64,000 nt of DNA from the NCBI RefSeq assembly GCF_023806465.1, contig NZ_JAMSLS010000003.1:310001-374000 (forward strand). The letters are read 5' to 3'. This DNA comes from Thermomicrobium sp. CFH 73360. Its GTDB lineage: Bacteria > Chloroflexota > Chloroflexia > Thermomicrobiales > Thermomicrobiaceae. A program made the translations under genes and the position numbers. Under the pieces are notes generated by a model. The model was not told the origin of the DNA. It worked only from the letters and a program-made list of their open reading frames with translations, and ran no database searches. Below, one piece after another: positions 1-64,000 of this stretch. Positions within the stretch are counted from its first letter, which is position 1; each line of letters starts with the position of its first letter.

Positions 1-621
1 CAGCAGGTGAAGCTTCTGCATGCCGAGCCGTAAACGAGTCTTGATCGTGCCAATCGGCTCGCCGAGTACGGCCGCGATCTCACTGTGCGTGAGGCCAGCA
101 AAGTAGGCGAGTTCGATTGCCTGCCGCTGTGGCTCGGGGAGCTGTGCCATCGCTTGCCGGACGCGGTCGCGGAGTTCGCTGACCTCGGCTGCTTCGTGGG
201 CGATTGCTGCCTCGTCGGTCTCGGTCGACGGCAGGTAACCGAGTTCGACGAAGTCGGCACGCTGGGGCCGTCGGCTTCGTGACCGGAGTGCATCGACGGC
301 AAGGTTGTGGGCGATACTCATCAGCCAGCTCCCAAACGAGCCGCGTCGTGCGTCGTACCGAGCTGCCTGCTGCCAGAGGCGTAGGAATGTTTCCTGCAGC
401 AATTCCTCGGCTTCGGCGGGATCACCGAGCATGCGAAGCGCAAGCGAGAAAACGGGACGAGCGTAGCGATCGTAGAGCTGTTCGAGCGCTCGGGCATCGC
501 CATCAGCGACGCGCTGGACGAGCACGTCGTCGCTGAGGAACTCCGCCTCCACGGACCCGCTCGCGCGCCGAGCGAACCCGCTGCACTGCAATATACGGCG
601 ATACGTCTGGCTTAGATGCAT
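1..621 (-). CDS. ECF-type RNA polymerase sigma factor (C-terminus cut by window edge)
   Basis: Read on the minus strand from ATG at 621, the frame stays open for 207 codons to base 1, so the C-terminus lies outside the window. Residues about 30-115 match sigma region 2 (ALEQLYDRYARPVF, EELLQETFLRLW, GSWLMSIAHNLAVDALR). Residues about 155-205 match region 4, with the helix-turn-helix HSEIAAVLGEPIGTIKTRLR. The two are joined by an acidic linker, as in extracytoplasmic-function sigma factors that direct polymerase to stress promoters. It follows the secreted hydrolase gene by 44 bp on the same strand and is probably the last visible gene of the yceI-hydrolase-sigma operon. An anti-sigma gene would be expected just outside the window; that is inference. 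Confidence 0.9.
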   Translation of the reverse strand, partial: MHLSQTYRRILQCSGFARRASGSVEAEFLSDDVLVQRVADGDARALEQLYDRYARPVFSLALRMLGDPAEAEELLQETFLRLWQQAARYDARRGSFGSWLMSIAHNLAVDALRSRSRRPQRADFVELGYLPSTETDEAAIAHEAAEVSELRDRVRQAMAQLPEPQRQAIELAYFAGLTHSEIAAVLGEPIGTIKTRLRLGMQKLHLL

Positions 622-665
622 CGGCGTCCGCTCCTTGGTGACACTGCCAGTATACCGAAGGCGCG

Positions 666-1778
666 TCAGTCTGAGCGGAGGGTGCGGTCGTAGAATGCGG
701 TCACGCGGTCCATGAAGAGTCGCCAGGCGGGGGGAGAGAAGGCATGTCCCTCGCCGGGATACTCGAAGTACTCGACCGACTTTCCCGCAAGTTGGAGGCT
801 ATCACGGATCGTGCGTGACCATTCTGGTGGCGTCACGGTGTCAGCAGTGCCAATGTGGATTTGGACAGGACAGGAAACGAAGTGAAAGTGGAAGAGCGGT
901 GACGTGGCGCGAAGAAAGGTTTCATCCTCGGCGACCGCTTGGTAAAGCGAGTGAAGGGGGTCATTGGGCTGCACACCGGCACCCCACTTGCGTATGTTAT
1001 CGAGATCCCAGCCGGAGACTGGAGCGTAGAGGACAGCAGCGCGGATCCGCTGGTCAATGCAAACTGCCTTGGCTACCAAGCCACCACCCATACTGTGCCC
1101 CCACAGACCAATCCGTGCGGGGTCGGCTTGTGGCAGCGAGGGGAGCGAGCTGATGAGATTCAGGGTGTCGATGACGATACCCGTCCGAAAGTAATTTGGG
1201 CCAGGATCGGACGCGCCCCAGCCACGGAGGTCGGGGGCGAGACAGAGGAACCCTCGACGGGCGAGATGGTCAGCTGCAACGATGGTGTCGGCGCCGGTCC
1301 AGTACTGCTCAGGAGGAATATAGCCATGGCAGAGGATAACAACGGGAAACGGACCGTCGCCGCGGGGGAGGTGGAGTCCACCACTGATGCGCAGCCCGTC
1401 GCTTAGATAGCGAATATAGGCAAAGGTGTAGGCCTCGGTTTCAGCGACGATGCGGATGATCTCAAGAGGGCCGCCAGGATAAGACCGGGCACGTAACCCT
1501 TCGATCGTATAGGCGGCGAGCGGATGCGGGGTTGGAGTCGGGGCCAAGGTTGGGGTGGGCGAGGAGACTGGTGTTGGGGTGGGACGAGAAGGAGTTGGCG
1601 AAGCAGTTGGAGAGGGCCGGGGTTCGGCTGTTCCCGTAGACCCCGGCCCGAGAGAGGAGGTGGGAGAGGGCAGGCTGGACGTTTGCGGAGGACTGGCTCG
1701 GCTGCGGCACGCGACCGCGAGCCCGAGGCTGGTGAGGAGGAAGTGCCGTCTCGTGAGGTGGAAGCGGCCTCTCCTCAT
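666..1778 (-). CDS. Secreted lipoprotein alpha/beta hydrolase (dienelactone hydrolase / S9 peptidase-like)
   Basis: 370 residues. The N-terminus has a twin-arginine pair (R10-R11), a short hydrophobic segment and a lipobox ending at C24, so the protein is probably exported and lipid-anchored. Residues about 25-88 are a Pro/Ser/Thr-rich linker. The rest is an alpha/beta hydrolase: nucleophile elbow GHSMGG with Ser229, an acid in HIGTADTVTP and the catalytic His in GEGHAF near the C-terminus. The substrate (ester or peptide) cannot be told from sequence. The ATG overlaps the stop of the upstream YceI-like gene by 4 bp (1775-1778), implying translational coupling, and an ECF sigma gene follows. 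Confidence 0.88.
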   Translation of the reverse strand: MRRGRFHLTRRHFLLTSLGLAVACRSRASPPQTSSLPSPTSSLGPGSTGTAEPRPSPTASPTPSRPTPTPVSSPTPTLAPTPTPHPLAAYTIEGLRARSYPGGPLEIIRIVAETEAYTFAYIRYLSDGLRISGGLHLPRGDGPFPVVILCHGYIPPEQYWTGADTIVAADHLARRGFLCLAPDLRGWGASDPGPNYFRTGIVIDTLNLISSLPSLPQADPARIGLWGHSMGGGLVAKAVCIDQRIRAAVLYAPVSGWDLDNIRKWGAGVQPNDPLHSLYQAVAEDETFLRATSPLFHFHFVSCPVQIHIGTADTVTPPEWSRTIRDSLQLAGKSVEYFEYPGEGHAFSPPAWRLFMDRVTAFYDRTLRSD

Positions 1779-2548
1779 GGCGCTGGCTCCAGAGTGAAGT
1801 CCAACTCCAGCGTGATGGTGTCTTCAAGACTCAGCACAATCGGCACGCGTGGTGGAGTCATCGCAAAGTCTTGGAAGGTCACCTGGGTTATCGCTGTCCC
1901 GGTAATGCGCGTGCCGTCAAACGATGCTTGGACGTTCCAGGTGACCGGCTTAGTCACGCCGTGGACTGTCAAATTTCCCACAAGTTGGAAGGATGCTTGG
2001 CCGTTCGTTGGCAATGGCCAAGGTAACCCCTGAACCTCGGTTGGTTGGAAGTCGGCGGTGGGATACTTCGCCACTTCTAAGGTGTTTTGTTTGATGTAGT
2101 TATCACGGCGGGTCTCGTCGCTCCGTAGCGTTGTCAAATCCACTGTAAAGCGTGAGCGCTGAGAATCGATTTTGCCGTCAGCGGTGAGAGCAATCTGGCC
2201 CTCGATGGCCTGGGTCCGGCCGACGGCATCATTCGGAAGTGAGCGTCCGAGAAGTTGCTCACGAGCCCGGTAGCGGGCCTCGCTTTGCTGAGGCACGATG
2301 TGGAAGATCTTGTGAGCTCCGGTTGGGGTGATTATAGAGGTTGGAACCACTTGCGTTGTCTCTTGGGCGACAGGAGTTGCAGTTGCCGTTGGGGTGCTCG
2401 CCAAGGAAACTGTGGGCGTCGGCATAGCCGCAGGAGTGACGCGAGGTGTTGCGGTTGGGGTGATGGTCGCACCCGCTCCACAGGCCGTGATGGTGAGTGA
2501 GGCGAGCACCAGAAGTGTGAGCTGGCTTCGGATTGTGATTGCGAGCAT
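1775..2548 (-). CDS. YceI-family lipoprotein (lipocalin-like fold)
   Basis: 257 residues from ATG at 2548, chosen because a GGGGAGAGGG ribosome-binding stretch lies just upstream and the signal peptide then starts at residue 1; an upstream in-frame start at 2623 would put 25 charged residues ahead of it. Hydrophobic segment, then lipobox ITAC with Cys23, then a Thr/Pro-rich linker to about residue 75. The remainder has YceI features: IVPQQSEARYR, FTVDLTTLRSDETRRDNYI, a KYPTADFQPT segment, NLTVHGVTKPVTW and a conserved F-F-M-T-P end region. YceI proteins bind isoprenoid-type lipids in the periplasm. It is the first gene of a three-gene operon whose promoter carries the same 11-bp repeat array as htrA. 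Confidence 0.88.
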   Translation of the reverse strand: MLAITIRSQLTLLVLASLTITACGAGATITPTATPRVTPAAMPTPTVSLASTPTATATPVAQETTQVVPTSIITPTGAHKIFHIVPQQSEARYRAREQLLGRSLPNDAVGRTQAIEGQIALTADGKIDSQRSRFTVDLTTLRSDETRRDNYIKQNTLEVAKYPTADFQPTEVQGLPWPLPTNGQASFQLVGNLTVHGVTKPVTWNVQASFDGTRITGTAITQVTFQDFAMTPPRVPIVLSLEDTITLELDFTLEPAP

Positions 2549-2592
2549 TCGGCTCTTCCCTCTCCCCGCCTCTTGCTCCTGGTTCTGATTCG

Positions 2593-2647
2593 AGCCTAAC
2601 GCAGAAGGCTGAGAACGGGACAAGAGATCGGTGAGAAGTTGCTAAGA
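2593..2647 (-). promoter_or_regulatory. yceI operon promoter: four 11-bp-spaced TCT repeats plus TAGGCT -10
   Basis: On the minus strand, 8-mers TCTTAGCA, TCTCACCG, TCTTGTCC and TCTCAGCC begin at 2647, 2636, 2625 and 2614, exactly 11 bp apart. A TAGGCT box lies at 2598-2593, 16 bp after the start of the fourth repeat. The htrA promoter has the same geometry. Direct repeats at 11-bp spacing are the usual binding pattern of OmpR/PhoB-family response regulators, and such a regulator is encoded divergently at 2723. Confidence 0.65.
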
Positions 2648-2722
2648 GTGACTTCCGTCAACAGAGTGACGTGGTAGGATGGCCGCAGAATCGGGTGCAA
2701 GCCTGCGCTCGGGGGCCGAGGC

Positions 2723-3400
2723 ATGGTGCACGTCCTGGTGGTTGATGACGATACTCGGCTGGTTGAGATGCTGCGTCGGACGCTTGCTTACGAAGGCTTT
2801 ACGGTGAGCGTGGCGCAGTCGGGTGATGAGGCGTTGCGTCTTGTGACGGAGCGACGGCCGGATCTCGTGGTGCTTGACTGGCTGCTGCCGGGATTGGATG
2901 GTCTCGCGGTCGTGCAGCGGTTACGGGCCGCAGGTGACGGAACACCGATTCTCATGCTGACAGCGAAGGATGCGGTGGAAGACCGGGTCTTGGGGCTTGA
3001 CAGTGGTGCGGATGACTACCTGGTGAAACCGTTTGCTCCGGCGGAGTTATTGGCGCGGATTCGGGCGCTCTTGCGGCGCGTGGAGCCAGCAAGCGACGAG
3101 AAGCCGCTGGTGTTCGCAGACTTGGTGCTTGATCCGGTGACGCGAGAGACCCGTCGAGGTGAGCGGACATTCCGCTTGAGCCCGCGAGAATTCGACCTCC
3201 TGTATTACTTGATGCGACATCCGCGCCGGGTACTGACGCGGCGGCAGATTCTGCTGGCTGTGTGGGGGCACGACTTCGACGGATATGACAGTGTCTTGGA
3301 CGTCTACATTGGCTACTTGCGGCAGAAGCTCGAGGCTGGCGGTGAGCCGCGGTTGATCCAAACGGTGCGTGGGGTCGGCTATGTGCTGCGGGAGCCATGA
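2723..3400 (+). CDS. OmpR/PhoB-family response regulator
   Basis: 225 residues. Receiver domain at 1-115 with acidic pocket DDD (residues 8-10), phosphoacceptor Asp52 in VVLDWLLPG, switch Thr in MLTAKD and the conserved Lys in LVKPF. Winged-helix output domain at about 130-225 (LSPREFDLLYYLMRHPRRVLTR, then VWGHDF and the wing VRGVGYVLREP). It pairs with the histidine kinase that starts 3 bp downstream. Adjacent promoters for htrA and the divergent yceI gene carry in-phase 11-bp direct repeats that suit binding by this family, so its likely role is an envelope-stress response. Confidence 0.96.
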   Translation: MVHVLVVDDDTRLVEMLRRTLAYEGFTVSVAQSGDEALRLVTERRPDLVVLDWLLPGLDGLAVVQRLRAAGDGTPILMLTAKDAVEDRVLGLDSGADDYLVKPFAPAELLARIRALLRRVEPASDEKPLVFADLVLDPVTRETRRGERTFRLSPREFDLLYYLMRHPRRVLTRRQILLAVWGHDFDGYDSVLDVYIGYLRQKLEAGGEPRLIQTVRGVGYVLREP

Positions 3401-3403
3401 GCG

Positions 3404-4849
3404 ATGTCGATCCGGCTGCGCCTGACTTTGCTTTACAGTGGGATCCTGGCCTGCACGCTAATCATCTTCAGTGTTGTGCTCTATGTCCTGGTGGCACGGT
3501 TTACGCTGAACTGGCAGGAGCAAGCGCTTGCTGAGGAATCGGCCCAGATCCTCACGCAAGGTGAGTTTCGCTTGACCGTCATCCGCACTCCACAGGGGAA
3601 AATTGCGATCCCACAAACCTTTGTTCAAACACGGGATCTCTCTGGTCAGGTCGTCTCACGGTCAATTAACCTCAACGGGTACGAGCTTCCGTTGAGCCCG
3701 AAAGGCTTTGCAGCACTCCGTGATGGTGAGGCGAATGGTTGGCTGGAAATTGTCCGGACGGAAAACGGGCGGTTGCTGATCTACAGCCGAGCCGTAATTT
3801 CAAATGGTCAGCCAGTTGGGATCTTACAGGTCGCGCGGTCGCTGGCGGATTTGGACCAGGCGCTGGCAACGCTCCGTCAGTACCTGATCGTCGGGACACT
3901 GGTCTCCACTATTACGGCCTTCTTTGGCGGATGGGTCTTGGCGGGAGCGAGCCTACGGCCGATTAATCGAATTACCCAGACGGCGCGAGAGATTGGCCGA
4001 GCACGCGACTTCGGGCGGCGTGTGGAGTATGAGGGGCCGAATGATGAGATTGGGGCACTGGTGACGACGCTGAACGAGATGCTGACCGAACTGCAGGCGG
4101 CGTACCAGCAGGTGGAACAGGCACTTGTGGCGCAGCGACGGTTCGTTGCGGACGCCTCGCACGAGCTGCGAACACCGCTGACGACGTTACGTGGCAACGT
4201 GGAACTCTTGCAGCGTGAGCCACCGTTACCAGAGGAGGAACGCCGAGCAATCCTTGCGGACATCACCGCGGAGTTAGACCGGATGATCCGACTGGTACGC
4301 GAGCTCCTGACGCTTGCGCGGGTGGATGCTGGGCTGCAGCCGCGGCTGGAACCGGTGGAGTTGGGAGTACTGTTGGAGGAGGCAGTACGGCAAGCGCAGC
4401 TCTTGCGCCCTCGTCCAGTGGTCCGGGCACGCGTGGAGCGGGATGCGGTGGTGCGAGCGGATCGGGATCTCTTGCGGCAGGTGCTACTCATCCTGCTTGA
4501 CAATGCGCTGAAGTACACTCCTGAAAACGGCGATGTTGAAGTCACAACGGTGATCGAAGGGAAGCGGGCGGGAATTACGGTGCGTGACACAGGGGTGGGG
4601 ATCGATCCGGCGATCCTGCCGCACATCTTTGAGCGCTTCTTCCGCGGTGACACCGCGCGCAGTGGAGAAGGGACAGGGCTCGGGCTCGCCATTGCGAAGT
4701 CCTTGGTCGAGGCGATGCACGGTGAGATCCGAGTGACCAGCCGGCCGGGCGTGGGAAGCGCATTCACGGTTCTCCTGCCGTTGGAGGCAGAGTTGCCGGC
4801 TGGCGACGTTGCGGAGCGAACAGTACCCGCGCTCGTTGGGCTCGAGTGA
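3404..4849 (+). CDS. Membrane sensor histidine kinase
   Basis: 481 residues. Two membrane segments (about 6-28 and 156-178) flank an extracytoplasmic sensor region of about 125 residues. A HAMP linker follows (about 180-232), then a dimerisation helix with phosphoacceptor His253 in SHELRTPLTTL. The ATPase domain has an N box (LLDNALKYTPENG), G1 DTGVGI, an F box (FERFFRGD) and G2 GTGLGLAIAK. The architecture is that of the PhoR/MprB/CssS group. It starts 3 bp after its response regulator, and the HtrA protease gene follows, the arrangement seen in MprAB-PepD-like systems; the link to envelope stress is inferred from that context. Confidence 0.95.
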   Translation: MSIRLRLTLLYSGILACTLIIFSVVLYVLVARFTLNWQEQALAEESAQILTQGEFRLTVIRTPQGKIAIPQTFVQTRDLSGQVVSRSINLNGYELPLSPKGFAALRDGEANGWLEIVRTENGRLLIYSRAVISNGQPVGILQVARSLADLDQALATLRQYLIVGTLVSTITAFFGGWVLAGASLRPINRITQTAREIGRARDFGRRVEYEGPNDEIGALVTTLNEMLTELQAAYQQVEQALVAQRRFVADASHELRTPLTTLRGNVELLQREPPLPEEERRAILADITAELDRMIRLVRELLTLARVDAGLQPRLEPVELGVLLEEAVRQAQLLRPRPVVRARVERDAVVRADRDLLRQVLLILLDNALKYTPENGDVEVTTVIEGKRAGITVRDTGVGIDPAILPHIFERFFRGDTARSGEGTGLGLAIAKSLVEAMHGEIRVTSRPGVGSAFTVLLPLEAELPAGDVAERTVPALVGLE

Positions 4850-4863
4850 GATTCGGCGGCGTT

Positions 4864-4918
4864 TCTCAGCAGATTCTCAGCAAACTCTTGAGGCGCTCTG
4901 AAGGACAGCCGCTAGGCT
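4864..4918 (+). promoter_or_regulatory. htrA promoter: four 11-bp-spaced TCT repeats plus TAGGCT -10
   Basis: TCTCAGCA occurs twice (4864 and 4875; extended TTCTCAGCA identical 9 of 9). In-phase weaker copies TCTTGAGG and TCTGAAGG follow at 4886 and 4897, and TAGGCT lies at 4913-4918. Repeat spacing is 11 bp, and the fourth repeat starts 16 bp before TAGGCT, exactly as in the yceI promoter. This suggests activation by the OmpR-type regulator encoded immediately upstream. Confidence 0.68.
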
Positions 4919-4974
4919 AAGAGTCGCGACCGCAGCATCGCGGCTGCCAGAGTATCGCGACAGGAGGTGACGGC

Positions 4975-6144
4975 ATGCAGGAAGGATCGGTCGGGCAGCG
5001 CCACGGCGGGCGTGGGTTGCTCGTCCTGTTGGTGGTGGTCGGGTTTCTGGTGGCTGGTCTGGTCGGTGGGCTTGCTGGAGCGAGCCTGGTACGGGAGGGC
5101 GAAGCTTCCGCAGCGACACCGACGATTGCCGCAAGTACAACGTCGCCGGCATCACGGGTCCAGCCGGTGGCTGAGACCGAGGCGACAACCCCGGCTGGGG
5201 AGGTGTACCAGCGTTACGGCAAAGCAGTCGTGGACGTGATCGCCCGTGCATCGGGTGGATTCTTTGACGAGCAGGGTAGTGGTTCAGGTGTGGTTGTTGA
5301 TCCGAGCGGGCTGATCGTAACCGCGGCGCATGTGGTGTCGGGGGCACCGAGTGTCCAGGTGCAATTCGCGACTGGTGACCGGCTGAGCGCACGGGTGCTG
5401 GGAACGGATCAGGCGAACGATCTGGCGTTATTGAAGGTTGACCGGCTGCCTGATGGCATTCCGGTTGCGCCGCTGGGTGACTCTGACACGGTGCAAGTGG
5501 GTGATCTCGTGATCGCGATCGGTTCACCGTTCGGCCTTTCTGGGACAGTAACGCAGGGGATTGTGAGCGCGGTCAACCGAAGCTGGAACCCGCCTGGGGA
5601 TCGACTGCGGACGGGGTTGATTCAGACGGACGCGCCGATTAATCCAGGAAACAGCGGGGGACCGCTCTTCAATGCAAAAGGCGAAGTAATCGGGATTGCG
5701 ACGATGATCGAAAGCCCGATCCGCGGCAATGTGGGGATTGGGTTTGCGGTGCCGAGCAACACGGTGAAGCGGGTTCTCCCGCAGCTCGAAGGCGGTGCAC
5801 AACTCCAACCAGCTTGGCTTGGGATCAGTGGTACTGATCTGGATGCGGCGACAGCACAGCGATTTGGCCTCAGCATCCAGCAGGGAGTGATTGTGCTGAA
5901 CGTCGTATCTGGGAGCCCGGCGGAGCGTGCCGGGTTGCGTCCGGCGCAGATTCGCGGCAACGACATTGCAGCACTCGGCGACGTGATCGTGGCGTTGGAC
6001 GGGCAACCGGTGCAGGGGATGCAGGATCTGGCAGGGCGGATCGGTGCGCATCAGCCGGGCGAGACCGTTGAGTTGACCGTCTTGCGCAATGGGCAACAGG
6101 AGACCGTCCGCGTCACGCTCGGCTCGTGGCCACAGCAAGGCTAA
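4975..6144 (+). CDS. htrA: HtrA/DegP-family membrane-anchored serine protease with PDZ domain
   Basis: 389 residues. One N-terminal membrane anchor (about 17-38) and a short Thr/Pro-rich spacer precede a trypsin-like domain. The catalytic triad is His119 (TAAHVVSG), Asp149 (ANDLALL) and Ser227 (GNSGGP). A single PDZ domain follows at about 285-380 (WLGISG, VVSGSPAERAGLR, GDVIVALDGQPVQ). The family degrades or refolds damaged envelope proteins. A strong AGGAGGTGA ribosome site precedes the ATG. It lies directly after the two-component genes and behind a promoter carrying the predicted regulator repeats. Confidence 0.95.
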   Translation: MQEGSVGQRHGGRGLLVLLVVVGFLVAGLVGGLAGASLVREGEASAATPTIAASTTSPASRVQPVAETEATTPAGEVYQRYGKAVVDVIARASGGFFDEQGSGSGVVVDPSGLIVTAAHVVSGAPSVQVQFATGDRLSARVLGTDQANDLALLKVDRLPDGIPVAPLGDSDTVQVGDLVIAIGSPFGLSGTVTQGIVSAVNRSWNPPGDRLRTGLIQTDAPINPGNSGGPLFNAKGEVIGIATMIESPIRGNVGIGFAVPSNTVKRVLPQLEGGAQLQPAWLGISGTDLDAATAQRFGLSIQQGVIVLNVVSGSPAERAGLRPAQIRGNDIAALGDVIVALDGQPVQGMQDLAGRIGAHQPGETVELTVLRNGQQETVRVTLGSWPQQG

Positions 6145-6145
6145 G

Positions 6146-6175
6146 TTGACAGCCTGATGGGTGGTGTGCTAGTAT
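6146..6175 (+). promoter_or_regulatory. Promoter of the principal sigma gene
   Basis: TTGACA (6146-6151), an 18-bp spacer and TAGTAT (6170-6175), with TG one base before the -10 (extended -10). The -35 begins 2 bp after the htrA stop codon, so the sigma gene has its own promoter. Confidence 0.75.
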
Positions 6176-6246
6176 ATGTAGGTTTCGAAACGACGTCGTG
6201 CGGTGTCCGTACGACGCGTCCGAACGACGGAGGTAGATGGATACCC

Positions 6247-7251
6247 ATGACGGAGCGAGAACTGCAGGAACTGTTGGAACTGGAAGAGCTTGTCGCTGCT
6301 GAGGGGTTGGAAGAGGTCGAGGAGTTTGAGGAGATCGAGGAGACTGACGACCTCATTGACCAGGCAGCGAATGATGCGGTCTACCGGTACTTCCGGGAGG
6401 TCGGTGGCCATCGGCTCCTGACGCACCAGGAAGAGATTGAGTACTCACGGGCTGTGCGGGCAGGGCTGGCGGCACGCAAGCGGATCGAGGCGGGAGAGGA
6501 CACGCCAGAGTTGCGCGAGCTGGTCCGGAAGGGGATGGAGGCGCGCGAGACCCTCATTCGGCACAATTTGCGCCTGGTGGTTTCGATCGCCAAGCGTTAC
6601 CGCTCGAGTGAGCTGCCGTTGATCGACCTGATTCAGGAGGGCAACATTGGTCTTATGACGGCTGTCGAGCGGTACGATCCAGAACTGGGCTACCGTTTCA
6701 GCACGTATGCGACGTTCTGGATTCGGCAGGCAATTGGTCGAGCGGTGGCCAATTTGAGCCGGACCATTCGGGTGCCGGTGCACATGCATGACTTGATCGC
6801 CAAGATCCGGCGTGCCGAGGCGCAGATTGAGCAGCAGAAGGGTCGGCCGGCCACGAACGAGGAGTTGGCTGAGCTTCTCGGGATCGATGTGACGCGGATT
6901 GAGCAGGCGCGGACGCAGATCCCACGCACCTCCTCGCTCGACAAGCCGATCGGCGAGGACGGTGAGAGCACGATTGGTGACCTCTTGCCGGATCCGCGCA
7001 GCGAGGACGTTGTGGAGGAGGCACTGACGAACGCGATCCGCGAGCAGATTCGGCGGAGCCTGGAGCAGCTCACGGAGCGCGAGCGAACGGTGCTCGTGAT
7101 GCGGTTCGGGCTCGATGGAGAACAGCCACGGACGCTGGCCGAGATTGCCGATGCGCTGAAGATCAGCCGGGAACGTGTCCGTCAGGTTGAGAAGGAGGCG
7201 CTGGCCAAGTTGCGCAACTCCGATCTCCGGCTCCTGGCGAGTGCAGCCTAA
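6247..7251 (+). CDS. sigA: Principal sigma-70 factor (RpoD/SigA type)
   Basis: 334 residues from ATG at 6247, preceded by GGAGGT at 6229-6234. An upstream in-frame ATG at 6157 would lie on the -10 promoter element, so it is rejected. A short acidic Glu/Leu-rich region 1.1 replacement leads to region 1.2 (DAVYRYFREVGGHRLLTHQEEIEYSR). Region 2 is canonical (RHNLRLVVSIAKRY, DLIQEGNIGLM, YRFSTYATFWIRQAI), then region 3 (RVPVHMHDLIAKI) and region 4 (LTERERTVLVMRFGLDGE, TLAEIADALKISRERVRQVE). This is the group 1/2 housekeeping type; with only 334 residues it is short, like other early-branching sigma factors. Confidence 0.93.
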   Translation: MTERELQELLELEELVAAEGLEEVEEFEEIEETDDLIDQAANDAVYRYFREVGGHRLLTHQEEIEYSRAVRAGLAARKRIEAGEDTPELRELVRKGMEARETLIRHNLRLVVSIAKRYRSSELPLIDLIQEGNIGLMTAVERYDPELGYRFSTYATFWIRQAIGRAVANLSRTIRVPVHMHDLIAKIRRAEAQIEQQKGRPATNEELAELLGIDVTRIEQARTQIPRTSSLDKPIGEDGESTIGDLLPDPRSEDVVEEALTNAIREQIRRSLEQLTERERTVLVMRFGLDGEQPRTLAEIADALKISRERVRQVEKEALAKLRNSDLRLLASAA

Positions 7252-7285
7252 GTACCTTGCAGAGCAATCGCAGCGACCTTTGAAC

Positions 7286-7316
7286 GGCCGGTCTCAGGAA
7301 TGAGACCGGCCTTTTT
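7286..7316 (+). terminator. Rho-independent terminator of the sigma gene
   Basis: Perfect 11-bp stem GGCCGGTCTCA / TGAGACCGGCC with loop GGAA, followed by TTTTT. The T tract overlaps the stop codon of the convergent cbiO gene. Confidence 0.92.
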
Positions 7317-8139
7317 AGTCGTGCTCATGCTGATGCTCAGCATCGTGCCAGTGCGGATGCGAGTGCACGATCGGTCCGTGACGATGGAGGTGCTCGTGAA
7401 TGAGGTTCGCTGCGAGGAGTAAGGTGCGGTCGGTGAGAATCAGCTCGGGCGGGCCCTCGGCGATGGGACGATGCTCGTGTTCACCGAAGACAACCACACG
7501 AGTAGCGAGTGTGGCCACAAGGTCGAGTTCGTGGGTCGCGATGATGAGTGTGCGACCACGCCGGTGAAGCTCGGTGAGGAGCTCGATCAGCTGGACTCGA
7601 CTGCGCGGGTCAAGGTTTGCTGTTGGTTCATCGAGGAGGATCACCTCAGGATCCATAACCAGGACGGTGGCGAGAGCGACACGTTTCTTCTCGCCGCCGC
7701 TGAGTTCAAAGGGTGCGCGGTCTGAAAGGTGGAGGATGCCGAGTTCATCGAGCGTCGTAAACACAGCCTGGCGAATGCGCTCGCTTGGCCAACCAAGCTG
7801 GAGTGGTCCAAAGGCAACGTCATCGAAGACGGTCGGGGAGAAGAGCTGGACATCCGGCTCCTGAAAGACAAGTCCCACGCGCTGGTGGAGCCAGTACCCG
7901 AGTTCTGGATCGTCGGCCGCCCTGGTGATATCACGGCCGAAGGCGAGCACGCGACCGCTTGTCGGTCGGTAGAGTCCATCAAGGATTTTGAGGAGCGTTG
8001 ACTTCCCCGATCCGTTGGGACCAAGGATGACAAGAGCCTCCCCAGCGCGGATGGTAAGGTCGACGTCCCGAAGGGCGACGATCCGATTCTGGTAGGAGTA
8101 GCTGACACCGGAGAGCTCAAATACCGTGGTGTCGTTCAT
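7315..8139 (-). CDS. cbiO: Energy-coupling-factor Ni/Co transporter ATPase
   Basis: 274 residues. Canonical ABC ATPase: Walker A GPNGSGKST, Q loop VFQEPD, signature LSGGEKKRVALA, Walker B VILLDEPTANLD and H loop ATHEL. The last about 30 residues are strikingly histidine-rich (HEHLHRHGPIVHSHPHWHD, ending HQHEHD), a probable metal-binding tail found in some Ni/Co ECF ATPases. It overlaps the upstream cbiQ by 4 bp and completes a cbiM-cbiQ-cbiO set for high-affinity uptake of nickel or cobalt. Sequence alone does not separate the two metals. Confidence 0.94.
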   Translation of the reverse strand: MNDTTVFELSGVSYSYQNRIVALRDVDLTIRAGEALVILGPNGSGKSTLLKILDGLYRPTSGRVLAFGRDITRAADDPELGYWLHQRVGLVFQEPDVQLFSPTVFDDVAFGPLQLGWPSERIRQAVFTTLDELGILHLSDRAPFELSGGEKKRVALATVLVMDPEVILLDEPTANLDPRSRVQLIELLTELHRRGRTLIIATHELDLVATLATRVVVFGEHEHRPIAEGPPELILTDRTLLLAANLIHEHLHRHGPIVHSHPHWHDAEHQHEHD

Positions 8140-8972
8140 AGTCGTGCCAAATCCACAAGCCAGAGTGCGGCGATGACTGCACTACCGAGTGACAGGGCTA
8201 GCCAGTCGGTCTCGGCGAGAGTCGGGGTCCGGAGCGTGCGAGGTTCACCGCGATAGCCGCGTGCGACCATGGCGAGGTAAACCTGCTCGCTCGTACGCAG
8301 GCTGCGTTGGAAGAGGACACCGAGCGTGCTGGAGAGCCAGCGGCGCTGTTCGCCGTTTGGCATCGGAGTCAGGACCCGGCTACGGCGGGCCAAAAGCAGG
8401 TCTTGTAGCAGCTCGATGAGCACGAAGACATAGCGGTACGTCATGGCGAAGACGAGCACGAAGAGGAGGGGCACGCGGAAGGTCCGGAGTGCGCGCAAGA
8501 GGTCAGCCCAGCGGGTGGTGAGGACGAGGGCCGTCGCTGCCGCGATGGAGGTAGTGACACGAAGAAACAGCGTGAGGACGCTCCAGACTCCCGTGGTCGT
8601 AACACTCGCACCGAAGGGAAGGCGGACGAGTTCCGGACCGGGGACGAGGACAAGCGCTGGTGCGGCAACGAGGAGCGTGACGAGTGGCAGTCCCAAGAGA
8701 AGCTGGATCAGGACGACAATGGGGATCCGGCTTGCCAGGAGCAATGCTCCCAGCAACCCGAGGAGTGCGACCTGCGTTGGCCAGGAACGAAGGCTCGCGG
8801 CGACGAGGATGGCGAAGCTCAGCACCACAACCTTGACGCGAGGGTCGATACGTTGGAGCAGACCCGGCCGACGAGCAAGTTGCTCAGCGTACACTGTCCG
8901 TTCAATGATCTCAGCGAGATCGAGCAAGGTTCTTTCCACAAAGCCACGTCGTGACATCTGGGACGTCCTCAT
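8136..8972 (-). CDS. cbiQ: Ni/Co ECF transporter membrane component (CbiQ/NikQ)
   Basis: 278 residues with an N-terminal cytoplasmic segment and about five or six hydrophobic helices. It has the EcfT hallmarks: LLQRIDPRVKVVVL near the N-terminus, a TTRWADLLRALRTFRVP-type coupling motif and a second Ala-Arg-Gly motif (MVARGYRGEPRT) that contact the ATPases. It overlaps both neighbours by 4 bp, so the three subunits are translationally coupled. Confidence 0.93.
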   Translation of the reverse strand: MRTSQMSRRGFVERTLLDLAEIIERTVYAEQLARRPGLLQRIDPRVKVVVLSFAILVAASLRSWPTQVALLGLLGALLLASRIPIVVLIQLLLGLPLVTLLVAAPALVLVPGPELVRLPFGASVTTTGVWSVLTLFLRVTTSIAAATALVLTTRWADLLRALRTFRVPLLFVLVFAMTYRYVFVLIELLQDLLLARRSRVLTPMPNGEQRRWLSSTLGVLFQRSLRTSEQVYLAMVARGYRGEPRTLRTPTLAETDWLALSLGSAVIAALWLVDLARL

Positions 8973-10009
8973 GGTGTTGCAGGTGGATGATCAGCAGGGG
9001 GACGTGGCCGGAGAACGAGGCGGAGTGCAAGTATAACGGTGCTCACCAGTCCGATACCAACGATGGCTGACAGGATGTAGGCAAGTGCCTGCTGGAAGAA
9101 GCCGGCGTCTGCAGGAAGCCACGGGAAGGTGTAGTCAGGTAACGGGGCAGGCCACCAACTCTCCCAGCGGGAGAGACCAGACGGGACATAGCCGACAAGG
9201 TGCTCGAGTTCCTCGGCCGACCACTCGCCCCACGCAGCGCCAGAGGCGACCAAGCCAAGTGGTGTCAACAAAACGAGGACAGCAGCAAGGAGAAGGACGA
9301 TGGCTCTTGGGCGTGGCGATGTGTTGGCTGCGGATGGCAGTGAGGGGCCGACGAGCTCAGGGGAAAGGCGGCGGACGAGGGCGAGGCCTGCCATTGTCAC
9401 GATGGCTTCGGCAGCGCCAGCGATGGTCAGGTGTGGGATCAGCAGAGCGGGGACCGCGACGTCTAATCCGTAGGGGCTGTACAGCGCTCGGCCATTTTCG
9501 CTCCAGAGCAGCGGTTGGATGCCGAGTGTCAGCCCAACCAGAAGGGCCGCGACGTTGATGCCAACATAGCCCGCCAGACCAGCGGCGAGCAGACGCCGAC
9601 GACTCTCGAGCGGGCTGCGACCGGCAATGAGTCGAAAGACGCCGTAACCGACAAGCGGCATGGCAACAGCGAGGATGAAACAGTTGGCACCGATGGCGAG
9701 GATTCCACCATCGCCGAAAAAGAGAGCCTGAACGATGAGCGCAACCGAGGTGGCGACGACGGCAGCCCAGGGACCAAGCACAATTGCCGCCAGCACGCTC
9801 CCGACGGCATGTGCAGTAGTCCCGCCGGGGACGGGGACATTGAACATCATCACGACGAAGACGAAAGCGGAGAAGAGAGCGAGCGCGGGAACGGTGCGCC
9901 CAGCCAACTGGCTCCGAAGGCGTTGCGTGGAAATATGCCAGAAGGGCAACGTCGCACCATAGTAGGCGAGCGCTGTTGCAGGACTGATGTAGCCATCAGG
10001 AATGTGCAT
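8969..10009 (-). CDS. cbiM: Ni/Co ECF substrate-binding protein, CbiM fused to a CbiN/PDGLE-type domain
   Basis: 346 residues beginning MHIPDG; in CbiM/NikM the N-terminal amine and His2 are metal ligands. Residues 1-220 form the CbiM body (VPVPGGTTAHAVGSVLAAIVLGPWAA; LIVQALFFGDGGILAIGANCFILA). After a break at about 230, residues 240-335 contain two further membrane helices flanking a soluble loop, the layout of the auxiliary CbiN/NikN subunit, so M and N appear fused. It is first gene of the cluster, with AGGAGC 8 bp before the ATG. I saw no cobalamin riboswitch upstream. Confidence 0.92.
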   Translation of the reverse strand: MHIPDGYISPATALAYYGATLPFWHISTQRLRSQLAGRTVPALALFSAFVFVVMMFNVPVPGGTTAHAVGSVLAAIVLGPWAAVVATSVALIVQALFFGDGGILAIGANCFILAVAMPLVGYGVFRLIAGRSPLESRRRLLAAGLAGYVGINVAALLVGLTLGIQPLLWSENGRALYSPYGLDVAVPALLIPHLTIAGAAEAIVTMAGLALVRRLSPELVGPSLPSAANTSPRPRAIVLLLAAVLVLLTPLGLVASGAAWGEWSAEELEHLVGYVPSGLSRWESWWPAPLPDYTFPWLPADAGFFQQALAYILSAIVGIGLVSTVILALRLVLRPRPPADHPPATP

Positions 10010-10288
10010 GGTTTAGAGCTCCTGTGTCGTCCGCAAACCTCGATCACTTTCCGACACTCGGAAGTATGCCAGCTACGTCAGTGGAAATTCGAGGTTCGGG
10101 TTCGGTATCTGGGCCGCAGAGCGCGTTCTGCGACGCCAACCACTGCTCGTTGCTGGCCGCGGTTTGGGTGTGGGGGCGATCAGGAGCGGTTCTGTAGTGC
10201 AGGTGGATCAGACGCCCCGAAATGGGTGTTTTGCGGCGTGGGTGGTAGCAATGACCCATGGCGTAGATCGAAGGGACCCTTGCTGACC
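10010..10288 (-). other. Intergenic leader between proline dehydrogenase and cbiM
   Basis: Holds the upstream region of the cbiM operon. I see no B12-box (AGCCAGGAGACC-like) sequence and no convincing NiCo riboswitch. No gene is supported here. Confidence 0.5.
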
Positions 10289-11212
10289 TTACGCGGGCCG
10301 CAGCACCTGTCGCAACACGAAGAGTAGGTTGGCGGGCCGTTCGGCGAGGCGACGGGTGAAGTACGGGTACCAGTGTTGCCCAAAGGGGACATAAATCCGC
10401 ACCGGCTCTCCTGCGCGCTGGAGTTCCTCCTGGAGGTCACGGCGTACCCCGTAGAGCATCTGGAACTCGTACTTCTCTGGGCCAACGCCGATGCGGCGGG
10501 CGAAGCCGCGGGCGACGCGCAGAATTGCCTCGTCGTGGGTGGCGATGGCGACGAACTGCCCATATTCAAGGAGCGCCTCCAGATGGCGCCGGTAGGCTGC
10601 ATCGACCGCCGCCTTCGTGGGATAGGCAACCGTGGAGGGCTCAGCGTAGGCTCCTTTCACCAATCGCACGCGCCAGCCACGCTCGATGGCAGTCTCAACG
10701 TCCCGCTCACTCCGATAGAGATAGGCCTGAAGTGCGATCTGGAGGTGATCCCCATAGATCTGGTGGAGGTCGGCGAAAAGCTCAAGGGTCGGACGCGTGG
10801 TGGAGGAGTCTTCCATGTCGACCTCAACGCGGCCGCCGAGTCGTTGGGCCAGGCGGGCCAAGCGCTCAAGATTCAAGTGAGCCAGGGTGGGATCGATGCG
10901 AAGACCGAGGTGCGTCGGTTTGACAGAGATGGTCGCGTCAAGTCCGCAGCGAGCGATCGTCTGCAAGAGTTCAGCGTACGCTTCGGTGACAGCGGCTGCT
11001 TCGGTGGGGGCGGTGACGTCCTCACCGAGAAGATCAAGCGTTGTGGCAAAGCCCCGGCTGGCCAGTGCCTGCGCCAGAGCGAGTGCCTCCTCCAGGCTCT
11101 CGCCAGCGACAAAGCGAGCGACGAGCGGTGCCATCAGTGGAGACTTCCGCACGAGACGCTCGACCCACGGCTGACGCGCGACGGTCAAGACGAGCGACCG
11201 GTACAGCGACAT
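10289..11212 (-). CDS. Proline dehydrogenase (monofunctional, FAD-dependent)
   Basis: 307 residues, the usual size of stand-alone proline dehydrogenases that oxidise proline to pyrroline-5-carboxylate at the membrane. Family segments visible: SVKPTHLGLRID (beta strand with FAD/substrate contacts), RVEVDMEDSS, LQAYLYRSERDVE, RLVKGAYAEP, IATHDE, FQMLYGVRRDLQ and RIYVPFGQHWYPYFTRRLAERPAN with the substrate-binding Arg pair near the end. No pyrroline-5-carboxylate dehydrogenase gene is adjacent. It is divergent from the HD phosphohydrolase across 74 bp. Confidence 0.94.
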   Translation of the reverse strand: MSLYRSLVLTVARQPWVERLVRKSPLMAPLVARFVAGESLEEALALAQALASRGFATTLDLLGEDVTAPTEAAAVTEAYAELLQTIARCGLDATISVKPTHLGLRIDPTLAHLNLERLARLAQRLGGRVEVDMEDSSTTRPTLELFADLHQIYGDHLQIALQAYLYRSERDVETAIERGWRVRLVKGAYAEPSTVAYPTKAAVDAAYRRHLEALLEYGQFVAIATHDEAILRVARGFARRIGVGPEKYEFQMLYGVRRDLQEELQRAGEPVRIYVPFGQHWYPYFTRRLAERPANLLFVLRQVLRPA

Positions 11213-11286
11213 TGTCTTCCTCCACTCCCATCCCGCGTCCGACCCGCAGCGCAGTGTAGCATCGTCCTCGAGACGAGGAGCGGAGG

Positions 11287-12582
11287 ATGGACTGTAAGGA
11301 ACGCTACGTCACGATCGTGCGTGACAGTCTGTATGACCGGATTCCGCTGACGGCGGCTGAGGTGGCGCTGATCAGCACGCCGACCTTCCAGCGGCTCGAT
11401 CGCATCCAGCAGCTCGGCTTTGTGAGCAAGATCTGGCCAGGAGCGAAGCATACCCGTTACGAGCATTCGCTCGGTGTCCTGCATCTGATGCGTCAAGCTC
11501 TGGCCACACTGCGCCAGCATGGTGCGACAGTTATCGACGAGACGGCTTGGCGTACAGCGCTTGCGGCAGCGCTCCTGCACGACGTTGGGCACTATCCGTT
11601 CAGCCACGCGATCGAGGAGCTTGGGCCGCCAGTACTGCCGCATGAGGAAGCGGGGCGGCGGTTGATCGAAGGGAGTGAGCTGGCTGAAGTATTGGAGCGG
11701 GAGTGGGGAGTCGATCCAGGCCGTGTGGCGAACCTGATTGCGCCGCGCGGAGGAGGTGAGCCCGCTGACCGGCTACTGCGTGGACTCCTGAGCGGGGCAC
11801 TCGACGTGGACAAGCTGGACTATCTCCCGCGCGATGCGCGGCACTGCAACGTACCATACGGTGGTGTCGATACGCCGCGGCTGCTCGATGCCCTGCGGGT
11901 CGCTGAAGTACACGGTGTGCCGCGGATCGTGGTGACGGCGAAGGGGGTAAGTCCCCTGCACTCGTTGATCAACGCGCGGCAAGAAATGTTCGACAACGTG
12001 TACTGGCATCATGCCAACCGGGCAGCGATGGCGATGTTGCAGCGGGCAGTCCAGGACGCGTTACTGGCGGGAGCGATCCAGGCCGAAGAACTCTTGCGGC
12101 ATGACGACGCCTCGCTCCTGGCGCGGCTGGCCGAGCCAAGGATGCCCGAGAGTACGCGGCAGCTGGTGCAACGCCTGCGTGACCGGGTCCTGCACAAGCG
12201 GGCACTTGAGGTGAGTGCCCGGGCGCCGGACCTGTACCGATACTTGAACAGTCTGTATGGGCAGCCAGCAGCGCGGCGAGCACTGGAGTGCCGACTCGCG
12301 CAGCAGCTTGCTGACCTCCTTGGAGAGCCGGTGGCAGACTGGGAAATACTGCTGGCGATCCCAAAGCCGGAAAAATGGAGCACCGATGTGTGGGTACTGT
12401 TCGAGCGGCCACCGCTTGGCTTTCAGCAACTCATGCCGTGGCAGGACGTTGTCGGAATGACCGATGCTGACTTCGCGCGGTTCGAGGACCACCGACGCTT
12501 GATCCGGATTGTCACAACGGCACGCCTCAGGGACGCGGTGGCTGCACATTGGCCGCGGCTGCTGCTACCGTTGCTCGGGTGA
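11287..12582 (+). CDS. HD-superfamily phosphohydrolase (dNTPase/SAMHD1-like)
   Basis: 431 residues. The N-terminus (DRIPLTAAEVALISTPTFQRLDRIQQLG) and the metal-binding HD signature, with His in KHTRYEHSLGVLH, HD in ALLHDVGHYPFSH and Asp in ALDVDKLDYLPRDA, match the family of HD dNTP triphosphohydrolase-like proteins. In that family these residues bind a metal pair and cleave phosphoester bonds. The exact substrate in this clade is unknown. It stands alone, divergent from proline dehydrogenase. Confidence 0.88.
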   Translation: MDCKERYVTIVRDSLYDRIPLTAAEVALISTPTFQRLDRIQQLGFVSKIWPGAKHTRYEHSLGVLHLMRQALATLRQHGATVIDETAWRTALAAALLHDVGHYPFSHAIEELGPPVLPHEEAGRRLIEGSELAEVLEREWGVDPGRVANLIAPRGGGEPADRLLRGLLSGALDVDKLDYLPRDARHCNVPYGGVDTPRLLDALRVAEVHGVPRIVVTAKGVSPLHSLINARQEMFDNVYWHHANRAAMAMLQRAVQDALLAGAIQAEELLRHDDASLLARLAEPRMPESTRQLVQRLRDRVLHKRALEVSARAPDLYRYLNSLYGQPAARRALECRLAQQLADLLGEPVADWEILLAIPKPEKWSTDVWVLFERPPLGFQQLMPWQDVVGMTDADFARFEDHRRLIRIVTTARLRDAVAAHWPRLLLPLLG

Positions 12583-13060
12583 GCGAGGTAGCGACGAAGG
12601 TGTGTCGTTGTGGCTGGATGGAGGCTTCCGGTGGGGCTGAGCGACGTCCAGGCACGTCATGGCAAAGATACGTTCAGTTTGGGCCCGGTGATGCGCAGAG
12701 GTCTCTGGTGCAGTGATTCGTCGTTTGACTTGGTCGTCCGTGATCGCCTCTTTGCACCCAGATGGAGGAATCATCAGGGACAGAGTGCGAGGGAGGCTGG
12801 GCGCTTGCGCGATGTGGTCGGTCCTCTTCGTTGAGCGGTAGCACGGGGCGGGAACAGGGCATTCGTCCTCGTGTGCCAGTGCGGCACTCGCTGGGCAGAC
12901 CGTTGGCGAAGAGACGATGGCCGACGTCATGCTCTGAGAACAGGGCGGCGCGCAGCCGGCTGGCAGCCGCAGTGCTGCTCGGAATGCGGCTTGAAACTGA
13001 GCGTGGTATCAAGCGTGCATTCAGCCCGCCGTGGCAGGTGGGAAGGTGAGAAGGACAGGG
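12583..13060 (+). other. Gene-free stretch
   Basis: No open frame with a plausible ribosome site or recognisable protein on either strand. I see no strong hairpin, promoter pair or repeat. Confidence 0.5.
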
Positions 13061-13651
13061 TCAGTGACCCGGCGGAGCTGAGAGGTGCAATCCGAGCAAG
13101 AGCAGCGCACCGCCGAGCAGAGCGAGCGAGACGAGACTTGCGGCGACAGACAGGGTGCCAGCGCCCGTGCGTGGTGCGACCTGCGAGCGTTGGAGTGAGG
13201 ATTCGGTGGAATCACTCGAGCGCTCGGGTGTAACGGACGCTGGTTGCTCGGTCGTGAGGGTACCGGAGGGCCATGGTGAAGACGGTGCTGAAGACGTTTG
13301 GTGGGTCTGACTCCCGTCGCCTGGTGACGGAGATGTGGCTGTGACCGGTGACGTTGTTGGCACGGGCGTGGGCGAGGCGTCGCTGGGCTGCGGCGTAGGA
13401 TCATCAGGGACCGGCGTGTTGTCTGGCTCAGGGCTGCCGCCGGGGTATATTGACTGGTCGGCGGTCGACGAAGCGGTCGGAGCGAGTTCGGTGAGAGTGG
13501 CAGATGCTGTGGCGGTTGGATCGGCGATCTGTGTCGCGGGCCGATACTCTGTGATTCCAGCGTCACCGGCGACGCCTGCGGCAGCGAGCTGGAGTGCCAT
13601 TGCAGCAGTCAACAGAGCGATGAACCAGCGGGCGGAGCGCACGGCGATCAC
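13061..13651 (-). CDS. Ser/Thr/Pro-rich exported protein with C-terminal membrane segment
   Basis: 196 residues of unknown function. A signal-peptide-like hydrophobic segment lies at about 9-26. A long low-complexity region (about 35-165) is rich in Pro, Thr and Ser. A C-terminal membrane helix (about 168-188) is preceded by PRTGAG, which resembles but does not match a sortase LPXTG signal: no Leu-Pro, and no basic tail after the helix. It could be a surface stalk anchored in the membrane. The composition resembles the LPKTG protein at 16.8 kb. Confidence 0.6.
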   Translation of the reverse strand: MIAVRSARWFIALLTAAMALQLAAAGVAGDAGITEYRPATQIADPTATASATLTELAPTASSTADQSIYPGGSPEPDNTPVPDDPTPQPSDASPTPVPTTSPVTATSPSPGDGSQTHQTSSAPSSPWPSGTLTTEQPASVTPERSSDSTESSLQRSQVAPRTGAGTLSVAASLVSLALLGGALLLLGLHLSAPPGH

Positions 13652-13946
13652 TCCCTTCCTGGCTCGGACACCGCGAGGAGTGTCCGGACATGCGTACGGA
13701 CGCGAGTATATTGCAGGGGGCGAAGCGAGGCAAGGGTCTGTGCGGCAGAGGCCAAGGTCCCAGGGCGGATAGGGACACCACTTGTGTGGTGGGCCACTGC
13801 TCTCGAGCTAGGACGCGTAAGATGCTTGCGTGTCTAGTGGCGTCGGAGATGCAGCATTGGGGTGGATCTTTGGCGCTCGATCGGCGGCCCGAAGGAGCGA
13901 GCCGGGCGATTTTCCACGGGTCAGCGCGCATGCTGAAGACGAGGTG
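13652..13946 (+). other. Gene-free stretch between divergent genes
   Basis: Promoter region of the divergent 13061 (-) and 13947 (+) genes. I cannot single out a convincing -35/-10 pair. Confidence 0.4.
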
Positions 13947-15458
13947 ATGCGCAAACACTGGTGGGAGGACGACAGACCGGCAGTGGACGATCAGCGGGAT
14001 CGGCGCTGGCTTGCGGTGGTGCTGGTGGCGAGTGCCCTGGTATGGGTGCTGATCGGCGCGCGGTACCTCGTGCGGTTGCAGCCGTTGACCGGTGATGAGC
14101 CGTATTACGTGGTGACGGCGATCAGCCTGCTTGAGGATCGGGATCTCGACGAGGCGAATCAGTATGCTGAGCGGGTCTGGTTGCGCTTCTACCCGCCGGA
14201 ACAGTTACCCGCTGGCTGGCAGGGCTGGCCGAGCTTTCCGTGGCAGCTGCCACCGCACGCTGCACACGCGGTGCGACCAGGCCTGTATAGCAAGCATGGG
14301 CTCGGCCTTGCGCTGCTCATTGCACTCCCTTGGGCGATCGCTGGGCGAGTGGGAGCAATGGCGGTGGTCGGGCTGTGCGGAATTCTGCTCGTCGGGCAGT
14401 TGTTCCGCCTGGCGCGGGACGTCGGTGCCGCGCCGCGGCTGGCGGCAGCGCTGGCACTGGGACTTGGTCTGACGATGCCGATCGGTCCCTATGCGCTCCT
14501 GCTCTTTCCGGAAGTGCCGGCGGCGCTCTGCTTGGTGTATGCGGTGCGACGACTTGCTGATCGGGAGAACCGCTGGTGGCAGTGGGTCTTGACTGGAGCA
14601 GCGATCGGTTTCCTTCCCTGGCTCCATCAGCGGTTCGTTTTCAGCGCGGCAGTGCTGGGGGCGGTCGCGCTTGGGCGTCTTTGGGCAGCGCGCTGGAGAC
14701 GCGGGACGGGACCGGACTGGCGGGGAGCACTGGCAACGGTTGGGCTGGCGTTGGTCGGGGGAGCTGGGATCGTTGCATACAACCTTTGGCTTTACGGTCA
14801 GCCATACCAAAATACCGCTGATCACGCGGGATTCAGCGGGCTCAAAGGTACAGTGAACGGGATCGCAGGATTACTGCTGGACGCGCAGTGGGGGCTGGTG
14901 ATCGCTGCGCCGGTGTATCTTGCGGCCATCGCGGCCCTACCGCTCTGGTGGACGCATGCGCGTCGCTTGTTCGCCCTTGCTGCGACTGCCGTTACACCCT
15001 ACCTTTTGCTCGTGGCCGCATACCGCGTCTGGTGGGGTGAGTGGGGACCACCGGCCCGGTATCTGGTGCCGGTAGCTGGTCTGGCGGTTGTGCCACTGGC
15101 GAGCTGGCTGACAGGAGCGCGCTGGTGGGAGCGGCTGCTCGCCTGGATCCTGTGGGGCTGGGGAGCGGTTCTGAGCGTGATCGGTTACCTCGATCCGCAG
15201 CGGTTCTATCACCATCCGGACGGGATGAACAAACTGTATGCTACGCTGGACAGGTGGGTTGGCATTCCGGTTGCAGAGTTTTTAGTGCCGTTTCAGCCGT
15301 TCGCAGCGGCGCCGGTGGCGACACGGCTGTGGGCGAGTGCAGCACTGTGCCTGGCTATAGCTGGGCTGATAGCGGTGATGGCTCGGACGCGACAGTGGCG
15401 GGGGCCCGGGGGAGGCTCGGGGGTGCGAGCGGCTAAGACTACGTCGCGGCAGGAGTGA
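13947..15458 (+). CDS. Polytopic membrane protein, GT-C glycosyltransferase-like
   Basis: 503 residues from ATG at 13947; the frame is open further upstream but lacks membrane-protein character. About ten hydrophobic helices. After the first helix comes LTGDEPYYV, an acidic Asp-Glu pair in the first extracytoplasmic loop, the position of the catalytic acid in GT-C (dolichyl-phosphate-mannose type) glycosyltransferases. This is followed by a loop with RFYPPEQLPAGWQGWPSFPWQ and YSKHGLGLALLIALPWAI. GT-C enzymes transfer sugars from lipid carriers to exported acceptors; the Ser/Thr-rich surface proteins nearby would be suitable acceptors, but that is only inference. Confidence 0.7.
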   Translation: MRKHWWEDDRPAVDDQRDRRWLAVVLVASALVWVLIGARYLVRLQPLTGDEPYYVVTAISLLEDRDLDEANQYAERVWLRFYPPEQLPAGWQGWPSFPWQLPPHAAHAVRPGLYSKHGLGLALLIALPWAIAGRVGAMAVVGLCGILLVGQLFRLARDVGAAPRLAAALALGLGLTMPIGPYALLLFPEVPAALCLVYAVRRLADRENRWWQWVLTGAAIGFLPWLHQRFVFSAAVLGAVALGRLWAARWRRGTGPDWRGALATVGLALVGGAGIVAYNLWLYGQPYQNTADHAGFSGLKGTVNGIAGLLLDAQWGLVIAAPVYLAAIAALPLWWTHARRLFALAATAVTPYLLLVAAYRVWWGEWGPPARYLVPVAGLAVVPLASWLTGARWWERLLAWILWGWGAVLSVIGYLDPQRFYHHPDGMNKLYATLDRWVGIPVAEFLVPFQPFAAAPVATRLWASAALCLAIAGLIAVMARTRQWRGPGGGSGVRAAKTTSRQE

Positions 15459-15894
15459 TGTAACCGAGTCAGGTGGCAGTGCGTCTGCCGCGGCCGGTGA
15501 ACGTGCGGGCGATTTGGGGCCGGCAGGCTGACTGTTGGCTCTTTGATGGAAATGTACCAGCAAGGACTTCGCGGAACAGGGTGTGGCCGAGTCGTCCTCG
15601 TGCCGATGTTGAGCGGCGGCAGGTGGGTGGGGGCATGGTCTTGTGCAACGGAAGCCGGGTGTGGGGACTGGTCAGGCGGTTGGCCCGAACTCTCCGTCAC
15701 GGGTGCCGGTTTTCGGTCGGCAAACAGCGGTGCGGAGATTCAACGTGCTGCAACGAGAGGGGACCGGAGACAAGCGTGGAGATCATGCCTCGGCTGTAGG
15801 GTGGGTGCGTTTGTCGAGCAGTTGCGGTGCGTCCGACGTACACGCTGTATCGTGAACCAGCTAGAATCGCGGGAAAGGACAGGGACGGTGGGCG
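15459..15894 (+). other. Gene-free stretch
   Basis: No supported gene, hairpin or repeat on either strand. Confidence 0.5.
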
Positions 15895-16305
15895 ATGGTG
15901 CAGTGGTGGCGCGGAAAGTCGTTCCAACCGAAAGAGAAAGTCACTGAGGCGCGGATGCCTGGTGCGTGGATCGTGACCATACGTTCAGTGCCATTACGGT
16001 ATGACGAACTGCGGCGGGTCGTGGAGTCGACTGGTGAGGCGCGGGTCTACTTCGGGGAGGCGCTGGCGTACCTCAAGGGCGAAGCGGTAGCGCTGTTGCG
16101 CATTGAGGCGACCGGTTTTGGCTGGCTTGAAGCGCTGCATGGCTGGTGGCAGCAGGCGCAAAAGCGTGATGGTATCGCTTTTGACGTGCGCTTCTACATC
16201 CGCGACCGGGAGTTTGTGGGAAGCTTCCAACGGGATCGGGTAGAGGCGCTTGTCCAGCGGTTGCGCGAGCGGGCACCACGGGTGAGTGCGTCGACTGCGG
16301 CGTGA
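15895..16305 (+). CDS. Hypothetical protein, 136 residues
   Basis: I do not recognise this protein. It is soluble, with alternating strands and helices: an IVTIRSVPLRYDELRRVVE start, a VALLRIEATGFGWLEALHGWW centre and a DVRFYIRDREFVGSF end, which could be a small alpha/beta domain. Codon use is like that of real genes here. ATG at 15895 is assumed; ATG at 15955, with GAGG 5 bp upstream, is an alternative and would give 116 residues. It stands alone between gene-free stretches. Confidence 0.55.
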   Translation: MVQWWRGKSFQPKEKVTEARMPGAWIVTIRSVPLRYDELRRVVESTGEARVYFGEALAYLKGEAVALLRIEATGFGWLEALHGWWQQAQKRDGIAFDVRFYIRDREFVGSFQRDRVEALVQRLRERAPRVSASTAA

Positions 16306-16521
16306 GGTGGAGCGCGAACTGGAAGCGGCGGCGCAGCTGTGTGCCGGCTGTGGGGTGAGCCGTCGGCGTCTCTGATGGTGAGGCTGCGTTTCGAGAGGCA
16401 AAGCATACGGCTCGCGGAGCGGCTTGCAGTCTGGACAGGACACATGTGACGAAGCCAAAGCGGTGTCAAGGCTGTGTCCAGCTTGTAGTCTGGACGTAGC
16501 CAAAATCGGTACTTTCGTCCC

Positions 16522-16550
16522 TTGCCAATACTCACCCGAATGGTTATACT
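16522..16550 (+). promoter_or_regulatory. Promoter of the LPKTG surface-protein gene
   Basis: TTGCCA (16522-16527), a 17-bp spacer and TATACT (16545-16550). This is one of the best sigma-70 matches in the window. It leaves a leader of about 235 nt before the ATG at 16792. Confidence 0.75.
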
Positions 16551-16558
16551 GAAGCTAA

Positions 16559-16709
16559 GACGAATGGGATTTTGGTCCCAGGCCATTCGTCCGACTGAGA
16601 TCGGAAAGCCCGGAGGCAAAGAAGCGCTGCCCGTTGTGTGGGCGCCAGGGGCAGCGTGGAGCCAGTGGCGCACCCGGCCGGGAGTTGATCGGCCGGGTGC
16701 GTGCGTTTT
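16559..16709 (+). promoter_or_regulatory. Structured 5' leader with terminator-like hairpin (possible attenuator or riboswitch)
   Basis: Four hairpins follow the promoter. GACGAATGG (16559-16567) pairs with CCATTCGTC (16583-16591). CCGA/TCGG encloses CTGAGA. CGCTGCCC (16625-16632) pairs with GGGCAGCG (16649-16656). A 12-bp perfect stem pairs 16669-16680 with 16690-16701 and is followed by TGCGTTTT. The last looks like a transcription terminator ahead of the gene. I could not match the upstream part to a known riboswitch class. Confidence 0.55.
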
Positions 16710-16791
16710 GGGGCAGGAGGGGGTGAGCGTTGAGCAATCTTGCTGACAACCTGAATCGACCGAGCGAGCGACTGGTGCGGAAGGGGGGCTG

Positions 16792-18147
16792 GTGATGAGA
16801 GGGTCAGAGCAGCGTCCACAGTGGATGGTCTGGATTGGAACGTTCCTGAGCTTGGCACTCCTGATCGTTAGCGTGGCTATTGCACTGCAGGCGGGTGAGG
16901 TTGGAGCGAAGAGTGGGGGATCACAGACACCCACACCGACGCCTACCGGGACGAAAACGGTTCAACTAAAGAAGGACCATCAAAACACGTCGAAGAATTG
17001 CAAGAAGAATGAAGAGATTGAGTGGCATTTTGTGATCACTCAGATCGATACGCCTTCGAATGCACCAGCATCGATCACCGCACAATTTCAGAACGCTGGA
17101 ACTATCAATGTGCCTTTGTCGACAGTTACCGGTGGGACTGCTCACTATTATTGGTATACGAGCAGCCCGGAGACGCTGATCAATGCATGGGTGACGATTT
17201 ATAGCTCCTGGGATGGCCAGTTCAACCTAAGTCACTACGACTGTGTGGCTCGGCGCACGCCAACACCGACGCGGACGCCGACAGCAACGCCAACGGCGAC
17301 ACCGACTGTGGTGCCCACAGCAACCCCGACGGCCGAGACCACACCGGTTGGCACTCCGGAACCGACGCCGACGGAGACGCCGACAGCGACGCCGACGGAG
17401 ACGCCGACAGCGACGCCGACGGAGACGCCGACAGCGACACCGACGGAGACGCCGACAGCGACACCGACGGAGACGCCGACAGCGACACCGACAGCCGAGA
17501 CGACACCGGTGGGGACTCCGGAACCGACACCGACAGCGACGCCGACGGGGACGCCGCCGGAGACGCCGACGGAGACGCCGACGGAGACGCCGACGGAGAC
17601 GCCGACGGAGACGCCGACGGAGACGCCGACGGAGACGCCGACGGAGACGCCGACGGAGACGCCGACGGAGACGCCGACGGAGACGCCGACGGAGACGCCG
17701 ACGGAGACGCCGACGGAGACGCCGACGGAGACGCCGACGGAGACGCCGACCGCAACACGGACGGTAACCCCGACGGGATCACCGACGGTTACACCCACGC
17801 CGACACGGGAGACGACGCCGGTAGGCACTCCGGAACCGACAGCGACGCCCACTCGTACTCCATCGCCGACAGCGACACCGATTACGCCAGCGGCGATACC
17901 GACACCAACACCGGTCACGACCCCAGTCAGTGAGGCAGCAGGTGCGACGGCGACGCCAACCCCGGTAAGTGAGGCGTTGCCGGCGACGGCTACGCCGCCA
18001 ACGACTCCGGCTGCTGCCCCACAAGTGCTGCCCAAGACCGGTGGGACCGGTGGCGGGCTGTTGATTGGTCTCCTGACGGCACTAGGCGCGCTGCTGGCAG
18101 CAATGGGTGTGGCGCTCGAACTGCGCCGACGTGCGGCGGCACGCTGA
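16792..18147 (+). CDS. Sortase-type (LPKTG) surface protein with long Thr/Pro repeat stalk
   Basis: 451 residues. Hydrophobic export segment at about 12-33; a small folded domain at about 50-150 with two cysteines (Cys66 and one near 147) that could pair; then about 250 residues made of Thr-Pro repeats, including five ETPTATPT octads and 16 ETPT tetrads. The C-terminus is a complete cell-wall sorting signal: LPKTG at 413-417, a hydrophobic stretch and an RRRAAAR tail. Sortases cleave between T and G and attach the protein to the cell surface; no sortase gene is in this window. The repeated Thr could be O-glycosylated. It is transcribed from a strong promoter through a structured leader. Confidence 0.82.
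17374..17493 (+). repeat. Five tandem 24-bp repeats (ETPTATPT)
   Basis: Five consecutive 24-bp units in frame with the surface-protein gene, differing only at synonymous positions (gcg acg versus gcg aca). Confidence 0.9.
17560..17751 (+). repeat. Sixteen perfect tandem 12-bp repeats (ETPT)
   Basis: The 12-mer gagacgccgacg is repeated 16 times with essentially no sequence divergence (the final base of the last unit differs), lengthening the stalk by 64 residues. Perfect identity implies recent expansion or ongoing homogenisation by slippage. Confidence 0.95.
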
Positions 18148-18171
18148 GTCGTATCACTCAATACAGAAAAG

Positions 18172-18203
18172 GATTGAGGGGTGGTGCCAGCCACCCCTCG
18201 ATC
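18172..18203 (+). terminator. Terminator-like hairpin after the surface-protein gene
   Basis: Nine-bp perfect stem GAGGGGTGG / CCACCCCTC (extended to 13 bp with one T-G pair), loop TGCCAG, starting 24 bp after the stop codon. It is followed by ATGTTTCCC rather than a clean T tract. Confidence 0.7.
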
Positions 18204-19422
18204 ATGTTTCCCGGCTCGATGGCAGTTGTGGTCTTCATCTTTGGCATCGAGACCCGTACCGTGCGGTCTCAGGAGGGCCGTACTCTGCTTTGAAGGCGGT
18301 CGGGTGCAGGCGCGATCCGTGGTGCCCCTCCCTTCGCCCTCTTGGTGTTGTCTTATTCGCTGCGCCTCACGTGGGTATCTGACCCCTTTGCTGGCGAATG
18401 ACAGGGGCTTCAGAGGGGATCTATTGTCCTGAGACCTACCGGGAACAAAAGAACCCGTAGCGCTTCCAGTGGGCGCAGCTGGACTCGTGAAAGGGATGTT
18501 GTGTGTGGCCGCGCCTTGAGGGGGGCATTTGGTCGCGATTTGGGGATGGGCGACGCATTCGGTGACTGGGCGTACGCACTTGCATCTGCTCAAGCGGAGT
18601 GGCTGCAGCCTAAATCAGGCTTGGGAGTCTGACCGAACTGGTGACCAAGAGCGCTATCCCCTCCTCGTTGACGATACGCTGCCGTGACGTTAGACGGGGG
18701 CTCGATTGCTGGACAGGTTGTGAGGGCACTGAAGCGTCATGCTTCAGAGAGTTCGGGTGTTGCGAGTTGCACGTGCCGTGTTGTGCACGCGATTCCTCAT
18801 GTGGGAGCCAAACTGTCAGCTCGGAAGAACGCAAGTGTGGGATGAGAAGTTGCACTCGATGAGCATGGGCAGCGCGCAGACGGCGGCACCTTTCACTGGA
18901 CAAATCGCGTGGGGGGCGGCGGGGTGGGACACGGCGGAGAGCGGGCACGTCGGTGCCGGAGGTATTGTGGGCTGACGAGGAGGTAAGGCGCGAGCGTCTA
19001 CACGCGGCGAACAACGCGGCCAACGAATGCATTCGTGTCTTGCCTGATGGCAGCTTGGCGGTCGCGACATACCATGGTGGCCCGTGGAGAGCGTGGCCGT
19101 CGCGACACGTGGGAGGTGCCTAGGTCATCGGCTGGCGTGGGAGTATTAGGAGGCCGGTATGAACTGCTGCGCGCAGACGTGTGATGCACGTGAGGCGGCT
19201 ACCACGTCGGTGCAGCCGGTCAGGATCAAGGTGATCGTCCTTTGCCAGGACATGCTCGGCACATTGCGTGGACGTGGATAGGCGGTAAGGTGCGGTCAGG
19301 GGTACGCAAGCCGGTGTGCCCCTTGAAGGTCGTCCGAAGCCGACGAGGTATCGCCGTAGCGGTCTCGCCGATGCTCTTGCGGCGAAGGGCGTGGACAGGG
19401 TGGGCACATTGAGGAGCGTGGG
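18204..19422 (+). other. 1.2-kb gene-free stretch
   Basis: The longest region without a supported gene. Open frames of up to 140 codons exist on both strands but are Arg/Cys/Ser-rich random-looking translations without ribosome sites or domains. I found no repeats, inverted repeats of insertion-sequence type, or RNA-gene signature. Confidence 0.5.
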
Positions 19423-20337
19423 ATGAGGGTTGGACAACTCGTACAACTCGTGCTCTTAGGGACGATCTGGGGGAGCTCCTATCTGTTCATTAAGGTCGCA
19501 GTGGAGGGATTCCCACCAGTTCTCCTTGTGGAGGGGCGATTGCTGCTTGGAGCTGCTGTGCTGCTTGCGATCCGCTGGTGGACACGGCAACAGTGGCCGG
19601 CGTGTGCAGTCTGGCCGCACCTTGTCGTCATGGCGCTGGTTGGTAATGTCGTTCCTTTCCTGCTCATTGCGTGGAGCGAGCAGCATATCGATTCGGGGCT
19701 CGCGTCAGTCCTCAACGCGACGACGCCATTCTTCACCGTGCTGTTTGCCGTGTTGGCCTTCCGCGCGGAGCGGATCACGTGGGGCAAAGCTATGGGGGTA
19801 GGGCTCGGGTTTGTGGGAGTGGCCGTGCTGAGTGGTGCAGACCTGACGGCGTTCCGCTCAGCCTCGACGCAGGGACAGCTGGCGGTGCTGGTATCGAGCG
19901 CATGTTATGGGTTGGGGTTCGCCTACGCGCGACGGTTCCTGCGTGGGGCTCCGCTGGCTTTGGCGGCAGCGCAAATTGGGCTTGCAGCGCTGCTCCTCGT
20001 GCCGTTGGTACTCGCAAGTGGGATACCAGGGGACTTGCGCCCGACGCTGCCTGCTTTTCTCGCGCTCAGCGCACTGGGGGTGGTAAGCAGCGGGATGGCC
20101 TATGTGCTGTATTACCGGTTGATTGCCTCTGCCGGAGCCGTGGTCGCGTCGTTGGCAACGTATCTTATGCCACCGGTCGGTGTCACACTCGGTTGGGCAG
20201 TCTTAGGGGAACCGATCGGGTGGCGACTCCTTGTGGGAGTTGTGCTCATCCTCGCCGGGATGGCGGTCGTACAAGGTCGGAGTGGCTGGCTGGCACTGCG
20301 TCGGACGGGCCGGCTACCGGTGCCGGCAGAGGACTGA
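19423..20337 (+). CDS. DMT-superfamily (EamA-type) metabolite exporter
   Basis: 304 residues with ten hydrophobic helices forming two EamA repeats of about 140 residues. Family hallmarks: GTIWGSSYLFIKVAVEG in helix 1, the AxxSxxxxLNATTPFFTVL segment in the first repeat and a YLMPPVGVTLGWAVLGEPIGWRLLVGVVLI end of the second. The family exports amino acids, nucleotides or other metabolites; the substrate is not deducible. GAGGAGCG precedes the ATG. It converges with map, whose stop lies 3 bp beyond. Confidence 0.93.
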   Translation: MRVGQLVQLVLLGTIWGSSYLFIKVAVEGFPPVLLVEGRLLLGAAVLLAIRWWTRQQWPACAVWPHLVVMALVGNVVPFLLIAWSEQHIDSGLASVLNATTPFFTVLFAVLAFRAERITWGKAMGVGLGFVGVAVLSGADLTAFRSASTQGQLAVLVSSACYGLGFAYARRFLRGAPLALAAAQIGLAALLLVPLVLASGIPGDLRPTLPAFLALSALGVVSSGMAYVLYYRLIASAGAVVASLATYLMPPVGVTLGWAVLGEPIGWRLLVGVVLILAGMAVVQGRSGWLALRRTGRLPVPAED

Positions 20338-20340
20338 GGG

Positions 20341-21090
20341 TTACGGGAGAGTCAGAATTTCCGGACCGTTCTCGGTGATGGCGACGGTGTGTTCAAACTG
20401 CGCGGAGAGGCTTCCATCCATGGTGACGACTGTCCAGCGGTCGGCGAGAAGGCGCGTCTCGGGACGACCAGCGGCGATCATTGGCTCAATGGTCAGGACC
20501 ATGCCAGGTTGGAGTACCGGTCCCTGGCCGGGTGGGCCGTAGTGCGGCAGCATCGGTTCCTCGTGAAGTGTCCGACCGATGCCGTGGCCATAAAGGTTGC
20601 GTACGACTGAGAAGCCGTGAGCCTCGACGTGCTGCTGGATAGCGTGGGAAATATCGGTGAGACGATTGCCGGCGCGGGCATAGGCAATGCCGATCTCAAG
20701 TGCTTCGCGGCAGACGCGGAGGAGCTTCTCCGCCTCTGGGGAAATCCGTCCAACGGGGACGGTGATGGTGGCATCACCGTGGTAACCGCGGTAGCGAGCT
20801 CCAACGTCGATACCGACAATATCGCCTTCCTGGAGGATACGCGGACCGGGGATGCCGTGGACGACCTCTTCATTGACCGAGACACAGATGGAGGCCGGGA
20901 AACCACGGTAACCCTTGAAGGAAGGCACAGCCCCGTGCTTCCGAATGATCCGCTCCGCTAGACGGTCGAGCTCAGCAGTGGTGATGCCAGGGCGAACAGC
21001 GTCAGCTAGAACGGCAAGAGTCTCGGCTACGATTTTGCCGGCTTCGCGCATCAGACGGATCTGTTCCGGCCGCTTGAGAACGATGGGCAC
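20341..21090 (-). CDS. map: Methionine aminopeptidase, type I
   Basis: 249 residues from GTG at 21090, giving the usual N-terminus PIVLKRPEQIRLMREAGKIV. The site is favoured by GGGAGG 8 bp upstream, whereas the in-frame TTG at 21126 has no ribosome site and overlaps TATACT. The five metal ligands are present: Asp in VGIDVGARYRGYHGD (two Asp), His in YGHGIGRTLHEEP, Glu in TIEPM and Glu in FEHTVAITE. The substrate-site His is in EEVVHGIPG. It removes the initiator methionine from nascent proteins. It stands alone and is convergent with the DMT gene. Confidence 0.95.
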   Translation of the reverse strand: MPIVLKRPEQIRLMREAGKIVAETLAVLADAVRPGITTAELDRLAERIIRKHGAVPSFKGYRGFPASICVSVNEEVVHGIPGPRILQEGDIVGIDVGARYRGYHGDATITVPVGRISPEAEKLLRVCREALEIGIAYARAGNRLTDISHAIQQHVEAHGFSVVRNLYGHGIGRTLHEEPMLPHYGPPGQGPVLQPGMVLTIEPMIAAGRPETRLLADRWTVVTMDGSLSAQFEHTVAITENGPEILTLP

Positions 21091-21749
21091 GCGTTGATCC
21101 TCCCGATTGGCCGAGTATACGGCCAACTGGAAAGTATACCACAGGACAGAGTTGTTGGCTGACCGAAGGCGAGAGGAAGGCGGTGTTTTGGCACGCCGGT
21201 GAGGTGTTGGATCCGGCTCACAAGGTCAGAGACAGGTTCGCGAGCCATCGTTCCAGGTGCTGCCTGGGGTCTACGGTCCTTCTCGGAGTCGGAGAGTGGT
21301 ACGAATGACACTTCTCGAGAGGAACATGAGGGCTGATCGGGGTGCATTCCTGTTGTGCACACGGCCGGTTCGCTGCTGGGCATCGTGAGGGCGCGGTGTC
21401 ACTCGGCGACCGTGACAGGGTGCTCTTGGGTACGGAATGGAGGTTTCCTGTCGCGAGGGCGCCAAGCATTCGTGAGCCGCGAAGCGTAGGGCCACAACCA
21501 CACACGTGTCCCCAACGCTGCGTGATCTCCGAGCAGGCTGCCGTAAAGGCGTCCGTGGTCGTGTCTCCCCCGCCAGAATGCCGAAGGCGAGAGCCAGGTA
21601 TGCATCGTGCTGTGACAGCATGGCTTCGCACGACCGGGAATGCGAGTGCGTGCCAAGCGGGACGATCGGTCGCCGTGTGAGCTCGATCCATCTGTGGGGT
21701 TCGTGCGTATTGCTCTTAGACGGTCGGCGACGACGGACAGGAGGGAACG
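21091..21749 (+). other. Gene-free stretch
   Basis: Contains the upstream region of map (two TATACT-like boxes on the minus strand between about 21100 and 21140) and of the 21750 gene. No supported gene. Confidence 0.45.
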
Positions 21750-22274
21750 ATGCGAACGCTCATCCGTGCACTTGTGGTCGCACTGTTGGGGCTCGTTGCG
21801 TTGGCGCTACCCGCGGCAGCGCAGGAATCGGTAACGATCACGTTGCGTGAGCAGAGCGGTTCCGGACAGTCAGGCACGGTGGTCCTGACAGCGGTTGGGA
21901 ACCAGACGCGAGTGGTAGTGACTCTCTCCAACCCACCGGCGGGGGTGGCACAGCCCGCGCATATTCACGAGGGCACCTGTTTCAACCTCAACCCGCAGCC
22001 ACGCTATCCGTTGCAGAGTCTGATGAATGGGCGGTCGGAGACGGTGATTGACGTGCCGCTCAGCCAGCTCCTCGCTGGGCAGTTTGCAATCAACGTGCAC
22101 AAGTCGCAGCAGGAGATCAGCACGTATGTGGCCTGCGGGGAGATCCGAGCGCAGCTGGCGCCGGCGACCGGCGTAGGATCGAGCAGTCTTCCGGTGTGGG
22201 GTGTGATTACTGCGGGGCTTGCTGGCCTGTTGTTGCTCACGAGTGGCATTGCGCTGCGGCGAGTGTGGCGGTGA
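21750..22274 (+). CDS. Exported CHRD-like protein with C-terminal membrane anchor
   Basis: 174 residues. Signal peptide 1-24 ending AAAQ. The core (about 25-130) has VTLREQSGSGQSGTVVLTAVG, AHIHEGTC and a later INVHKS, which resembles CHRD/superoxide-dismutase-like beta domains where paired histidines can bind metal. The C-terminal membrane helix (about 147-168) is followed by RRVWR. Function unknown. First gene of a run of four in the same direction: a cupredoxin follows after 11 bp. Confidence 0.7.
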   Translation: MRTLIRALVVALLGLVALALPAAAQESVTITLREQSGSGQSGTVVLTAVGNQTRVVVTLSNPPAGVAQPAHIHEGTCFNLNPQPRYPLQSLMNGRSETVIDVPLSQLLAGQFAINVHKSQQEISTYVACGEIRAQLAPATGVGSSSLPVWGVITAGLAGLLLLTSGIALRRVWR

Positions 22275-22285
22275 GGAGCGCAGTG

Positions 22286-22753
22286 ATGCGCTGGTTTTGG
22301 GTGGTGCTCTTGCTGCTTGCCGTACTGGGACTCGCCGGATGTGGCAAGGCGAGCGAAGCGAACCCAGCTGCTGGCTCAGGTGAATACGGAGGATCGTACG
22401 GCTACGGACCTCCTGCTGCACCAACGCAGACGATGGAGAGCGAGCGTTCCGCGTACGGGCCGGCGTTGGCGGGGACACCGACCGTTGCAGCGAGGGCGGG
22501 TCCAACGACGATCGAAATGCGTGTGGTCAACTTTGGGTTCGAGCCAGCCGAACTGACAGTGGCACCTGGCACGACGGTGATCTGGCGGAATGATGCACCA
22601 ACAACGCACACCGTGACGGCGAAGAATGGGGTATTCGACAGCGGCTTGCTGGAATCGGGACAGACGTTCTCGTTCACGTTCCGCGAGCCAGGGACGTACG
22701 ACTATTGGTGTACGCTCCACCCGGAAATGCTTGGGCGTATCATCGTGCGCTGA
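22286..22753 (+). CDS. Cupredoxin (plastocyanin/azurin-like) lipoprotein
   Basis: 155 residues from ATG at 22286 with GAGGAGCG upstream. Lipobox LAGC with Cys19, then a Gly/Ala/Tyr-rich linker to about 70. The type 1 copper domain follows: MRVVNFGFEPAELTVAPGTTVIWRN, the first copper His in TTHTV, then the Cys-His-Met ligands in YWCTLHPEM. Such proteins carry electrons outside the membrane, possibly to the terminal reductase encoded at 40 kb, though no link is shown. It starts 11 bp after the preceding gene. Confidence 0.92.
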   Translation: MRWFWVVLLLLAVLGLAGCGKASEANPAAGSGEYGGSYGYGPPAAPTQTMESERSAYGPALAGTPTVAARAGPTTIEMRVVNFGFEPAELTVAPGTTVIWRNDAPTTHTVTAKNGVFDSGLLESGQTFSFTFREPGTYDYWCTLHPEMLGRIIVR

Positions 22754-22808
22754 CGGGTGGGGTATCCTTGCTCGGCGGTCGTTTGATAGCGGCGAGGTCG
22801 GGGGTGAG

Positions 22809-23471
22809 GTGTACTGCCCGAGCTGCGGAGCCGAACAGCCGCCGGGCCCTGTCTGTATCGCTTGCGGACAGCCGTTCCGTCGCGGGGCAACCGGTCCTCA
22901 ACAGATGCGGCGGTATCGCTACGTGCGGCGCGGTCTCGGAGGGCGCTTTTCCGGATGTGTCACGACACTGATCGCGGCACTGGTACTGGTGCTGGCGGCG
23001 GCAGCGTTTCTGACGCGCGAACCGGCGCGCGCTCCGGGCTCGTTGGGCGGCAGTGATCTGACCACCACGGCGACGCCGGTAGCGCAGGCTTCGTTCGAAG
23101 TGACCGTCGGTGGCCAGACAATCGTCGTGAGCGAAGCGGAGCTCAACCGGTGGCTCGGCGAACACGAGGCCGAGCTGCGTCCAGCGAGCGATCCGCGTGC
23201 CGAGATCAGTCCCGAGGGGATCGCTGTCCATGTGCGCGTTTATGGATTTGGCGCGACGTATCGTGCGCGACCAGCAGTGGAGGACGGGCGCTTTGTGCTG
23301 CGGGATGCGCGTGTGGAGGGGCTATTTGGCATCGGGGTCAGCGCAGAGCAGGTGACGGCACGGTTGCAAGCGGCATTGGATGAACGGCTCGCACAGGCTG
23401 GCCTACGTCCGGTTGCTGTAGAACTCGCGTCGGGAGCTCTGCGGGTCACGTTCGAACCGGTAAGAGAATGA
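22809..23471 (+). CDS. Zinc-ribbon membrane protein of unknown function
   Basis: About 220 residues from GTG at 22809 (start uncertain; GCGAGG lies 12 bp upstream). N-terminal zinc ribbon with two pairs of cysteines (CPSCG, 11 residues, CIACG), an Arg-rich segment, one membrane helix at about 55-75 and an extracytoplasmic domain at about 95-220 with alternating strands and helices. That domain has the sequence VSEAELNRWLGEHEAEL and ends VTFEPVRE. No family recognised. Its stop overlaps the next ATG by 4 bp. Confidence 0.7.
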   Translation: MYCPSCGAEQPPGPVCIACGQPFRRGATGPQQMRRYRYVRRGLGGRFSGCVTTLIAALVLVLAAAAFLTREPARAPGSLGGSDLTTTATPVAQASFEVTVGGQTIVVSEAELNRWLGEHEAELRPASDPRAEISPEGIAVHVRVYGFGATYRARPAVEDGRFVLRDARVEGLFGIGVSAEQVTARLQAALDERLAQAGLRPVAVELASGALRVTFEPVRE

Positions 23472-23881
23472 CGAGATGTGAGCAAGAACGCGAGCCAGCA
23501 AGGGTGGTGAGGGCTGTCCTCAAGGCCCTCAACCGGGGGGATATCGATGCGGCCCTTGCCTATTGTGCAGACGACATTGTGCTGTGGGCACCTGGCCCGA
23601 CGCCAGACGGGACCGAGCTCCGCGGGAAGGAAGCGTTGCGGGCATTCCTGGAGGCGAGCGAGGCGGTGTGGCCGGACAGCTGGGCTGCAGTGCGCACGCT
23701 TGTCGCGGACGGTGACGAGGTGGCAGTGGAGCTCGTTGCGACGGCGACGCACGGGACCGAACGTGTGACGCAGCCGATGGCAGCATTCTTCACGGTGCGT
23801 GATGGCCTCATCGTGCGGCAAGCGTGCTATTTCGATCTCGCTGGACTATTTGCTTTGCTGCGGGAGCGTGGGCTGGCTTAA
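23468..23881 (+). CDS. SnoaL/NTF2-like protein
   Basis: 137 residues with the SnoaL-like pattern: an N-terminal helix VVRAVLKALNRGDIDAALAYCADDIVLWAPG, GKEALRAFLEA, then strands VRTLVADGDEVAVELVATATH and PMAAFFTVRDGLIVRQACYFD. This fold forms small cone-shaped barrels used by isomerases, cyclases or ligand-binding proteins. Its ATG overlaps the stop of the zinc-ribbon gene (23468-23471), so they are probably co-translated. Confidence 0.85.
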   Translation: MTRCEQEREPARVVRAVLKALNRGDIDAALAYCADDIVLWAPGPTPDGTELRGKEALRAFLEASEAVWPDSWAAVRTLVADGDEVAVELVATATHGTERVTQPMAAFFTVRDGLIVRQACYFDLAGLFALLRERGLA

Positions 23882-24322
23882 GAGCCATGTGACGAGAAAA
23901 GTGATGGCTCCTTACGCCGAGCAGGCTTTTGGTCGTGACGCAGATGGGGGTTTCCACGCAGAAGGCTCCCGATGAGGGGGAATGCGCTTCGTGTTGCCGC
24001 GGATGGCCGCCGATCTACCACAAGGCAGGGATTTGACAGGCGATATCACCCATTCTGCGTTTAGTGTGCTTTCCGACTATCGAGGTGTCTCGCTCGTGAT
24101 GGGTGTGAGTGGGGCAGGGTATTGGATGTCGTTCTGAGGCCGCTGTGGCGCGTTTCAATGGAATAGCCACGATTACCCGTAGACGCCGTCCCCTCGGGTA
24201 TGGCATACTGCTGAGTGCCGGGAGCAAGATCTGCCAGTCCCGGCCCCACCGTCGCACACCTGTCTCATCTCCTCCTCACGTGCGAGGCAGCCGATCATTT
24301 CGCGGCTGCCTCGTGCGTTGAT
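23882..24322 (+). other. Gene-free stretch with two hairpins upstream of the ftsH promoter
   Basis: No supported gene. GCCGGGA (24217-24223) pairs with TCCCGGC (24238-24244). An 11-bp perfect stem pairs 24283-24293 with 24303-24313 (CGAGGCAGCCG). The stems lie upstream of the ftsH promoter, so they belong to another transcript, perhaps a small RNA, or act as a terminator; there is no T tract. Confidence 0.45.
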
Positions 24323-24352
24323 CGGACAGGTCAGGTTCCAGGCGGGTACAAT
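24323..24352 (+). promoter_or_regulatory. Probable ftsH promoter
   Basis: CGGACA (24323-24328), an 18-bp spacer and TACAAT (24347-24352), giving a leader of about 50 nt before the ATG at 24413. Confidence 0.55.
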
Positions 24353-24412
24353 CAGAAAGAACCGGCTGAAGCTCACATATTCAGCCTGGCTTGACGATAC
24401 GAGGGATCGACG

Positions 24413-26383
24413 ATGGACGAACGCAATCGCACACCGCGTGAATCACGGGATCGACAGGGAAATGGAGTAGGGAGATTCTTCCGGAGTCTCCTTGGCTCGC
24501 GGTTCGGCATTCTATGGATTATTGTGGGACTGATCCTGTTCTACAACCTCTACGCAGTGTTCCGTCCGGGACAGTCCGGCCCGCAGCCTGAAGTGGCTTA
24601 CTCGAGCTTCATCGAAGCGGTTCAGCGCGGGCTCATCTCGAGCGTCACGATCTCAGGGAATACGGTTGATGGGCAATTCACTCAGCCACTGCGGGTTGCG
24701 AATGGTTATGTCTATTTCCCGGATGAACCAGTGCCGGATACTGTTGATCCGGTGCAGGTGCGATCGGTCACGCGGTTCCGGACGGTGATTCCCGACAATG
24801 CACAGGTTGAAGTAGCGGACCTTTTGCGGCAGCACGGCGCATTGGTTCAAGTGCGATCGAGCGGCGGGATTTCGTTCTCCTCACTCCTGGTGAGTGTGTT
24901 GCCTTTCGTCTTCCTGATTGGCCTTCTGTTCCTGCTTGGGCGCAACCTGAGTCGCGGGCAGCAGAACGTGTTCAGCTTTGGTCGCTCGCGGGCGCGAGTC
25001 TATGACGTCGAGCGGCCTCAGGTGACGTTTGCCGATGTGGCGGGCGAGGAGGAAGCGAAGGCGGAATTGGCGCAGGTGGTGGACTTCCTCAAGAATCCGG
25101 CGAAGTACCACCGTATTGGCGCACGGCTACCGCGAGGAGTTCTGCTGGTTGGTCCACCAGGCACTGGGAAGACACTGTTGGCTCGCGCTGTGGCCGGGGA
25201 AGCGGGGGTACCGTTCTTTAGTGTCAGCGCCTCGGAGTTCGTCGAGATGTTTGTTGGCGTCGGTGCCAGCCGGGTGCGTGATCTCTTCGAGCGGGCGAAG
25301 GCGCAGGCACCAGCCATTGTCTTTATCGATGAGCTCGACGCAGTCGGGCGACAGCGTTTTGCTGGGTTGGGAGTGGGCAACGACGAGCGAGAGCAGACGC
25401 TCAACCAGTTGCTGGTCGAAATGGACGGCTTTGAGGCGCACACCGACGTGGTCGTGATTGCGGCGACGAACCGACCGGATGTCCTGGACCCGGCGCTGCT
25501 GCGGCCCGGACGATTCGACCGGCAAGTCATGGTGGGGTTACCTGACAAGCGGGGGCGAGCAGCCATTCTGAGGATCCACACGCGTGGCATTCCCATTGCA
25601 CCGGATGTTGATCTCGATGGGTTGGCAGCGGCGACGCCTGGATTTTCCGGAGCGGATCTGGCCAACCTGGTGAACGAAGCGGCACTGGTGGCAGCGCGCC
25701 GGGGTAAGCAAGTGGTCGACCAGTCAGACTTTGAAGAGGCGCTCGACAAGGTACTCCTTGGAACGACGCGGTCGCTCCTGATGAGCGAAGAGGAGCGGCG
25801 ACTCGTGGCGTACCATGAAGCAGGACATGCGGTGGTGGCCTACTTCACCCCAGGATCTGACCCGCTGCGCAAGATCAGCATTGTGCCACGCGGCCGGGCT
25901 CTCGGGGTGACGGTGCAAGCGCCGGAGGAGGACCGTTTCAACTACACGCGGAGCCAACTCCTCGGCCGGCTAGCAGTACTGCTGGGCGGCCGAGCGGCCG
26001 AACAGCTGGTCTTCCACGAGGTCTCGACCGGTGCCCAGAACGACTTGAAGGAGGCCACCCAGTTGGCACGGCGGATGGTCGGCCTGTGGGGGATGAGCGA
26101 GGAACTCGGGCCGGTCTATCTGGGGCTTGGCGAACAGCATGTCTTCCTTGGGCGCGAGATTGTGCAAGACCACAGCATCGGGACGAGTACGCTCGACCGG
26201 GCCGACCAGGCGGTGCGGCGATTGCTTGATGAGGCGATGGAGCGAGCTGAACGGGTCTTGCGCGAGCACCGTGCGGAGTTGGACCGGCTGGCAGAGCTCC
26301 TGATTGCCGAGGAGACGGTCGGACCGGAGAAGATTCGGGAAGTATTGGGTGAGCAGCCGGTGGCGGCGACCGAGGAACGTTGA
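24413..26383 (+). CDS. ftsH: ATP-dependent membrane zinc metalloprotease FtsH
   Basis: 656 residues. Two membrane helices (about 32-54 and 157-177) flank an extracytoplasmic domain. The AAA+ module has Walker A GPPGTGKT (247-254), the pore loop [10 protein letters not shown], Walker [12 protein letters not shown] and the second region of homology [20 protein letters not shown]. The zinc protease motif HEAGH is at 468-472, with the third ligand Asp in the later NDLKEAT segment. It forms hexamers that degrade membrane and short-lived cytoplasmic proteins. It is monocistronic here, with its own promoter. Confidence 0.97.
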
Positions 26384-27114
26384 GCCGGACGGACATGCGA
26401 ATCAGCACCGTGTCGGCACCTGGTGGACAACCCGTCGTTGATTGCTGGTCCTGGAACGGTTGATGTGTAGGTCGAGGAGACACCGGTTCGCACGGGAGTT
26501 CCCGCACGAACGGTCTTCTCTGCGCTCCTTAGTTGTGCAGCGCTGCGGGGCTCCTAGGTGCCTCAGACCAAGCACGAAAAATGAGCTCGAAGAGGATTAC
26601 ACGGGTTTGGGAAGCGCTGTTGCCTTCTCCTGCTGTACCCGGGGAGGAGTCGCTTCTACTCGCCAGGCACGCTTAGCGTGTGGCGGGAGCAGGCGATGTC
26701 CGGTGCGTTGAGGCGGACTCAACTGGGAGCACGCTGCACGCAGCGGTGCACAGTTACCGTTCGACTGTGCTATCTGCCAGCTGTGAGACTGTTCCCCTTG
26801 TGGTCATTTCCTGTCAGGGGCGATCTCAGCATCGTGGCTGGGGCCACGTCCCGCCGTGTGGGGTGACGGCTAGCGCTGGCTTCGCTGCGCCGACGCCAAC
26901 GATGGGGCGTCGGGAAGCTATCGCCTCCCTCTAACCGCGCCGTGAGGCGGTGGGGCTTGACTAACTCGGAGAAATGACCAGCCTCGTACTATGAGCGAGG
27001 CGGGCACAGCTCGGGAGTGCACTGTACGCGATGAGTTATCCTCGGCTGGCGAGAAGAGCGGAGAGCTCTGCGAAGGGAGAGAGTCGGACGTTCGGGAGGA
27101 GTGCGCGACAGGTG
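26384..27114 (+). other. Gene-free stretch
   Basis: No supported gene. One hairpin, GCCTCG (26981-26986) / CGAGGC (26996-27001), lies about 115 bp before the VUT-family gene. No preQ1 riboswitch recognised. Confidence 0.45.
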
Positions 27115-27840
27115 ATGGAGAGGAAAACGAAGCACCAAGCGCGGCACATACCGGTGGAGCTTGGACCGGGACAGTATAGCCGCTGGTTCGTTGCGATCAC
27201 CGCGCTGTTCGTCACCACGCTGATCACCTCGAATATCGTCGCGGTGAAAATCGTTGATGTGTGGGGGCTGTACGTTCCGGCTGGAACGGTAACCGTCTTT
27301 CCACTGGCCTACATCTTCGGCGATGTGCTGACCGAAGTGTATGGGTACCGCCGTGCTCGGCTGGTGATTTGGCTTGGATTTGCCTGCAACCTGCTAGCGG
27401 TGGCCGCCTTCACGGCGACGCAGTACCTTCCAGCGGCTCCGTTTTGGGACGGCCAGGCGGCCTATGAGCGCATCCTCGGCTACACGCCGCGCTTGTTGGC
27501 GGCGTCGTTCCTGGCATATCTGATCGGGGAGTTTGCCAATGCGGCGGTGCTCTCGCGGCTGAAGCTCGTGACGCGAGGCCGGTTTCTCTGGATACGGACG
27601 ATCGGCTCGACACTGGTGGGGCAGGGGCTCGACTCACTGGTGTTCGTGACGGTGGCGTTTTTGGGCACGATGGCGGGACAAGACCTAGTGCGGACGATCG
27701 TGACTGCCTGGCTGGTGAAGTCGGCGTATGAAGCCGTGGCCACCCCGCTCACGTATGTGATCGTGAACGCTTTGAAGCGCGTTGAGGGGATTGACACGTT
27801 CGATTACGGGGTGAGTCTCTCGCCATTCCAATTGGATTAA
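27115..27840 (+). CDS. VUT-family (YhhQ-type) queuosine-precursor transporter
   Basis: 241 residues from ATG at 27115, the start nearest the conserved part; GGGAGGAG lies 13 bp upstream. Six hydrophobic helices with family motifs: TTLITSNIVAVKIVDV, FPLAYIFGDVLTEVYGYRRAR and LVKSAYEAVATPLTYVIV. Members import preQ0/preQ1 or queuine-like precursors for tRNA modification. No queuosine biosynthesis genes are nearby. Convergent with phoX, with a terminator between. Confidence 0.9.
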   Translation: MERKTKHQARHIPVELGPGQYSRWFVAITALFVTTLITSNIVAVKIVDVWGLYVPAGTVTVFPLAYIFGDVLTEVYGYRRARLVIWLGFACNLLAVAAFTATQYLPAAPFWDGQAAYERILGYTPRLLAASFLAYLIGEFANAAVLSRLKLVTRGRFLWIRTIGSTLVGQGLDSLVFVTVAFLGTMAGQDLVRTIVTAWLVKSAYEAVATPLTYVIVNALKRVEGIDTFDYGVSLSPFQLD

Positions 27841-28034
27841 GCGGTGAAATAGCGGTGACTGTGAAGATGAATGCTGCGCGCGGGGAACAGGCGGGTGAGC
27901 CGACCGATGCTGCGGGAGATGAAGGGAGGCCGCTTCGTCTGACGTGGAGAGCTGCACCGCGTGTCGACGCCGCGTAATACCGGGTCCAGCAGGCTAGGAG
28001 GCCTGTGGTGAGGGACGAGCAGGTGCACCGACAC

Positions 28035-28085
28035 CGAAAACGAAAACGGGTCTCGGAGGCTCCGACGCGGGGAGCCTCCCAGACC
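28035..28085 (-). terminator. Rho-independent terminator of phoX
   Basis: On the minus strand an interrupted 14-bp stem (28049-28063 with 28071-28085: GGTCT plus GGAGGCTCC, one C-C mismatch) is followed by CGTTTTCGTTTT, a T-rich release tract. Confidence 0.85.
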
Positions 28086-28113
28086 AGCGGTGTTGGGAGA
28101 CGGGCGATCGAGG

Positions 28114-30084
28114 TCAACCCCCAATGCGGGGATCGCCGGTGGTCTTCCAGGTTGCGATGACGCTCGGCCGCGGGACCGTGCCGTCTGGCCAGCTGGAGAT
28201 CGGCTGGGCAAAGGTGCCGCCCTCACCGGGATGCTGGATGGCGCAGAAAAGTGTCTGGAAGTCAGGGGCAAACTCCGGGCCACAGATTTCGCAGCCGCGT
28301 GGGCCGCTCAAGAACATGCGCACGTAGCCGCGCTCACTACCGGAGGTGGGAACGGCGTAGATGCCGTCGTTACGGCGGAAGGTGCCAGATTGGCCGTCAG
28401 TTGCGATCCACATATTTCCCCAGGCATCAAAGGTGATATTGTCTGGGCAAGAGATGGGGCTAATTTGGCTTGGATCGAAGCCGGCTGCGAAAACCAGATC
28501 GTCCGGGTTTGCTGGGTCGCCACACAAGAGGAAGATCTCCCAGGTGAAACGCGTGGCGGTGTAATCACCGTCGGCTTCGATGAGTTCGATGATGTGTCCA
28601 TGGCGGTTGTTACCGCGCGGATTGGCCGGATCGATCTGGTTCCAGTTGCGACGGGTATTGTTGGTGCAGACCACGTAGACCCGGCCGTTGACTGGATTCG
28701 TCTCGATGTCCTCCGGTCGATCCATTTTCGTGGCGCCCAAAAGGTCAGCGGCTCGGCGGGTGTTGATAAGGACATCGGCCTGAGAGGTGAAGCCGTTGGC
28801 TTCAGTGAGCGGACCTTCGCCGTAGACGAGTGGAAGCCAGTCACCAGTGCCGTCTGGGTTAAAGCGCGCGACGTAGAGCGTACCGCGGTCAAGGAGCGTG
28901 AGGTTGGCCTGGCGATTGTTGGGATTGAAGCGGCCGTCACTGACAAACTTGTAGACGTATTCGAAGCGTTCATCGTCACCGGAATACACGACGACGCGAC
29001 CATCGCGGTTGATGACGACGGTCGCGGCCTCGTGCTTAAAGCGACCGAGTGCAGTCCGTTTCTTGGGGACGAAGGTGGGATCGTAGGGATCGATCTCGAC
29101 GACCCAGCCGAAGCGGAAGGGTTCATTGGGCTCGCGGGTAACGTCAAAGCGGCGGTCGAAGCGCTCCCAAACGCGCTCGGACTTGCCGGCGGGGATGCCG
29201 TAGCGCTTGTGCACTGCAACTCGCGGATCGGTGGAGTCGAGTGCGTCGAGGTTGCCGAAGTATTGGTGGAAGTTCTCCTCGCACGTGAGGAGTGTTCCCC
29301 ATGGAGTCTTGCCGCCGGCGCAGTTGTTGAGCGTCCCGAGGACGACGGTCCCGGTAGGGTCAGCGCTCGTCTTGAGCCAGTCTGAACCAGCAGCGGGGCC
29401 AGTCAGCTCGCAGCGGGTCGTCGCCGTAATGCGCCGGTTGTAACGGGAACCGCGCAGATAGACCCAGTTGCCCCGACCGCGTTGCGTGATCTCGACAATG
29501 GTCACGCCGTGCGCTTCCAGTTCGACGGCGACCTGCCAGGGCTCTGGATCCCCTTGGCGATAGTTCGGAAACATCAATTCAGGGTTCGTGTACTCGTGAT
29601 TGACAGCAAGCAGACCTCGGTTGGGGTTGTTGGTGAGGAGGGGGAGCGGGAAAAGACCAACGAAGTCTGCGTTGTAGCCGAACTGATGCGCTTGGGCCTC
29701 TGGTGACTGGGCATCGACCCGGAACTCCGGACCCCAACTTTCCAAGGGGTCTCCCCAGCGGATGACCACGGTCGTGCCATATCCCTCGGGTACGGTGACG
29801 CGGTCGTCGGAATTCAGTCGGATGGGCCGGAAAGTCAGGCGGCCACGGCTGCTTGCCTCGGTGTGACTGAGACTGGCCTGACCAAGAGCCAGAACGAGCG
29901 CAACGCCGGCGACACCGCGGAGCGCTGTGCGGCGGCTGACTCGCTGGGCGAGGATGGCCTCGAAGGTTGGGTTCTCACTGTGGTTACAGCTTTCGGTGAA
30001 GCACTTTTCTCCGCAAGCCCACCGGCACTTTTGGAGCCAAGCGGTGACAGCCGGAGAGAGTGGGAGTGTTCGCCGAGGGGACAT
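28114..30084 (-). CDS. phoX: PhoX-family calcium-dependent alkaline phosphatase
   Basis: 656 residues. A Cys-containing N-terminal segment ending NPTFEAILAQRVSRR leads into a twin-arginine signal peptide (about 46-75), typical of PhoX and implying folded export. The mature part has PhoX/DUF839 segments: VPEGYGTTVVIRWGD, FGYNADFVGLFPL, LAVNHEYTNPELMF, LTCEENFHQYFG, FGWVVEIDPYDP, KHEAATVVINRDGRVVVYSGDDERFEYVYKF and RPEDIETNPVNGRVYV. The family hydrolyses phosphomonoesters with Ca and Fe cofactors. AAAGGAGG precedes the ATG. No pho-box-like repeat was recognised upstream. Confidence 0.94.
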   Translation of the reverse strand: MSPRRTLPLSPAVTAWLQKCRWACGEKCFTESCNHSENPTFEAILAQRVSRRTALRGVAGVALVLALGQASLSHTEASSRGRLTFRPIRLNSDDRVTVPEGYGTTVVIRWGDPLESWGPEFRVDAQSPEAQAHQFGYNADFVGLFPLPLLTNNPNRGLLAVNHEYTNPELMFPNYRQGDPEPWQVAVELEAHGVTIVEITQRGRGNWVYLRGSRYNRRITATTRCELTGPAAGSDWLKTSADPTGTVVLGTLNNCAGGKTPWGTLLTCEENFHQYFGNLDALDSTDPRVAVHKRYGIPAGKSERVWERFDRRFDVTREPNEPFRFGWVVEIDPYDPTFVPKKRTALGRFKHEAATVVINRDGRVVVYSGDDERFEYVYKFVSDGRFNPNNRQANLTLLDRGTLYVARFNPDGTGDWLPLVYGEGPLTEANGFTSQADVLINTRRAADLLGATKMDRPEDIETNPVNGRVYVVCTNNTRRNWNQIDPANPRGNNRHGHIIELIEADGDYTATRFTWEIFLLCGDPANPDDLVFAAGFDPSQISPISCPDNITFDAWGNMWIATDGQSGTFRRNDGIYAVPTSGSERGYVRMFLSGPRGCEICGPEFAPDFQTLFCAIQHPGEGGTFAQPISSWPDGTVPRPSVIATWKTTGDPRIGG

Positions 30085-30463
30085 TCCAACCTCCTTTCAC
30101 GCTGACTCAATTCCTACGGTCGTTCATAGCAAGGCCAGAGTGATGGTCGATGAAGGAAACGTGGCCCCGGGGTGAAGAAATGGTGAACCCAAGGGCAACC
30201 CAGAGAGGGCGCGGCAGCGAGCAAAGTGGTGCTTTGCCAGCTCTCCTCGTTAGTGCATGCAACCGCTGGTCGGGTGGTAGTCTGGTATCGCGTCGGCGGG
30301 TGGTTTCGCCCGCTGCTGCCGCCTTGCAGGTGTTCGATCATCAGACATGTCCTCACGGTCGGGATGACGCGATCGAGGTGGAACAGGTAAAGGTGTGCTG
30401 GTGGCTACCAGTAGTTGGAGCTTATCCCGGGAAGGTTGTGGCAGAGCGGATTTCTCCGGACTG
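30085..30463 (+). other. Gene-free stretch between phoX and fabD
   Basis: Divergent regulatory region for phoX (minus) and fabD (plus). No gene supported. Confidence 0.45.
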
Positions 30464-30472
30464 TGCTAGGAT
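30464..30472 (+). promoter_or_regulatory. Extended -10 promoter element for fabD-fabF
   Basis: TGCTAGGAT followed by ATG, closely matching the sigma-gene promoter (TGCTAGTATATG). No good -35 is seen at 16-18 bp, which extended -10 promoters tolerate. Confidence 0.45.
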
Positions 30473-30516
30473 ATGAAAACAGTTGGCAACGAGGTGGGAG
30501 AGGGCGAGGTGCGTCG

Positions 30517-31467
30517 ATGGACTTAGGGGGGTTATTGCAGAGGCGGCTTGCGCTGCTCTTTCCGGGACAGGGTAGTCAACACGTAGGAATGGGAGAACGG
30601 GTGCATCAGATCTCGGAGGCGGCGCGTCGAATCTTTGCTCAGGCTGAAGAGGTTCTCGGTATGCCGTTGCGGCGCCTGTGCTTTGAGGGTCCGGCAGAGG
30701 AACTGGCGGACACCGCGAATGCGCAACCGGCCATTCTGACAGTCAGCTTGGCGTATCTGGAGGCGTTGCGCGAGCGTCTGCGGGAGCTGGGCGCGTCACT
30801 GCAACCGACGATCGTTGCTGGCCACAGTTTGGGCGAATTTACGGCGCTGGTGGCCGTCAATGCTCTGCGGTTCGAGGACGCTCTACGCTTAGTGCGCGAG
30901 CGTGGCCGACTGATGAGGGAGGCGAGTCTCGAGCGCCCAGGCGGGATGGCGGCGGTCATTGGCCTCGCCCGGGAGGCGCTGGAAGACATCTGCCGGCAGG
31001 CAAGTGATATGGGGCTCGTTGTTGTGGCCAATGACAACTCCCCGGGGCAACTGGTAATCTCGGGTGAAGAGCGTGCGTTGCAACGTGCGATGGAGTTGGC
31101 GCAAGAACGTGGTGCGAAACGCGTGGTGCGACTTGGGGTCACGGTGGCGTCGCACTCGCCGCTGATGGAGCGGGTGGCCCAAGCGCTGGCGGAGCTCCTT
31201 GCCCGTATTCCGCTGCGGGAGCCGGACATTCCGATTGTAGCCAACATGACAGGGAAGATTTTGTCGACGGTCGAGGAGATTCGCCGTGAACTCGCGTGTC
31301 AGGTGGCGCAGCCAGTACAGTGGACCTCCAGTGTGCGGGAGATGGCGAATCGCGGAGTGACGACGTTCCTTGAGGTTGGGCCGGGACAGGTCTTAACCGG
31401 ACTCGTGCGGAAGATCCAACGTGATGTCGAAGCCTATTCGATGCGCGATTTGGGATTTGAACCGTGA
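30517..31467 (+). CDS. fabD: Malonyl-CoA:ACP transacylase
   Basis: 316 residues from ATG at 30517 (GGGCGAGG upstream; further in-frame starts have no family similarity). LALLFPGQGSQHVGMG at the N-terminus, nucleophile Ser in GHSLGEF, catalytic His in VASHSPLM and the C-terminal VGPGQVLTGLVRKI. It loads malonate on acyl carrier protein for fatty-acid synthesis. It is followed 22 bp later by fabF. No acyl carrier protein, fabG or fabH gene is in the window. Confidence 0.96.
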   Translation: MDLGGLLQRRLALLFPGQGSQHVGMGERVHQISEAARRIFAQAEEVLGMPLRRLCFEGPAEELADTANAQPAILTVSLAYLEALRERLRELGASLQPTIVAGHSLGEFTALVAVNALRFEDALRLVRERGRLMREASLERPGGMAAVIGLAREALEDICRQASDMGLVVVANDNSPGQLVISGEERALQRAMELAQERGAKRVVRLGVTVASHSPLMERVAQALAELLARIPLREPDIPIVANMTGKILSTVEEIRRELACQVAQPVQWTSSVREMANRGVTTFLEVGPGQVLTGLVRKIQRDVEAYSMRDLGFEP

Positions 31468-31489
31468 GAAAGTGGACGAGGGGGCGACT

Positions 31490-32734
31490 GTGCACCGTGT
31501 TGTGGTGACCGGACTCGGGGCGATCACGCCACTTGGGCTGGACGTCCCGACGCTCTGGCGCCGGCTTTTGGCTGGCGAGTCGGGGATCGACCGAATCCAG
31601 AGCTTTGATCCGAGCAATCTTGAGGTCCAGATCGCAGCTGAAGTAAAGGGTTTTGATCCTCGAGAGTTCATGGACTTCAAAGCAGCTCGCCGGATGGATC
31701 GTTTCTCGCAGTTTGCGGTTGCTGCTGCCGGAGAAGCGATCCGCGATGCCGGGCTCCAGATCACGCGCGAGAATGCTGACCGAATCGGTGTCATGCTGAA
31801 CACCGGAGGCGGCGGCATCCAGACGATGGAGCGCGAGGTCGTGACCTTCTACCAGCGCGGTCCCAATCGCGTGAGCCCTTTTTTCGTTCCGATGTTCGCG
31901 CCGAACATGGCTGCTTGCCAGATTTCAATCGTCTACGGGATCACAGGGCCGATCATGGCCTCGGTTGCGGCATGTGCCGCGGGCGCGCAGGCCTTTGTCG
32001 ACGCGCTGCGTCTGCTCCGGCTGGGTGAGGTCGATGTCATGATTGCTGGAGGCACAGAGGCCGGGATTACGCCGGTTGCGGTGACGGCCTTTGCGAACAT
32101 GGGTGCGCTCTCGCGCCGGAACGAGGAGCCCCAGAAGGCGAGTCGACCGTTCGATCGTGATCGTGACGGGTTCGTGTTCGGCGAAGGGTGCGCGGTGATG
32201 GTGCTCGAGACTGAGGAACACGCGCGGCGACGCGGCGCGCGGATCTATTGCGAGCTCGCTGGTGGGGCAGTGACCGGCGATGCGTACCACATCAGCGCCC
32301 CAGATCCCGATGGCCTCGGTGCCGCACGAGCGATGCGCCTGGCATTGCGGGACGCCCAGATCCAGCCCGAAGACGTCGACTACATCTGCGCTCACGGAAC
32401 GTCGACGCCGCTCAATGACGTCACGGAGACCAAAGCCATCAAGGCAGTATTCGGTGAGTATGCCTATCGCGTGGCAATTAGTTCGCCGAAGAGTATGATA
32501 GGGCACCTGGTCGGGGCAGCCGGTGCGGTATCAGGGGCTGTCTGCGTGCTGGCGATCCGTGACGGGGTGGTTCCTCCAACGATGAACTTGGACAATCCCG
32601 ATCCGGAATGTGACCTTGATTATGTCCCAAACGTGGCGCGGCCGATGCCAGTGCGAGTGGCCATGGCGAACGCCTTTGGCTTCGGAGGGCAGAACGCCGT
32701 CGCGATTTTCCGAGCGTACGACGAGACGGCGTGA
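31490..32734 (+). CDS. fabF: 3-oxoacyl-ACP synthase II
   Basis: 414 residues from GTG at 31490, preceded by GAGGGGG; the protein then starts HRVVVTGLGAITPLGLDVPTLW, as usual for FabF. Catalytic Cys in SVAACAAGAQA, His in ICAHGTSTPLND and His in IGHLVGAAGAVSG, plus a conserved Lys in SPKSMIG. It condenses malonyl-ACP with acyl-ACP in chain elongation. Together with fabD it forms a two-gene fatty-acid synthesis unit. Confidence 0.96.
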   Translation: MHRVVVTGLGAITPLGLDVPTLWRRLLAGESGIDRIQSFDPSNLEVQIAAEVKGFDPREFMDFKAARRMDRFSQFAVAAAGEAIRDAGLQITRENADRIGVMLNTGGGGIQTMEREVVTFYQRGPNRVSPFFVPMFAPNMAACQISIVYGITGPIMASVAACAAGAQAFVDALRLLRLGEVDVMIAGGTEAGITPVAVTAFANMGALSRRNEEPQKASRPFDRDRDGFVFGEGCAVMVLETEEHARRRGARIYCELAGGAVTGDAYHISAPDPDGLGAARAMRLALRDAQIQPEDVDYICAHGTSTPLNDVTETKAIKAVFGEYAYRVAISSPKSMIGHLVGAAGAVSGAVCVLAIRDGVVPPTMNLDNPDPECDLDYVPNVARPMPVRVAMANAFGFGGQNAVAIFRAYDETA

Positions 32735-33008
32735 TGCTTCCCCTTTCTTCCACATGATCGGGTCGACCAACACTTGCAATGTTTTGGGCTGCGTTCACCG
32801 AGGGTACAGGCTGGTTGTTGTCCCGGGGCTGAGGCGCTGTTGACACCGGATTCAGTGACGGACGAACGTCGCAGCGCACCTTCGAAGTGTCGCTCTGGAT
32901 CCGTCTGTCTTTCACCGCGGAGTGGTTTGCTCCTGTGCTGTGGTCGTGTGCCTGCTGCGTTCAGCAGGGGCGTCTGTTGCGTTCCTTGGCCCGGCGGGGC
33001 TTGTTGAG

Positions 33009-34739
33009 TCACCAGCGGAATTGAGAGGCGAGGGCATCAGCCTCGATGCGCAGGACGATTGGTGAGCCATGCGGGCATACTGCCGGTGCGCTGGTCTGCC
33101 CAAGAGCTTCGACGAGGGCACGCAAGGTCACACGGGGGAGCGGTCTGCCACGGCGAACAGCGGTGCGGCAGGCGAGCTGAACAAGAAAGCGGTCGCGCCA
33201 GTCCTCGTTCGTGTCGGACTCATCGAGAAGCGTGAGCAAGCTGGGCCCAAGTTCCTTGGGTTCACCGATACCGAAAAGCGGGTCGGAGCCGGCCACGACG
33301 CCAGGAAGTGCCGGGATTGCGCGAAGGAGGAAGGAGCGAGGGCCGAACGGTTCGCAGTGGAAGCCAAGCGTGGTCAGACGGTCGAGCCAACTGGCAAACC
33401 GTTCGACGTCGGCCGGCCGGACGTCGATCAGAATCGGCTCGGGAAGGAGAGCAGGGTCGGGTTGCGTGGCCTGGGCGTCACGCAGTCGTTCATAAAGGAT
33501 TCGCTCGTGGGCTCGGTGCTGATCGACGAGATAGAGTGCGTCTGGCCCCTCCAGGAGGATCAATCGCTTCTGGAGTTGTCCGAGAAGGTGCATGGGCGGA
33601 AATGCCGGAGTAATGATTGGCGCGTCCGGGGACTCTTCGTCATATCGCGTGTCTGGTTCGTTCACGGTAGGGGTGCTGCGGAGGGGATCAAGGAGCTGGG
33701 TCGGCGGAGTGAACACGAAACAGCGAGGAGTACGGGCGAGGACGCTGCGCAGGAGTTCGCTGGCGGCTTGCCCGATCTCCCGCTCGGCGTGCAGCCTCAC
33801 TTCCAGTTTGGCCGGGTGGATGTTGACATCGACGGCACACGGATCAACGTTGATGACCAGTGCAAGGATGGGATGCCGCCCGCGTGGGAGAAGCGGACGG
33901 TAGGCTGCCTCGAGGGAAGTGAGGAGCGTTCTTGGCTGTGTCCAACGGCCGTTGACGATAATGTGAAGGTGATTGCGATTGGAGCGTGTCAGGTCAGGGC
34001 GAGAGACGAGACCTGTCACCCGTGCGCCGGCAATCTCGAGCGGCCCAAGCGAGCGGAGCGCGTCCGTTAGGATAGGGCCATAAAGCTCGATGAGCGTCGT
34101 CGAAAGCTCGCCAGTACCAGTTGTCTGGAGCGCAAGCCGGTCTTCGAGCCAGAGAGCAAAGCGTACCGCTGGCGCTGCGATGGCAAGACGGCGTACGACG
34201 CGGACGATCTCGGCGACCTCGGCGCGTTCGTTACGGGTAGCGGCAAGGCGTGCGGGGACATTCTCAAAGAGCCGACGGACGATGACGGTGGTGCCTGGAG
34301 GGTGGGCGACCGGCTCATCAGCGACGATCTCTCCGTTGTAGAGCGTGAGGCGGCGACCAAAAGGTGTATCGACTGTTGCGCTGGCGATCGCGAGCTCAGC
34401 CACTGCTGCGATGCTCGGTAACGCCTCACCGCGGAAGCCGAGTGTCTCGATCCGTTCAAGGTCGTCGTCAGGGAGCTTGCTCGTGGCGTGTCGCTGGACG
34501 GCAAGTGGCAGCTCGTCGGGCGGGATGCCGTAGCCGTCGTCGGTGACGCGGATCTCAAGCAAGCCGGCACCGCGGATGTGAATGCGAATGTGAGAAGCAG
34601 CGGCATCAAGCGCGTTCTCCACAAGTTCTTTGACGACGGAGGCAGGGCGTTCGATCACCTCACCGGCCGCGATGCGGGCGGCGATTGCCGGGGGAAGGAT
34701 GCGGATTGATCGGCGAGGGGCGACAGGGCGCAATACCAT
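33009..34739 (-). CDS. mutL: DNA mismatch repair protein MutL (endonuclease type)
   Basis: 576 residues. GHKL ATPase motifs: ELVENALDAAA, DDGYGI, GFRGEAL. The C-terminal endonuclease domain has DQHRAHERILYE, corresponding to the DQHA(x)2E(x)4E metal motif but with Arg in place of Ala, and CPHG near the end (normally CPHGRP, here CPHGSP). Endonuclease-type MutL nicks the new strand in bacteria without MutH. It begins 3 bp after mutS on the minus strand. Confidence 0.96.
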   Translation of the reverse strand: MVLRPVAPRRSIRILPPAIAARIAAGEVIERPASVVKELVENALDAAASHIRIHIRGAGLLEIRVTDDGYGIPPDELPLAVQRHATSKLPDDDLERIETLGFRGEALPSIAAVAELAIASATVDTPFGRRLTLYNGEIVADEPVAHPPGTTVIVRRLFENVPARLAATRNERAEVAEIVRVVRRLAIAAPAVRFALWLEDRLALQTTGTGELSTTLIELYGPILTDALRSLGPLEIAGARVTGLVSRPDLTRSNRNHLHIIVNGRWTQPRTLLTSLEAAYRPLLPRGRHPILALVINVDPCAVDVNIHPAKLEVRLHAEREIGQAASELLRSVLARTPRCFVFTPPTQLLDPLRSTPTVNEPDTRYDEESPDAPIITPAFPPMHLLGQLQKRLILLEGPDALYLVDQHRAHERILYERLRDAQATQPDPALLPEPILIDVRPADVERFASWLDRLTTLGFHCEPFGPRSFLLRAIPALPGVVAGSDPLFGIGEPKELGPSLLTLLDESDTNEDWRDRFLVQLACRTAVRRGRPLPRVTLRALVEALGQTSAPAVCPHGSPIVLRIEADALASQFRW

Positions 34740-34742
34740 CCC

Positions 34743-37400
34743 TCACTCCTGCGAATTGGTGACGCTGCGGAGACGCGTCTGTTGCTGAAAGAGCCAGTCG
34801 AGCGCTTGCCGAGGCGAGAGCTGAGTCAAGTCAAGCGCGAGGAGTTCGCGAGCAAGAGCCTGCGCAGCGGCTGATCCGTCGGGGAAGCCGGGCAACGGGA
34901 GCTGCCGGGGACCTTGGGGCTCCGCGACACAGGGTTGTTCACTCTCTTTCTGCGCAATGGTGACCGCACTGGGTGGAGCGCTGAGGAATGCCTCAGCGCG
35001 GTCTGCGACCCAGGATGGGAGACCTGCCAAACGGGCCACATGGATGCCGTATGCGCGGTCAGCGGGGCCAGGGAGGACACGGTAGAGGAAGACAACGTGG
35101 CCGTCGCGCTCGATTGCGGCGACGTGGACGTTTGCGACCCGCGGGAGTTCGGCGGTCAGAGCGGTCAGTTCGAGAAAGTGGGTTGCAAAGAGGGTGCGGG
35201 CAGCGACGCGATTGTGGAGATCTTCAAGCACAGCGCGAGCAATCGCGAGGCCGTCCTGGGTTGCGGTGCCACGTCCAACTTCGTCAAGGATCACCAGACT
35301 GCGTCGGGTGGCCTGGCGGAGGATGGTTGCCGTCTCGATCATCTCGACCAGAAACGTGCTCTGGCCTCCGGGGAGATCGTCATGGGCGCCGATGCGGCTG
35401 AAGATACGGTCGACAAGACCGATCCGCGCGCGTTGGGCGGGGACGAAGGAACCGATTTGCGCAAGAAGCACGATCAATGCCACCTGACGTAGATATGTAC
35501 TCTTGCCACCCATGTTGGGACCGGTGACCAGGAGTATTTGTGGCCCCTCTCCGCCGAGCTGGCAATCGTTGGGAACGAAGGGGCGGTCGTCGAGTGTTGC
35601 TTCGACGACCGGGTGGCGACCGCCTCTGATCTCAAGCGTGTCGCTCTCCTCCAATTCTGGGCGTACCCAGCCGTACCGTGCTGCCACTTCCGCGAGAGCG
35701 CGAAAAGCATCCAGTTGCGCGATCCAACGAGCAAGATGCAACACCGCTCCACTCCGGTAGGTAACCTCGCGCGTCAGTCGCTCGAGCGCGGAACGCTCGA
35801 GTGCGGTGATCCGCGCTTCGGCTGCGAGAAGTCGCGCTTCTGCGTCCTTCAGTTCCGGAGTGATGAAGCGCTCACCGGTAGCGACTGTCTGTTTCCGCAC
35901 GTACTCGGGCGGAATCCGGTGGAGGTGGGGACGCGTGACCTCAAGGTAGTAACCAAACACTTTATTGTATCCGACCTTGAGTGAGCGGATACCGGTGCGT
36001 TCGCGTTCGCGCTGCTCGAGCGTTGCAAGGAAGCGGCGTGTCTCCTGGATGGCAGCGAGTTCGGCATCGAGTTCGGGACAGAAGCCGGGACGGATTCGCG
36101 CACCCTCTTCATCTTCGACGATCGCTCGTTCCAGCAGTGTGGCCAAGTCGTTACAGGAACCAGCCATCTCGGCGAAGACCCGGAGCGGCTCGTGTGAGGT
36201 AGCCCGGAGCGTACCCACGAGCGCCTCAGCGGTCGCGAGTGCCTGGCGTAGGGTGAGGAAGTCGCGGAGGGAGCCGGTACCCTGCACAATCCGGCTCATC
36301 AGCCGTTCCAAATCGCCAGCACCGAGCAGGATCTGAGCGAGCCGATGACGAAGTTCGGGGTTTGCGACGAGTATGGCGACGAAGTCCTGGCGGCGACGGA
36401 GTTCGACAAGGTCACGGATCGGCTCGCTGACAAGACGGCGGAGCGCGCGAGCTCCCATCGGCGTGCAGGTGAGGTCAAGGACCCCAAGCAGACTGCCGCG
36501 TGTTCCACCGGTGCGCAAGCCCCTGGTGAGTTCCAAGTTGCGGCGCGTTGCGGCGTCTAGTCCGACGCGGTACGCGGGGAGCTCTGTGCGCAGGCTGGTA
36601 AGCAGGGACACAAGGGAGGGATTCGTTCGTTCGAGATAGGCGACAATCGCACCAGCGGCTGCGAGGGCAGCGGGAGCATGCTCGCAGCCGAAGGGTGCAA
36701 GCGATTGGACGCCAAAGAGCGTGCGGAGGCGTTGTGCGGCACGGTCGGGGTCGAAGTGCCACGGTTCGAGGCGAGTGAGACGGCCTGCAGGTGGAAGCGA
36801 TCCCTCAAAGGTCTCGGCAACAAGGCACTCGGCTGGTGCGAGGCGAGCGAACTCTTCGGCAAGGAGTTCCATGCGGTCTCGGCCGGCGAGTTCCATGGTC
36901 GCGAACTCGCCGGTACTGACATCGACCCACGCTAGGCCGATGCGATCTCCGTGGAAAGCAACAGCAGCGAGATAGCAATTCTCAGTAGCGGGGAGAAGGG
37001 CAGCTTCGGCGACCGTCCCCGGTGTAAGGACGCGCGTGACGGCACGCTCGACGAGTCCACGCCCCGGCTCGCTCAGCTGCTCGGCAATGGCGACGGTGTG
37101 ACCGGCGGCGAGTAGTCTCCCGAGATAGTGGTGAAGCGCGTGGTGGGGGATTCCAGCCATCGGGACACGGCCGTTGCGCCCGAAAGAACGTGACGTCAGC
37201 GTGATGCGAGCATCACGGGCGACAATTTCAGCATCCTGATCGAAGGCTTCATAGAAATCGCCGAGTCGATAGAGAAGGATGGCATTGGGATATTGGGCCT
37301 TGAGGCGAAGGTACTGTCGACGTGAGGGGACGAGTTCCTCTGCCTCACGCATGCGCGATCGACGGGTCCGCGACTCGGTGGATGGTGCGCTGTTGGTCAT
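34743..37400 (-). CDS. mutS: DNA mismatch repair protein MutS
   Basis: 885 residues, full length. Mismatch-recognition FYE in LYRLGDFYEAFDQDA, connector and lever domains, core motif KVGYNKVFGYYLEVTRPH, then the ATPase: Walker A GPNMGGKSTYLRQ, Walker B SLVILDEVGRGTATQDG, and ATHFLELT. The C-terminus ends in a short tail. It recognises mismatches and recruits MutL, whose gene follows 3 bp later. Confidence 0.97.
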   Translation of the reverse strand: MTNSAPSTESRTRRSRMREAEELVPSRRQYLRLKAQYPNAILLYRLGDFYEAFDQDAEIVARDARITLTSRSFGRNGRVPMAGIPHHALHHYLGRLLAAGHTVAIAEQLSEPGRGLVERAVTRVLTPGTVAEAALLPATENCYLAAVAFHGDRIGLAWVDVSTGEFATMELAGRDRMELLAEEFARLAPAECLVAETFEGSLPPAGRLTRLEPWHFDPDRAAQRLRTLFGVQSLAPFGCEHAPAALAAAGAIVAYLERTNPSLVSLLTSLRTELPAYRVGLDAATRRNLELTRGLRTGGTRGSLLGVLDLTCTPMGARALRRLVSEPIRDLVELRRRQDFVAILVANPELRHRLAQILLGAGDLERLMSRIVQGTGSLRDFLTLRQALATAEALVGTLRATSHEPLRVFAEMAGSCNDLATLLERAIVEDEEGARIRPGFCPELDAELAAIQETRRFLATLEQRERERTGIRSLKVGYNKVFGYYLEVTRPHLHRIPPEYVRKQTVATGERFITPELKDAEARLLAAEARITALERSALERLTREVTYRSGAVLHLARWIAQLDAFRALAEVAARYGWVRPELEESDTLEIRGGRHPVVEATLDDRPFVPNDCQLGGEGPQILLVTGPNMGGKSTYLRQVALIVLLAQIGSFVPAQRARIGLVDRIFSRIGAHDDLPGGQSTFLVEMIETATILRQATRRSLVILDEVGRGTATQDGLAIARAVLEDLHNRVAARTLFATHFLELTALTAELPRVANVHVAAIERDGHVVFLYRVLPGPADRAYGIHVARLAGLPSWVADRAEAFLSAPPSAVTIAQKESEQPCVAEPQGPRQLPLPGFPDGSAAAQALARELLALDLTQLSPRQALDWLFQQQTRLRSVTNSQE

Positions 37401-37777
37401 GGGCAGCTGTCCTTTCCCTCCCCCGTTGTTCGGTCCGCGTCGTCAGCGTCAAGGATACGAAGCTGAAGGGGAGAGTGACTGGCTGGCAACGGTAACTACG
37501 GCGGTTCGGGGACGGACTGGGAGGAGAGACGTGAACGTGCTGCGCCGCATCGCCGGGATCAGTCCAGGAATGATCGGGAACTACCTTGTCATTCTGGCAC
37601 TCTCGTCCCGGGGCAGCGTGGCCTCAGTGATCGATGAAACGTGAACAAGGATCTTCTACCGTTTGAGTTTTAGTGGGAGGCTGCCGGAGAAAGAGAGCAT
37701 AGGCCCCGAGGGGTAGTGCCCGGGGCGACTCTCGATGAGAGTGACGGCCGAGGTTGGGGCGAGTTGGGGGACAAGAC
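37401..37777 (+). other. Gene-free stretch upstream of mutS
   Basis: Upstream region of the mutS-mutL operon. No supported gene, clear promoter pair or hairpin. Confidence 0.4.
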
Positions 37778-37987
37778 TCAGCGTGTCGTCGATGGTCGGC
37801 GGGAGAGTAGCCAGGCGAGCAGTGTAAAGGCGATCATGATCACCGTGCCGACGAAGACTGGTGGCCAGCGGTCGTGCGTCATCTCGCGGACAAAGAGGAG
37901 CGTCTCGCCAATTGCAACAATGATAGCGACCGCGATGGCGACCGAAAGGATCGGCACGACGAGGGCGAGGACCAGGTCACGGCGCAT
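37778..37987 (-). CDS. Small two-helix membrane protein
   Basis: 69 residues from ATG at 37987, preceded by GGAGGAG at 9 bp. Two hydrophobic helices (about 5-27 and 43-62) with a short loop and a basic SRRPSTTR tail. No family recognised. The ribosome site and clean membrane topology make it a likely gene. A longer frame from 38104 has no ribosome site. Confidence 0.6.
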   Translation of the reverse strand: MRRDLVLALVVPILSVAIAVAIIVAIGETLLFVREMTHDRWPPVFVGTVIMIAFTLLAWLLSRRPSTTR

Positions 37988-38280
37988 TCTGTCTGCCTCC
38001 TCCACTCCACCAAGCGGGCTGGTTGCGGCCAGCCGCCACAGACGCTCGTGTGGAGTATGCGTGACGGTGGCCGTCGTGGCAAGCTGGCACTCCTGAGAAC
38101 ACAAAACGGAGCAAAGGTTTCACCCTGGTGTCTGGACCAGTAGAGGAAGCGAGGGGCATGTTTGCCCTGCTCAGGTGTCCTGCAAGGCTCGCTGAAGACG
38201 CACGAGCATGCGATGATGGCATGCTGAGGAGTCTTGGGATCGTCGGAGCGCAGCGGGGTGGCCGGGAAAGGAGGACACCA

Positions 38281-39450
38281 GTGGAACTTCGGGAATTACT
38301 CGCAGAACGCATGAGCAGGCTAGGGACAGAGAGCGCGTTTGAAGTGCTAGCCCGGGCTCGGGCACTCGAGGCCCAAGGGCGTTCGATCATCCATTTGGAG
38401 ATTGGAGAACCGGATTTCGACACGCCGCCGCACATCGTCGAGGCGGCGGTAGAGGCACTGCGGGCGGGGGACACGCACTATACGCCGGCGGCTGGGCTGC
38501 CGGAATTGCGCGCGGCGATTGCGGAGGAGGTGAGGAGGACGCGTGGGATCCCGGTCGATCCGGAGCAGGTGGTTGTGACCCCCGGCGGGAAACCGATTAT
38601 GTTCTTCACCATCCTTGCGCTGGCGGAAAGTGGTGCCGAGGTGATTTATCCAGATCCGGGATTTCCGATCTATGAGTCGGTCATTCGTTTTGCTGGTGCT
38701 ACACCGGTGCCACTTCCGCTGCGTGAGGAGTTCGGGTTCGCGTTTGATCCGGCGGAGCTCCGCCGCCTGGTAACGAAGCGGACGCGACTGGTGATCGTGA
38801 ACTCGCCGCATAATCCGACGGGAGCGGTGGTCGGTCGGGAGGCACTCGAGGAGCTAGCGCGCCTGGCGCAGGAATTCGACTTCATGGTGCTTTCCGATGA
38901 GATCTATCGGCGGATCGTTTACGAGGGTGAGGTACTGAGCATTGCCAGCCTACCGGGGATGGCGGAACGGACGGTGATCCTTGATGGGTTCTCAAAGACG
39001 TACGCGATGACTGGTTGGCGACTTGGGTATGGAGTCGCACCACGCTGGCTGGCTGAGCATCTGGTGCGGCTGGCGGTGAACTGCCACTCCTGCGTGCCGG
39101 GATTCACACAACGGGCTGGGCTCGCGGCACTCCGAGGGCCGCAGGAGCCGGTTGAGCGGATGGTCGCAGAATTCCGGCGGCGTCGGGACGCTGTGGTGGA
39201 GGGGCTAAACAGCCTTCCCGGCGTCCGCTGCATGTTGCCGGCCGGAGCGTTCTATGTCTTTCCCAACATCACTGGTACGGGGCGATCGGCGGAGACGTTG
39301 GCCCGGGAGTTCCTCGAGCAGGCAGGCGTTGCCGCGCTGGCGGGGACGGCGTTTGGGCGGTTCGGTGAGGGATATTTACGTCTCTCCTTTGCCAACTCGA
39401 TGGAGAACTTGCTTGAGGCGATTGAGCGGATGCGGCGGTATCTGCTGTAG
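38281..39450 (+). CDS. PLP-dependent aminotransferase class I (aspartate aminotransferase type)
   Basis: 389 residues from GTG at 38281, chosen because AGGAGG lies 6 bp upstream; the frame is open further back but without family similarity. Family segments: LEIGEPDFDTPPHI, DTHYTPAAGLPELR, a PDPGFPIYES substrate loop, NSPHNPTGAVV, LSDEIYRRIVYE, PLP lysine Lys239 in GFSKTYAMTGWRLGY, and the C-terminal YLRLSFANS with the carboxylate-binding Arg. It probably interconverts aspartate or related amino acids and 2-oxo acids; exact specificity is unclear. Confidence 0.94.
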   Translation: MELRELLAERMSRLGTESAFEVLARARALEAQGRSIIHLEIGEPDFDTPPHIVEAAVEALRAGDTHYTPAAGLPELRAAIAEEVRRTRGIPVDPEQVVVTPGGKPIMFFTILALAESGAEVIYPDPGFPIYESVIRFAGATPVPLPLREEFGFAFDPAELRRLVTKRTRLVIVNSPHNPTGAVVGREALEELARLAQEFDFMVLSDEIYRRIVYEGEVLSIASLPGMAERTVILDGFSKTYAMTGWRLGYGVAPRWLAEHLVRLAVNCHSCVPGFTQRAGLAALRGPQEPVERMVAEFRRRRDAVVEGLNSLPGVRCMLPAGAFYVFPNITGTGRSAETLAREFLEQAGVAALAGTAFGRFGEGYLRLSFANSMENLLEAIERMRRYLL

Positions 39451-40152
39451 TCGAACGGAAAATGGGTCCAGACCTCCACTCGCGATCTGACACATGGCGC
39501 GAGTCGGAGCAGTTGTCTGGTGTGGCGGTTCTGTTCGCAGTCTCTGGTGCAGTTCCGGGGTAACAGGAGTTCGTAGCGACTTTCTGGTCTTTGTTCCTTC
39601 CGAGTCGTCCGGGACGCTGCGCTGTCTCAGCGGGTGCATACGGGTGCTCAGTCCCTGCGGCAACCTGCTGCCATGCACCCCGGATCAGCAGCGGTAACGC
39701 TTTGGGTCCGGTCGAGGGGGCGAGTGCGGAGCACGAGTGGGTGATCCGGGTCAACTGTTTGGTTGCTAAGCTGGCGATGCTCGGGACCTCGCACGATTCC
39801 GGTTCGGACGTGTGATGGCGACCGGTCATCCACAAGAGGGTGTTCACAGTCAGGATCGTTGCGAAGGATCTTGGACAGGTGAGAGGTGGGAAGAGAGATC
39901 GCACTCTAGCCACCTCCCCGTGGTCGTTCCGATGCTTCCCCGCCGGTTCGGAACTTCCTGACCGTTCGTCACTGCTCACTTTTCCTGTGACACGGAGAAG
40001 GAATGCAGCCTGCGCTGCGTTCTGGAGTCGGAAGGCTCGACCGCCGGAGCGTTGGAGCGCAAGGTGAGGCACCTGTTGCGTTGGGGGGACGCGCCCGTGG
40101 GGGTGAGGGTGTTGCGTCACTCAGCCCAAGAGGTCTTGCGGCGGTGGGCAGC
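39451..40152 (+). other. Gene-free stretch upstream of the respiratory cluster
   Basis: A 283-codon minus-strand open frame (39269-40120) looks spurious: random composition, no ribosome site and overlap with the aminotransferase. Nothing else is supported. Confidence 0.45.
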
Positions 40153-40164
40153 TTGCACTATCAT

Positions 40165-40179
40165 TGTAGTAATACTACA
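40165..40179. promoter_or_regulatory. Perfect palindromic operator candidate before the respiratory cluster
   Basis: TGTAGTA-A-TACTACA: 7-bp perfect inverted repeat around one base, 67 bp before the subunit II ATG. A TTGCAC box lies at 40153-40158. The AT-rich palindrome stands out in GC-rich flanks, as a regulator site overlapping the promoter would. Confidence 0.5.
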
Positions 40180-40245
40180 GAGTATCAAAACGACATACTG
40201 TCAGGCGTTGTCTTGCGGGTACGCCGGGCGGCGGAAGGGGGTGTT

Positions 40246-40767
40246 ATGCAGGTCGGCGTCGGGGTTGTGTTTTTCATCTTTGTCGTCCTGTGGACAGGGG
40301 CATTGTGGTGGATTGCGACGCGAGCGGCGCTAACAGCTCCCTACGAGCGCGTCAGTGCAGTGGTCTCTCGGTTACGGCGATGGGGCGCGCTGATTGTGGT
40401 GGTCGTGCTTGGGGCGGCCTTCATTCTTTCGTTACCATTTCTGCCCTATCCGACGAGTCGAGCCGCGCGACTTGGATCCCCTCAGGTCACAGTTGAGGTG
40501 ACTGGACGGATGTGGGCCTGGGAGCTGAGTCAGAAGACGATTCCGCGAGGCCAGACCGTGGAGTTTGTCGTGAGGGCGCTTGATGTCAACCATGGGTTTG
40601 GCATCTACGCGCCAGATGGGCGAATTGTGACGCAGGTGCAGGCTATGCCGGGCTACACGAACCGACTTCTCTACCGGTTCGATGAACCAGGGACCTACAC
40701 GATTCGCTGCCTGGAGTTCTGTGCCACTGGTCATCATCTCATGGTGGCTGAGTTCACCGTGGAGTGA
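40246..40767 (+). CDS. CuA-containing haem-copper reductase subunit II
   Basis: 173 residues from ATG at 40246, with GGAAGGGGG upstream. Two N-terminal membrane helices (about 3-24 and 42-62), then a cupredoxin domain with the full CuA ligand set: His116 in NHGFGIY, then Cys155, Glu157, Cys159, His163 and Met166 in CLEFCATGHHLM. CuA accepts electrons from soluble cytochromes or cupredoxins. The protein is short, like subunit II of ba3-type and other B-like reductases. Its stop overlaps the GTG of subunit I. Confidence 0.93.
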   Translation: MQVGVGVVFFIFVVLWTGALWWIATRAALTAPYERVSAVVSRLRRWGALIVVVVLGAAFILSLPFLPYPTSRAARLGSPQVTVEVTGRMWAWELSQKTIPRGQTVEFVVRALDVNHGFGIYAPDGRIVTQVQAMPGYTNRLLYRFDEPGTYTIRCLEFCATGHHLMVAEFTVE

Positions 40768-42269
40768 AAGGTGCGAGGGAGGCCATGGCAGGACGAGTTG
40801 GCAACGGGAACAGTGCCCGAGCGCAGCAGTCGGTCGAGCAGGCTACGCTGGTGTACATGCTGGTCGGTTTCGCCGTGTTTCTCCTCATGGGCGTCCTGGG
40901 GCTCCTGATGCGCTTGCAGCACGCTGGCTGGATCGATCTTGGGCCGCGTTGGTTTTACCGCATCATGACGCTGCATGGATCGGGGATGGTTGCCGGTGTC
41001 CTGTTGGCATCACTCGGGGGAGTGGCGCGGGTCATCGCGCCGCGCATTGGGTTAAGTCCGCGGCTCCTCTGGACCGCCTTTGTCGTCTACTTTCTTGGCT
41101 CGGGGCTGGTCATTTTGGCAACACTGGTGGGTGGCTTCGCCGCGGGATGGACAACAACCTACCCCTTGCCCGTGCGTGGCGACTGGCCAATGAGTGCGAC
41201 CTGGGGGTTTCTCCTCGGTTACACACTTGTCGCCGTGGCCTTTTTGCTGTGGTGTCTGGCCGTGCTGGTCGGGGCATTGAGGACCTTTGGTGGTTTCGGG
41301 AACACACTTGCCTGGCCGGTGCTGTTTGGTCGCAAGACAGAGCGTCCGGTCCCGACTGGTCCGGAGCTCGCCGCCACAGTGGTGGCGATCGATGGGATCA
41401 TTGCGGTTGGGGCGGGTGTGGTGTATCTGGTACCGATTTTCGCGGAAATGCTGGGGTTGGTCAGCGGCTTTGATGTCCTTTTTGCGAAAAACATGTTGTT
41501 CCTGTTTGGGCATACGCTGGTGAACCTGAACATCTACCTCGCTGTCGCCCTTGTCTATGCCACACTAGGCGCCTATACCGGACGGACGTTCAAAATGGGC
41601 TTTCCCGTAGCCCTGGCCTTTAATTTGGTTATCATTCTTGTGCTCTTGCCCTATTTCCACCACCTGTATCAGGACTTTGTGCAGCCTTGGCCGCTGCACC
41701 TCATTGGACAGTTTGGTTCCTATGCGGTGGGAGTTCCGGCCTTCTTTGTGACCATTATTGGAAGCCTTGGTCTTCTGTACGGGTCACGGGTGCGATGGTC
41801 TGCGCCGGTCATCTTCATTCTCGCTGGGCTGTGGGGTTGGGTTGTCGGGGGCTTTGCCGCGATACTTGACGGAACGATTGCGATCAACAACGTCATGCAT
41901 AACACGCTTTGGGTGCCAGCGCACTTTCACTCTTATTATCTCTTTGGTGCTGCTGGTTTTACCTGGGCCTATCTGTTCCACACGCTGGGAGGCGTTGAGG
42001 GTTGGGTGACAAGCCCGGCGGCGCGTTGGCTCGGATGGCTGTACGCAATTGGCGCCGGAGGATTCGTCCTCGCATTCTTCTTGTCCGGACTGCAGAGTGT
42101 ACCGCGCCGATACGCTGAGCACATTGCTGCCTGGCAAGTGCTCGGGCAGGTGGCAGTGCCATTTGTGCTCCTGCTGGGTATCGCCTTCCTTGGTCTCCTC
42201 ATCCTTGGGCTCCGTGCCGTACCGGCTGCGTGGCGAGCCCCTGCTCCGGCACCCGGATCGAATGATTAG
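40764..42269 (+). CDS. Haem-copper reductase catalytic subunit I (atypical; lacks the cross-linked Tyr)
   Basis: 501 residues, about 12 or more membrane helices. Start GTG at 40764 overlaps the previous stop; ATG at 40785 with GAGGG upstream is equally possible. The six metal-binding histidines are present: His71 (LHGSGM), His250, the His299-His300 pair, His387 and His389 (AHFHSYY). In A- and B-family oxygen reductases His250 is followed four residues on by the Tyr that cross-links to it; here that position is Asn254 (HTLVN), and the next Tyr is at 258. So it may be a NO reductase-type or divergent oxygen reductase. With subunit II it forms the terminal reductase. Confidence 0.9.
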   Translation: MKGAREAMAGRVGNGNSARAQQSVEQATLVYMLVGFAVFLLMGVLGLLMRLQHAGWIDLGPRWFYRIMTLHGSGMVAGVLLASLGGVARVIAPRIGLSPRLLWTAFVVYFLGSGLVILATLVGGFAAGWTTTYPLPVRGDWPMSATWGFLLGYTLVAVAFLLWCLAVLVGALRTFGGFGNTLAWPVLFGRKTERPVPTGPELAATVVAIDGIIAVGAGVVYLVPIFAEMLGLVSGFDVLFAKNMLFLFGHTLVNLNIYLAVALVYATLGAYTGRTFKMGFPVALAFNLVIILVLLPYFHHLYQDFVQPWPLHLIGQFGSYAVGVPAFFVTIIGSLGLLYGSRVRWSAPVIFILAGLWGWVVGGFAAILDGTIAINNVMHNTLWVPAHFHSYYLFGAAGFTWAYLFHTLGGVEGWVTSPAARWLGWLYAIGAGGFVLAFFLSGLQSVPRRYAEHIAAWQVLGQVAVPFVLLLGIAFLGLLILGLRAVPAAWRAPAPAPGSND

Positions 42270-42622
42270 CATGTGAAGTCAGGTCGGCGTCGTGGGGTTG
42301 CAACACGAGCGGTCGAGTTCTGATCGTGAAGGTGGTTCGACGCAGCGTCTCAGCTCACCGTCTCTTCCGATGATCTTCCAACGTTGGGGACGATCGGGTG
42401 AACGGGAAGGACAACGCACGGCGTTCCGGAGGGTATCGTTCCCGTACCGGTAAACGATCGTATGACATGGACAGTGTTGCTCAGCTCGATTGTCTGGTGG
42501 CCGGGTGGGGGTCAGGATTTGTATGTCAGCCGGGTTGTCTCTCACCAGAACCTGCAACTGATTGCGCAGATGACGCTTGCGGAACGCTTCCAGAGGGCTG
42601 TTCGTTGAACTGAGGGGTGCTG
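42270..42622 (+). other. Gap between subunit I and the FNT gene
   Basis: 353 bp without a supported gene. It could hold a separate promoter for the FNT gene, but no convincing -35/-10 pair is seen. Confidence 0.4.
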
Positions 42623-43459
42623 ATGCGAGACCAGAGTGCTTTGCGATTCGAAGCAGCGGCCGCGGAAAAGATCGGGGATGCGGTTAGTCCAGTTGAACTT
42701 GTGGCAGCGGCAGTTGAAGCGAGTGAGCGGAAGGCGAGACTTGCTGTTGTTCCGATGATCCTCCGCGGAGCGCTCAGCGGTGCGTTGCTGGGCGCAGCGA
42801 CCCTCCTTGCTGTGACGGCCTGGGCACAGGGGTTGCCGCGGCTGGTCGGTGCACTGGTCTTCCCGGTTGGTTTTTGTATGCTGGTCCTCTTGGGTCTGGA
42901 GCTGGCCACCGGAAATTTTGCGCTGCTTCCTGCTGGCTGGTATGCCGGACGCGTCAGTCTTGGGGCAGTCGCGCGGAACTGGTGGTGGGTCTATGGTGGA
43001 AATCTCCTCGGCGGTATCGGTTTTGCAGTCCTGGCGGTGGCTTCTCTGACCGGGTGGTGGAGCCATGATGCTGGTGCGGTTGGGGAGCAGCTGCGGCAAG
43101 TGGCCGTGAGCAAGACCATAGCTTACGCCGAGGAAGGATGGCGCGGCTGGATGACGGTACTGACGAAAGCGGTGCTCGCCAACTGGCTGGTTACGGTGGG
43201 AACGATGCTCAGCTATAGCTCACGGTCCACCGTGGGCAAAGTTGTTGTCATGTGGCTGCCCATACTGACCTTCTTTGGACTTGCCTACGAACATTCCATT
43301 GTGAATATGTTTGTTATTCCTGCTGGCATACTTGCTGGAGCACCGATTGGTTTCAGTGCCTGGTGGCTTTGGAATCAGGTACCGGCGACTCTGGGAAATA
43401 TTGTGGGGGGAGCTCTCCTGACCGGCCTTGCTCTTACGTGGTCATTTGGACGGCGGTGA
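42623..43459 (+). CDS. FNT-family formate/nitrite channel
   Basis: 278 residues from ATG at 42623, with GAGGGG 5 bp upstream. Six hydrophobic helices. FNT signatures: GLELATGNFALLP in the second helix region and GKVVVMWLPILTFFGLAYEHSIVNMF, which contains the central-pore His of EHS(I/V)(A/V)NM. Typical FNT members (FocA, NirC) conduct formate, nitrite or hydrosulfide as pentamers. Its place between reductase subunit I and CtaG suggests nitrite or another small anion linked to respiration; the substrate is inferred only. Confidence 0.88.
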   Translation: MRDQSALRFEAAAAEKIGDAVSPVELVAAAVEASERKARLAVVPMILRGALSGALLGAATLLAVTAWAQGLPRLVGALVFPVGFCMLVLLGLELATGNFALLPAGWYAGRVSLGAVARNWWWVYGGNLLGGIGFAVLAVASLTGWWSHDAGAVGEQLRQVAVSKTIAYAEEGWRGWMTVLTKAVLANWLVTVGTMLSYSSRSTVGKVVVMWLPILTFFGLAYEHSIVNMFVIPAGILAGAPIGFSAWWLWNQVPATLGNIVGGALLTGLALTWSFGRR

Positions 43460-43502
43460 AGAACGTTGTTTCTGCCATGGCGACTCAGGGTGAGGTGGTC
43501 GT

Positions 43503-44363
43503 GTGGCAGAGCCGTTGATCTGGCTTCCAGTTGGGGCGTGGTTTGATCCAGGGTATTGGACCTGGCGTCTTCCGGTTTTGTTCGTCCTTGGTGGGATGCT
43601 ACTTTCCTACAGTATTGGAGTGAGCAAGCTTTTCTTGAAACGCAGGAGCGGTTGGCTTGTACGCCGGACGATCTGGTGGTTGCTGGGCTTTGCGCTTCTC
43701 CTGCTGGCACTTCTCTCTCCACTCGATGAGCTTGGTGGGCTCTTCTTCTCCTGGCACATGGTGCAGCATCTCGCGTTGCTCTATGCAGCGCCATTGCTCT
43801 TGGCGGGCTGGCCGCTGACGGTGGCCGTGTGGTCGTTGCCGAGGAGTGGTCGGCAATTGATGCGGCGGCTGCTGCGCAGAGGGGGTGTTGGCGCTCAGCT
43901 CTTGAATCAGGCGACGCGGCCGTCGGTTGCGCTTGTGGCGGGGATTGTCACGTTGTGGTTGTGGCATTACCCGCCACTGTATGACGCGGTGCTTACCCGG
44001 CGCTGGCTGCATGATCTTGAGCACGTCACCTTCTTCCTTGGAGCGCTTCTGTACTGGTGGCCGATTGTCGAGGCGCCGCCGGTGCGACGGCGCTTTCGCA
44101 GTGATGCGGGGCGAGCATTCTACCTCATCCTTGGTGGGACCCAGGCCGGGATTCTCGGGGCATTGGTAACGTTTTGGCCAGACGTTCTCTATCACCGCTA
44201 TCTCTTGCACATCACGGAGCATAGTCGCTTGATGGCTGACCAGGTCTTCGGCGGGTTAGTGATGTGGCTCAGTGGGCCGCTGGTGGTCGGCATACTGGCA
44301 CTGGCGACCCTGGGACGAGAAGCGCAGCAGGTTGCCGAAACGCGCGTAGTCGCACCACACTGA
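43503..44363 (+). CDS. CtaG/Caa3-type cytochrome oxidase assembly factor
   Basis: 286 residues from GTG at 43503. About seven membrane helices. The family motif LLSPLDELGGLFFSWHMVQHLALLYAAPLLLAG, with HMVQH and further histidines in LWHYPPLYDAVL and LHITEHSRLMADQ, matches the Caa3_CtaG family, thought to help deliver copper to haem-copper oxidases. It follows the FNT gene by 43 bp and belongs to the same cluster, supporting that the CuA reductase is assembled. Confidence 0.9.
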   Translation: MAEPLIWLPVGAWFDPGYWTWRLPVLFVLGGMLLSYSIGVSKLFLKRRSGWLVRRTIWWLLGFALLLLALLSPLDELGGLFFSWHMVQHLALLYAAPLLLAGWPLTVAVWSLPRSGRQLMRRLLRRGGVGAQLLNQATRPSVALVAGIVTLWLWHYPPLYDAVLTRRWLHDLEHVTFFLGALLYWWPIVEAPPVRRRFRSDAGRAFYLILGGTQAGILGALVTFWPDVLYHRYLLHITEHSRLMADQVFGGLVMWLSGPLVVGILALATLGREAQQVAETRVVAPH

Positions 44364-44405
44364 GAAGCTACGGTATGACGCACGACGGGTGCGCGAAGGA
44401 GGAGT

Positions 44406-45728
44406 GTGGTGAGTGAGCAGACGAGTACAGATCGGGTGCTGGTTCTTGGGGGAGGAATTGCAGGGCTTGCTGCCGCGTGGCGACTGCAGCAAGCGGGCGT
44501 AGAGATAGAACTGCTGGAAGCACGCGACCGGGTTGGTGGGCGACTGTGGACGAGCTTTGAGTATGGTCCGTTTCCGGTGGAACTGGGGGCTGAGTTCATC
44601 CACGGGGACCGGGTGATTACCTGGCAGTTCCTTGAGCGCTACGGGCTTCGCGCGCTTGACGACCCGAGCCAAGACCGACGGTACGTGGGGATCAATGGTC
44701 GTGTGATGCCCTCCGTGGACCTCTCGCGCCCGGTTGGGGAGGGGATCTTCGCACCACTCGGTCAGGCTGCGGAGGCATGGTACGCGACCGGGCGACCTGA
44801 CACGAACCTCGCCGCGGCACTCCGCTGGTGGGCTGATCAGGTGGGTATGTCACTCACACCGGAACTCTGGGAGCTTTGGCAGACGTTGGCGGCGATTGGG
44901 TGGTCAGCCGATCTGGAGGAGATCGGGGTTTACGGAGAGGTCGAGGCGACCTACGAAGGTGACGGGTTGCGGAACTGGCGAATTGCCGACGGGCAGCAGA
45001 CACTTGCGGAGCGGATCGCAGCGGAACTCGGTGCAGCTGTCCGACTCAACTGTGTTGTGGAGCGAGTGGAGTGGAACCGGAGCGGAGTGCGGGTCATCGC
45101 GTCGGACGGCGAACACCACGGGCGGTGGGCGGTCGTCGCGCTCCCCCTCGGCGTGCTGCGGGGAGGTATGGTGAAGTTTGTCCCGGCACTGCCCGAGCAT
45201 CTGCGTGAGGCGCTGGATGGGCTCAACCCTGGGGTGTCCATCAAGGTGGTCGTGGAGTTATCCAATGATCCGTGGGGTTCGAGGATCGGTTGTCTCTTCG
45301 TCACTGAGCCGCATGGAATCTGGGAGCGTCCGGGGCTTGCTTTGGGGAGACAAGAGCCGGTCTTCAGCCTGCTCATCGGTGGAAGCGAGGCGCGACGGCT
45401 TGCTGCGCTGCCCCGGGATTTGGCGATTCGGGAGGTGACTCGCTCCCTGGGCAATGTCCTTGGGATTGATGTGAGCGGCTGGGTGCGACGGGGTGTGGTG
45501 GTCGACTGGATAAACGATCCCTGGTGCCGAGGTGGGTACTCGCTAGTTCCACCGGGTGGGGCGGGGTTACGAGCGCGCTTTGGTTCTGTCGTGGACGGGT
45601 GCCTCGTCTTTGCTGGTGAGTACACGAGTGTCATACGTCCGTCAACGGTGCACGGGGCGATCGAGAGTGGGCTGCGTGCTGCGGAGGCGATCTTATCCCT
45701 CCAGGCGAAAGCCGCGGTGAGTCCCTGA
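44406..45728 (+). CDS. Flavin-containing amine oxidase family protein
   Basis: 440 residues from GTG at 44406 (GGAGGAG upstream). FAD-binding Rossmann motif VLVLGGGIAGLAAAWRLQQAGVEIELLEARDRVGGRLWT, then FPVELGAEFIHG, central substrate domain and the C-terminal FAD contact GCLVFAGEYTSVIRPSTVHGAIESGLRAAE. This is the monoamine/polyamine oxidase fold; the substrate could be a polyamine, an amino acid or a non-amine. Last gene of the respiratory run, 42 bp after CtaG. Confidence 0.92.
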   Translation: MVSEQTSTDRVLVLGGGIAGLAAAWRLQQAGVEIELLEARDRVGGRLWTSFEYGPFPVELGAEFIHGDRVITWQFLERYGLRALDDPSQDRRYVGINGRVMPSVDLSRPVGEGIFAPLGQAAEAWYATGRPDTNLAAALRWWADQVGMSLTPELWELWQTLAAIGWSADLEEIGVYGEVEATYEGDGLRNWRIADGQQTLAERIAAELGAAVRLNCVVERVEWNRSGVRVIASDGEHHGRWAVVALPLGVLRGGMVKFVPALPEHLREALDGLNPGVSIKVVVELSNDPWGSRIGCLFVTEPHGIWERPGLALGRQEPVFSLLIGGSEARRLAALPRDLAIREVTRSLGNVLGIDVSGWVRRGVVVDWINDPWCRGGYSLVPPGGAGLRARFGSVVDGCLVFAGEYTSVIRPSTVHGAIESGLRAAEAILSLQAKAAVSP

Positions 45729-45892
45729 CAAGGTATTGCCGGAGTGGCCGCCGAGGAAGTGTGCTGGCTCGTGCTCCAGTCGTTTGGCGAGTTCCCTGCG
45801 GGAGATGGTCACCCACATGAGCCTTCCTGGTACCGCAGAGTGGTTGGTCGTGCGCGGAGGATCCGGGAGGGTAGCGACAAAGTGACTGCCGG

Positions 45893-46705
45893 TCACTGCA
45901 CGCTCGTGAGCCAGGTGGGGAGCTCGGCGAATGACGAGAGGAGGACGTCAGGTTGGCCGGTCTCCAAGTCGCTTGGGCGGAAGCGCCCAGTTTGGACGAG
46001 GATACCGGTCATGCCGAGTCCTTGGGCCGGTGCAATATCGGCGGTCAGGCTATCGCCGACCATGGCGACGTGCTCCGGTGGGAGTCCAAGGCGAGCGAGC
46101 CCAGCTTGGAAAAAGTCGGGGGAAGGTTTACCGACAAGGTGAGCCTGGCGACCGGTGGCGGCTTCGAGTCCCATCAGGAAGGCGCCGGTATCAAGGGCGA
46201 GGCCATCGCGGCGCTCCCAGACGAGGTTGCGGTGCATGGCGACGAAATGCGCGCCGCGCAGAAGCAGGCGGAAGGCCAAGTTCAAGCGGTCGTAGGTGTA
46301 GACACTGCCTGCGCCGCCGAGCACGACGACGGTGGCACTGTCGTTCTCGACCAGATGAATGTCGGCAAATTCTTCGCGGACGTCACCTTCCACGAGGAGG
46401 AAGCACGGCTGATCGGGATAGTGGGTGCGAAGGTAGGTCGCTGTGGCTGCACCGGCGGTCACGAGCTGGTCGTCGCTCACGGGAAAACCGAGTGAGCGGA
46501 GGAGTTCCCCAAGTTGGCGGCGGGTACGGATGGTGGTGTTGGTGAGGAGTACGTAGGGGATACCAAGGGCGTTGAGGCGCTGCAGCGCCTCGGCCGCGCC
46601 GGGGATGGGGTCTCCATCAACGTGGAGGACACCGTCGACGTCGATGAGGAGGCCCTGGATCAATCGTGCTGGCTCGATAGGCACCATAGGGAGTCCAGTC
46701 TCCAT
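45893..46705 (-). CDS. HAD-superfamily IIA phosphatase (NagD-like)
   Basis: 270 residues. Motif I DVDGVLHVDG with the nucleophile Asp, motif II in LLTNTTIRTRRQLGELLRSLGF, Lys in HLVGKPSPDFF and motif III/IV VAMVGDSLTADIAPAQGLGMTGILVQTG. The C2A-type cap and length fit NagD/4-nitrophenyl-phosphatase-like enzymes that dephosphorylate small phosphorylated metabolites. Substrate not known. Stands alone downstream of the chemoreceptor. Confidence 0.93.
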   Translation of the reverse strand: METGLPMVPIEPARLIQGLLIDVDGVLHVDGDPIPGAAEALQRLNALGIPYVLLTNTTIRTRRQLGELLRSLGFPVSDDQLVTAGAATATYLRTHYPDQPCFLLVEGDVREEFADIHLVENDSATVVVLGGAGSVYTYDRLNLAFRLLLRGAHFVAMHRNLVWERRDGLALDTGAFLMGLEAATGRQAHLVGKPSPDFFQAGLARLGLPPEHVAMVGDSLTADIAPAQGLGMTGILVQTGRFRPSDLETGQPDVLLSSFAELPTWLTSVQ

Positions 46706-46831
46706 TCCTCAGCACATCCCCATCGAAAGTGTAGCCGCTCGCAGTCTAAGCGGATCGATAGGAGGTCGATTGGATGGATTGGCAGCATTGCGGCGAGGGG
46801 ACTTCAAAATGCCCTCTGAAAGCATTTGCTT

Positions 46832-46914
46832 GTCCCACGACTGATCCTGGCGTGTGGGACGATTCCTCGGTGGAGTACAGGAGTCGTGGCCGCGCGAACT
46901 TGCGCGGCCACGAC
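46832..46914 (-). terminator. Tandem hairpins after the chemoreceptor gene
   Basis: A perfect 13-bp stem (46883-46895 with 46902-46914, GTCGTGGCCGCGC, loop 6) lies 17 bp past the receptor stop. A second 7-bp stem GTCCCAC/GTGGGAC spans 46832-46860. There is no T tract, so termination efficiency is uncertain. Confidence 0.6.
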
Positions 46915-46931
46915 TGCAGTGAGCGGGCTTC

Positions 46932-49019
46932 TCACGACACGGGCGTAAGTTCAGCAGTCTGAACGCGATGGAGAGACCATAGTGGCAACGACGCAGCGAG
47001 TTGCAAAGCTGACTTGTCAAAGTGCATCGACGTTTGTTCGGTCTGACCGAGTTGGAACCGAGCAAGGGAGTCTGTTAGGCCGGCCGCGAGCTGAACAAGA
47101 TGTTCTGCAGCAGTGGCGACATCGCGCACGCGTGCTTGCATCTGCTCAGCGGCACTCGAGACTTCCTCTGCGGCAGCAGCGTGCTGCTCGGCAATCGCTG
47201 AGACCTGCTGGATTGCACTGCGGACGCGCTCTGCGCTACCACTCAGCTGAGCAGCAGCTGCGGCGTTCTCTTCGGCGATAGCAGCAGTGTTTTCGAGGGC
47301 CTCGCGCAGCTGAGCGCTGTACTGGGTACTGGTGACGAGCGACCGTTGGAGCTCCTGGTTTGCAGCGGCGATCGCTACTGCACCCTGATGAATGCGCTGG
47401 AAGGCAGCCACCACTGCCCGAGCCTTCGAGGCGAGTTCCTCGACAGCGGAAGCACTCTCCGTCATGGCCGTGACCGTGTCAGCGACAGTACGTTGAATAT
47501 CGGTAACCATGCGGCTGATCTCGCCGGTGGACTGAGAGGAACGCTCGGCCAGCTTGCGAACTTCTTCTGCCACGACAGCGAAGCCCTTGCCCGCTTCCCC
47601 GGCGCGGGCGGCCTCGATGGCTGCGTTGAGCGCTAAGAGGTTCGTCTGCTCGGTGATTTCCTGGATGACGCGTACAATCTCGCCGATCTGCTGCGAACGG
47701 TCGCCTAAGGAGCTGACAGTACGCGCTGTCTGTTCTACTTGTGCACGTACCTGTTCCATGGCGGTGAGTGCTTCGTTAACCGTGCGATCACCGTCGGTTG
47801 CTTGAGCGGCGTTGTCGTCAGCACGGGCACTGACGCTGCGAGCGTGCTCCTCGACCTCGCGCATGTGCAGGGCGACTGCACGAGCAAGCTCGGCAGCCTC
47901 GAGCAGCGCACGTCCCTGTTCCTGAGCGGCACGAGCGACGGTGGAGACGGTGCGTTGCATTTCCTCGATGATCGTGCTGGCTCCGGTAATTTCTTCTGCT
48001 TGCTGGGCAGAACCGCGAGCGACTTCAGAAATTGCTGATGTCACTGAACGGATGCCGGTGTCAAGTTGTACGGCGAGCTGTCGAACCTCATCCCCGGCGT
48101 GATGGACACGAACACTGCCTTGCTGCACGTCCCCGACGAGTTGTTCTAAGCCGATACGAGCCCGTGAGAATGCCTCAGCGACCTGGTGGAGTCGGTCGAG
48201 CACACGATTGAACGCCCGAGCAGTGCGCGCGAGTTCATCGTGACCTCTCACGGAAAGCCTCTGAGCTTCGACTGTCACGTTCGCCGTGAGATCACCGTCG
48301 GCCATGCGATTCAAGGCGGAAGCGAGGATGACGAGTTCATGATCGGCCAGACGCTCACTGGCTGAGGCCAGTGCACTGATGGTGCGCAGAATCGGTTGAA
48401 CCATGAGCGTACCGAGGAAAACAGCGATGAGCGCGATCAGTGTCGCTATGGCCACGACCCACTGAATTCCAGCAAGACCAGCGGTGGACTCGCTGGCGAA
48501 CTGCTCGGTCTCACTCTGGATACTCTGCTCAAGTTGTCTGATGGTGTTTAGCAGAGTCGTGTACCGAGGTTCAGCTTCCTGCGTCAACTGCTGTTGCGCA
48601 TTGACGATGGCGCGTTGGCGGCTGAGCTGCAGCGCCTGACTCGCTGCCGTCCAGTAGTCCTCCCAGGCCTGCCGTAGTTGGGCGACCGATTGTTGCTGTT
48701 CCGAGGAGAGGCGTGACTGTTGGAGCGTATCCAGGTTGGCTACGATGGCTTGCGTCGTCGATAGGATCTTATTTTCAAGCTCGTGTTTGGTTCCGTCATC
48801 GAGTGCAGCGGCGACATGAGAGACAACATCGGCGCGGAGCTGCACCATGGCTCGTGAAGCGTCGGAGATCACTGCGAGTGTCGCGAGCTCTTGCTGTAGG
48901 AGTCGCGTTCTTTCCTGAGCTTGCAGTGCAGCGAACCAGCTGAAACCACCGGCCGTGAGAACGATCACCGCGAGACCAAGCAGGAGTCCAGTGATCCGCT
49001 GACGAATCGTCAACGTCAT
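46932..49019 (-). CDS. Methyl-accepting chemotaxis protein
   Basis: 695 residues from ATG at 49019, which has GAGGGAGG upstream. First membrane helix (about 10-31), a helical four-helix-bundle-type sensor region (about 32-185), second membrane helix (about 185-210), HAMP linker, then a long coiled-coil signalling domain. Its hairpin tip reads [40 protein letters not shown]. No C-terminal CheR-docking pentapeptide. No cheA, cheW or flagellar gene is in the window, so it must act with genes elsewhere. Confidence 0.95.
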
Positions 49020-49045
49020 GATCCCTCCCTCAGTCATCGCTTCAT

Positions 49046-49125
49046 GCCTGCTACAGCAGGCGTTACCCTTCCCGACTGCATCTACGGCGTCCCGACTGAC
49101 TGTACTTCTAGCCGTTCTTGGCTAG
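49046..49125 (-). promoter_or_regulatory. Two small palindromes in the chemoreceptor leader
   Basis: GCCTGC-TACA-GCAGGC (49046-49061) lies 26 bp before the start codon, and CTAGCC-GTTCTT-GGCTAG (49108-49125) farther up. They could be hairpins in the mRNA leader or protein-binding sites. No clear -35/-10 pair was found. Confidence 0.35.
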
Positions 49126-49384
49126 TTGATCAGGAAGGTTGACACTGCATGTTCGTTGCTCGTGTGTGGATTGGACAAGGTAGTAGCGCGGCAGATCGCG
49201 GAGAGCGGACGAGACACGTGGGTACGGATCCGCGGAGGCCTCGATGCGGATGTGAAGCGGAGAGTGCATCGGACGGATCTGGGGGGCGTTCAGTGGTGAA
49301 TGGCCCTCAGTGCGCGCCGACGCTGAGGGCGTCGGCTAATGGTTGAGGAGCCGAACAAGAATCGTCGGGCACTGCTCGCGACAC
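49126..49384 (+). other. Intergenic region between divergent chemoreceptor and binding-protein genes
   Basis: No gene. One hairpin GCCCTCAG (49303-49310) / CTGAGGGC (49323-49330) precedes the promoter of the binding-protein gene. Confidence 0.4.
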
Positions 49385-49413
49385 TTGACGGATCGAGAAG
49401 CGCGTCGTAAATT
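49385..49413 (+). promoter_or_regulatory. Promoter of the substrate-binding lipoprotein gene
   Basis: TTGACG (49385-49390), a 17-bp spacer and TAAATT (49408-49413), predicting a leader of about 177 nt. Confidence 0.65.
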
Positions 49414-49423
49414 CATGAGTAAA

Positions 49424-49592
49424 TCCTCTTCTCTGGTCTCAAGTTGAGGGAAGTTGCGGGCTGCGAGCTGTAAGCGGCTCAAGGGGAATCTGGTGAAGAC
49501 CGGGGGCTGCTCAAGTGGAGTCCAGCGGGGCTGTCTTGGGGAGCGACCATGCTGCTGTTCGATGGCAGCGGAGTCAGCTAAAGAGAAGGGGG
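49424..49592 (+). promoter_or_regulatory. Riboswitch-like leader that can sequester the ribosome site
   Basis: The pyrimidine tract at 49424-49434 can pair with 49582-49592 over 11 bp (two G-U pairs), covering the GGGGG of the ribosome site before the ATG at 49597. Between these arms are several short helices: CTGG-TGAAGA-CCGG, CTCAAG/CTTGGG enclosing CAGC/GCTG, and GCTGC/GCAGC. The stretch GGGGAATCTGGTGAAG, then ACCGGGGGCTG, resembles the P3-P4 region of cobalamin riboswitches, but no B12 box is recognisable. Confidence 0.45.
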
Positions 49593-49596
49593 AGCA

Positions 49597-50910
49597 ATGG
49601 GAACGACGCGGAGGAGGTTGTTTGGTTTCGCGCTGGTTGCAACGGGGGCACTCCTTGTGAGTTGTCGAGGAGGTGGAGGATCATCGTCCCCAGTACCGGC
49701 TTCGCCAACTGCAGCAGGGATACCGAGTCCTACGCCGGCAGCGAATCTCGGCCCCACGCCGTCGCCTACTCTTGGTCCGATGACACCCACTGGAGTGAGA
49801 AGACCAATCAAGGTTGGGCTCCTGGTGCAGTTGACAGGAGTCTATGCGGCGCTGGGGCAGGAACACGTGCGGGCTACCACGTTGTTGGTCGAGTCGCGGG
49901 GTGGCCAGTTGGGTTCATTCCCGATCGAGCTCCTCGTCGAAGACGAGGGACAGTCAGTTGATGACGGTCTTAATAAAGCGCTGAAGCTTGTCCAACGAGA
50001 TCGAGTTGACCTTTTGGCCGGCATTCTGAAGTCGACGGTTCTGTATGCCGTACGGGATCTCGTGCACGAGGCTGGCGTGCCGCTGATCGGCACCACAGCC
50101 GGCCCGCATCGGCTCATTTTTGATCCTCAACTGAAGAGCCCCTTTATCTGGCGGACCTCGTACGCGAACGGACAGCTGAACTATCCGATGGGTGACTACG
50201 CATATTCGACGCTGGGGTATCGACGTGTCGCTGTGTTGGCAACCGACCATGCAGGAGGGCGAGAGCACGCATCCGGATTCATCAATCGCTTTCGTGAACT
50301 GGGAGGGGAGATCGTTGGAGAGATCTATGTTCCGCTTGACACGGTCGACTTCGCTCCGTACCTGCAACAGGTGAGCGGCTTTGGAGCTGACGCTGTGTGG
50401 GCCTGGTTTGCGGGGGCCGATGCACTGCGCTTTGTGACACAGTGGGAAGATTTTGGCCTGAAAGGACAAGTGCCGCTGATCGGGTCGGGATGGCTGACAG
50501 ACGAGCCGGTCTTACCCGAACAGGGGGAAGCGGCAGAGGGAATTATTACTTCGTTCCATTACTCACCGTATGTGCAGACAGTGGAGATGCAGAACTTCGT
50601 CTCGAGGTTCCGACAGCGATACGGGGTTTTCCCTGGTGTCACGGCCTACAACGGGTACATCTTCGCACGAGTGTTGGAAGAGGCGTTCACGAAGCTTCCG
50701 GGGGATTTTTCTCGTGAAGCATTCCTGGCGGCACTTGGTTCACTGGACTTTGAAGGACCAACGGGACGCTATCGTATTGATCCGGAAACGCAAGGACCGG
50801 TATTGACCGTCTTCATCCGCAGGGTCGATCGCGTGCAGCAGGAATTTGGGAACGTTGTTCTTGCCTCCTTCCCGGACGTGCCTGACCGCGTGGCGCGTCC
50901 GGGATCATAG
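49597..50910 (+). CDS. ABC-type substrate-binding lipoprotein, branched-chain amino acid/amide (type I fold)
   Basis: 437 residues. Arg-rich N-terminus (TTRRRLFGFALVATG), lipobox LVSC with Cys23, Ser/Pro linker to about 65, then a type I periplasmic-binding fold: IKVGLLVQLTGVYAALGQEHVRATTLLVE, LLVEDEGQSVDDGLNKALKLVQRDRVDLLAGI, IWRTSYANGQLNYPMGDY, VAVLATDHAGGREHASGF and a C-terminal GPTGRYRIDPETQGPVLTVFIRRV. The family binds Leu/Ile/Val, amides, urea or aromatic acids. No permease or ATPase gene is adjacent, so it either serves a distant transporter or is a sensor. Confidence 0.92.
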   Translation: MGTTRRRLFGFALVATGALLVSCRGGGGSSSPVPASPTAAGIPSPTPAANLGPTPSPTLGPMTPTGVRRPIKVGLLVQLTGVYAALGQEHVRATTLLVESRGGQLGSFPIELLVEDEGQSVDDGLNKALKLVQRDRVDLLAGILKSTVLYAVRDLVHEAGVPLIGTTAGPHRLIFDPQLKSPFIWRTSYANGQLNYPMGDYAYSTLGYRRVAVLATDHAGGREHASGFINRFRELGGEIVGEIYVPLDTVDFAPYLQQVSGFGADAVWAWFAGADALRFVTQWEDFGLKGQVPLIGSGWLTDEPVLPEQGEAAEGIITSFHYSPYVQTVEMQNFVSRFRQRYGVFPGVTAYNGYIFARVLEEAFTKLPGDFSREAFLAALGSLDFEGPTGRYRIDPETQGPVLTVFIRRVDRVQQEFGNVVLASFPDVPDRVARPGS

Positions 50911-51152
50911 CGCCGGGAAGCTCCAACCGCTGTTCGAATCGCTGATTCGCACCCAGGCGAGCGGCAGCACGGGCGGGAGTGATCAAAGAGTGGTTTCGCT
51001 TGTGGTTCACCAGACCTCTCGCAGTGCTGTTTGTACGAGTGTGTCCTTGGTGGATGCCAGGGCTACAGGCAGGTGAGAACAGTGCTTTCTTCGATACCGA
51101 TCTGCCTATAGCATATGCTGTAGGCATGGTATGAGACGAGGAGAGCGTCATC

Positions 51153-52057
51153 ATGGATCTGGAGGTACTCGCGAGGACGATCGCAGAGTTACGAGAGCGG
51201 GCAAAGCAGTATCAGTCGCTCATGGCACAGAACGAAGCACAGACACGGATCTCGCTGATCGATCCCCTGCTCCGGGCGCTTGGCTGGCCGCTCGAAGACC
51301 CGGCAAGGGTTCTCGTGGAGGTGCGGATAGGTAACAGTCGTGTCGACTATGTTCTCGGGGCGGGAGAGCAGCCGCTGCTGGTGCTGGAGGCGAAGTCACT
51401 CGGATCGACGCTGAACATCGCACAGTCAGCCGCCGTGAGCTACGCCTGGGAGTTGGTGCGGCAGGGACAGCAACCGAGGTGGGTGGGAGTCACTGATGGG
51501 TTGCGGTGGGCAATCTACGACCCGCACAATCTGAAGAGTGCGATCATCGACATCGATGTGGGTGACACGAAGCGATCAGCTGAGAGCCAGGCGTTGGCAC
51601 TTGCGCAGGTGCTGTGGCAGCGTCTTTTCGCTGGAGTCAGTTCGCGCCCAGTGGAGTCGAATGCGTGGGTCCCGTTGAGCAAGCTCTCCCCAAGGCCTGG
51701 TGCAAAGCCGCCGGTTGAGGTTCGGTTCCCTGATAACCGGTGGAGGTTCTTGATGGGAGAACCTGGAAGGCGTTGCTGGTTGCGGTCGCGGAGTGGCTAA
51801 TCGAAAAAGGGAAGCTGACAGCCAGTGCCTGTCCAATCCCAATCGGTGAGAAGACGTACCTCGTCCACACAGAGCCCATCTATCCGACGGGGAAGCGTTT
51901 TCGGGTTCCCTACCGTTTGTCCAACGGGCTGATGTTGGACGGTCACTACTGGGCACCAGAGGCCGCGCGACACAGCCGACGACTGCTCCAGCGCTTTGGA
52001 GTCGATCCTGCGGGGGTTCTCGTCGCAATTGATCGATCCGAGCTTTCTCCTGCGTGA
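51153..52057 (+). pseudogene. HsdR-N-like nuclease gene interrupted by one frameshift
   Basis: Two overlapping frames (51153-51800 and about 51740-52057) together make one protein of about 301 residues. The first part has LIDPLLRALGW, then the PD-(D/E)xK nuclease residues: Asp in SRVDYVL and Glu-Ala-Lys in LVLEAKSLG, as in the N-terminal domain of type I restriction HsdR subunits. Near 51742 the frame shifts by -1: restoring one G (TGGGAGG instead of TGGAGG) would read NRWEVLDGRTWKALLV and continue to the stop at 52057. It is a single-base deletion in a G run, a sequencing error, or a slippage site. No helicase or methylase is nearby. Confidence 0.75.
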
Positions 52058-52331
52058 GGCGGACTGTTGACATCGACTTTCTCTGATGGGGGCAAAGATG
52101 CTGCGTCGGACCGCTAGGCAGTAACCGTTGGATGTCAGCCGGGGTGCCTGTCCTGTGCGGGTGGTGGTCGAGTGTCGGGCAGGGTGTACTTGTCCTGCCG
52201 TCTGTTGAAGGTGCTCCGTGAACGCCTCCGTGAACTGCTCTTGCGCACCGGTGAGTTCTGCGGTAGCAAGAGGCTAGGTTGTTTTCGAGGCCGCGTCGGC
52301 AGCGCTCATCGCGGGATGACAGGGGGCAACG

Positions 52332-53210
52332 ATGGAGCGTGTCGGATTCATTGGGCTGGGGATTATGGGGCAGCCGATGGCGCGCAATCTTCTGCGCGCT
52401 GGTTTTCCGTTGACCGTCTACACGCGTGACCGGCGGAAGGTCGAGGCGTTCGTCGAGCAAGGTGCACAGGGGGCGAGCTCGCCACAAGAAGTGGCGGAAG
52501 TCAGTACGGTCGTCATCACGATGCTCCCGGACTCGCCTGAGGTGGAGGAGGTGGCGTTGGGTCCAAATGGGGTGATCGAAGGGATCCAGCCCGGAAGCCT
52601 CTTCATCGACATGTCGACGATTGACCCGTCAGTTGCGCGGAAGCTGCACGCTGCCTTTTCGGAGCGTGGGGTGGAAGCGCTCGATGCTCCTGTCTCCGGC
52701 GGGCAGATTGGAGCCGAACAAGCGACGCTCTCGATCATGGTCGGTGGCTCAGAAGCAGCATTCCAACGTGCGTTACCCATTTTCCAGGCGATGGGGAAGA
52801 ACATCGTCCATGTCGGTGGTCCTGGCGCTGGGCAGGTGACGAAAGCCTGCAATCAGGTGGTGGTGGCGTTGACTATCCAAGCCGTGGCGGAAGCTTTGCT
52901 CCTGGCCGAGAAGGCGGGGGTCGACCCAGCACGGGTGCGGCAAGCGCTCCTTGGAGGATTTGCCCATAGCCGAGTGCTTGAAGTGCATGGCCAACGGATG
53001 TTGGAGGGTGCTTTTGCGCCAGGGTTCCGGGCTCGGTTGCACCGTAAAGACTTGCGGATTGCCCAGAACCTGGCGCGGGAGCAGTCGGTGCCTCTCCTGG
53101 CAACGCAGCAGGTGGCGGCACTCTTCGACAGTATGTTGGCGCGTGGACTTGGCGAGCACGATCACTCGGCGCTGGCACTGGTCTATCGAGCACTCGCGGG
53201 CGATGCCTGA
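52332..53210 (+). CDS. 3-hydroxyisobutyrate / tartronate-semialdehyde reductase family dehydrogenase
   Basis: 292 residues. NAD(P)-binding GFIGLGIMGQPMARNLLRAG, VTMLPDSPEV-type loop, substrate motif DAPVSGGQIGAEQATLSIMVGG, catalytic Lys in VTKACNQVVVALTIQAVAEAL, and the C-terminal FRARLHRKDLRIA segment. Beta-hydroxyacid dehydrogenases of this size oxidise or form 3-hydroxyisobutyrate, glycerate or related acids. The exact substrate is not set by these motifs. Monocistronic. Confidence 0.93.
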   Translation: MERVGFIGLGIMGQPMARNLLRAGFPLTVYTRDRRKVEAFVEQGAQGASSPQEVAEVSTVVITMLPDSPEVEEVALGPNGVIEGIQPGSLFIDMSTIDPSVARKLHAAFSERGVEALDAPVSGGQIGAEQATLSIMVGGSEAAFQRALPIFQAMGKNIVHVGGPGAGQVTKACNQVVVALTIQAVAEALLLAEKAGVDPARVRQALLGGFAHSRVLEVHGQRMLEGAFAPGFRARLHRKDLRIAQNLAREQSVPLLATQQVAALFDSMLARGLGEHDHSALALVYRALAGDA

Positions 53211-53564
53211 GTGCCGTCTTGAACGCGCTGGCTTTCAGTCAGCCGAAGATGCGCGTAGCGGAGTGCCTCTGAGGTCTTGATGCGCCCATCAGCAGCGGTA
53301 TGAGGGATAAAGCGGTTTTCCTGAGCTTTTCTGTACTGTCCCGGAGGTGGTGCCCGGCGTCACTGGCGCAACGCTGGGGGTTGATCAGCTGGCGGTAAGG
53401 TTGGGAGGCCTGTCTCTTGACCGCCCGAGAGATAGTACGCCTACCCTATCGGGTGGAATCTCACCCCAACACGTGTGGTGCTACTCTGACTGGGGCCGAG
53501 CGTCACTGGCCGTGCGCAATTGGACATTGTGCAGTCGTGTCCCCCTGCAGTGGCTTGGTGACGG
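53211..53564 (+). other. Gene-free stretch
   Basis: Convergent region between the dehydrogenase and the 53565 gene. No gene or strong terminator hairpin seen. Confidence 0.4.
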
Positions 53565-54128
53565 TCATTCGCTGAGTGCTGCCTGCACAACAGCGGCGGC
53601 TGAAAGCAGGAGTTCGGCGGCGAGTGCACCAACGAGTGTAACGAGGAGCAGCTCCACGGCGATTGTCGCCAGACCCGCGAGATGGCGGAGCACATCGTCG
53701 AGTGTGACCGGTGACCCCAGCGCAGCAAGCGCGAGTAGCGAAGTCACCGCAAGCACCAGCTCAGCCAGAAGACTGTGGCGCAGAAGTCTCGTCGCCAGAC
53801 GCTTCGTCAAGGGCAGTGAACAGGCACAGAGGACAGCACGGCGAAGTGCCTCACGGTCGAAAACAACTTGAGGCCGTGGAGGCTGATACGGGCGCAGGAG
53901 GCGCGGGTGGACTGGAACGGTGCGGTCCGCGCTCGCACCGTGCGGGTGCAGGGTCACGGTCTCTGCGAGCGTGGGATGACGTGACGGGACGAGGCCGAAC
54001 CGAGCACAAACTGTCCCGACTGCGTGCCCAATACGGAAGCCGCAGGTGTAGAGTGAATCACCTGTCGGACGCTCGGTGGGGAGCGTCGGCTGAAACTCGA
54101 GGACTCGCAACGTTACAGCCATCGACAT
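53565..54128 (-). CDS. Hypothetical membrane protein downstream of the double P-type ATPase
   Basis: 187 residues if started at ATG 54128 (54122 is an equal choice; the frame is open back to 54203). A soluble N-terminal half with Cys-Gly-Phe (YTCGFRIGHAVGTVCARFG), a His-rich stretch and a Pro-rich RPYQPPRPQ; then a C-terminal half with two or three hydrophobic helices (about 115-185). No family recognised. It lies downstream of the P-type ATPase on the same strand, separated by 430 bp, so functional linkage is plausible but unproven. Confidence 0.6.
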   Translation of the reverse strand: MSMAVTLRVLEFQPTLPTERPTGDSLYTCGFRIGHAVGTVCARFGLVPSRHPTLAETVTLHPHGASADRTVPVHPRLLRPYQPPRPQVVFDREALRRAVLCACSLPLTKRLATRLLRHSLLAELVLAVTSLLALAALGSPVTLDDVLRHLAGLATIAVELLLVTLVGALAAELLLSAAAVVQAALSE

Positions 54129-54555
54129 TGTCCGTTCCGTCCGCAAGCGCTCCTTTTCTCCTGTCTCGACGATAGCCAAACCAGGATGAGGAGTTGTAAA
54201 CAAGTGATGAATCTCAGGCGCGCTTGGTGCCGTCTCAGCTGCGTAGGGAGACTAGAAAAGTTTGGTATCGCAGGGAGTTTTACGAGGGAAGTCAGTTGCA
54301 ACGAATTTTGGGGAGCGAGGACCTGTTGTTCCTCACGGGAGACGTGCAACGTCCCAGAATCTTTTCGACAGACATGGAGAGGCAAGGCTGTCCTCGTTGG
54401 AGGGTCGGGCGATTCCCTCGGGTGATGCATCGATTTGCCGTTGGGTCCAGTTGCGTCGTACCGTCCTGCATGCCCGTGAAAGCTCGGGTGGTCTCGGCGG
54501 CGTGGTGGGATTCTGCCCCGCCGCCGTGGCGACGTACGCTCGGCGGCGGAGCTGA
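54129..54555 (-). other. Gap between the P-type ATPase and the 53565 gene
   Basis: No supported gene. Plus-strand frames here are Arg/Ser-rich and lack ribosome sites. Confidence 0.4.
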
Positions 54556-57500
54556 CTACGCCGGGCGCGGACTGAGAACGGCAGAGGGGCGGGGAGCGGG
54601 AAGAGCAGGGAGATCACGGATGAGGGTCGTCGAAAGACGGCTGCTGAGGACTGTGGCAGCCACTGCAACCGCGGTGGCGGCGAGTCCGGTGGGACTGAGC
54701 GGTGCTAAGCCGAGTAGTGCCCGTGCAGGTGGAATGGTCAGGGAGGCCGCAAGGACAAGGGTCGAGGCAGCGACCCCGGTGAGCAGGCTTGGGGTCAGAC
54801 CGCTTCCGGTGATCCCAAGTTCCAAAGCCTGGGCGAGCTGTGCGGCAACAAGGGAGGCAAAACCGATGGTGCTGGCCTCGGCTGGCAGTGCCCGGTACGC
54901 CCAGAGCGTGACAAGTCCAGCGGGAATCGCAGTAGTCGCCGCGCGACGGAGAACATCGATGCGCACGGTGTGGTCAAGCGCCTGCTCACCCTCACGGGCC
55001 AGGTCAGTAAGTCGACGATACCGAGGTTGCTGGAGGGCGATGGCGAGTGCCGGTGGGACGTCGGTGATCATGTTGACCATCAGAACCTGTCGGGTGTTGA
55101 GCGGCGGCGTGACAGTGAACAACGTTGGAATAGCAATCATCCCAAGTTCACCAAGGTTGCCGCCGAGCAGGAGGGCAACAGAGCGCCGCATATTGCGCCA
55201 GAAGCTGCGTCCTTGAACGAGTGCATCGACGATTGCCTCGAAGTCATCACGTGTCAATACGAGGTCAGCAGCCTCGCGGGCGACTGCTGTGCCCCAGCCC
55301 ATCGCGATGCCCACATCGGCGAGTCGGAGGGCGGGGGCGTCATTCACCCCGTCGCCGGTCATAGCCACCACATCGCCATGCGCTCGCAGCAGCTGCACAA
55401 TTCGCAGCTTGTCGAGCGGTGTGGCTCGAGCGACGACACTGGCCTGTGCGAGGCGTTCGACGAGGGTATGGTCCTCCAGCTCACGCAAGAGTGAGGCATT
55501 GAGGATCCGTTCCGGACCGACCGGGAGACCGGCCTCCCGGGCGATCGCCTCAGCGGTTGCCGGATGATCACCGGTGATCATTAAGACGCGAACGCCGGCC
55601 TCGTGACAACGACGAACTGCATCAGGAACACGAGGGCGCAGGGCATCAGCGATGCCGATGAGTCCAAGGACGACAAGGTCGCGCGGGTCGTCGAGCGGTA
55701 TTGTGGCTGGTCCCTCGACCACGAGGAGTACCCGAAGACCATCTTGGGCTAGGCGTAAAGCTGCCTCGTGCAGTGACTGGAGGCGACCGGGATCGCATGG
55801 GGAGTCAGAACCATCGGCGAGACGCACCGCGACGCAGCGCGGCAGAAGATATTCATGACTTCCCTTAATGACCACGCGCTCGCGCATGCGGACGGCGTGG
55901 TAGGGTCGCAACGAGTCGAAGGGGAGCTCCTCTAGACGCTCGTCTCCGCCGTTGACCCCCGGGAGCTCAAGCAGGCGGGCTGCCTCGATGATCGCCGCGT
56001 CGGTGGCATGAGCCAATGCGTCTTTCCGGTCGAGTGCCGGGCTGGCAAGGAGAGCGGCGGCGATCACCTGCCGTGCTCCTGGCGAGCAGGTTGGAGACAG
56101 TTCTTCATCGGATCCATCGCTGACAATTCGCCGGACACTCATGCGACCATAGGTCAGCGTGCCGGTCTTGTCGACGCAGACGACATTGACACGGCCCAGG
56201 GCTTCGACTGCTGACAACTGGCGGACCAGGATTCCCCGTTGGGCGAGACGACGTGCGGTCGCTGCCTCGCTGAGGCGGCTGAGGAGCGGGAGACCCTCCG
56301 GAACAGCAGCGATGGCGAGACTTGCCCCCAAGGCGAGCTGGCTAGCGACCGGTGCGCCGCGGAGGATGCCGGCGAGTGTGACGAGTGCCCCGGCACCTAA
56401 CGAGATGGGGAGGCTCAGGCGAGTGTACTGGGCCAGGCGCTTGGCCAAGTGTTCGCCGGTCATGTCCGACTTGTGGAGCGCACGTTGCGCAGCGCCGAGA
56501 CGTGTCGCTTCGCCAGTCGCGATGACAACTGCAGTGGCGTTGCCACTCAGGATATCGGTGCCGGCGAGGACGACTGCCCGTTCGTCGGTGGCCGTGGCAT
56601 CTTTGATGACCGGAAGCGACTCCCCAGTCAATGCAGATTCATCGACGAGTAGGTTGTCAGCCATCAGGAGTCGTGCATCGGCAGGAACGCGATCGCCGAA
56701 CGCAAGGCGGATCACGTCGCCGGGGACGAGTTCGGTGGCTGGCAGGGTAACTTCCTGACCATCGCGCAGGACACGCGCTGGGGGCGCGGAGAGTTCGGCG
56801 AGCTGAACAGCGGCGCGTGAGACACGCTGCTCCTGCCAAGCTCCGACCGCCACATTGAAAATGAGTGTTCCAGTGATGATGGCGACATCGAGTGATGCGC
56901 CAACGGCAAGTGAAAGGCCAGCACCCGCCGCCATGATCGCGAGAAGCGGAGAACTAAGCTGGCTGATCAAGGCACGGATCCACGGTCCTTCAGTCGACTC
57001 GAAGGAGGGGGCACTGCGACGTTGCCGCACCTCAGCGCTCGTGAGGCCCTCAGGCCGGCTATTGAGGAGGGTAAGCGTTTCACTGGGAGACTGCGCGCCC
57101 CAACGCTCCGGCTCCGGGTCTATGAAGGGAAGTGCCGTCTGGCGCTCTCCGCCCCAGAGGCGGGCCCAGCCAGTGAGGAGTGCAAGGAATGCGCCGCCAC
57201 CGACGACGAGACCGACGAGGATTGGAGATGGTGTCGCACCAAGCCCGACGCCGAGAGCGAGGGCATTAGCGGCCAGGGAGAAGACGACGCTGTCGCGAAC
57301 GGCAGCATCCCGTCGCTGTCCCGTCTCAAGCAGGTTCGCCAAAGCGCCCAGATCCGGGATCAGGACATCCACCGGAATGTCCACTGGGTGGCGGGACGAC
57401 GTGAGCAGCGCGGAGTAGTGTGCGGCAGCGAAGGCGCGACCAGCAGTACCGTGGTCAGCGACGTAGAGGACAATCTCGCCACGGGTCCGGAGCGTGGTTA

Positions 57501-59385
57501 CTAGCCCAACCGGGTCATTATTCTGGATGATGGCGAGGCCAGTTGTCTCCAGCCACGGAGGAACTTCACCATCTGATATGCGGACGAATAGTTGAGTGCC
57601 GACGCGTTTGGCGGTCTCGTGCAACGTGGCAAGATGTCGGCGCAGCTTGGGGCGTAATGGCAAGAGGGCAACTAGATGGTCATCGTGTCCCTCGAACAGG
57701 CCAAGGACAAGCGGTGCGTCCCGGAGCGCTGCCAAGACCTCTGGGGGGAGGCTGTGAAATTTGTCCAGATTGATGACAGCAAGACGAAAACGGTCGGGGT
57801 CCAAACCGTTGAGGTGACCATGAGATACGGGAAGGGCGGTCCGCCATGGCGTGTCAGTGGCCAAACGCGTGGCGAGAGTCAAGACACTCCCAACTGTGAG
57901 CTGGTCAGTGAGGAGCAGGCAGCGGTCGAGTTCCAGCCCCTCGATGAGCAAGCCTGGATGGTCGAAGAGAAGGACGGTCGGGCGTGTCAGGCGACGATGG
58001 GGCCGTAAGGCGGTAACGAGAGCCCCACCACGGAGGGCGCGAGCGACGGCGCCGAGGTCAGCTGCTTCAGCCCCGATGAGTGCCGTGCGAGCGTTGACAA
58101 GGACCAGCGCACGCGCAGCTGCCGTGAGGGAGCGTGTCACGAGCCCAGCGAAACCGGCGTACGCGAAGGCGACAGGGGTAATAAAACGGAGGTACCAGCG
58201 GAGAAGAGGGGGATGGGGCTCGCTCGTCGAAAATGGTTCTGTTGGCGGTGGGGCGAGTAGGAGGCCGGTCAGCTCGCCACCAAGCACGAGGGAACCGGCA
58301 GGGAGACGGCGAAGTGGGCGGACATGCTCGATGTGACCGTCCGGGTATAGGACTTCGCCGCTACCGCGTTCGATCCGGCAGTCGAAGGGGCTTCGGTCAC
58401 CCGGACGCAGTGTGATGCGCACTGTTGGTCGAGCGACGCGGGACCGCAGGAGCTCCGACTCGTAGCGCTGCCAGGCGCGGCGCCAGGGGAGGAGAGCGGA
58501 GAGGAGCCGCAACGACTCCGTGAGGCTGACGAGGAGTCCGAGCTGTTGATTGTTCGCTGTCTGAGCCAGGATACTGACGGAGCTTGTGGAGACGTCCGCG
58601 GCTACTGGACCAAGGACGCGCCGCAGCCCTTCCCGGAAAGCGGGAAAGCCGCGGAGGACGGTGACGGTGTCTGCAGCAAGCCCGGGGAGCGGGCTCGTGG
58701 TAAGTGGCCCAATGCCGAGAAGTTGGCGCGCGGCAAGAAACGCGAGAGCACCGGCCGTTGCGGCCGTGCGCCAGGCCGCGTAGAGCAGTGGTCCGCAGTC
58801 AGTGGGGACAACTGTGCGGCGCACGGTTGGTGGTTCTTCAGGCAGCGAAATCCCGCTGATCGTTTCGAGGATCGAATCAAGGTCGACCGTTTCGATTTCG
58901 TGCTCCACCAGGAGGCGACCGGTGGTAACGCTGGCGCGGGCCACCCGGACGCCGGCTTGTTCGAGGGTCTCTTCAATCTGACGAGCGAGTGCATCGTTGC
59001 CTTCAAGCCCGGGGATACGGAGTCGAAGGCGCTGCCAATGGTGGCCCTGACTGTCAACGCGGAGTGTGCGATGCTCGATCGACGCGCGCTGGGCGTTCGA
59101 GGGAGCTAGCTCGAGGGACGTGGCGCTCGCTGGACTTGCGGCATCGGTGAGGGCGTGTTCGATGGCCTGCTGAATTTCCCCGTCCGATGTGCTCTGCGGG
59201 TCGAAGCGGACGAGGACACTTCCCGTGAGAGGATCTGTCCGAACCTCGAGGATCCCCGGTTGGCGGAGTCTCTGCGGCAGACCGCTGAGTCTGCCCCGCT
59301 GGTCGATCGCAATGCGAAATCGCACACGGCCAGGCAACCGGTGGGCAACACGGACCACCGGCACACCCACAGTGGTGTCACTCAT
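54556..59385 (-). CDS. Giant double P-type ATPase (CtpI-like) with inactive N-terminal half
   Basis: 1609 residues, about twice a normal P-type ATPase and similar in size and layout to mycobacterial CtpI. Two HMA-like domains (about 10-70 and 120-175, starting HRLPGRVRFRI) lack CxxC. A first ATPase-like half follows (about 190-745), with actuator-like and membrane parts, but its phosphorylation site reads Asp475-His-Pro-Gly instead of DKTGT. The second half is a complete P2-like pump: LTGES at 919-923, phosphorylated Asp1072 in DKTGTLT, TGDGVND at 1343-1349, and C-terminal helices. Transported ion unknown. Preceded by two small companion genes. Confidence 0.93.
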   Translation of the reverse strand: MSDTTVGVPVVRVAHRLPGRVRFRIAIDQRGRLSGLPQRLRQPGILEVRTDPLTGSVLVRFDPQSTSDGEIQQAIEHALTDAASPASATSLELAPSNAQRASIEHRTLRVDSQGHHWQRLRLRIPGLEGNDALARQIEETLEQAGVRVARASVTTGRLLVEHEIETVDLDSILETISGISLPEEPPTVRRTVVPTDCGPLLYAAWRTAATAGALAFLAARQLLGIGPLTTSPLPGLAADTVTVLRGFPAFREGLRRVLGPVAADVSTSSVSILAQTANNQQLGLLVSLTESLRLLSALLPWRRAWQRYESELLRSRVARPTVRITLRPGDRSPFDCRIERGSGEVLYPDGHIEHVRPLRRLPAGSLVLGGELTGLLLAPPPTEPFSTSEPHPPLLRWYLRFITPVAFAYAGFAGLVTRSLTAAARALVLVNARTALIGAEAADLGAVARALRGGALVTALRPHRRLTRPTVLLFDHPGLLIEGLELDRCLLLTDQLTVGSVLTLATRLATDTPWRTALPVSHGHLNGLDPDRFRLAVINLDKFHSLPPEVLAALRDAPLVLGLFEGHDDHLVALLPLRPKLRRHLATLHETAKRVGTQLFVRISDGEVPPWLETTGLAIIQNNDPVGLVTTLRTRGEIVLYVADHGTAGRAFAAAHYSALLTSSRHPVDIPVDVLIPDLGALANLLETGQRRDAAVRDSVVFSLAANALALGVGLGATPSPILVGLVVGGGAFLALLTGWARLWGGERQTALPFIDPEPERWGAQSPSETLTLLNSRPEGLTSAEVRQRRSAPSFESTEGPWIRALISQLSSPLLAIMAAGAGLSLAVGASLDVAIITGTLIFNVAVGAWQEQRVSRAAVQLAELSAPPARVLRDGQEVTLPATELVPGDVIRLAFGDRVPADARLLMADNLLVDESALTGESLPVIKDATATDERAVVLAGTDILSGNATAVVIATGEATRLGAAQRALHKSDMTGEHLAKRLAQYTRLSLPISLGAGALVTLAGILRGAPVASQLALGASLAIAAVPEGLPLLSRLSEAATARRLAQRGILVRQLSAVEALGRVNVVCVDKTGTLTYGRMSVRRIVSDGSDEELSPTCSPGARQVIAAALLASPALDRKDALAHATDAAIIEAARLLELPGVNGGDERLEELPFDSLRPYHAVRMRERVVIKGSHEYLLPRCVAVRLADGSDSPCDPGRLQSLHEAALRLAQDGLRVLLVVEGPATIPLDDPRDLVVLGLIGIADALRPRVPDAVRRCHEAGVRVLMITGDHPATAEAIAREAGLPVGPERILNASLLRELEDHTLVERLAQASVVARATPLDKLRIVQLLRAHGDVVAMTGDGVNDAPALRLADVGIAMGWGTAVAREAADLVLTRDDFEAIVDALVQGRSFWRNMRRSVALLLGGNLGELGMIAIPTLFTVTPPLNTRQVLMVNMITDVPPALAIALQQPRYRRLTDLAREGEQALDHTVRIDVLRRAATTAIPAGLVTLWAYRALPAEASTIGFASLVAAQLAQALELGITGSGLTPSLLTGVAASTLVLAASLTIPPARALLGLAPLSPTGLAATAVAVAATVLSSRLSTTLIRDLPALPAPRPSAVLSPRPA

Positions 59386-59415
59386 CTCTGACGAACCCCC
59401 GGATGGCTTCGCGTC

Positions 59416-59850
59416 CTAGCGCTGCGCGCCGGACCGCCGCCGTACCTCGCCGCGCCACTGGCTCCGGACTGCCTCGGCCTCGGCGACGAGATCTTCTACT
59501 TCCTCACGGGCGCGAGCGACAAGCTTGCGGACACGCTGCGCCAGTACGGTACCGAAGGCTGCGCCCCACACGAGCGCCTCGTCGAGCATCTGCTCTGCCC
59601 GAAGCACAGCCACCGGTGGGGCTGTCGGCGTGCCGCCATCACTCGGCGATGATGACGACGACGTCCCCGTTTCCGAAGTGGACTCGGATAACTCCGCAGC
59701 GCGTGTTTCTGTCACACTGGCTTCTCCGCTCGCGCGTGCCGCGCGGCGGGCACTCCTGGGTGGCGTCGTGTCGGCTTGCGCAGCACTGGCCGCGCCCTCA
59801 GCTGCGGCATGCCCGTTTTGCTCGGGTGGTGTCTCTCCTTCTGGCTGCAT
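59416..59850 (-). CDS. Small companion protein with disordered N-terminus and amphipathic helices
   Basis: 144 residues from ATG at 59850 (a TTG at 59880 is less likely). The first about 90 residues are low complexity (Glu/Ala/Ser/Thr/Pro). The C-terminus forms a helical region (MLDEALVWGAAFGTVLAQ, then VARAREEVEDLVAEAEAVR). The helical end recalls small proteins found beside CtpI/CtpV-like ATPases, but I cannot assign a family. Lies 30 bp upstream of the ATPase on the same strand. Confidence 0.6.
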   Translation of the reverse strand: MQPEGETPPEQNGHAAAEGAASAAQADTTPPRSARRAARASGEASVTETRAAELSESTSETGTSSSSSPSDGGTPTAPPVAVLRAEQMLDEALVWGAAFGTVLAQRVRKLVARAREEVEDLVAEAEAVRSQWRGEVRRRSGAQR

Positions 59851-59881
59851 GGTGTACTCACCCTGCACGGTGACCCCCAAG

Positions 59882-60112
59882 TCAGTTGAGGTTGATCTGT
59901 GAAGCAGGACGCGCTCGAGTCACTGCTGCGGTAAAGCCCGCGCGTGTTCCCTGGAGAAGCGAGCGTCCGGCCTCGACTGCAGTGAGAATCCCGGCAAGGC
60001 CGTAGACGACACCACGCCGAACGACGCGGCGTGCACGCGGTGAGAGAATCAACGCGGTTGCCGCAATCGCCACCGCGGTTTCGGTCTCGACGTAGTCCTC
60101 AAGGTCGAACAT
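59882..60112 (-). CDS. Small membrane-associated protein of the P-type ATPase cassette
   Basis: 76 residues from ATG at 60112 with AAGGGGG upstream. One hydrophobic segment (ETAVAIAATALILSP) followed by a basic patch RARRVVRRGVVYGLAGILTAVEAGRS. This hydrophobic-then-basic plan is typical of small DUF5132-like proteins next to CtpI-type ATPases; the resemblance is by eye only. First gene of the cassette. Confidence 0.6.
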   Translation of the reverse strand: MFDLEDYVETETAVAIAATALILSPRARRVVRRGVVYGLAGILTAVEAGRSLLQGTRAGFTAAVTRARPASQINLN

Positions 60113-60428
60113 CAGATCCCCCTTCCGAAACGCAGCCCCATGCACTGATCTGAGAGAAGGACAACAACTCCCTACTCCTCCACGGGAGCTAGCCTTCGTC
60201 GCTTGAGCCTCAACAGTATGGTCAGAGCGGCGCAGCAAATTGTTAAAAATTTGTGAATACCACGCGCCGCATGTCCGTGTGGTCAACAGTATATGGCAAC
60301 TCCTCTCACTTAACAAGAGGTATCGGCGGTACACGCTCGGGATCACACAGGACAGCGCTGCCTGCTGTGCCTGTCACCAGCCGATGCAGCGGGAATGAAC
60401 ATGCGTTGGCAGTCAGAGCAGCTGACAC
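60113..60428 (-). other. Upstream region of the ATPase cassette
   Basis: No gene. An AT-rich patch at 60236-60260 (gttaaaaatttgtgaatac) stands out from the GC-rich surroundings and could contain the cassette promoter. No exact -35/-10 pair assigned. Confidence 0.4.
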
Positions 60429-61232
60429 TCAGGCCTGGCGACTGCGGAGTGCGGCGATGAGCGCACTTATGGCGACAAGTCCGAGAAGAGGGATCACCTC
60501 GCTGCTGTGGGCAGTCACCGTGTCACCAGCCCAGGTAGCGCGGAGGAGCCGAACTGCGGGATCGAGTGGTAGGAAGCGCGCAATCTCGTGGACGCGCTCC
60601 GGGAGGAGTTCGCGCGGCATTGCCGCGCCGGTGAGGAAAATCATCGGGTAGAGGAGCACCATGCCGACGATCTGGGCAGAAGCTGAAGTCGGGAGGAACA
60701 TCCCGAGCGCGAAGCCGAGGGAGAAGAGCGCGGCTGCACTCAGGAGAAACGCGAGTGCGACGCTCACCGCGTCACCACCAAAGCGTAGTCCGTAGACAAG
60801 GCGTGCGACGATGAGGAGCAGCGTCATGCCAAGCAGTGTGAGCACGAGCGTTGTGACGAGTTCGGCCAGAAGGAGTTGGAGCCAGCTGACGGGGGTGATG
60901 GAGAGCCGTCGCAGAATACCTCGTTCACGCAAACTGGCGAGGTGCACCGGCAGGGAGACGAGGCCAATCGTCGCAAGAATCATGGCGGTGTATGCGGGTA
61001 CGGAGACGTCGACCGTCCCGTAGCCCCCGTAGCGTGCTTTCGGCTCGTTCCCGTAGATTGTGCCGAAGATGAGGATGAGGACAGTTGGTAGAAGTAGCGC
61101 AAAGAACGCCGTGTACGGATCACGAATGTACAGCCGTGCCTCCAAGACGACGAGCGTCCGGAGAGCGCGGAACCAGGTGCCGGCAGTGCCGCTGGATCTT
61201 CGGCGTGGTTCAGCGATCGAGGAGTGAGCCAT
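60429..61232 (-). CDS. ABC-2 type transporter permease
   Basis: 267 residues with six hydrophobic helices and the ABC-2 plan: an N-terminal VVLEARLYIRDPYTAFFALLLPTVLILIFG, PAYTAMILATIGLVSLPVHLASLRERGILRRLSITP and a C-terminal MVLLYPMIFLTGAAMPRELLPE. Such permeases export drugs, polysaccharides or lipids together with an ATPase. No ATPase gene is adjacent in this window, so the partner must be elsewhere. Confidence 0.92.
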   Translation of the reverse strand: MAHSSIAEPRRRSSGTAGTWFRALRTLVVLEARLYIRDPYTAFFALLLPTVLILIFGTIYGNEPKARYGGYGTVDVSVPAYTAMILATIGLVSLPVHLASLRERGILRRLSITPVSWLQLLLAELVTTLVLTLLGMTLLLIVARLVYGLRFGGDAVSVALAFLLSAAALFSLGFALGMFLPTSASAQIVGMVLLYPMIFLTGAAMPRELLPERVHEIARFLPLDPAVRLLRATWAGDTVTAHSSEVIPLLGLVAISALIAALRSRQA

Positions 61233-61494
61233 CAGCGTCAGTCTCGGCAGCGACGTCCTGTCAGTGCAGAGAGGGGCGGATGACGCCAGCCGGTGTTCTT
61301 GGATGTGTTTCTTCCTTGCAGGGTTCAGAAGTCACCGCGGCGTCCGTTCCACTGATCCCTCACGGTCAACGACATTATACGGTTGCGAGTGGAGGCGGTT
61401 TCCCCTCGGTGTGGCAGCGGTGCGTTGTTTCCAACTCTCGGGGTAGGCGGTCCGAGGGCATCATGCGCTGCTCGTCTGAGTAGCCAGCAGACTC

Positions 61495-62979
61495 TCAGAG
61501 CGGACGGGTAGCGCACCGCTGGTAGGTGGCCTGCCAGGGGCGCAGCCGTTCGAAGACGGCGCTGGCCGCGAGCACGTCGGCGTCGGCATAGCGGCGGCCA
61601 ACAAGCTGCATACCGATTGGAAGTCCGCCTGTACTGAGGCCAGCCGGAATGGATGCTGCGGGATGGCCAGTGAAGTTGATGGGATAGGTCAGGCACCAAC
61701 CAATGAGCGGATCGACTGGTTGACCGGCGACGACATTGGGGCCGAGCGTGTTTCCGTCGTTTGCGTTCTCCACAGGGAGACATGACAGTGTTGGAGTTAC
61801 CAGGAGATCGTAGTGGGCAAAGAGGTGCTGGAGCGCGTCATAGATTTCAGTTCGCACGCATTGGTCACGATAGAAGTCGAGGGCTGTCATCGCGCGTGTC
61901 CGATCCAACCACTCGAGATACTGAGGCGGGAAATCGTGTCGGTGTTGGCCGAGCAGGTCGAAGCCCTGCTCGCGGAAGTGTTCGAGGGCCAAATGGTTAG
62001 CTGGCATAATGAGGCGGCACCAGAGATCGCTGAGCTCCTGCTGGGGCCGAGTAATGCCGATGCGGACCTCTTCGACGATGGCGCCGGCCTCTTCGAAGGC
62101 GCGGACGGCCTGGCCAACGGTCTCCTGCACCTCTGGTTCGACGGGAAAGATGTCAAGGTTCGGGCTGTACGCGATGCGCCAGCCGCGGATGGAGCGGCGG
62201 GTTGCGGCGACGAAGTCGATTCGCTCCTCGAGGGCAAAGGGATCAAGCGGGTGGTAGCCAGCAAGAGCGGTGAGAACGAGAGCGGCGTCTTCGACGGTGC
62301 GGGTGATCGGTCCCTCGTGTCGAAAGGGAGAGATGCCAGCGAAGGCATTCGGGCGTGAGACGAAGGGCAAACGGCCAGCAGAGGGCTTATACCCGTATAC
62401 GCCGCACCAGGCTGCCGGGATGCGGATGGATCCACCGCCGTCCGTGCCCTCCGCAAAGGGAACGAGCCCATCAGCGACGGCAGCAGCCGCGCCTCCAGAC
62501 GAGCCCCCGGCGTTGAAACGGAGGTCGAAGGGGTTGCGGGTCGGTCCAAACAAGTAGTTATCGGTCGTTCCCCGGAAACCCATGGTTGGACTATTGGTGC
62601 GGCCGAGGATGATGGCACCGGCGCGCTCGATGCGCTCGGTGAAGGGGCAAGCGGTATGTGCCACGTAGTGCCGAAGAGCGCGAATGCCTCCGAAGGTGCT
62701 CGGCCATCCAGGCTTGAAGTCGAAAAGATCCTTGATGGCGGTCGGAACGCCATGCAGCGGGCCAAGTTCCTCACCACGCATGAGCGCCTGCTCGGCCTCA
62801 CGAGCGCGCTGGCGTGCCTCGTCGAACGCGACATAGACGAACGCGTTGAGGCTCGGGTTCCGGTGCTCGATCCGCTCGATGAAAGCGTCGACAACCTCAA
62901 CGGGGGAGAGGTCGCGGCGACGGATCCGGAAAGCGAGTTCGCTTGCGCTTCGATAGGCAAGTTCGTCACGAAGCGACAT
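61495..62979 (-). CDS. Amidase signature family hydrolase
   Basis: 494 residues; GGGGAGG precedes the ATG. Amidase catalytic triad: Lys in PTAIKDLFDF, cis-Ser in FNAGGSSGGAAAAVA and nucleophile Ser in EGTDGGGSIRIPAAWCGVYGYKPS. The C-terminus has PINFTGHPAASIPAG and LPIGMQLVGRRYAD. These enzymes hydrolyse amides; no gatB or gatC is adjacent and the loop sequence is not that of GatA, so a stand-alone amidase is more likely than the tRNA amidotransferase subunit. Confidence 0.95.
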   Translation of the reverse strand: MSLRDELAYRSASELAFRIRRRDLSPVEVVDAFIERIEHRNPSLNAFVYVAFDEARQRAREAEQALMRGEELGPLHGVPTAIKDLFDFKPGWPSTFGGIRALRHYVAHTACPFTERIERAGAIILGRTNSPTMGFRGTTDNYLFGPTRNPFDLRFNAGGSSGGAAAAVADGLVPFAEGTDGGGSIRIPAAWCGVYGYKPSAGRLPFVSRPNAFAGISPFRHEGPITRTVEDAALVLTALAGYHPLDPFALEERIDFVAATRRSIRGWRIAYSPNLDIFPVEPEVQETVGQAVRAFEEAGAIVEEVRIGITRPQQELSDLWCRLIMPANHLALEHFREQGFDLLGQHRHDFPPQYLEWLDRTRAMTALDFYRDQCVRTEIYDALQHLFAHYDLLVTPTLSCLPVENANDGNTLGPNVVAGQPVDPLIGWCLTYPINFTGHPAASIPAGLSTGGLPIGMQLVGRRYADADVLAASAVFERLRPWQATYQRCATRPL

Positions 62980-63699
62980 AGCGCACCTCCCCGAGCAGTC
63001 ACCAATCGGATAGTCATTGCCATGATTTGAGTCAGCCAGTGGACAAGGTCGAGACTTGGATGTACCGGTGCGGTGGATTGTCGCAGAGCCATAGCTGTCG
63101 AGTCAATGAGCTGAGGGGAGAACGCGCGGTCGGCATCGTTACGAGAGAGATGACGTTCCAGTGGTGTGTGCTGTCTTGCCCACGAGGGAGACGCATGGTC
63201 GCACCGGGGACGTGAGTGGTCCAGGCGATCGGGAAGACAGAGAGCGATCCAGAGAGGTTGCCTGATACGAAGCCGCGGGCAGTGACTGTGTTCGCAGCGC
63301 AAGGGGATTCACGATGTTTCGGCTGCGTGACCGAGGCTCGGACCAGTCTTGCTGCACCGAGTGTAATGGGAAGACCGCAGGAGGTGAGTGGGATGGAAGG
63401 TGAGCCCCCGGCAACGGCTTACTGGATGCGCTGCAGTACGTTCGTGAGCTGGTCACCAGGCCCAGAAGATGCTTGTGGGTACGGCACACAGATCGTTTTA
63501 CGGGAACTGAGCGAGAGCACCACTGGTCGCTGCGGTGGGGGGCGTGGTCCTCGTCGACTCCGCCGGCGCATGGAGCAAAGATGGCGTCCTCGTGCAGGGC
63601 AAGCCTAGGCTGGAGAAAACGGGCAGTCAGGCATGGAGGTGGGCTCCTGCAGGAGGCCCATGTCCGGCTTCAAAGTAGGAAGGGGCAGGGCAGTGGCTC
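62980..63699 (-). other. Gene-free stretch
   Basis: Upstream of the amidase and downstream of the partial gene at the right edge. Open frames up to 130 codons look random. No repeats or strong hairpins. Confidence 0.45.
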
Positions 63700-64000
63700 T
63701 CATATCGCGTCGGTGAGCATTAAGAGGACGGTCGTCCCGTATTCGTTACCCTTGACGACAACGGTGAGTGCGGCACCTTCACGCTTTGCAGCCAGCGCGC
63801 CCGCTGGAGCAGGTTGGAGCGTCCAGCCCAAGCTGGGGAGCGTGGTGCGGTAGAAGTCGAGCACTTTCTCAGCCGAGTCGGAGACAGCGAAACTCAGGGT
63901 GCCGCCGTTCTCAACCTGCGTCGCGAGGGGCTGGAGCTGACCTGGCTCCGAGCCAGGATACTTCGGGACCTGGTGCTTTTCCCAGACGGGGATGAACTCC
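63700..64000 (-). CDS. C-terminal part of a hypothetical protein (cut by window edge)
   Basis: On the minus strand the frame is open from the right edge to TGA at 63702-63700, about 99 codons. The readable part has VPKYPGSEPGQLQP, a segment EKVLDFYRTTLPSLGWTLQP and ends GTTVLLMLTDAI. The FYRTTLPSLGW pattern (helix, then Gly-Trp strand) is seen in small exported proteins of unknown function. Start and N-terminal signal are outside the window. Confidence 0.7.
   Translation of the reverse strand, partial: EFIPVWEKHQVPKYPGSEPGQLQPLATQVENGGTLSFAVSDSAEKVLDFYRTTLPSLGWTLQPAPAGALAAKREGAALTVVVKGNEYGTTVLLMLTDAI

Follow-up and report, generated by a model that had tools for sequence, protein, structure and literature searches.

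A predicted sNOR-type haem-copper nitric oxide reductase encoded together with an FNT channel in Thermomicrobium

Introduction

What does a CuA-bearing haem-copper enzyme reduce, NO or O2, when its cross-linked active-site tyrosine is missing? The question is raised by four genes in a window of 64,000 nucleotides from Thermomicrobium sp. CFH 73360, situated within a 441-kb contig of the 3.06-Mb assembly. A sequence-only reading had proposed that the enzyme might reduce NO or might use another tyrosine (258 or 297), and that an FNT channel gene between subunit I and CtaG would fit nitrite/NO chemistry.

The sNOR family, known from Silicibacter, Deinococcus, Geobacillus and betaproteobacteria, has Asn as its active-site residue (PMC8756737, Table A4), while gNOR has Asp (PMC8756737). 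In Bacillus azotoformans, the CuA-NOR of type II likewise has Asn; its subunit I is short, with 12 helices, and its CuA subunit II has two. The same paper places the sNOR of Nitrosomonas with type I (PMC3475470), and later work splits bNOR from sNOR (PMC11388526). The literature disagrees on the substrate of sNOR, NO or O2. NO reduction by any sNOR is backed by indirect evidence only, from Nitrococcus, and the sNOR genes of Nitrosomonas europaea are upregulated 2.7–10.8-fold under O2 limitation, from which the authors propose a high-affinity terminal oxidase (PMC6967387).

Results and Discussion

All four genes are found where the earlier reading had placed them and are real, each with a Pfam match and under purifying selection. 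Subunit II (norS-like; 40246..40767, + strand) is a CuA cupredoxin with two N-terminal transmembrane helices (COX2, 9.1e-6; aligned with the ba3 CuA domain and sNOR relatives), and it is followed by subunit I (norY-like, sNOR type, 494 aa; 40785..42269, +; COX1, 1.7e-41; also identified by alignments and its clade). Next come an FNT-family small-anion channel (42623..43459, +; Form_Nir_trans, 1.8e-62) and a CtaG-family assembly factor, probably for CuB insertion (43503..44363, +; Caa3_CtaG, 5.3e-53). Against other Thermomicrobium, dN/dS is 0.02–0.20 over the four genes and 0.02–0.06 for subunit I, values that are rough with dS near saturation. Subunit I can start at GTG 40764 (501 aa) or ATG 40785 (494 aa; H243/N247); conservation and a ribosome-binding site make the ATG the more likely true start. 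Residue numbers given here are those of the 501-aa version unless stated.

Just 5' of subunit II, at the probable operon promoter, we found a perfect 15-bp palindrome, TGTAGTAATACTACA (40165..40179, no strand assigned), as a candidate operator. It has one match in the window, where 0.01 would be expected even allowing two mismatches. A conserved operator it is not, since relatives show just half-site-like GTAGTA or GTCGT strings past the -10. The Rfam search of 39400–44500 gave zero matches. On the 3' side of CtaG, the Thermomicrobium loci checked carry a flavin amine oxidase-like gene (window 44406–45728), which is also present where sNOR is lost and probably has no tie to the operon.

All six haem/CuB histidines of subunit I, H71, H250, H299, H300, H387 and H389, are indeed in place and align with ba3 H72, H233, H282, H283, H384 and H386. 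The loss of the cross-linked tyrosine was also read correctly: the residue four after His250 (H+4) is Asn254, exact in the 501-aa numbering, and it aligns with ba3 Y237. The DNA and its translation give HTLVNLNIY for the stretch from the CuB ligand His250 through N254 to Y258 (41511..41537, +). Asn254 is no error, because Asn is invariant at H+4 in all 11 members of a clade with 100/100 support, down to 33% identity and in motifs as different as GHTLVN, GHSIAN, GHTLAN and GHVFIN. Elsewhere in the alignment, this position is Tyr in every A- and ba3-type row and Gln in the five eNOR-like rows. Subunit I has 12 helices; subunit II has two hydrophobic N-terminal ones and a complete CuA ligand set (H, C149, C153, H157, M160), which is invariant in the alignment. 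Among the ba3 K-channel residues, Y237 is replaced by N, Y244 by V or A and S309 by A, V, P or L, while T312 and Y248 are retained.

Of the two tyrosines suggested as substitutes, Tyr297 varies among the clade members and was dropped, whereas Tyr258 (H+8) is present in each of the 11; at H+8 the A, ba3 and eNOR-like rows without exception have a hydrophobic residue. On an ideal helix Tyr258 lies one turn past Asn254 and on the same face as Tyr265 (ba3 Y248), so that a role as proton relay appears likelier than a cross-link. The predicted structure of subunit I, made from three sequences, has a mean pLDDT of 48, too poor for active-site geometry.

The same genes, at 85% identity, are located on the megaplasmid of T. 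roseum DSM 5159, and further relatives at 92% and 84% occur in Thermomicrobium MAGs. Beyond T. roseum, tblastn against public plasmids gave Ruegeria pomeroyi DSS-3 (4e-61) and Parasedimentitalea marina, both at about 35%, followed by a steep fall to ordinary oxidases at 23–27%; the Ruegeria protein as query returned the same three plasmid matches only. In P. marina, subunit I (L029:6908-8310) is unannotated and matches in two pieces, possibly through a frameshift. A search of 400 Chloroflexota genomes yielded relatives at 36–59% from five that lie outside the genus, with a sharp gap before the next matches at ≤32%.

In a maximum-likelihood tree of 34 haem-copper enzymes, drawn without Nitrosomonas, Bacillus sNOR, bNOR, nNOR or gNOR sequences, the 11-member Asn clade includes the R. 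pomeroyi enzyme (100/100) and sits on a long branch. Clear clustering with oxygen reductases, together with a Tyr modelled within bonding distance of a CuB His, had been named as the outcome that would speak against NO reduction; a topology that joins the clade to the Tyr-bearing ba3 enzymes only was rejected (p 0.0006). Deeper down, a possible link of the clade to the B family plus eNOR has a support of 67/30, and AU tests did not discriminate between a position nearer the B and one nearer the A family. Ruegeria pomeroyi is the former Silicibacter pomeroyi. We infer that its megaplasmid gene is the sNOR meant in PMC8756737.

Asn at H+4, the clade shared with a named sNOR holder and the type II anatomy lead us to file the enzyme as sNOR, with the Bacillus and Nitrosomonas proteins compared through their published descriptions. 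A B-family (ba3) oxygen reductase is rejected by the Asn in place of the cross-linked Tyr and by the tree test, and eNOR by its required Gln at H+4. With an active-site Glu and a haem c or fused subunit, cNOR and qNOR do not fit an enzyme with Asn and a CuA subunit, and neither appeared among the solved relatives of subunit I at 1e-3. By its description, bNOR (CuA-NOR type I) has a subunit I of about 560 aa with 13 helices and a one-helix subunit II, against 494 aa, 12 helices and two helices here. That the enzyme is nevertheless a member of a different CuA-type group (bNOR/CuA-NOR type I or nNOR) is improbable in our view: bNOR also has Asn at H+4 (PMC3475470), bNOR and nNOR sequences are absent from the tree and the name sNOR is used differently between papers, but length, helix numbers and the clade with the Ruegeria enzyme point to type II. 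Overall, we consider it likely that the genes encode an sNOR-type, CuA-containing haem-copper NO reductase with its assembly factor CtaG.

The closest named system compared is the sNOR of R. pomeroyi DSS-3 (megaplasmid, SPO_RS20760-20740), with 33–35% identity over nearly the whole of subunit I. Both have Asn at H+4, Tyr at H+8, a CuA subunit II and an FNT gene in the cluster. Unlike Thermomicrobium, Ruegeria adds SCO, a small membrane protein, an NsrR-like gene and a cytochrome c. The FNT there belongs to the NirC type, and CtaG is missing from the stretch; the idea that the 189-aa small membrane protein is a shortened CtaG was dropped (profile comparison probability 4%). By description, the CuA-NOR type II of Bacillus azotoformans/Geobacillus (BAZO_04705-04710) shares Asn, the 12-helix subunit I and the two-helix CuA subunit II (PMC3475470); its locus differs in the linked SenC/SCO and 4–5 helix protein, with FNT and CtaG not described. 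The norSY-senC-orf1 genes of Nitrosomonas, named as the same family, are described with a CuA subunit and a haem-copper subunit I (PMC6967387, PMC4940428), but their operon as described lacks FNT and their function is disputed. Thermus ba3 oxidase (PDB 4gp8/1ehk; 23% identity) shares the fold, the six His, CuA and part of the K-channel (T312, Y248), but has the cross-linked Tyr237, Y244 and S309, all missing here.

The placement of FNT between subunit I and CtaG is found in five Thermomicrobium genomes. Linkage of FNT to sNOR extends to G014, Ruegeria and Parasedimentitalea, but not to the other Chloroflexota loci, two of which (G148 and G066) have CtaG directly 3' of subunit I. Among solved relatives, the Thermomicrobium FNT matches LCIA (3.9e-27) and FocA (9e-22) and NirC at just 2e-5; with 39.5 bits against a NirC cut-off of 293 it is not NirC and stands on the FocA/LCIA side of the family. 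The Ruegeria FNT is of the NirC type (264 bits; 51% to Aeromonas NirC), and an NsrR-like gene adjoins the NirC-type FNT/sNOR loci of Ruegeria and Parasedimentitalea. One FNT relative, in Paracoccus yeei (43%), is flanked by nirD and a nitrate reductase gene, and another, in Geobacillus (50%), adjoins cyanase. The linkage of two FNT lineages to sNOR, in a small number of cases, hints at a genuine connection in function, for which nitrite or another small anion would be the simplest basis; a limited literature look found no description of such a link. As a sign of nitrite/NO chemistry, FNT keeps part of its weight, since the link recurs in other sNOR loci, whereas the argument for nitrite reduction is weaker because no nitrite reductase of the searched families was detected in the genome.

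The genome encodes four haem-copper enzymes: separate Tyr-bearing A-type and ba3-like oxidases for O2, an eNOR-like enzyme with Gln (GHGAQQ) and the sNOR-type enzyme with Asn. The Gln-type locus (L085:6301-8631; G000:C34:104300-106630) comprises a haem-copper subunit I whose H+4 residue is Gln (L003), a CuA subunit and, downstream, a 617-aa haem-synthesis-like protein; carrying the eNOR marker, it is a probable second NO reductase. The same Q-type subunit I is also present in G014 and G019, and in the Chloroflexota genome G148 (L048:1722-6668) an eNOR-like pair is the direct, back-to-back neighbour of an sNOR pair. A Sec-dependent (clade II) NosZ is above cut-off in 6 of 7 genus members and here shares the contig with sNOR. 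NarG, NirK, NirS and NIR_SIR were not detected in this genome. Across the genus members searched, NirK is above cut-off only in G014 and NarG only in G014 and G019, while NirS and NIR_SIR reach it in none. With no NO-forming nitrite reductase detected, NO would come from outside or from a source of unsearched type. The presence of NosZ and the eNOR-like enzyme, together with the undetected NarG, NirK, NirS and NIR_SIR, makes NO → N2O → N2 a coherent reading, and the species probably consumes NO and N2O produced elsewhere. In G014, a genome with both NirK and NarG, only a broken remnant of the sNOR subunits is left at the corresponding site (L054:8100-8610, G014:C2). The CtaG gene there is spread over different frames, but FNT remains intact and G014 retains the eNOR-like enzyme.

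Could the enzyme instead be mainly a high-affinity O2 reductase, with NO reduction as a side reaction? Another tyrosine, most likely Tyr258, would then replace the cross-linked one as the relocated Tyr does in cbb3. Tyr258, strictly conserved in this clade alone, could in principle serve O2 chemistry, the proposed terminal oxidase role of the O2-limitation-induced N. europaea genes (PMC6967387) points the same way, and CtaG suggests CuB, as in oxidases. However, the H+8 C-alpha of an ideal helix lies about 12 Å from that of the His, so that a His–Tyr bond like the one at H+4 would be unlikely, and the shared face with Tyr265 would leave proton relay as a sufficient role. O2 is moreover already covered by the A- and ba3-type oxidases, and sNOR relatives adjoin NsrR-like genes and an eNOR-like enzyme. 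We therefore regard this explanation as unlikely. We give even less credence to a dual NO/O2 reductase with an essential, relocated H+8 Tyr, in which FNT would expel nitrite from microoxic NO oxidation at CuB and the two FNT lineages would have been recruited independently. An inactive or decaying oxidase, with Asn as loss of function, would be in keeping with the remnant in G014, but it is hardly credible next to the low dN/dS of subunit I, the intact metal ligands and a clade that spans phyla.

The evidence leans to NO over O2 as substrate, as the sequence-only reading had suspected: the sNOR clade, the Asn marker, the type II anatomy, NosZ and the eNOR-like enzyme in the genome and the NsrR-like gene beside relatives all support NO reduction, at the level of sequence comparison. 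We infer the reaction, the electron path, the metal at CuB and the role of FNT as follows. A soluble or membrane-bound carrier, cytochrome c or cupredoxin, would feed electrons to CuA in subunit II. The low-spin haem (H71/H389) would receive them next and hand them over to the high-spin haem (H387) and CuB (H250, H299, H300). At this haem/CuB site, 2 NO would be converted into N2O and water. The change from Tyr to Asn254 would take away an electron and proton donor that is required for O–O cleavage and dispensable for NO reduction. Proton pumping is probably absent, because much of the ba3-type K-channel is gone, and substrate protons may travel via the invariant Tyr258, Tyr265 and Thr330. The N2O formed would then be taken up by the clade-II NosZ that this genome encodes, and FNT would offer a membrane passage for nitrite or another small monovalent anion.

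Conclusion

In summary, Thermomicrobium adds a probable member to the known but disputed sNOR family, along with a Tyr at H+8 that is invariant in its clade and a recurring link to FNT. A gene that databases label as cytochrome c oxidase (cbb3-type in T. roseum) moves to the probably NO-reducing side, and together with NosZ, Thermomicrobium would gain a route from NO via N2O to N2. The H+8 Tyr and the repeated FNT link bear on the choice between NO and O2 as testable features, and proteins from a thermophile offer material for settling this question in sNOR.

What the first reader, a model, noticed from the sequence alone, without database searches (positions are those of the whole stretch)
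54556..60112. Double P-type ATPase with a dead first half, and small companions, as a cassette
The N-terminal half replaces the phosphorylated DKTGT with Asp-His-Pro-Gly at 475-478, whereas the C-terminal half is intact. Retaining a whole pseudo-ATPase suggests a regulatory or structural role, perhaps an intramolecular heterodimer. Small proteins lie immediately upstream, and a further membrane protein downstream. The transported substrate of this CtpI-like class is unknown.
Basis: partly seen in the sequence, partly recalled or inferred. Interest (0 to 1): 0.7.

Follow-up and report, generated by a model that had tools for sequence, protein, structure and literature searches.

The report
Calcium-type pump fused to dead pump
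A bacterial membrane pump of the calcium/manganese type carries a whole second pump of a different (heavy-metal) type that has lost all its catalytic parts, and it is almost always encoded right behind two small proteins, which suggests the dead half was kept as a docking or control platform.

Summary
In detail: one 1609-aa ORF (54556-59385, minus) holds two P-type ATPase cores. The only DKTGT is in the C half; the first half has DHPG at 475-478 and has lost TGES, GDGxND and the SEHP histidine. The two halves are not a duplication. The first is a degenerate P1B (metal-pump) ATPase whose nearest live kin include PacL-partnered CtpC-like pumps. The second is an intact P2A Ca/Mn-type pump. All 55 distinct first halves compared (Chloroflexota, Armatimonadota, Actinomycetota) are dead and form one clade, yet evolve under purifying selection (dN/dS 0.10-0.16). 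The family is the known, poorly characterised CtpI/CtpH group (FUPA24). What I did not find described is the cassette: two small proteins, sA and sB, lie upstream on the same strand in 33 and 31 of 35 loci, and in 400 Chloroflexota genomes sA and the pump co-occur almost perfectly (Fisher p 7e-33). sB weakly resembles the Glu/Ala helix of PacL/DUF5132-type ATPase partners; sA matches no family. Most likely reading: a P2A divalent-cation exporter captured into a PacL-like platform, with the dead P1B half as docking or regulatory module. Cassette, degeneration and ancestry are shown; mechanism and substrate are inferred.

The parts
54556..59385 (-). Double-length P-type ATPase, 1609 aa (FUPA24/CtpI-CtpH class)
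58855..59385 (-). Residues 1-177: two HMA-like ferredoxin-fold domains (Pfam HMA_2 at 10-77; a second at about 102-177 in the model), no CxxC
57121..58854 (-). Residues about 178-755: dead P1B-type ATPase core (TM helices, A-, P-, N-like domains)
57952..57963 (-). DHPG (475-478), the degenerate phosphorylation motif; Asp475 position retained in nearly all homologues
54559..57120 (-). Residues 756-1609: live P2A-type ATPase; PEGLP (E1030), GGNLGEL (N1410, E1413), NMITD (N1438, T1441, D1442), DKTGT 1072
59416..59880 (-). sB: 154 aa (144 aa from the ATG at 59850), disordered-looking N part, conserved C-terminal Glu/Ala helix (AREEVEDLVAEAE); 30 bp from the ATPase
59882..60112 (-). sA: 76 aa, acidic start, moderately hydrophobic segments, conserved RRGxVYGLAG; no Pfam family
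53565..54128 (-). sC: 187-aa hydrophobic protein conserved downstream only in Thermomicrobiaceae loci; association with the cassette uncertain

Best explanation
The cassette encodes a P2A-type divalent-cation exporter (Ca2+ most likely, Mn2+ possible) whose N terminus is a whole P1B-type pump that has lost phosphorylation, dephosphorylation, ATP-site and metal-site residues. I propose that this pseudo-pump is kept as a docking and regulatory module: it is the part that once paired with PacL-like small membrane proteins, and sA and sB still bind it, stabilise the long pump and gather it in membrane clusters ('effluxosome'-like), while the HMA-like domains may gate activity. Shown: architecture, degeneration in every homologue, P1B ancestry next to PacL-partnered pumps, a single origin of the dead half, purifying selection, near-obligate linkage of sA and sB. 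Inferred: physical contact of sA/sB with the dead half, clustering, substrate, gating.
For: One DKTGT per double protein; loss of DKTGT, TGES, GDGxND in 55/55 distinct N halves and of the SEHP His wherever that region aligns. AlphaFold of the N half: pLDDT 85, pTM 0.79, best VIA-align match the Zn P1B ATPase 4umv, Z 20.1, 480 residues, 5.0 A; by profile, P1B ATP7B E 6e-26 versus P2A 2e-4. Tree: N halves within the P1B side (100/100), monophyletic (100/100), nearest kin a P1B with intact DKTGT (L060; 97/97), then CtpC-like pumps and HMA_2 P1Bs. CtpC-like genes sit beside PacL, DUF5132 genes beside HMA_2 P1Bs, L060 beside a PacL-like small ORF. C half: best PDB hits LMCA1 (5e-101), SPCA1, SERCA; TM4-6 Ca ligands kept across the family. 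dN/dS of N core 0.10-0.16, sA 0.08-0.17. sA and sB linked in 33 and 31 of 35 loci; co-occurrence p 7e-33. sB versus DUF5132-type set: hhalign 86% over 37 columns. PacL stabilises and clusters its pumps (PMC9374683, PMC13043812); CtpH linked to calcium pumping (PMC9180918).
Against: sA has no significant link to PacL/DUF5132 (hhalign 7.8%), and sB's match is a short, biased helix. Neither carries a His-rich PacL metal-binding tail and both are only moderately hydrophobic, so membrane insertion is uncertain. Actinobacterial homologues keep a dead half, with the actuator domain deleted, but lack sA, so sA/sB cannot be the only reason to keep it. No structure of the two halves together was resolved. 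Metal context is thin: a DtxR/MntR-type regulator in two loci, Nramp in two of one genus.
Confidence: 0.42

Rival explanations
1. The dead half is an autoregulatory sensor: its HMA-like domains and empty core bind a metal or nucleotide and hold the live half inhibited or active; sA and sB are accessory and need not dock on it.
For: Two HMA-like domains are retained; the dead half is kept in actinobacteria without sA; purifying selection on the core.
Against: HMA domains have no CxxC and the TM4 metal motif is lost, so the ligand is unclear; it does not explain the near-perfect linkage to sA and sB.
Confidence: 0.33
2. The dead half is a structural relic of one ancient fusion, needed only for folding, stability or membrane insertion of the long protein.
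For: One origin; the actuator domain is deleted in actinobacteria, showing tolerance of large losses; it evolves faster than the live half.
Against: A nearly complete fold is kept in this lineage, dN/dS is 0.10-0.16 and many columns are invariant across phyla.
Confidence: 0.15
3. The first half has a different HAD-type chemistry (for example a slow phosphatase) using Asp475 and Asp644.
For: Asp475 is kept in nearly all N halves, and Asp644 in the Chloroflexota/Armatimonadota ones.
Against: His replaces Asp475 in some (L098, L147); the HAD Lys/Thr motifs and the ATP-binding His are gone; Asp644 is not kept in actinobacteria.
Confidence: 0.05
4. The linkage of sA and sB is only co-inheritance of a mobile cassette, and the small proteins serve another process.
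For: Patchy distribution (25 of 400 Chloroflexota genomes); extra sA-sB pairs lie divergent to the pump in four Ktedonobacteria loci.
Against: No other gene is shared by the loci, and every sA found lies next to the pump or at a contig end.
Confidence: 0.05

Closest known systems
CtpI/CtpH of mycobacteria (FUPA24, TC 3.A.3.24)
   Same: Double length, functional motifs only in the C half, PEGL/PEGM in TM4, one homologous dead N half
   Different: The Chloroflexota form keeps an A-like domain and an N-terminal HMA_2 and travels with sA and sB; actinobacterial forms lack sA and the A domain
PacL1-CtpC / PacL2-CtpG effluxosome modules (DUF1490; DUF6110 PacL-like)
   Same: Small protein(s) encoded just upstream of a P-ATPase; sB has a Glu/Ala-rich helix; the dead half is nearest to CtpC-like and related P1B pumps
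   Different: Two proteins instead of one, no His-rich metal motif, partner pump is P2A with a dead P1B domain; no DUF1490/DUF6110 match above cut-off
LMCA1 / SPCA1 / SERCA (P2A Ca2+/Mn2+ ATPases)
   Same: C half: fold family, catalytic motifs and TM4-6 ligands
   Different: Below the NCBIfam equivalog cut-offs (466 against 798 bits); the TM8 Glu908 position is Gln; fused to the dead half
DUF5132 + HMA_2 + P1B gene clusters of Chloroflexota
   Same: Small Glu/Ala-helix protein before an HMA_2 P1B ATPase
   Different: P1B is alive and single; one small protein; separate HMA_2 gene

Membership tests
FUPA24 (CtpI/CtpH class) | About twice normal length with a large N-terminal segment | tested here: met
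   1609 aa; definition from PMC3573892
FUPA24 (CtpI/CtpH class) | P-ATPase functional motifs in the C-terminal half only | tested here: met
FUPA24 (CtpI/CtpH class) | Common ancestry with the mycobacterial double pumps | tested here: met
   N halves form one clade 100/100 with those of a genome carrying a PacL1-CtpC-like pair and two double pumps; the named CtpI/CtpH records themselves were not fetched
P2A Ca2+-ATPase (C half) | TM4 PEGL, TM5 N/E, TM6 N..TD cation ligands and DKTGT | tested here: met
P2A Ca2+-ATPase (C half) | Reaches a curated IIA equivalog score | tested here: not met
   PMR1 type 466 of 798 bits; SERCA type 390 of 703
P2A Ca2+-ATPase (C half) | Transports Ca2+ (or Mn2+) | not testable with these tools
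   needs a transport assay
P1B ATPase (N half) | P1B fold and ancestry | tested here: met
P1B ATPase (N half) | Catalytic motifs and a TM4 metal motif (CPC/SPC) | tested here: not met
   all lost; so a pseudo-P1B, not a P1B pump
PacL (DUF1490/DUF6110) or DUF5132 - sA | Family profile match | tested here: not met
   no such hit in 22 members; hhalign 7.8%
PacL (DUF1490/DUF6110) or DUF5132 - sB | Family profile match over cut-off | tested here: not met
   only weak hits (best E 0.0034 DUF6110, 0.11 DUF5132)
PacL (DUF1490/DUF6110) or DUF5132 - sB | Glu/Ala-rich helix | tested here: met
PacL | C-terminal metal-binding motif (HDHDH-like) | tested here: not met
   absent in sA and sB here
Effluxosome-type platform | Clustering of the pump by small proteins in the membrane | not testable with these tools
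   needs imaging

The most novel reading that the evidence does not exclude
A new type of efflux platform: a Ca2+/Mn2+-type P2A pump was captured by a PacL-like scaffold system through fusion to a P1B pump that then died and now serves only as the docking hub for a split, two-protein scaffold (sA plus sB).
Probability: 0.3. Interest if true: 0.75.

Novelty: new variant of a known kind. Interest (0 to 1): 0.57.

Why it matters
P-type ATPases are a textbook enzyme family, yet reviewers list CtpI and CtpH as an isolated group of unknown role (PMC10654040). Showing that the extra half is a P1B pump that died once and was kept under selection, and that it travels with two small proteins in this lineage, turns a vague 'large N-terminal segment' into a testable module. 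It also offers a way to ask what P-ATPase partner proteins bind to, with a thermophile source that may suit structural work.

Tried and rejected
Tandem duplication of one ATPase: rejected, halves fall in different subfamilies. Intact first half hidden by misalignment: rejected, 55 of 55 dead. Pseudogene decay: rejected, low dN/dS. sA and sB as named Pfam families: none. Wider operon: no other shared gene beyond the cassette except sC in Thermomicrobiaceae. DUF6110 searches gave nothing, controls silent too, so uninformative. sC versus sB: no link. Heterodimer geometry: joint model pTM 0.54, unresolved. Promoter/terminator scan near chance. Ferrosome (FezA/FezB) link considered from P1B ancestry; key papers not held, so not tested.

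Full report
WHAT IS THERE. On the minus strand, 60112 to 54556, three ORFs follow one another: sA (76 aa), sB (154 aa from TTG, 144 aa from ATG) and a 1609-aa P-type ATPase, with gaps of 1 and 30 bp. The genome gives seven matches to the E1-E2 ATPase domain; this is the only double-length protein among them. Pfam places HMA_2 at 10-77 and the usual ATPase domains only in 762-1580. DHPG is at 475-478; the only DKTGT is at 1072.

THE FIRST HALF IS A DEAD P1B PUMP. An alignment of 13 first halves and a motif table of 63 rows, 55 distinct by my count, show that DKTGT, TGES and GDGxND are lost in every one, against intact motifs in live P1B controls; the SEHP histidine is gone wherever that region aligns. 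Asp475 itself is kept in most (His in a few). The TM4 CPC motif reads NAR or NPR. AlphaFold of residues 1-755 from 26 sequences gave pLDDT 85 and pTM 0.79; Foldseek and VIA-align put it on P1B ATPases (4umv ZntA, Z 20.1 over 480 residues, 5.0 A). A profile search of PDB sequences finds ATP7B at 6e-26 and P2A pumps only at 2e-4. In a 40-row tree the first halves lie on the P1B side (100/100), form one clade (100/100) that includes actinobacterial CtpI/CtpH-like proteins, and have as neighbours a Bacillota P1B with DKTGT and GDGLND but SGQW in place of TGES (L060; 97/97), then CtpC-like and HMA_2 P1B pumps. In a genome with mycobacterial-type genes the CtpC-like pump follows a PacL1-like gene ending HDHDH, and two double pumps of 1608 and 1516 aa are present. 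L060's P1B is followed by a PacL/DUF5132-like small ORF. So the double pump is a P1B-P2A fusion whose P1B part died before the split of the lineages sampled, or was spread by transfer after dying; the tree does not separate these.

THE SECOND HALF IS LIVE AND P2A. Best PDB relatives are LMCA1 (5e-101), SPCA1 and SERCA. Across the family TM4 is PEG(L/V/M)P, TM5 GGNxGE, TM6 NxxTD in nearly all members seen; here E1030, N1410, E1413, N1438, T1441, D1442 (numbering worked out). By that alignment the SERCA Glu908 position is Gln. It stays below NCBIfam equivalog cut-offs, so it is P2A-like, not a named Ca pump. Published work reports that CtpH takes part in calcium pumping and is induced about 180-fold by Ca2+ in a ctpF mutant, and that CtpI's ion is not characterised (PMC9180918). 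Ca2+ is therefore the first guess, Mn2+ the second.

THE CASSETTE. In a sample of 400 Chloroflexota genomes 25 have an N-half match (one of these, G125, is a single P1B and one, G123, is of the actinobacterial type) and 23 have sA; 22 share both (Fisher p 7e-33, with G125 left out). The one sA genome without the pump ends at a contig edge. Of 35 loci with more than 1.3 kb upstream, 33 have sA and 31 have sB on the same strand close by; in the Armatimonadota locus L275 the pair lies 3.5 kb upstream. No other gene recurs. sA was not found in 14 actinobacterial carriers; Micromonosporaceae instead have another small hydrophobic ORF divergent to the pump.

SELECTION. Nei-Gojobori dN/dS for the dead core is 0.10-0.16, for the live half 0.05-0.13, for sA 0.08-0.17, for sB 0.22-0.31 (synonymous sites are near saturation in the wider pairs, so the L132-L153 pair is the most reliable: 0.157, 0.127, 0.075, 0.309). 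The dead half is under constraint, so it does something.

WHAT THE SMALL PROTEINS ARE. sB ends in a conserved helix AREExEDIWAEAQ, which aligns with the end of DUF5132/PacL-like proteins (hhalign 86%, 37 columns) and gives weak Pfam hits to DUF6110 and DUF5132. sA matches no family; its RRGxVYGLAG recalls the basic residue plus GxxG that PacL needs for clustering (PMC13043812), a resemblance and not a test. Both fail formal PacL membership. The idea that sA and sB are a split PacL is a lead only.

HOW IT MAY WORK. Small PacL proteins stabilise their P1B pumps and cluster them (PMC9374683, PMC13043812). If the dead half descends from such a pump, the simplest reason for keeping it with two small partners is that it remains their docking site, now serving a P2A exporter. 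That step, like clustering, gating and substrate, is inferred. The main alternative is an autoregulatory sensor, which actinobacterial carriers without sA favour. The heterodimer geometry could not be tested: the joint model of both halves had pTM 0.54.

NOVELTY. The pump class is known (FUPA24) and described as uncharacterised (PMC3573892, PMC10654040). In the papers found here I saw no description of the P1B origin and single death of the N half or of the sA-sB cassette; the original FUPA classification papers were not held, so parts may have been noted there.

Noticed in passing
window 53565-54128 (-): sC, a 187-aa hydrophobic protein with no Pfam family, conserved downstream of the pump in four Thermomicrobiaceae loci (CACSLPxTKR, PVHPRxLxPY motifs), dN/dS about 0.2.
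   Followed up: partly
L060:2665-5072: Bacillota contig with a P1B ATPase (DKTGT and GDGLND intact but SGQW instead of TGES) followed by a PacL-like small ORF and convergent to a separate P2 ATPase: a possible half-dead intermediate.
   Followed up: partly
L133:5747-6464; L134:12474-13126; L136:12381-12985; L144:12475-13173: A second sA-sB pair divergent from the cassette in Ktedonobacteria, not followed by any ATPase.
   Followed up: partly
L160:2840-3301; L098:4495-5235: DtxR/MntR-type metalloregulator gene directly upstream of sA on the same strand in two loci.
   Followed up: partly
L143:3990-5450; L145:3872-5332: Nramp-like transporter gene just downstream of the double pump on the same strand in two related genomes.
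   Followed up: no
L014:5664-5921 and equivalents in about 12 actinobacterial loci: Conserved 86-aa hydrophobic ORF (PPPDKxAYYAGLGVLAALQVIEWPLALV) divergent to the actinobacterial double pump.
   Followed up: partly
L201, L203, L204, L215: Chloroflexota clusters of DUF5132 + separate HMA_2 protein, mostly followed by a live HMA_2 P1B ATPase.
   Followed up: partly
L200:3588-8802: HMA_2 P1B ATPase next to FeoA- and FeoB-like genes, hinting at an iron link for this P1B group.
   Followed up: no
window 51153-51800 (+): ORF with weak match to the HsdR N-terminal nuclease domain; a relative lies near the cassette in L008 too.
   Followed up: no
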